Positions 1-16,380 of a DNA stretch of 16,380 bases are shown one piece after another. Position numbers and translations under genes: made by a program. Positions within the stretch are counted from its first letter, which is position 1; each line of letters opens with the position of its first letter. The stretch covers positions 12,831-29,210 of the forward strand of contig JAGTWP010000011.1 in NCBI GenBank assembly GCA_018260755.1, given 5' to 3'. The notes under the pieces are model-generated. The model was not told the DNA's origin. It did no database searches and worked only from the letters and a program-made list of their open reading frames with translations. This DNA is from Candidatus Altarchaeum sp. GTDB taxonomy: Archaea; Altiarchaeota; Altiarchaeia; Altiarchaeales; Altiarchaeaceae.

Positions 1-2
1 AG

Positions 3-1284
3 GTTTAAATCGCACTATGTAGTATGGAAACTTTTTGGTCGTCCTTGTCCATATTTTATTTTCCTTAGTTTAAATCGCACTATGTAGTATGGAAACAATA
101 TTTCCATCTCAAAATATGTAAATCCTTTTTAGTTTAAATCGCACTATGTAGTATGGAAACCGATTTGTGCGTATGCCTTCAAAATGTCGTCCTGCTTGTT
201 TAAATCGCACTATGTAGTATGGAAACTATGTTATAAGTAAAAAATAAATAAAAATGCGCGGGGTTTAAATCGCACTATGTAGTATGGAAACATGAAGGTT
301 GAAAAACAAACCGCGTTAAATCTTTCAAGTTTAAATCGCACTATGTAGTATGGAAACGTATATCCACATTATTACAATCCCAAAGTTTTTGCTGTTGTTT
401 AAATCGCACTATGTAGTATGGAAACCGAGCTGGATGAGAGAATGTTTCATCTATCTTGATCAGTTTAAATCGCACTATGTAGTATGGAAACTTTTTTATG
501 CGATAGTTGTTGTTGATTTGATGTTGAGTTTAAATCGCACTATGTAGTATGGAAACGGTTCGGGTGAAGTATCAACAGGGGACAATAATTTTGTTTAAAT
601 CGCACTATGTAGTATGGAAACGAGGAAAAGCAAAAAAAAAGCTTAGGTCAGGAAAAAGTTTAAATCGCACTATGTAGTATGGAAACTATTGTTGTAAATT
701 CACAAATACAGCTGAATTTTTCAGTTTAAATCGCACTATGTAGTATGGAAACTTTCTGTTGTGTCAGAATTTCCTCTATGAAAAAAACGTTTAAATCGCA
801 CTATGTAGTATGGAAACTTATAAGTAAATAAATGTGTATATAATTACAATCCTGAGTTTAAATCGCACTATGTAGTATGGAAACAACTCCTGTTTTCCTC
901 TTTAAGAGTGTTAATTTTTTTAGGTTTAAATCGCACTATGTAGTATGGAAACAATAAAATGTCTATCTTTAATTATCTATTAAATCAAAGTTTAAATCGC
1001 ACTATGTAGTATGGAAACTCGAGAAGTGTTGAAGAGATGTTTGAGAGAATATGGAGGTTTAAATCGCACTATGTAGTATGGAAACACTCCCTGCTCTTTT
1101 GTATTTGGCCCAGGTATCCTTTCGTTTAAATCGCACTATGTAGTATGGAAACAGGAAGCGGAAAAACAGAGAAAAGAAAATATGCGGGAATGTTTAAATC
1201 GCACTATGTAGTATGGAAACCCATTACCATTACCGTTGTCATTACCGTTACCATTGTTTAAATCGCACTATGTAGTATGGAAAC
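3..1284 (+). CRISPR. CRISPR array, 20 identical repeats
   Basis: Twenty identical 29-bp repeats start at 3, 68, 132, 198, 263, 329, 397, 463, 528, 593, 658, 724, 789, 856, 924, 990, 1057, 1124, 1192 and 1256. Each begins GTTTAAATCGCAC and ends in ATGGAAAC. The 19 spacers are 35-39 bp and all differ. The window opens only 2 bp before the first repeat, so the array very probably continues to the left. The + orientation rests on two points: the 3' end of the repeat resembles the 8-nt 5' handles (ATTGAAAC type) of archaeal and clostridial type I-B and type III crRNAs, and the repeats decay at the right-hand end, normally the leader-distal end. The repeat has little internal dyad symmetry (ACTA/TAGT only). 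No cas gene is present, so the subtype cannot be fixed. Confidence 0.98.
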
Positions 1285-1759
1285 TTTGATTCAGAATGTA
1301 ATTGAAATATATACCGACGGAAGTTGCCACAACGATTATAACATTGGGGCATGGGCACCAATATTGTTTGTTGATAATAAAAAAACAATCTTAAAAGGTA
1401 CCGCTCAAAACACAACACACAACAGAATGGAATTATTGGCTGTAATTAAAGCCATAGAGTTCTCAAATGAAAATTACAAGCATTCATTGTTAAAAATATA
1501 TACCGATAGCCAGTATGTATTTCGAATTCCTGAAAGAATGGACAAATTAAAAAATAATAATTTTCATACAAAAAGAGGAATTCCTTTACACAATGATGAT
1601 TTAGTGCAAATTTTAATTCATCAAATTGAAGAAAATACAATTGAATTTATTAAAGTAAAAGCACACCAGAAAAAAGAATCTGATAACATAAATTATAATA
1701 CTGAAGTGGATAAAATAGCACGCCAAGCGGTTAGAGATGTTGTTAAAAATACCTATTAA
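1277..1759 (+). CDS. rnhA: Ribonuclease HI embedded in the CRISPR array
   Basis: A 160-aa protein, the usual size for RNase HI, which cleaves the RNA strand of RNA-DNA hybrids with two metal ions. All five canonical active-site residues are visible: D14 (YTDGSC), E52 (NRMELLA), D77 (YTDSQYV), H130 (KAHQ) and D145 (EVDKIAR). The fold starts about nine residues after the initiator, so no N-terminal domain is missing. The ATG at 1277 lies inside the CRISPR repeat at 1256-1284. The in-frame upstream codons reach TAA at 1259-1261, still inside the repeat, so the repeat supplies the only ATG; a TTG at 1286 is the nearest alternative. No Shine-Dalgarno sequence precedes it. The segment between flanking perfect repeats is 536 bp instead of about 37. 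The intact frame and catalytic residues argue for a working or recently acquired gene. It resembles bacterial-type RNase HI, and transfer is an inference. A role in CRISPR biology is speculation. Confidence 0.93.
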   Translation: METLIQNVIEIYTDGSCHNDYNIGAWAPILFVDNKKTILKGTAQNTTHNRMELLAVIKAIEFSNENYKHSLLKIYTDSQYVFRIPERMDKLKNNNFHTKRGIPLHNDDLVQILIHQIEENTIEFIKVKAHQKKESDNINYNTEVDKIARQAVRDVVKNTY

Positions 1760-1775
1760 CTATTAAAAAATTCAC

Positions 1776-1802
1776 ATCCGATAGCTATTGGATCTGTTTT
1801 TT
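1776..1802 (+). terminator. Hairpin plus T-run after the RNase HI gene
   Basis: The arms ATCCGAT (1776-1782) and ATTGGAT (1787-1793) pair over seven positions with one G-U wobble around the tetraloop AGCT. CTG and six Ts (1797-1802) follow. TTAAAAAA (1763-1770) could also pair with TTTTTTAA (1797-1804), giving an outer stem. This has the form of a bacterial intrinsic terminator or of a bidirectional one. It lies 17 bp after the stop codon and 18 bp before the next CRISPR repeat. It would limit read-through from the upstream array into the distal repeats. No transcript data are available. Confidence 0.6.
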
Positions 1803-1820
1803 AACATTTGGGATTAATAT

Positions 1821-1982
1821 GTTTAAATCGCACTATGTAGTATGGAAACACTAACTTACGAATAACCTGTGAATGCCGTGTTAAATTGTTTAAATCGCAC
1901 TAGGTAGTATAGAAACCCAAGTTATTCTTATTGCTTATATTGCTTATAGAACAGTTTAAATCGCATAAGGTAGTATAAAAAT
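1821..1982 (+). CRISPR. Leader-distal end of the array, beyond the RNase H cassette
   Basis: A perfect repeat (1821-1849), a repeat with two substitutions (1888-1916, TAGGTAG and TATAGAAAC) and a strongly altered one (1954-1982, ending AAAAAT instead of GAAAC) are separated by spacers of 38 and 37 bp. The graded loss of identity to the right is typical of the old end of an array. Spacing and repeat identity match the part before the cassette, so this is best read as one array interrupted by the RNase H segment, not two unrelated arrays. Confidence 0.92.
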
Positions 1983-2036
1983 AAACATTTAAATATTATA
2001 TTCTTAACTGTAAAAACTACTAACACATCAACTTCG

Positions 2037-2065
2037 GTTTAAATCACACCTTTTAAAATCCGAAA
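2037..2065 (+). repeat. Decayed CRISPR repeat remnant
   Basis: GTTTAAATCACAC matches 12 of the first 13 repeat bases. The rest (through CCGAAA) is only loosely similar and would need a gap to align. It lies 54 bp after the previous degenerate repeat, longer than a normal spacer. It is probably the fossil of the oldest repeat and marks the array end. Confidence 0.6.
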
Positions 2066-2106
2066 ATTTACAAAAATTTAAAATTTAATAATAAAACTCT
2101 AATTAT

Positions 2107-2267
2107 TATCCCCGATTGTTTATATTGGTTTGTTCATTTCCAATATAAATAAAATGAAGGGCGGGGGTTTCCTGTTAGGTTAGTATTCATTCCCTGGCAG
2201 GTTTTCCCTCGTTAATTATTACTTCTCATTGTTCAGAAATACTCAAATCTCTATGATTTGGTGAACA
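2107..2267. ncRNA. Candidate structured RNA or element in a gene-free region
   Basis: The 281 bp between the array remnant and the DUF92 gene hold no credible ORF but several inverted repeats. A perfect 10-bp pair (2119-2128 with 2140-2149, TTTATATTGG/CCAATATAAA) has an 11-nt loop. A closing helix around it joins ATCCCCG (2108-2114) to CGGGGGT (2162-2168), with one wobble pair. CCTGT (2171-2175) can pair with GCAGG (2197-2201). A nested hairpin is formed by TGTTCA/TGAACA (2230-2235, 2262-2267) and CAAATC/GATTTG (2244-2249, 2255-2260). Positions 2156-2211 are about 54% G+C in otherwise very AT-rich DNA; GC-rich islands mark non-coding RNAs in AT-rich archaeal genomes. I recognise no known RNA family and cannot assign a strand. 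A terminator or 3' UTR of the minus-strand gene is an alternative. Confidence 0.3.
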
Positions 2268-2346
2268 TACAAAATTTGTTTTCTTATGTCTTTTCTTATA
2301 AACAAAATGAATGAAAATAAAAATTTTATAAATTTTCCTATCTTTT

Positions 2347-3072
2347 TTAAGCTATTACTACTAAAATCATTCCGCACAATCCGCCGCTTATACCACACAC
2401 AAAATTTGTTTCCTGCTTTCCGAAAAATTTTCCTCTCTCAAGTGTGGCTCCTATAAAACTATCAACAAAATTTCCAAAATTTCCTGCAAATATAACCACA
2501 GGAAATACATACCAGTTTGCAATTCCTATAATCAACGCAACAGTAGCAACTATTATTGTTGTCACAAATCCTGCGAAAGTTCCCAAAATACTTATTCCTC
2601 CATCTGTTCCCTTTTCCACTCTTTTCAAAGTCGTTATCATTATTGGTTTTGACTTACTTAACACACCAATTTCGGAAGATGCCGTATCTGCTGCAAGTGC
2701 AGCAACGGATGCAATATAACCGCATAGCAAAGCTAAATTTTGCTCCGGAAGCACCGCATACCATAATGCAAATATTAAAGGAGGAAGCCCGTTTCCCAAT
2801 ACATTTGAAATACTTCTTCCTTCTTCTTTTTCAGCTGTCTTTTCTTTTACCTTCTTCTTCCATTTATATGCGGTAAATATCGCACCTATAATTACAAACG
2901 AAAAAAATATTACGAAAAATTTCACATCCATACATATAAGAATGCCCATAGAAACAACAACTCCGCTTATCATTCCGCTCATCTCAACAACCTTTACTTT
3001 ATACGCCATCAGTCCCAAAGCAACCGAAATTATTAATGCAATTATAAAATTTTCTAATGTAATGGAAATCAT
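2347..3072 (-). CDS. DUF92 family integral membrane protein
   Basis: A 241-aa multi-pass membrane protein of the DUF92/TIGR00297 family (archaeal MJ0933 type). Hydrophobic segments span roughly residues 7-25, 33-44, 51-68, 98-111, 113-130, 164-186 and 190-205, with a charged loop at about 69-88 (YKWKKKVKEKTAEKEEG). Family hallmarks are visible: the polar motif DTASSEIG after the fifth segment, KGTDGGISILGTFAG, and GNFVDSFIGATLERG. A plant member of the family (VTE6) is a phytyl-phosphate kinase, so a role in isoprenoid-phosphate metabolism is possible, but for archaeal members this is inference. It is transcribed towards the CRISPR array and divergently from the 534-aa gene, with 130 bp of very AT-rich DNA between them. 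The ATG is followed directly by the first membrane helix, and no better start is seen. Confidence 0.88.
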   Translation of the reverse strand: MISITLENFIIALIISVALGLMAYKVKVVEMSGMISGVVVSMGILICMDVKFFVIFFSFVIIGAIFTAYKWKKKVKEKTAEKEEGRSISNVLGNGLPPLIFALWYAVLPEQNLALLCGYIASVAALAADTASSEIGVLSKSKPIMITTLKRVEKGTDGGISILGTFAGFVTTIIVATVALIIGIANWYVFPVVIFAGNFGNFVDSFIGATLERGKFFGKQETNFVCGISGGLCGMILVVIA

Positions 3073-3157
3073 ATTATACTTATTAAACTTCTTAAATTTG
3101 AATTTGTTAATAAATTTATTTTGTTTTATGTAATTTTAATTATGTTTTATATTTGTG

Positions 3158-3169
3158 TTATATATTAAT
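3158..3169 (+). promoter_or_regulatory. Possible TATA box for the 534-aa gene
   Basis: TTATATATTAAT is the best archaeal TATA-like box in the divergent intergenic region. Its centre lies about 40 bp before the ATG at 3203, so a start 25-27 bp downstream would leave a leader of about 14 nt. The whole region is AT-rich, so this is weak evidence. Confidence 0.3.
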
Positions 3170-3202
3170 TATGTTAATTGTTATCGGTTGTGAATATTAA
3201 AG

Positions 3203-4807
3203 ATGAATTTAAGTATTTTTAACAGGAGAGAAAGATATAAAAGAGATGTGCAGCTTCTTGAAAAAATTTATGAGGACAAGGATATTGACATAAAATTAAA
3301 AAAATGGAAAATACAGGAAGGTGTAAGGAAAATTTATCCCGTGCTTGAATTTGAAGGTGAAGGAATTGAAAAATTTAACGAGGTTTTTGAAAAAATAAGA
3401 AATGCGGAAATCGGAAAAAATTTAACTGCTCTTGGATACGGATTTATTTTTCCTGTAAGTGAAGAATTCGTAAATAAAAGAAAAACCGGACAAATAAGTG
3501 AAAAATACAATACAGCAATAATTTCACCGTTTCCTGATAATCTTCGTTACGAACCAGTTAAAATCAAAAAAAATTTAAATGTTAAAGCAGGGGATTATAT
3601 TTTTATAAAAAAGGGCTTTATTAATATGTTTGTAGCAAAAACAGGATTCACAGAAAGAATTTTATATATTGATGAAGCAGAAGCAATTGAAAAAGTAAAA
3701 GCATATAAAATTTCACAAAATTTGTTAAGTGATTTTAAAGACAAAATACAGGCAATGCTCCCCCAAGAAACAGAAAAAGAAGAAGAAAAGCTCGCTGCAA
3801 GTGTATTAAGTGCAGGTAATGGATTAGGATTGTTTTCTGTTGTTTATAATCAAAATGCCGTAGCAGGAATTTCAAAAATTTATAAGGCGCTGCAAAACTC
3901 TCTGCCCGAAATTTTCAGGAACGAAAAAATTTATTTAAATTTTAATTCACCCCGCTGGCTAAATTTTAAGAAAAATTCACTCAAAATTACTCTGGAAGGA
4001 ATGCCTCTTTTTGAAGGTAAGAACTTTGAAACACATCCTCAGCAGTCGTTGTGGTTTGAGAATGCTTATGCCAATCAGACAATTGCATCCCCGCGAATAT
4101 TCGGGAAAATAACAGATGCCAGAAAAAGCAGAGAAGAGGTGTTGTCTTTATACAGAAATGCAAATCTCATAAATGAATTTAAGTTTTATGAGCCTTTTTA
4201 TGGGCGGGGAAAATACGCATTTCCAGAACTAAAATTATTAGAAGAGCCAATTTATGATGAAGAAATCAGTTTCTGGCTAATATCACAAAGAAATTTATAC
4301 TCTTATGCATTCGGTGATGCTCATGTGGACACTTATTTTAAAAAGAAGTTTGCAAATGTTATTCAGGAAAATTTAAATTTATCCCTTTCCAAAGGTCTGT
4401 TAAATCTTGCAATTGAAAACACAATCATAAAAGAGAGTATGCACAGAGGATTTGAGAGTTTTTGTAGGAAAGGAGATACAGACAGCACGGAAAACGCAAA
4501 AAAATTTATAGATGAAAATTTAAAGGAAATGAGTAATTTTTCCACAAAAGTAGGGGAAGAATTCAGAATGGAGTTGGAAAAAAGGGAAAAGAAAAGAACA
4601 AAATTAGGAGAAAGGATTTATGATTCAATCATTAATTTGGTTGAGATAACGGGCAGGATTCCTTATGATGAACTTGTAAATGGAATAAAAAAAGATATAA
4701 AATGTGATGAGCAAAGAATTAAAGATGTGCTTGATTTTATTAATAAGACACATTCATCAATAAGAATAAGGGATTTAGGTGGAATTAAGGTTGTGGAATT
4801 TAAATAG
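3203..4807 (+). CDS. Uncharacterised 534-aa archaeal protein
   Basis: A soluble, charged protein of 534 aa that I do not recognise. It has no signal peptide or membrane segment. The N-terminal third is Lys/Glu-rich (RRERYKRDVQLLEKIYED). A middle section contains SPRWLNFKKNSLKITLEGMPLFEG and two Trp-containing stretches (QSLWFENAYANQ, FWLISQRN). A probable helical or coiled section runs at about 430-470 (KKFIDENLKEMSNF, RMELEKREKKRTKL). The last 65 residues read like a winged-helix fold: a helix (YDSIINLVEITGRI), a helix and turn (YDELVNGIKKDIKCDEQRIKDV), then a beta hairpin (IRIRDLGGIKVVEF). A DNA- or RNA-related role is only a guess. It is a single-gene unit between a divergent DUF92 gene and a convergent CYTH gene. 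The ATG at 3203 is the first in frame after the AT-rich spacer. Confidence 0.8.
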   Translation: MNLSIFNRRERYKRDVQLLEKIYEDKDIDIKLKKWKIQEGVRKIYPVLEFEGEGIEKFNEVFEKIRNAEIGKNLTALGYGFIFPVSEEFVNKRKTGQISEKYNTAIISPFPDNLRYEPVKIKKNLNVKAGDYIFIKKGFINMFVAKTGFTERILYIDEAEAIEKVKAYKISQNLLSDFKDKIQAMLPQETEKEEEKLAASVLSAGNGLGLFSVVYNQNAVAGISKIYKALQNSLPEIFRNEKIYLNFNSPRWLNFKKNSLKITLEGMPLFEGKNFETHPQQSLWFENAYANQTIASPRIFGKITDARKSREEVLSLYRNANLINEFKFYEPFYGRGKYAFPELKLLEEPIYDEEISFWLISQRNLYSYAFGDAHVDTYFKKKFANVIQENLNLSLSKGLLNLAIENTIIKESMHRGFESFCRKGDTDSTENAKKFIDENLKEMSNFSTKVGEEFRMELEKREKKRTKLGERIYDSIINLVEITGRIPYDELVNGIKKDIKCDEQRIKDVLDFINKTHSSIRIRDLGGIKVVEFK

Positions 4808-4813
4808 TTTTAT

Positions 4814-4835
4814 CGTAAATTTTTTGATTTTTACG
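4814..4835. terminator. Candidate bidirectional terminator between convergent genes
   Basis: The perfect 6-bp inverted repeat CGTAAA/TTTACG encloses ten bases that include a T-run. It fills the 29-bp gap between the stops of the 534-aa gene and the convergent CYTH gene. T-runs on the plus strand and A-rich DNA allow use in both directions. Confidence 0.4.
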
Positions 4836-4836
4836 C

Positions 4837-5388
4837 TTATTTCGTTCTATTTATTCCATTCGTGTCTTTGTTTGTTTTTGTTATTTTTTCCATCAGCAAC
4901 TCTAAATACGACTTTGTTATAGATTCGCTTTTTTCAATTTCAAAAATTTTCAAAATTTCAAAAATTTTATCCTTATCTGTTAATTTTTTACCTTCAATTT
5001 CAACAAAATTTCCTAATTGTTCCACCTCATCAACACATATATGTAACTTTTCAAACAGATATTCGGTTCTACTCTTTTTCACATTCGCAACCGCCTTAAA
5101 ACCCAATCGTGTTAAAATTTCAGAAATTTCTTCGCCACATTTTATTTCAATTTCCTCTCTTGTTTTTGTTTCTGCATCAAGCCGTTTTCCTTTGTAAGTC
5201 AAAAATGTTTCACTGCCAATTTTTCTTATTCTCAACGCTTCATCTGTTTTTACAAAATCCCTGCACGGGTGGTTGAAATAAACATCTTCCTGAATTTCTC
5301 TCTTTAAAAATTTTGTGTTAATTTCCGTTAACTTTTTTTCAAATTTCTCCGGATTTTTGATTTTTGCCTTGACTTCTACTTCAAGCAT
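4837..5388 (-). CDS. CYTH domain protein (CyaB / triphosphate-binding family)
   Basis: A 183-aa protein of the CYTH superfamily, a tunnel-shaped beta barrel that binds triphosphates. The signature ExExK is at residues 3-7 (EVEVK), right after the initiator, which supports the chosen start. Further barrel strands with the expected charged residues are EALRIRKIG, FLTYKGKR, REEIEIKCG, KSRTEYL and a late acidic strand (VDEVEQLGNFVEIE). The order and length match archaeal CyaB-type members annotated as class IV adenylate cyclase or thiamine triphosphatase. Archaeal substrates are mostly unverified, so tripolyphosphate or nucleoside triphosphate hydrolysis is as likely as cyclic AMP formation. It is convergent with the 534-aa gene and divergent from hisH. 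Confidence 0.88.
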   Translation of the reverse strand: MLEVEVKAKIKNPEKFEKKLTEINTKFLKREIQEDVYFNHPCRDFVKTDEALRIRKIGSETFLTYKGKRLDAETKTREEIEIKCGEEISEILTRLGFKAVANVKKSRTEYLFEKLHICVDEVEQLGNFVEIEGKKLTDKDKIFEILKIFEIEKSESITKSYLELLMEKITKTNKDTNGINRTK

Positions 5389-5406
5389 TTTTACTTTATT
5401 AATTTA

Positions 5407-5459
5407 TTTTTTATTATTTTTTAAAAATTTATTTTAAATTTTTATGAATACAGGAAGTG
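5407..5459 (+). repeat. 53-bp direct repeat, upstream copy
   Basis: It is identical over 53 bp to 5524-5576. The unit runs from a T-rich stretch through an A/T box to ATGAATACAGGAAGTG, so it duplicates the hisH promoter-like region and the first codons. Here the ATG at 5444 opens a ten-codon frame (MNTGSVGRGV) closed by TGA after a G-rich run. This copy also lies in the intergenic space upstream of the divergent CYTH gene. Confidence 0.95.
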
Positions 5460-5523
5460 TGGGGAGGGGGGTATGAAAAATATTATAAAAAATTATGTAA
5501 AATTGTAATTATTATTCAATTTG

Positions 5524-5576
5524 TTTTTTATTATTTTTTAAAAATTTATTTTAAATTTTTATGAATACAGGAAGTG
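5524..5576 (+). repeat. 53-bp direct repeat, copy carrying the hisH start
   Basis: The second exact copy of the 53-bp unit, 117 bp after the first. It contains the hisH initiation codon at 5561 and five following codons. The flanking G-runs (GGGGAGGGGGG after copy one, GGGGGAGGGGGG after copy two) are similar but not identical, so the duplication may once have extended further. Confidence 0.95.
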
Positions 5577-6226
5577 ACGGGGGAGGGGGGAATAGCAAAG
5601 ATATATCTTACAAGGAAATAAAAATTTTAATCATCAATTACGGAGCAGGAAATTTAAGAAGCGTCGCAAACGCGTTCGGGCTGTTATCTGTAAAAACAGA
5701 AATTGTCAATATTGGAGATTTAAACGAAGATATAATTAACGACTTTGATGCGGTTGTTTTGCCGGGCGTTGGAAATTTTAAAGTTCTCGCAGAAGCAATT
5801 AAAGGAAAAGAAGAAATTTTTAAAAATTTAGATAAGCCATTTTTGGGAATTTGTCTGGGATTGCAGATTTTGCTTGACGGAAGTGAAGAAGCAGAGGGAA
5901 CAAACGGATTGGGAATAATCAGCGGAAAGAATATAAAATTTAGAAACTTAAAGGTTCCTCATATCGGCTGGAATGAAATTAATGTTTTGAAAATGCATCC
6001 TGTATTAAGTAATTTAAATGAGCAATCTTTCTATTTTGTCCATTCCTATTATGCAAGTCCGAAAAGTAATGACTATGTCTCTGCAACTTGTAATTACGGT
6101 GTTGATTTTCCTGCTGTTGTTATAAAGGAAAATTTCATAGCAACACAGTTTCATCCCGAAAAGTCAGGAGAGGGCGGAATAAAATTTTTAAAAAATTTCA
6201 TAAATTGGGTTAAAACCTTAAAATAG
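5561..6226 (+). CDS. hisH: Imidazole glycerol phosphate synthase glutaminase subunit HisH
   Basis: A 221-aa class I glutamine amidotransferase that supplies ammonia to HisF for the fifth step of histidine biosynthesis. The catalytic triad is visible: C98 in GICLGLQ, H198 and E200 in FHPEKS. Other family motifs are NYGAGNLRSV, LPGVGNF, PHIGWNE and FVHSYYA. HisH proteins normally begin one to three residues before ILIINYG. Here about 19 extra residues rich in Gly and Ser precede it (MNTGSDGGGGNSKDISYKE), and no ATG, GTG or TTG lies closer, so the extension appears real unless a rare start such as ATA is used. The start sits in a duplicated 53-bp unit and is followed by a G-run. No other his gene is nearby. 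The methyltransferase gene starts 8 bp after the stop. Confidence 0.95.
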   Translation: MNTGSDGGGGNSKDISYKEIKILIINYGAGNLRSVANAFGLLSVKTEIVNIGDLNEDIINDFDAVVLPGVGNFKVLAEAIKGKEEIFKNLDKPFLGICLGLQILLDGSEEAEGTNGLGIISGKNIKFRNLKVPHIGWNEINVLKMHPVLSNLNEQSFYFVHSYYASPKSNDYVSATCNYGVDFPAVVIKENFIATQFHPEKSGEGGIKFLKNFINWVKTLK

Positions 6227-6233
6227 AGTAATA

Positions 6234-7802
6234 ATGAACAATATAAATGAAATAAAGATAAAGGATCAAATATTTGAGCTAAAGAAAAGAGGCATAACTG
6301 ATCAAGAAATCGGGGAGAAATTTAATGTCAATCTTCACTTTATTGAAAAAGTTATCACAGAAAGATTAGGAGTTAATGTGTCAAATCCATCTCTAAAAAA
6401 GAGGATAAAAACATTTCAGCCAAAAGATTTTTCTTTGGAAACAACAACGGTGTGGAGTTTTAAATCAAGGGGGGTATGGGCAACACATAATGGAAATTAT
6501 CGTGGAAATTGGTCGCCCTACATACCTAGAAATGTAATACTAAGATATTCTAAACCAGGTGAACTTGTATTAGATTGTTTTTGTGGTGCAGGCACAACAG
6601 GTATTGAATGCAAATTAATCGGTAGAAATTTTATAGGTATTGATATAAATCCAAATGCAATTGAATTAGCAAAAGAAAACATTGACTTTCAAGTTTCTAA
6701 TATTTATAGTAACAATGAAAATAACAATAAAAACAGCAGCAATAAATCACCTTCTGTTAGATTTATAGTTGGAGACGCAAGAGATTTATCCTTTATTAGT
6801 GATAGTTCTATTGATTTAATTTGTGCCCACCCCCCTTATGCAAATATAATTCAGTATACTAATAATCAAAAAAATGACTTGTCTTTTTGCGCTGTAGATG
6901 AGTTTCTTAATGAAATGTCTGCGGTAGCAAAAGAAAATTATCGCACTTTAAAAGACGGCGGATATTGTGCAATACTAATAGGTGATATGAGGAGGCATAA
7001 ATCTGTTATACCTTTGGGATTTAAGTTGATTGATGTCTATTTGAAAAATGGCTTTTCAGTTAAAGAATTAGTTATTAAGAGACAGCATAACTGTAAAACC
7101 ACCGGCTTTTGGTATAAAAATAGCATCAAATACAATTTTCTTTTATTGGCGCACGAATATTTGGTAATTTTCAAGAAAACTTCAATTCCACGACAACAAA
7201 CCTTGAAGGAAGTTGAAGAGTCAGAAAATGAAAATTTTTACTTTAAACCAACAGATACAAAACAGACAGGATCAAGTAATATTGAATCAAGTAATATTGA
7301 ATCAAGTAATATTGAATCAAGTAATATTGAATCAAGTACTGTCTGGATATTTGAATCCAAAAATTGGTTTAATAAAACAATTCAAAACTTAATTGGACGA
7401 TACGATGGAAATAATTATTATTTAATTAACAAAACAGATGACTTCAATAAATTAGATTCAATAGAAACAAAAACCTTAATCGTAGCAACATGTAATAACA
7501 AGGAGATGTTCAAAGCATTTTGTGGAGATATTGATAAAGTTGTGAAACAGATCAGGGATAAAGGTTATTTGGCAATATTGTGTAATGATATGCGTTTTAA
7601 GGATGGAACTATCTATCCGATGGCAATAGAAATAGATAAATTTCTTGAAAATCGGACTGAATTAAAAATAAAAGAGATCGTTGTTCTTTCTATTGAGAAT
7701 AATCATAATGCAGGCGAGCCCACAAATGAGGATCTTAAAATAACCTTCAAATATTTACTAATTTATAACATAATAAAAGAAAAAAAAAGTAAAAATGGAT
7801 GA
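6234..7802 (+). CDS. DNA methyltransferase (N4-C/N6-A type) with degenerate C-terminal half
   Basis: A 522-aa AdoMet-dependent DNA methyltransferase. An N-terminal helix-turn-helix (about 11-40, KKRGITDQEIGEKFNVN) precedes the conserved block TTTVWSF (70-76), GVWATHNGNYRGNWSPYIPRN, AdoMet motif I DCFCGAGTTG (from D114) and catalytic motif IV HPPY (199-202, AHPPYANIIQYTN). The family's GYCAILIGDMR ends at R253, and HEYLVIFKK closes the domain. Motif I before motif IV, with HPPY, fits the archaeal and bacterial group described as DNA modification methylases; the target base is not decided. A linker of SSNIE repeated four times (7272-7331) leads to a second half that restarts with STVWIF and has GYLAILCNDMR (to R454) but no motif I or HPPY. 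No cognate endonuclease is obvious, so it may be an orphan. It starts 8 bp after hisH without a ribosome binding site. Confidence 0.9.
   Translation: MNNINEIKIKDQIFELKKRGITDQEIGEKFNVNLHFIEKVITERLGVNVSNPSLKKRIKTFQPKDFSLETTTVWSFKSRGVWATHNGNYRGNWSPYIPRNVILRYSKPGELVLDCFCGAGTTGIECKLIGRNFIGIDINPNAIELAKENIDFQVSNIYSNNENNNKNSSNKSPSVRFIVGDARDLSFISDSSIDLICAHPPYANIIQYTNNQKNDLSFCAVDEFLNEMSAVAKENYRTLKDGGYCAILIGDMRRHKSVIPLGFKLIDVYLKNGFSVKELVIKRQHNCKTTGFWYKNSIKYNFLLLAHEYLVIFKKTSIPRQQTLKEVEESENENFYFKPTDTKQTGSSNIESSNIESSNIESSNIESSTVWIFESKNWFNKTIQNLIGRYDGNNYYLINKTDDFNKLDSIETKTLIVATCNNKEMFKAFCGDIDKVVKQIRDKGYLAILCNDMRFKDGTIYPMAIEIDKFLENRTELKIKEIVVLSIENNHNAGEPTNEDLKITFKYLLIYNIIKEKKSKNG
7272..7331 (+). repeat. Four tandem 15-bp repeats in the methyltransferase linker
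   Basis: Four exact copies of TCAAGTAATATTGAA, followed by the partial copy TCAAGTA, encode (SSNIE)x4 in frame. Identical codons in all copies point to recent expansion by slippage. The repeat forms the flexible link between the catalytic domain and the degenerate second half. Confidence 0.97.
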
Positions 7803-8085
7803 TACAAAACAAAATAAAAACGCTCATATACCTATGAACATTGAACTTTTGTGTTTTGCATTTTATAGTGTATTTTACTTAATTTATATTTGAATTTGTG
7901 CTTGAATTTTAAAATTTGCAAAACTTCAACAATGTGTTTATCTCTATCAGTGAAAATCAACATAAGAGCGAATAAAAATTTTCAAAAATTTTATATTGAT
8001 TTTGCCTCCAAAATTTCTTTTTTGGAGTTTATTCAGGAAGAATTTAATTATATTTGATAATTATAAACCTAAATACTTGTTTGAA

Positions 8086-8364
8086 ATGAATTTCTATTCA
8101 ACAGAAGGAACAAAAATAAGTATAAATGAGGGCGAATATATTGACTTAAATACCTTTATAAAAGATAAGTTTAAAGATTTGGAATTTTACAGGATTACAG
8201 ACGGAAATTATTGGCTTACTTCAGACGGAAATTATTGGCTTACTTCAGACGGAAATTATTGGCTTACTTCAGACGGAAGAAACCCCTTTTTAAATTTATT
8301 ACAATATTTCAACAAAGTATTTAACATTAATACATTCATAGAGTATATAAACAGCGCAAATTAA
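8086..8364 (+). CDS. Small ORF with three exact 8-residue repeats
   Basis: A 92-aa ORF of unknown function. The frame stays open from 7996, but ATG 8086 gives the more protein-like start (MNFYSTEGTKISINEGEYIDL); the upstream part is hydrophobic and AT-driven. The middle contains DGNYWLTS three times in a row plus a partial DGR, and the C-terminus is a plausible amphipathic helix (NPFLNLLQYFNKVFNINTFIEYI). No catalytic motif, signal peptide or known domain is visible. It lies alone between the methyltransferase and alaS, with 193 bp of non-coding AT-rich DNA before the open frame. A role as a small accessory protein of the methyltransferase cannot be excluded, but nothing shows it. It may also be a decaying gene fragment. 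Confidence 0.5.
   Translation: MNFYSTEGTKISINEGEYIDLNTFIKDKFKDLEFYRITDGNYWLTSDGNYWLTSDGNYWLTSDGRNPFLNLLQYFNKVFNINTFIEYINSAN
8200..8271 (+). repeat. Three tandem 24-bp repeats
   Basis: Three exact copies of a 24-bp unit starting GACGGAAATTATTGG (8200-8223, 8224-8247, 8248-8271), followed by GACGGAAGA. They are in frame and encode DGNYWLTS. The identity at silent positions indicates a recent tandem amplification. Confidence 0.97.
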
Positions 8365-8365
8365 A

Positions 8366-8378
8366 CATAAAAAATTTA
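8366..8378 (+). promoter_or_regulatory. Candidate archaeal TATA region for alaS
   Basis: CATAAAAAATTTA begins 36 bp before the alaS ATG, and its centre lies close to the distance expected between a TATA box and the start of a leaderless transcript. The same 13 bases occur at 15875-15887 before the GYD gene at 15914. There is no Shine-Dalgarno sequence before alaS, which fits leaderless initiation. Confidence 0.4.
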
Positions 8379-8401
8379 TCAAAAACAACCAAATTTTAAA
8401 A

Positions 8402-11083
8402 ATGGATCCGAAAGAATACGAACTTGGGTATTTCAAGGCAAATAAATTTTACCGGAAGCAGTGTCCAGTATGCAAAAGGTATTTTTGGACACAGGATGAA
8501 AACACAGAAATTTGCGGCGAACCGCCTTGCGGAGAATATAAATTTATCGGAAACTCCCCCATGAATAAAGCAATGAACCTGCACGAGATGAGGGAATTTT
8601 ATCTTAAATTTTTTGAAGAAAACGGGCATAAACGAATTGGCCGTTATCCTATAACTGCACGATGGAGGGATGATGTTTTCTTCACGCAGGCGTCAATTTA
8701 TGATTTTCAGCCGCATGTTTTAAATGGAACCGTTGAGCCGCCGGCAAATCCTCTTGTAATTGCCCAGACATGCGTGAGATTTAACGATATTGACAATGTC
8801 GGAAAAACAGGAAGGCATTTTACGATGTTTGAGATGCTCGCACATCATGTATTCAACAAAAAGGATCAATTTATTTATTTTAAAGACAGGGCAATTGAAT
8901 TGTGCAATATTCTATTAACCGAACGATTAGGAATAAAGCCAAAGCACATAACTTATATTGAAGCGGAATGGGAAGGCGGGGGGAATGCTGGTCCGTGTTT
9001 TGAAGTAATTGTTGACGGAATTGAACTCGCTACACTCGTCTTTATGATGTATAAAGATGTAAGTGATAATAGTGGCAATGTAAAAAGGGAATTGATGGAT
9101 ATGCAGGTTGTTGATACCGGTTACGGACTTGAAAGGTTTGTCTGGATGTCTCAGGGAAAAGAAAATGCTTATGAATGCATCTTTCCGTATGTGTTAAAAT
9201 TTTTAAAGGACAAAGCAGGTATAAAATCCGATGATAAGCAGAGTAAAATTTTAGCAGAGTATTCAAGGGTAGCAGGAAATTTTAATGTTGAATCAAAGAG
9301 AGACCTGAATATATTAAGGGAAGAAGCGGCAAAAAGGATCGGAATCAGTGTTGATGAACTGAATAATGTTGTGTTTCCGTATGAAAATTTATATGCGGTT
9401 GCAGACCACACCAGAGCGCTGATGTTTTTGCTGAATGACGGCGTCGTTCCGTCAAACACAAAGGCAGGATACTTTGCACGGTTGTTGGTCAGGAGAACGC
9501 TCAGGGCGTTAAAAAATTTAAATTTAGGCATTCCGCTCGCAGAAATAGTTGAAAAGCAGATAGATACCTTTAAAAACGAATTTCCCGATGTTAATGATAA
9601 CAAGTCAGAAATTTTAAATTTAGTCGATATAGAAGAAAAAAAGTATGCGGAAACATTAAAGGAAGGAAAAAATATCGTAAGCAGATTAGTAAAGCAAGTC
9701 GAGAAAGAAAAAAGGAATATTAGTACTAATGACTTAATACTGCTTTATGATACCTATGGCTTGAATCCAGAAATCGTTAAGGAATTTTTAGGGACTCATG
9801 AAAATGCAGAAATTTCAATTCCTGATGATTTTTACATTCTGGTTGCAAAGGCACATGAAAAGGAAAATAAGGGAAATGTTGAAAAAGAAAGTTCGGACTC
9901 AAATTTAAATTTGAAAGGAATTCCGGATACGGAACTTTTGTATTATAAAGATTCAGAAATTTTTGAATTTGATGCAAAGATATTAAAAATTTTAAACTCA
10001 GATAAAAAAACATACATAATTTTAGATAAGACATATTTCTATCCCGAAGGAGGCGGGCAGGAATGCGATACCGGATTTATTGAAAATTTAAGAGTTAGCG
10101 AGGTCAAGAAAAAAGGAAAAATCGTTGTACACGAAGTTGAAGGAAATATTGAAAATTTAAAAGAAAATCAGGTTGTGTATTGTAAGGTTGATAAAGAAAG
10201 AAGAGAACAATTGACGGCTCACCACACAGCAACACACATAATTAACGCAGCAGCAAGAAATTTACTCGGAAGTCACATATATCAGAGCGGTGCACATAAA
10301 TCAGCTGATATGGCAAGATTGGATATTACACATTATGCGTTGCTTACCGATGACGAATTACAAAAATTAGAGAATAATGCAAACGAGATAGTTACAAATA
10401 CAAACAATGTTGAAATTTCATTTATGGAAAGAAACGATGCGGAAAGCAAATACGGATTCCGGCTTTATCAGGGGGGTGCGGTTCCGGGAAAATTTATAAG
10501 GGTTATAAGAATATTGGATGTTCAAGGAAATTTGATTGATGCAGAGGCATGCGGGGGAACTCATTTTAATAATACAAGGGATGTTGGAATTATAAAGCTC
10601 ACCGGACAGAAAAGGATTCAGGACGGAGTATTGCGACTGGAGTTTGTCGCGGGAAAAAAGGCAATGGATTACATCAACAGCAATGAAAAAATTTTAAAAA
10701 ATAGTGCATCTGTTTTTTCCGTTGAAAGTTCCAAACTTCCAAAAACATGCGAAAGGTTTTTTGACGAATGGAAAGACTTGAGAAAGGAAAATAAGGAATT
10801 AAGAAGTATGATTTGCGAAATTTTAAAGGAAAATCTGAATGGCAAGGAGAATGTAAGGTTGCAGATTGACTATTTAGATGCGAATGAAATAACAGGCATA
10901 GCAAAAAATTTAAGAAATTTTGCGCTCGTTAATTTTAAAAATAAAATTATTGTTAGTGATGAAAATTTTTCCGTTGAAAATTTAAAAAAGATTAGGGAAG
11001 TAAAAGGAGAAAAGGGAAATTTTAGTGTTTATGTATTTAAAGAGGAGGATAGTAAATCAGTTAAAAAAGCAGCAAATTTATAA
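8402..11083 (+). CDS. alaS: Alanyl-tRNA synthetase, archaeal type
   Basis: An 893-aa class II synthetase that charges tRNA-Ala and hydrolyses mischarged Ser- or Gly-tRNA-Ala. The length is normal for archaeal AlaRS. An N-terminal archaeal zinc motif (C21, C24, C38, C43 in CPVCKRYF...ICGEPPCG) precedes the catalytic core with RWRDDVFFTQASIYDFQP, RFNDIDNVGKTGRHFTMFE and MQVVDTGYGLERFVW. The editing domain carries HxxxH (H608-H612 in HHTATH) and CxxxH (C717-H721 in ACGGTH), all intact. The C-terminal oligomerisation domain follows. This gene is the strongest evidence that the host is an archaeon. ATG 8402 sits 36 bp after a CATAAAAAATTTA box and lacks a ribosome binding site. Confidence 0.98.
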   Translation: MDPKEYELGYFKANKFYRKQCPVCKRYFWTQDENTEICGEPPCGEYKFIGNSPMNKAMNLHEMREFYLKFFEENGHKRIGRYPITARWRDDVFFTQASIYDFQPHVLNGTVEPPANPLVIAQTCVRFNDIDNVGKTGRHFTMFEMLAHHVFNKKDQFIYFKDRAIELCNILLTERLGIKPKHITYIEAEWEGGGNAGPCFEVIVDGIELATLVFMMYKDVSDNSGNVKRELMDMQVVDTGYGLERFVWMSQGKENAYECIFPYVLKFLKDKAGIKSDDKQSKILAEYSRVAGNFNVESKRDLNILREEAAKRIGISVDELNNVVFPYENLYAVADHTRALMFLLNDGVVPSNTKAGYFARLLVRRTLRALKNLNLGIPLAEIVEKQIDTFKNEFPDVNDNKSEILNLVDIEEKKYAETLKEGKNIVSRLVKQVEKEKRNISTNDLILLYDTYGLNPEIVKEFLGTHENAEISIPDDFYILVAKAHEKENKGNVEKESSDSNLNLKGIPDTELLYYKDSEIFEFDAKILKILNSDKKTYIILDKTYFYPEGGGQECDTGFIENLRVSEVKKKGKIVVHEVEGNIENLKENQVVYCKVDKERREQLTAHHTATHIINAAARNLLGSHIYQSGAHKSADMARLDITHYALLTDDELQKLENNANEIVTNTNNVEISFMERNDAESKYGFRLYQGGAVPGKFIRVIRILDVQGNLIDAEACGGTHFNNTRDVGIIKLTGQKRIQDGVLRLEFVAGKKAMDYINSNEKILKNSASVFSVESSKLPKTCERFFDEWKDLRKENKELRSMICEILKENLNGKENVRLQIDYLDANEITGIAKNLRNFALVNFKNKIIVSDENFSVENLKKIREVKGEKGNFSVYVFKEEDSKSVKKAANL

Positions 11084-11166
11084 TTCAGAAATTTTATGGA
11101 TTTACAGAGGAAATTTAATGAAATTATATTAAATTTTAAACAAAACATTAATTTATAATGATTATT

Positions 11167-11195
11167 AAATTTTAAATTTTAAATTTTAAAAATTT
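11167..11195 (+). promoter_or_regulatory. A/T tandem motif upstream of the coiled-coil gene
   Basis: Four successive AAATTTT-like units lie 19-47 bp before the ATG at 11214, covering the place expected for an archaeal TATA box with a short leader. The gap to alaS is 130 bp, enough for an own promoter. Function is inferred from position only. Confidence 0.3.
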
Positions 11196-11213
11196 CAATT
11201 TTATTATTGTAAA

Positions 11214-12668
11214 ATGAAACTTCAAAAGGAATATCTGTTGGCAATTTTCGGAATTATTGCTTTTTTGCTTGTAGGTGTAGCAATGCTCGTGTATTTTGGA
11301 ATTTCAAATGTATTTTATTTTGCAGTAGCAGTCATTGTTATAGGTATTATCGCAGCAATTTATTATGTGTGGAAGAGCACAACAGCAAAGAAAAATATTT
11401 TATGGCTGAAAGCAAGCAAGGAAAAAACAGCAGCGGAAACAAAGGAAATTTATTTAAAAACAAATGCTGCATTAGATAAAATTTCAAAAGAAGTTCCCGA
11501 TATGAACATTGATGCAGAAAAAGAAATGTTAAATAAGGCAAGAACGGCGCTGATTTCATTAGAATGTTTTACTGCAAAATACGACTTGATTTATCCCAAA
11601 CTTGAAAAATTAAATTTATCTTATTTGCAGCAAAAAAAGAAGGATGTTGAAGACGAAGTAAATAAAATTCATCAGGACATAAAGGCAAAATTTCAGAAGT
11701 GGATTTCCGAGTATTATAAAAATTTAAATAAAATAATTGACGATGCGAAAAATGTCGGGTTTGAGATAGAAAATTTTACTTTTGATGAAAATGTGAAAAA
11801 TACAGATGATGCAATTGAAAAAGTAGCACAGTTAAAGAACAAAATTTCAGAAATTTTTAAGTCCTTACATTCACAGGTCTCTGATTTAGAACAAATTGCA
11901 GGCAGGCGAATTGATACGACACAGCAAGCAGAAAAAATTTTATCCACAGCCACAGGTGTCAATAAAAATTTTTACGAATTAAGTGTGCTTATCATTGTTA
12001 AAAACGAACTGAACAATTTGCTTGCTAATGATGTTTCAAAATTAAAGGAAGAGGTATTTAACATTGATGTGAGCAATCTGAAGGATGGAAACATATTAAA
12101 CGAAGATGAAAAGAAAGAACTTGCCTCTATCATGAATGCGGTAAAGACGATGAATCCATCAACAATAAAAAACATTGCTCTTATTGAGACAAAATACAGA
12201 AATTTCCTGAAAAATACAATACAAAAAATTCGCACAAATATAATTTCATTGGAAAATTTTGTTGGTCAACAGGAACTTCCGGAAGAATTTAAACAACTTG
12301 TAACAATACAATCCGGACAATATAATGGTGAATTAAATAGTGAATTAAATAGTGAATTAAATAATGAATTAAATAGCGAATTCCATGATTCAAATGTAAA
12401 AACAGATAAAACAGACAATATTCCGCTTAATATGTTTGTACAGCAGTGTTTTGAAAATATAAGGAGCATGCAGGCAATATTTGAAAAGAACGATTTAATA
12501 AGAAGAATAATAAAAAATTATCCGGTTATAAAAGACATGATTGAAAAAATAATCTCGCAAAAGGGCAGTGTTTCCGTTGGTGACTTAAAGATAAATTATG
12601 CAAATATGTTTTTGATTTATTATAAATTTAAAAATCCTGATAAAGTAGACAAGGTAAAATTAGAATGA
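11214..12668 (+). CDS. Membrane-anchored coiled-coil protein, unknown function
   Basis: A 484-aa protein with two N-terminal membrane helices (about 8-29 and 31-52, separated by a short turn) and then a long soluble part rich in Lys, Glu, Leu and Asn with heptad-like helices (KLEKLNLSYLQQKKKDVEDEVNKI, AIEKVAQLKNKISEIFKSL). The likely topology is a hairpin anchor with the large helical domain in the cytoplasm. Residues 373-388 are four tandem copies of ELN(S/N), encoded by 12-bp repeats. The C-terminal 70 residues (IRRIIKNYPVIKDMIEKII...DLKINYANMFLIYYKF) look globular. I recognise no family. Its TGA overlaps the ATG of the restriction-system methyltransferase (ATGA at 12665-12668), suggesting translational coupling or a chance insertion junction. 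Confidence 0.82.
   Translation: MKLQKEYLLAIFGIIAFLLVGVAMLVYFGISNVFYFAVAVIVIGIIAAIYYVWKSTTAKKNILWLKASKEKTAAETKEIYLKTNAALDKISKEVPDMNIDAEKEMLNKARTALISLECFTAKYDLIYPKLEKLNLSYLQQKKKDVEDEVNKIHQDIKAKFQKWISEYYKNLNKIIDDAKNVGFEIENFTFDENVKNTDDAIEKVAQLKNKISEIFKSLHSQVSDLEQIAGRRIDTTQQAEKILSTATGVNKNFYELSVLIIVKNELNNLLANDVSKLKEEVFNIDVSNLKDGNILNEDEKKELASIMNAVKTMNPSTIKNIALIETKYRNFLKNTIQKIRTNIISLENFVGQQELPEEFKQLVTIQSGQYNGELNSELNSELNNELNSEFHDSNVKTDKTDNIPLNMFVQQCFENIRSMQAIFEKNDLIRRIIKNYPVIKDMIEKIISQKGSVSVGDLKINYANMFLIYYKFKNPDKVDKVKLE
12330..12377 (+). repeat. Four tandem 12-bp repeats in the coiled-coil gene
   Basis: Four copies of GAATTAAATAGT, the third with AAT and the fourth with AGC at the end, encode ELNS-ELNS-ELNN-ELNS in frame, followed by EF. 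The few substitutions suggest a slightly older expansion than the exact repeats elsewhere in the window. Confidence 0.95.
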
Positions 12669-14107
12669 ATACTGGACACCATACACCATGTAAGCAAATA
12701 AATAAAGAATTTATAGACGAACTGAAAAACAACGCAAATGACTTGTCATCATTTCTTCAAGATCAAAATGAAGGAGTGATTGTTTATGTATTAGAAAAAT
12801 TAGGAAGATTAGACAATGACCACAGTCGCAAGCCCTTGTTAAATTTGCTTAATCATACGAATGAAAATATTAGAACTTTGTCAATTAAAAATTTGGCAAA
12901 AATAGAAGATATTTCTTTGTTACCTATATTTGTAAAATATGCGAGCACAGACAAAAGTACAGAGGTAAGGCGAGAGTCCGTCTCTGCAATAGGGAGGATT
13001 AGAAATGAAATGGCAATTCCAGTCTTAATAGAACTTTTAAAAGATGAAGATCCAAAAGTTGTAATGCAAGCTATAAGGGGTTTACTTATTTTTTCTGATA
13101 AAGCCAAGGTAAAAAATGAATTAAAAAAATTGATAAACCACCCAAACGAATTAATAAAAGAAGTTATTAATAAAGAAATAAACAGGGTACAATATGAATC
13201 AAATAGTCAACAAAAGCATGATGAATTCCCTCTATTTTTAAAGAATACCGTAGTGCACGGTGATGTAGAAGAAATAATAAAATATATACCGGACGAATCT
13301 ATTCATTTAACTTTTACATCTCCTCCTTATTATAATGCCCGGGACTATTCTATCTATCAGAGCTATGAAGAATATATAAATTTTTTAGAGCGGGTATTCA
13401 AAGAAGTTCATCGTGTTACTAAAGATGGCAGATTTTTCGTTCTCAATACTTCACCAATTATTATTCCAAGAATAAGCAGAGCTTATTCCAGCAAGAGGTA
13501 CCCAATTCCTTATGATATTCATCCATTATTAGTAAAAATGGGGTGGGAATTTATTGACGATATTGTGTGGGTTAAACCGGAAGCAAGTGTAAAAAACAGG
13601 AACGCGGGCTTCTTACAACACAGGAAGCCATTGGCATATAAACCGAATGCCGTTACAGAAATGTTGATGGTTTATAGAAAAAGAACAGATAAATTAATTG
13701 ACTGGAATATACAGCAATATAGTTGGGATAAAGTTAAAAGAAGCAAGGTTTTAGACAAATACGAAACAACAAATGTTTGGCGCATTGATCCAACTTTTGA
13801 TAAAGTTCATAGTGCTGTTTTTCCTTTGGAGTTATGTAACAAGGTTATTAAATATTACTCTTATGTTGATGATTTGATATTTGATCCATTTGCCGGAATT
13901 GGAACATCAGGATTATCAGCAATTAATTTAAATAGGTATTTTTTTTTGACAGAGAAAGAACCAAAATATATAGACCGAATTAAAGAAGAATTAAGCAAAA
14001 GCAGTAGTTTATTTAATCAAACACAACAACCAAATTTCGTTGAATTCGAAAAATTTATTTTATTATCAAAAAAATATGGCGACACCAAAAAATATGACTC
14101 TAACTGA
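12665..14107 (+). CDS. Type II DNA methyltransferase, beta class, with N-terminal HEAT repeats
   Basis: A 480-aa protein. Residues about 35-170 form HEAT-like helical repeats (VLEKLGRLDNDHSRKPLLNLLNHTNENIRTLSIKNLA is one unit; RRESVSAIGRIRNEMAIPVLIELLKDEDPKVV is another). The methyltransferase domain follows in beta order: catalytic SPPY at 219-222 (FTSPPYYNARDY), a central target-recognition region (EFIDDIVWVKP, HRKPLAYKPNA), then AdoMet motif I DPFAGIGTSG from D407. SPPY is typical of N4-cytosine methyltransferases. It is followed, with a 32-bp overlap, by a PD-(D/E)xK endonuclease, so it is the protective half of a restriction-modification system. The start at 12665 overlaps the preceding stop as ATGA. 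HEAT repeats fused to a type II methyltransferase are unusual and may help DNA or endonuclease binding (inference). Confidence 0.93.
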   Translation: MNTGHHTPCKQINKEFIDELKNNANDLSSFLQDQNEGVIVYVLEKLGRLDNDHSRKPLLNLLNHTNENIRTLSIKNLAKIEDISLLPIFVKYASTDKSTEVRRESVSAIGRIRNEMAIPVLIELLKDEDPKVVMQAIRGLLIFSDKAKVKNELKKLINHPNELIKEVINKEINRVQYESNSQQKHDEFPLFLKNTVVHGDVEEIIKYIPDESIHLTFTSPPYYNARDYSIYQSYEEYINFLERVFKEVHRVTKDGRFFVLNTSPIIIPRISRAYSSKRYPIPYDIHPLLVKMGWEFIDDIVWVKPEASVKNRNAGFLQHRKPLAYKPNAVTEMLMVYRKRTDKLIDWNIQQYSWDKVKRSKVLDKYETTNVWRIDPTFDKVHSAVFPLELCNKVIKYYSYVDDLIFDPFAGIGTSGLSAINLNRYFFLTEKEPKYIDRIKEELSKSSSLFNQTQQPNFVEFEKFILLSKKYGDTKKYDSN

Positions 14108-15008
14108 ACAAGTTGCAAAAAATATAATTAGAAAGTTACTAAAAGGAGAGGATTATAGGATTGAAGTCGTAACGCTTATTAACGCCGAGTTTTTACAATT
14201 TGCTGTTGATTTCTTTAAGAAAATTGTTGACGCAAAGCTTAAAAACAAAGGCATAACAATAGATTGGTATAAAAAGGAATTTCGTAATCCCAATTTACCG
14301 ACTCGAGACATTGCAATCAATTCAGGATTAAATGAAAAGACAATTCACAACATGTTTAATTCCTCTACAAAGGAAATTGTGATTGATGCTTCAAACGAAC
14401 ATTACAACGCTCTTTATGAGGTGATTAAAAATCTTGTAGAGACAGAGCACGACCTTGAACTTACTTTAACTATTAAATTTAAGGGTGTAAGCATTGATTT
14501 AAATGTTAGCGAAAGTTTAATCGTGATAAATACACTTGCAGTAAAAAGAGCCGCATTGAGAGGCGGATTATGGAGTACTGCTGGCAAAAGAGTTGAAAAA
14601 CCTTTAATGCAGACACTCTGTAAATTATATGGTGTTTCTGATAATAATTATTCCTTGAAAATAAAAGGTAAAGAAATTGAAGAAGATGATTTTGAAAGAG
14701 AAATTGATTTTTATTTGGTTGAAAACAAAAACCAACACAAGTGCGAAGTTAAATTAATGGGTAGAGGCAATCCGGAAAGTGCCGATGTAGTTATCGCAAG
14801 AGATAGTAAGGTTTTTGTGGCTGATAAACTTTCAGATACAAACAAAAAACAATTAAATAGCCGAAAAGTTGAATGGGTTGAATTAAGAAGCGATGGTGGA
14901 TTTCAAAGGTTTGAAAATGTTTTGGATCATTTAAAAATTCAACACAAGAAATTACCGAAAAATATTGATAAAAGATTAGAGTTGGTTTTTAAGGAAATTT
15001 TTAAATAA
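14076..15008 (+). CDS. Type II restriction endonuclease, resembles CfrBI family
   Basis: A protein of 310 aa from ATG 14076 (MATPKNMTLTEQ); the frame is open from a TTG at 14040, but that start is less likely. The C-terminal half holds a PD-(D/E)xK-like core: D211 in EREIDFYLV and E224-V-K226 in CEVKLMGRGNPESADVV, followed by a hydrophobic strand (SKVFVADKLS). Before it, AALRGGLWSTAGKRVEKPLM looks like a family signature I associate with CfrBI-type enzymes; that assignment is from memory and should be checked. An N-terminal helix-turn-helix-like section (LPTRDIAINSGLNEKTIHNMF) may read DNA. The 32-bp overlap with the methyltransferase shows they form one unit. CfrBI cuts CCWWGG, but the specificity here is unknown. 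Confidence 0.75.
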   Translation: MATPKNMTLTEQVAKNIIRKLLKGEDYRIEVVTLINAEFLQFAVDFFKKIVDAKLKNKGITIDWYKKEFRNPNLPTRDIAINSGLNEKTIHNMFNSSTKEIVIDASNEHYNALYEVIKNLVETEHDLELTLTIKFKGVSIDLNVSESLIVINTLAVKRAALRGGLWSTAGKRVEKPLMQTLCKLYGVSDNNYSLKIKGKEIEEDDFEREIDFYLVENKNQHKCEVKLMGRGNPESADVVIARDSKVFVADKLSDTNKKQLNSRKVEWVELRSDGGFQRFENVLDHLKIQHKKLPKNIDKRLELVFKEIFK

Positions 15009-15033
15009 ATTTGAAAAAATTATATAAACAATT

Positions 15034-15558
15034 ATGTTTTGTGTTTGGCTAACCGGAATACCCGGTTCTGGAAAATCAACAATAGCAAAGGAACTTGCGG
15101 ATGAATTGAAAAATAAAAATATAACTGTTCAAATTTTGAGATTAGATGAAATAAGAAAAATTGTTACACCTAATCCGGATTACAGCGAAAAGGAACGAGA
15201 TATTGTTTACAGGGCGTTGGCGATGATGGCAAAATTTCTTTATGATAATAAAATTAATGTAATTATTGATGCAACAGCAAACAAAAGGGACTACAGAAAT
15301 TTAGCAAGAAATTTAATGAAAAATTTTTTTGAAATTTATGTTATGTGTCCGGCAGATGTTGCATGCAGTAGAGAAAGCAGCAGGGTTCAGAATCTGGTTC
15401 AAAAGGACTTGTATAAGAAGGCAAAAGAGGGAAAAATTCAATTACCTGGAATAAATACTGTGTATGAAGAGCCGGAAAATCCGGAACTGATAATTGATTC
15501 GGAAAAAATTTCTCCGAAAGATGCAGCGGCAATGATAATTAAAGCCCTGAATTTGTGA
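15034..15558 (+). CDS. cysC: Adenylylsulfate kinase-like P-loop kinase
   Basis: A 174-aa P-loop kinase with Walker A GIPGSGKST (8-16), NVIIDATANKRDYRNLAR in the middle and the family signature LPGINTVYEEPENPEL (from L137). Size and motifs match APS kinase, which phosphorylates adenylyl sulfate to PAPS. The usual DGD at the APS site reads LRLDEIRK here, and no sulfate adenylyltransferase or other sulfur gene is in the window, so another small-molecule or nucleotide substrate is possible. It starts 25 bp after the endonuclease stop, on the same strand, but probably has no functional link to restriction. The stop is followed by a 12-bp triple repeat and T-rich tracts. Confidence 0.82.
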   Translation: MFCVWLTGIPGSGKSTIAKELADELKNKNITVQILRLDEIRKIVTPNPDYSEKERDIVYRALAMMAKFLYDNKINVIIDATANKRDYRNLARNLMKNFFEIYVMCPADVACSRESSRVQNLVQKDLYKKAKEGKIQLPGINTVYEEPENPELIIDSEKISPKDAAAMIIKALNL

Positions 15559-15567
15559 TTGTGTGAT

Positions 15568-15603
15568 TGCCAGCAGGAATGCCAGCAGGAATGCCAGCAG
15601 GAA
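15568..15603 (+). repeat. Three tandem 12-bp repeats after the kinase gene
   Basis: TGCCAGCAGGAA occurs three times in a row, followed by CAGCAG. It begins 9 bp after the kinase stop and is GC-rich compared with its surroundings. It is not self-complementary, so it does not form a hairpin by itself. Confidence 0.97.
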
Positions 15604-15608
15604 CAGCA

Positions 15609-15683
15609 GATTATTTTTGGATATTTTTTCATATTTCTATTTTCATATTTCTATTTTTTCATCGTATTTTCTCCCTTTTTGTT
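15609..15683 (+). terminator. T-rich terminator region
   Basis: Several runs of four to six Ts in series follow the kinase gene and the 12-bp repeats. Archaeal RNA polymerase terminates at oligo-T stretches without a hairpin, so this is a reasonable 3' end for the upstream transcript. The evidence is composition only. Confidence 0.4.
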
Positions 15684-15750
15684 CATAAAATTTAATTTTT
15701 ATCATTCTAAATTTATATATTATGAACACTTTAAATTTATCTAACTTATT

Positions 15751-15816
15751 TATTTATAATCTTATTTATTAATTTATTTATAATCTTATTTATTAATTTA
15801 TTTATAATATTTATTT
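15751..15816. repeat. AT-only tandem 24-bp repeats in the intergenic region
   Basis: Two exact copies of a 24-bp unit starting TATTTATAATCTTATTTA (15751-15774, 15775-15798) are followed by a partial third. Related TATTTATA words continue to about 15865. The whole 15559-15913 gap is non-coding as far as I can see and is nearly all A and T outside the GC-rich 12-bp repeats. Confidence 0.85.
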
Positions 15817-15874
15817 ATAATCCTATTTGTATATGTAAAATTTAATTAATTTATTTATACTCCTAATTATAATC

Positions 15875-15887
15875 CATAAAAAATTTA
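15875..15887 (+). promoter_or_regulatory. Candidate TATA region for the first GYD gene
   Basis: CATAAAAAATTTA begins 39 bp before the ATG at 15914 and is identical to the 13 bases 36 bp before the alaS ATG. The spacing and identity support a promoter role for leaderless or short-leader transcripts. Confidence 0.4.
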
Positions 15888-15913
15888 AAAAACAAAATTT
15901 AAAAAAATTTAGA

Positions 15914-16192
15914 ATGACAACATACATAATGTTGGGCAGGTATAGCACAGAAGGAATTAAAGGAACATCTAAGGAAAGGACAAAGACGGTTGTTGGTGAA
16001 ATCAAAAAGAACAAGGGAAAAGTTAGTGCAATGTATGCAATGCTCGGAAATTATGATTTGTGCTTTGTTGTGGATTTTCCGACAAATAATGAAGCAATGA
16101 AGGCATCTGTAAATATTGCAAAAGCAACGGGAATTGGATTTAGAACACTTCCTGCAATATCTGTGGATGAATTTGACAAATTGATATTATAA
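15914..16192 (+). CDS. GYD domain protein, first tandem copy
   Basis: A small 92-aa protein of the GYD family (PF08734), a ferredoxin-like dimeric alpha/beta domain without an assigned reaction. The family's central GxYD motif is visible as GNYDLCFVVDFP, preceded by the opening strand MTTYIMLGRYSTEGI and followed by the closing part FRTLPAISVDEFDKLIL. The length equals a full single domain. It has no signal or membrane segment. A second, nearly identical gene begins 52 bp after its stop, with the same upstream bases TTTAAAAAAATTTAGA directly before the ATG, so the duplication includes the immediate control region. The function is unknown; stress or small-ligand binding is sometimes suggested for the fold. 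Confidence 0.85.
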   Translation: MTTYIMLGRYSTEGIKGTSKERTKTVVGEIKKNKGKVSAMYAMLGNYDLCFVVDFPTNNEAMKASVNIAKATGIGFRTLPAISVDEFDKLIL

Positions 16193-16244
16193 ATAAAACA
16201 GAAAAATTTAAAAATTTAAAATCAAAAATTTAAAAAAATTTAGA

Positions 16245-16380
16245 ATGACAACATACATAATGTTGGGCAGGTATAACACGGAAGGAATTAAGGGAACATC
16301 TAAGGAAAGGACAAACGCGGTTGTTGGTGAAATCAAAAAGAACAAGGGAAAAGTTAGTGCAATGTATGCATGTATGCAAT
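16245..16380 (+). pseudogene. Second GYD copy, frameshifted by an 8-bp duplication, truncated by the window
   Basis: The first 43 codons match the upstream GYD gene with few changes (YNTEG for YSTEG, TNAVV for TKTVV). At the position where copy one reads AATGTATGCAATG, this copy has the 8 bases TGTATGCA twice. The duplication shifts the frame so that MYAMLG becomes MYACMQ, before the conserved GNYD motif. Unless a compensating change lies beyond the window, the protein loses the GYD core. The high identity of the rest suggests that both the gene duplication and the frameshift are recent. An assembly or read error at this short repeat is an alternative. Confidence 0.7.

Follow-up and report, generated by a model that had tools for sequence, protein, structure and literature searches.

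The window analysed in this study (the whole stretch of 16,380 nucleotides; C44:12831-29210) belongs to a 1.32-Mb metagenome-assembled genome (MAG) of a Candidatus Altarchaeum archaeon, and its left end lies within a CRISPR array. From its start at C44:10674, this array runs for about 2.2 kb before it reaches the window, and it directly follows a leader and a type I-B cas operon. As listed in Table 1, it was found that a complete RNase HI gene sits between two perfect copies of the repeat GTTTAAATCGCACTATGTAGTATGGAAAC, which are 536 bp apart. Among the 55 slots of the array, 54 are 33-40 nt long (mean 36.6, sd 1.3) and one is 536 nt long; thus, normal length variation is impossible as the cause. 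The giant slot is the third from the trailer end. Of the three repeats beyond it, the first is perfect and the other two, which are the most distal of the array, are degenerate, as expected of a trailer end. The spacer just left of the window contains a scaffold gap (16 N), which is separated from the insert by about 1.3 kb. The initial annotation had described an intact RNase HI ORF in a spacer position of an array that continues on both sides, and this description holds, with spacers found both left and right of the insert. The span given then, 1277-1820, is narrowed to 1285-1820 for the insert proper.

Table 1. Features of the array with the captured gene and related loci of sister species (positions are those of the window unless a locus is named)
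Feature	Position	Strand	Remark
Leader-side array part in the window	3..1255	+	19 perfect repeats of 29 nt; the spacer after each is 35-39 nt long
Left flanking repeat, perfect	1256..1284	+	3'-terminal 8 nt ATGGAAAC, including an ATG in the reading frame of the captured gene
RNase HI ORF, 160 aa, opened by the ATG of the repeat	1277..1759	+	Donor-type start TTG at 1286
536-nt giant spacer, captured Bacteroidetes chromosomal fragment	1285..1820	+	Flush with both repeats
Terminator-like hairpin ATCCGATAGCTATTGGAT and T run	1776..1802	+	Brought in with the gene; like element at G041:C160, C192 (donor genome)
Right flanking repeat, perfect	1821..1849	+	
Degenerate trailer-end repeats (1888-1916, 1954-1982) and intervening spacer	1888..1982	+	
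Repeat/gene-start loci in G001-G003	L021, L022, L023, L025, L030, L054, L056, L057, L059, L060, L061, L063		Repeat 3' end faces the gene

Elsewhere in the window, a HEAT-repeat and N6/N4 DNA methylase gene adjoins a CfrBI-type restriction endonuclease gene (12665-15008), and a second DNA methylase gene is present at 6234-7802. Some predicted genes contain in-frame tandem repeats (7271-7345, 15-bp units; 8198-8278, 24-bp units; 12319-12382, 12-bp units). A 161-nt direct duplication (15879-16039 and 16210-16370; 95%) has its second copy at the contig end.

The product of the captured ORF matches Pfam PF00075 in a profile search (E 1.2e-27) and RNase HI structures in the PDB (best E 9.5e-15), and the D/E/D/H/D residues are kept in the motifs YTDGS, NRMEL, YTDSQ, VKAHQ, and TEVDK. 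Judging from this fold profile and these catalytic residues, the ORF is an intact RNase HI, predicted to hydrolyze RNA in RNA-DNA hybrids. It is the only coding content of the insert. The gene had been said to start in the left repeat; an ATG is indeed present there, while the donor homologue starts with a TTG corresponding to insert bases 2-4, to which the repeat end adds the upstream in-frame ATG. The terminator-like hairpin has a folding energy of -8.8 kcal/mol (z -1.6) and was not flagged by a consensus scan.

Where did this gene come from? One scan of the GTDB genomes gave one close relative of the protein, encoded on MENF01000198.1 (L018; genome G041) of Bacteroidetes bacterium GWA2_32_17, a groundwater Bacteroidetes MAG, with 92% identity over residues 4-159. 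At the DNA level, L018:3000-3478 and window positions 1285-1763 are identical at 458 of 479 nucleotides (96%), and L018:3644-3672 and window positions 1792-1820 at 29 of 29. The stretch linking the two matches is also collinear, via TAAAAAATTCACA and the hairpin element, and the only departures from end-to-end collinearity are two 3'-UTR indels: the 3' UTR of L018 is about 150 nt longer, and a 15-nt hairpin segment, missing from the rnhA locus of L018, is found elsewhere in the donor genome. The similarity ends exactly at 1284/1285 and 1820/1821, i.e., at both repeat borders. No copy of the array repeat was found at the donor locus even when 8 mismatches were allowed, and the donor flanks (TTTATAT before and AATTTC after the piece) have zero microhomology with the repeat ends. 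The neighbors of the donor rnhA are ordinary chromosomal genes such as that for triosephosphate isomerase (named by sequence). One spacer slot of the archaeal array, where virus fragments of about 37 nt are normally stored, is occupied by a piece of bacterial chromosome that includes an entire RNase HI gene; the capture is precisely bounded by repeats, and the donor is identified to the level of a close relative. Like a spacer, the insert lies flush between two full array repeats and has its protospacer outside the array, with no repeat there; its length is 536 nt versus the 33-40 nt set by the adaptation complex. The earlier idea of an aberrant giant spacer is strongly supported by the exact stop of the Bacteroidetes homology at both borders, while recombination between repeats, the other route then proposed, is not favored because the donor has no repeats.

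The rnhA genes of Bacteroidetes relatives show 73-75% nucleotide identity. In the class of the archaeon, 26 of the 29 members lack an RNase H-family hit, and the hits of two other members are not detected by the RNase HI of the insert, indicating unrelated copies. Since this rnhA type is missing from class relatives and present in Bacteroidetes, the direction of transfer was from bacterium to archaeon. A viral origin was considered and rejected, as IMG/VR has neither a relative of the RNase HI nor a copy of the repeat; one array spacer was searched there as well and gave zero matches. The ORF is open, as had been stated, but its being kept open by selection after the capture has zero evidence: dN/dS against the donor is 0.36, and the changes are split evenly between the two lineages (pairwise comparison and parsimony with three Bacteroidetes outgroups).

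The operon adjoining the array encodes, in this order, Cas6b, Cas8b, a small ORF, Cas7b, Cas5b, Cas3b, Cas4b, AbiEi, AbiEii, Cas1b, and Cas2b, and its cas6b-cas8b-cas7-cas5-cas3-cas4-cas1-cas2 series is that of type I-B. In this operon, cas4 and cas1 are separated by the AbiEi/AbiEii toxin-antitoxin pair (L010:7583-9156). Spacer 1, the newest and leader-proximal one (L010:10703-10740), matches the archaeon's own chromosome at 36 of 36 positions inside a nitroreductase-like ORF (L075; named by sequence) and is, by this match, a self-spacer. Spacer 6 (L010:11033-11069) consists of 24 nt of the repeat, inverted, and about 13 nt similar to the beginning of spacer 21, indicating that the system captured a piece of its own array. 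These two spacers show that the adaptation machinery takes non-viral DNA. Spacers 3 and 5 are duplicates. The 5' flank of the protospacer is TAT for the donor and AAA for spacer 1, and self-spacers of sister species suggest TTA; no consistent PAM motif was found across the three.

A second array in the same genome (L011:6070-6740; G000:C60) has a leader copy with 98.6% identity. Between the leader/GTTTAAAT and the first, 5'-truncated repeat of this array, there is a 51-codon ORF with CxxCxGxG zinc-knuckle motifs, so that the array may hold a second gene. This ORF gave zero DNA matches in the class and weak matches to DnaJ-like proteins.

I consider it likely that the type I-B system integrated an oversized prespacer with a complete foreign gene. 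A piece of Bacteroidetes chromosome, spanning from 1 nt before the start codon of a complete rnhA to 18 nt past the T run of its terminator, would have entered the archaeal cell, and Cas4-Cas1-Cas2 would have joined both of its ends to the borders of the then leader-proximal repeat. The two ends might have been handled in a casposase-like manner, independently of the length ruler. The repeat would have been duplicated on fill-in, like in ordinary spacer acquisition, and later normal acquisitions would have moved the giant spacer trailer-ward. The flush position of the insert at both repeats argues for such a capture, and the array head carries a leader and a complete I-B operon including Cas4, Cas1, and Cas2. 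Since both borders are whole repeats and the donor and the repeat share no microhomology, the structure matches the outcome of an adaptation integrase, i.e., a repeat duplicated around the insert. From this I infer that Cas1-Cas2 catalyzed the insertion. On the other hand, spacer length is normally under tight control by Cas1-Cas2, and the length of the insert breaks this rule. A complete co-oriented ORF at the edge of a random 536-bp fragment is improbable, which hints at selection or a gene-start bias beyond random capture. The giant spacer is a single case in one MAG, and neither a gene-in-array precedent nor the exact repeat string was found in the literature, searched mostly outside subscription journals.

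The flush ends at both borders are equally predicted by a two-step route, in which two neighboring spacers of normal length were taken from the two fragment ends and later bridged by homologous recombination, a second copy of the fragment replacing the intermediate repeat with about 460 bp. This route respects the length ruler, and adaptation can obtain several spacers from one source. However, it requires two co-oriented and correctly ordered spacers from a non-viral bacterial locus as well as a double crossover on homologies of about 37 bp. Moreover, among the other spacers of the array, none has a convincing match in the donor genome; the one match, across two spacers, is 79% over 53 nt (E 6.6e-4). 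The data fit both routes, and direct integration of the oversized prespacer is preferred for its economy; the bridging route seems unlikely. An assembly artefact, in which reads of a co-occurring Bacteroidetes bacterium were joined into the archaeal CRISPR scaffold, is less likely still. The same array of this MAG scaffold does contain the N gap, and the closest donor is also a MAG. Yet the gap is distant, an intact repeat directly adjoins the insert at either end, and it is very improbable that two random joins would both fall exactly on a repeat border. The donor flanks have no k-mer in common with the repeat ends, and the absence of microhomology disfavors a k-mer chimaera as well as end-joining. 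Nor is the insert identical to the nearest donor: the two are distinguished by two indels and, over the 479 aligned nt, by 21 substitutions.

Transfer of a ready-made cassette is quite improbable. Here, an rnhA already fused to the repeat on a plasmid, a virus, or the array of another strain would have entered by homologous recombination between repeats. Identical repeats would ease the exchange, and mini-CRISPR arrays have been reported on Altiarchaeum viruses (PMC8324899). Nevertheless, IMG/VR contains neither the repeat nor an rnhA of this type, and this scenario merely shifts the original capture elsewhere. It is hardly credible that the RNase HI was recruited as a functional accessory acting on RNA-DNA hybrids in interference or adaptation, even though the gene is intact, co-oriented with the array, and provided with an in-frame ATG by the repeat. 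It is present in one genome only, none of the class relatives has an RNase HI of this type, and no sign was seen of purifying selection acting specifically in the archaeal lineage. A tie to R-loops or interference, raised in the initial annotation, gains no support from a lone event whose donor locus lies among ordinary housekeeping genes.

Is the junction of a repeat and a gene start seen elsewhere in the genus? In three sister species (G001-G003), copies of the repeat occur outside long arrays, singly or as a mini-array, directly upstream of chromosomal gene starts (Table 1). At 10 of the 23 sites, the repeat is followed within 16 nt by the start of an ATG ORF that is 80 codons or longer. 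For random positions taken from these loci, the proportion is 4.1% (P 9e-9, an approximate value because the loci were chosen around repeats and a few sites are orthologous, as in pth2). In L021, L020, L025, L056, L023, and L061, copies of 33-39 nt of the gene's own start lie between repeats. The pth2 locus has an empty site in the own genome of the archaeon (L096), while in three sister species the same gene pair is separated by a mini-array. The geometry of the rnhA capture (repeat, 1 nt, start codon) is like that of these sites. Repeat-gene junctions are thus recurrent in the genus. An in-frame ATG from the repeat is not a significant general rule, being found by hand count at 6 of 11 junctions, rnhA included, versus an expected 1/3. 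Short REP-like palindromic elements occur at one same point mid-repeat in L024, L054, L059, and L060 of the sister species.

The 8-nt repeat end ATGGAAAC is presumably the Cas6b 5' handle, its length being as in type I-B. A Cas6b cut in the upstream repeat would give an RNA starting with AUGGAAAC, with a leaderless start in frame with rnhA. Cutting of the pre-crRNA could thus yield a leaderless mRNA for METLIQ-RNase HI, and the sequence is compatible with translation of the captured gene from such an RNA. As a default reading, the captured rnhA is probably a passenger, since the giant spacer is too long for a normal crRNA. The repeat was also considered as a promoter; in this AT-rich genome, no clear enrichment of TTTAAA was seen around -26 of start codons. 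In the archaeal Sulfolobales, CRISPR arrays have been documented to contain cryptic promoters (PMC10883916). A broader and rather doubtful reading is that the CRISPR arrays of this genus are integron-like platforms for gene capture and expression. Gene starts would become linked to repeats by the adaptation machinery, and the repeat would give the 5' end for expression. This reading would cover rnhA, perhaps the zinc-knuckle ORF of the second array, and the chromosomal start codons that single repeats precede in sister species. The 5' end might come from Cas6 cutting, which leaves a leaderless AUG, or from a TATA-like TTTAAAT within the repeat.

At the sequence level, a whole gene that looks functional apparently reached the array from another domain of life by CRISPR adaptation; its borders are exact, and a close relative of the donor is identified. 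This case bears on the strictness of spacer length control by Cas1-Cas2, on the casposon origin of adaptation, and on CRISPR arrays as a route of horizontal gene transfer besides their being a barrier to it. The repeat-before-start-codon pattern in the sister species makes the broader question testable.

Insertions of IS and other mobile elements into CRISPR arrays also produce gene-sized interruptions, but the present insert has no transposase or terminal inverted repeats, and its borders are whole repeats. In casposons, a Cas1 homologue serves as the transposase and joins both ends of a long DNA to a duplicated target. The present case resembles them in the proposed Cas1-family integrase, the long DNA, the joining of both ends, and the duplicated target, while it lacks terminal repeats and genes for a casposase or polymerase, encodes only the RNase HI between ends of plain donor chromosome, and has a CRISPR repeat as the target. 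Integron cassettes are promoterless foreign genes of one ORF each; short repeats flank them, and their array is transcribed from one of its ends. The captured rnhA resembles them in all these respects; however, it is a single cassette, the flanking element is the CRISPR repeat rather than attC, and no integron integrase was found among the genes adjoining the array. Off-target integration of ordinary-length spacers into non-CRISPR sites, forming neo-CRISPR loci, was reportedly described by Nivala and colleagues in 2018; those are also non-canonical products of Cas1-Cas2, whereas here an oversized piece lies in a real array. Compared with ordinary type I-B acquisition by Cas4-Cas1-Cas2, the insert differs in its length, its complete gene and terminator, and its bacterial chromosome source, but shares with it the foreign DNA flush between full repeats, the leader-led array, and the complete I-B operon adjoining it.
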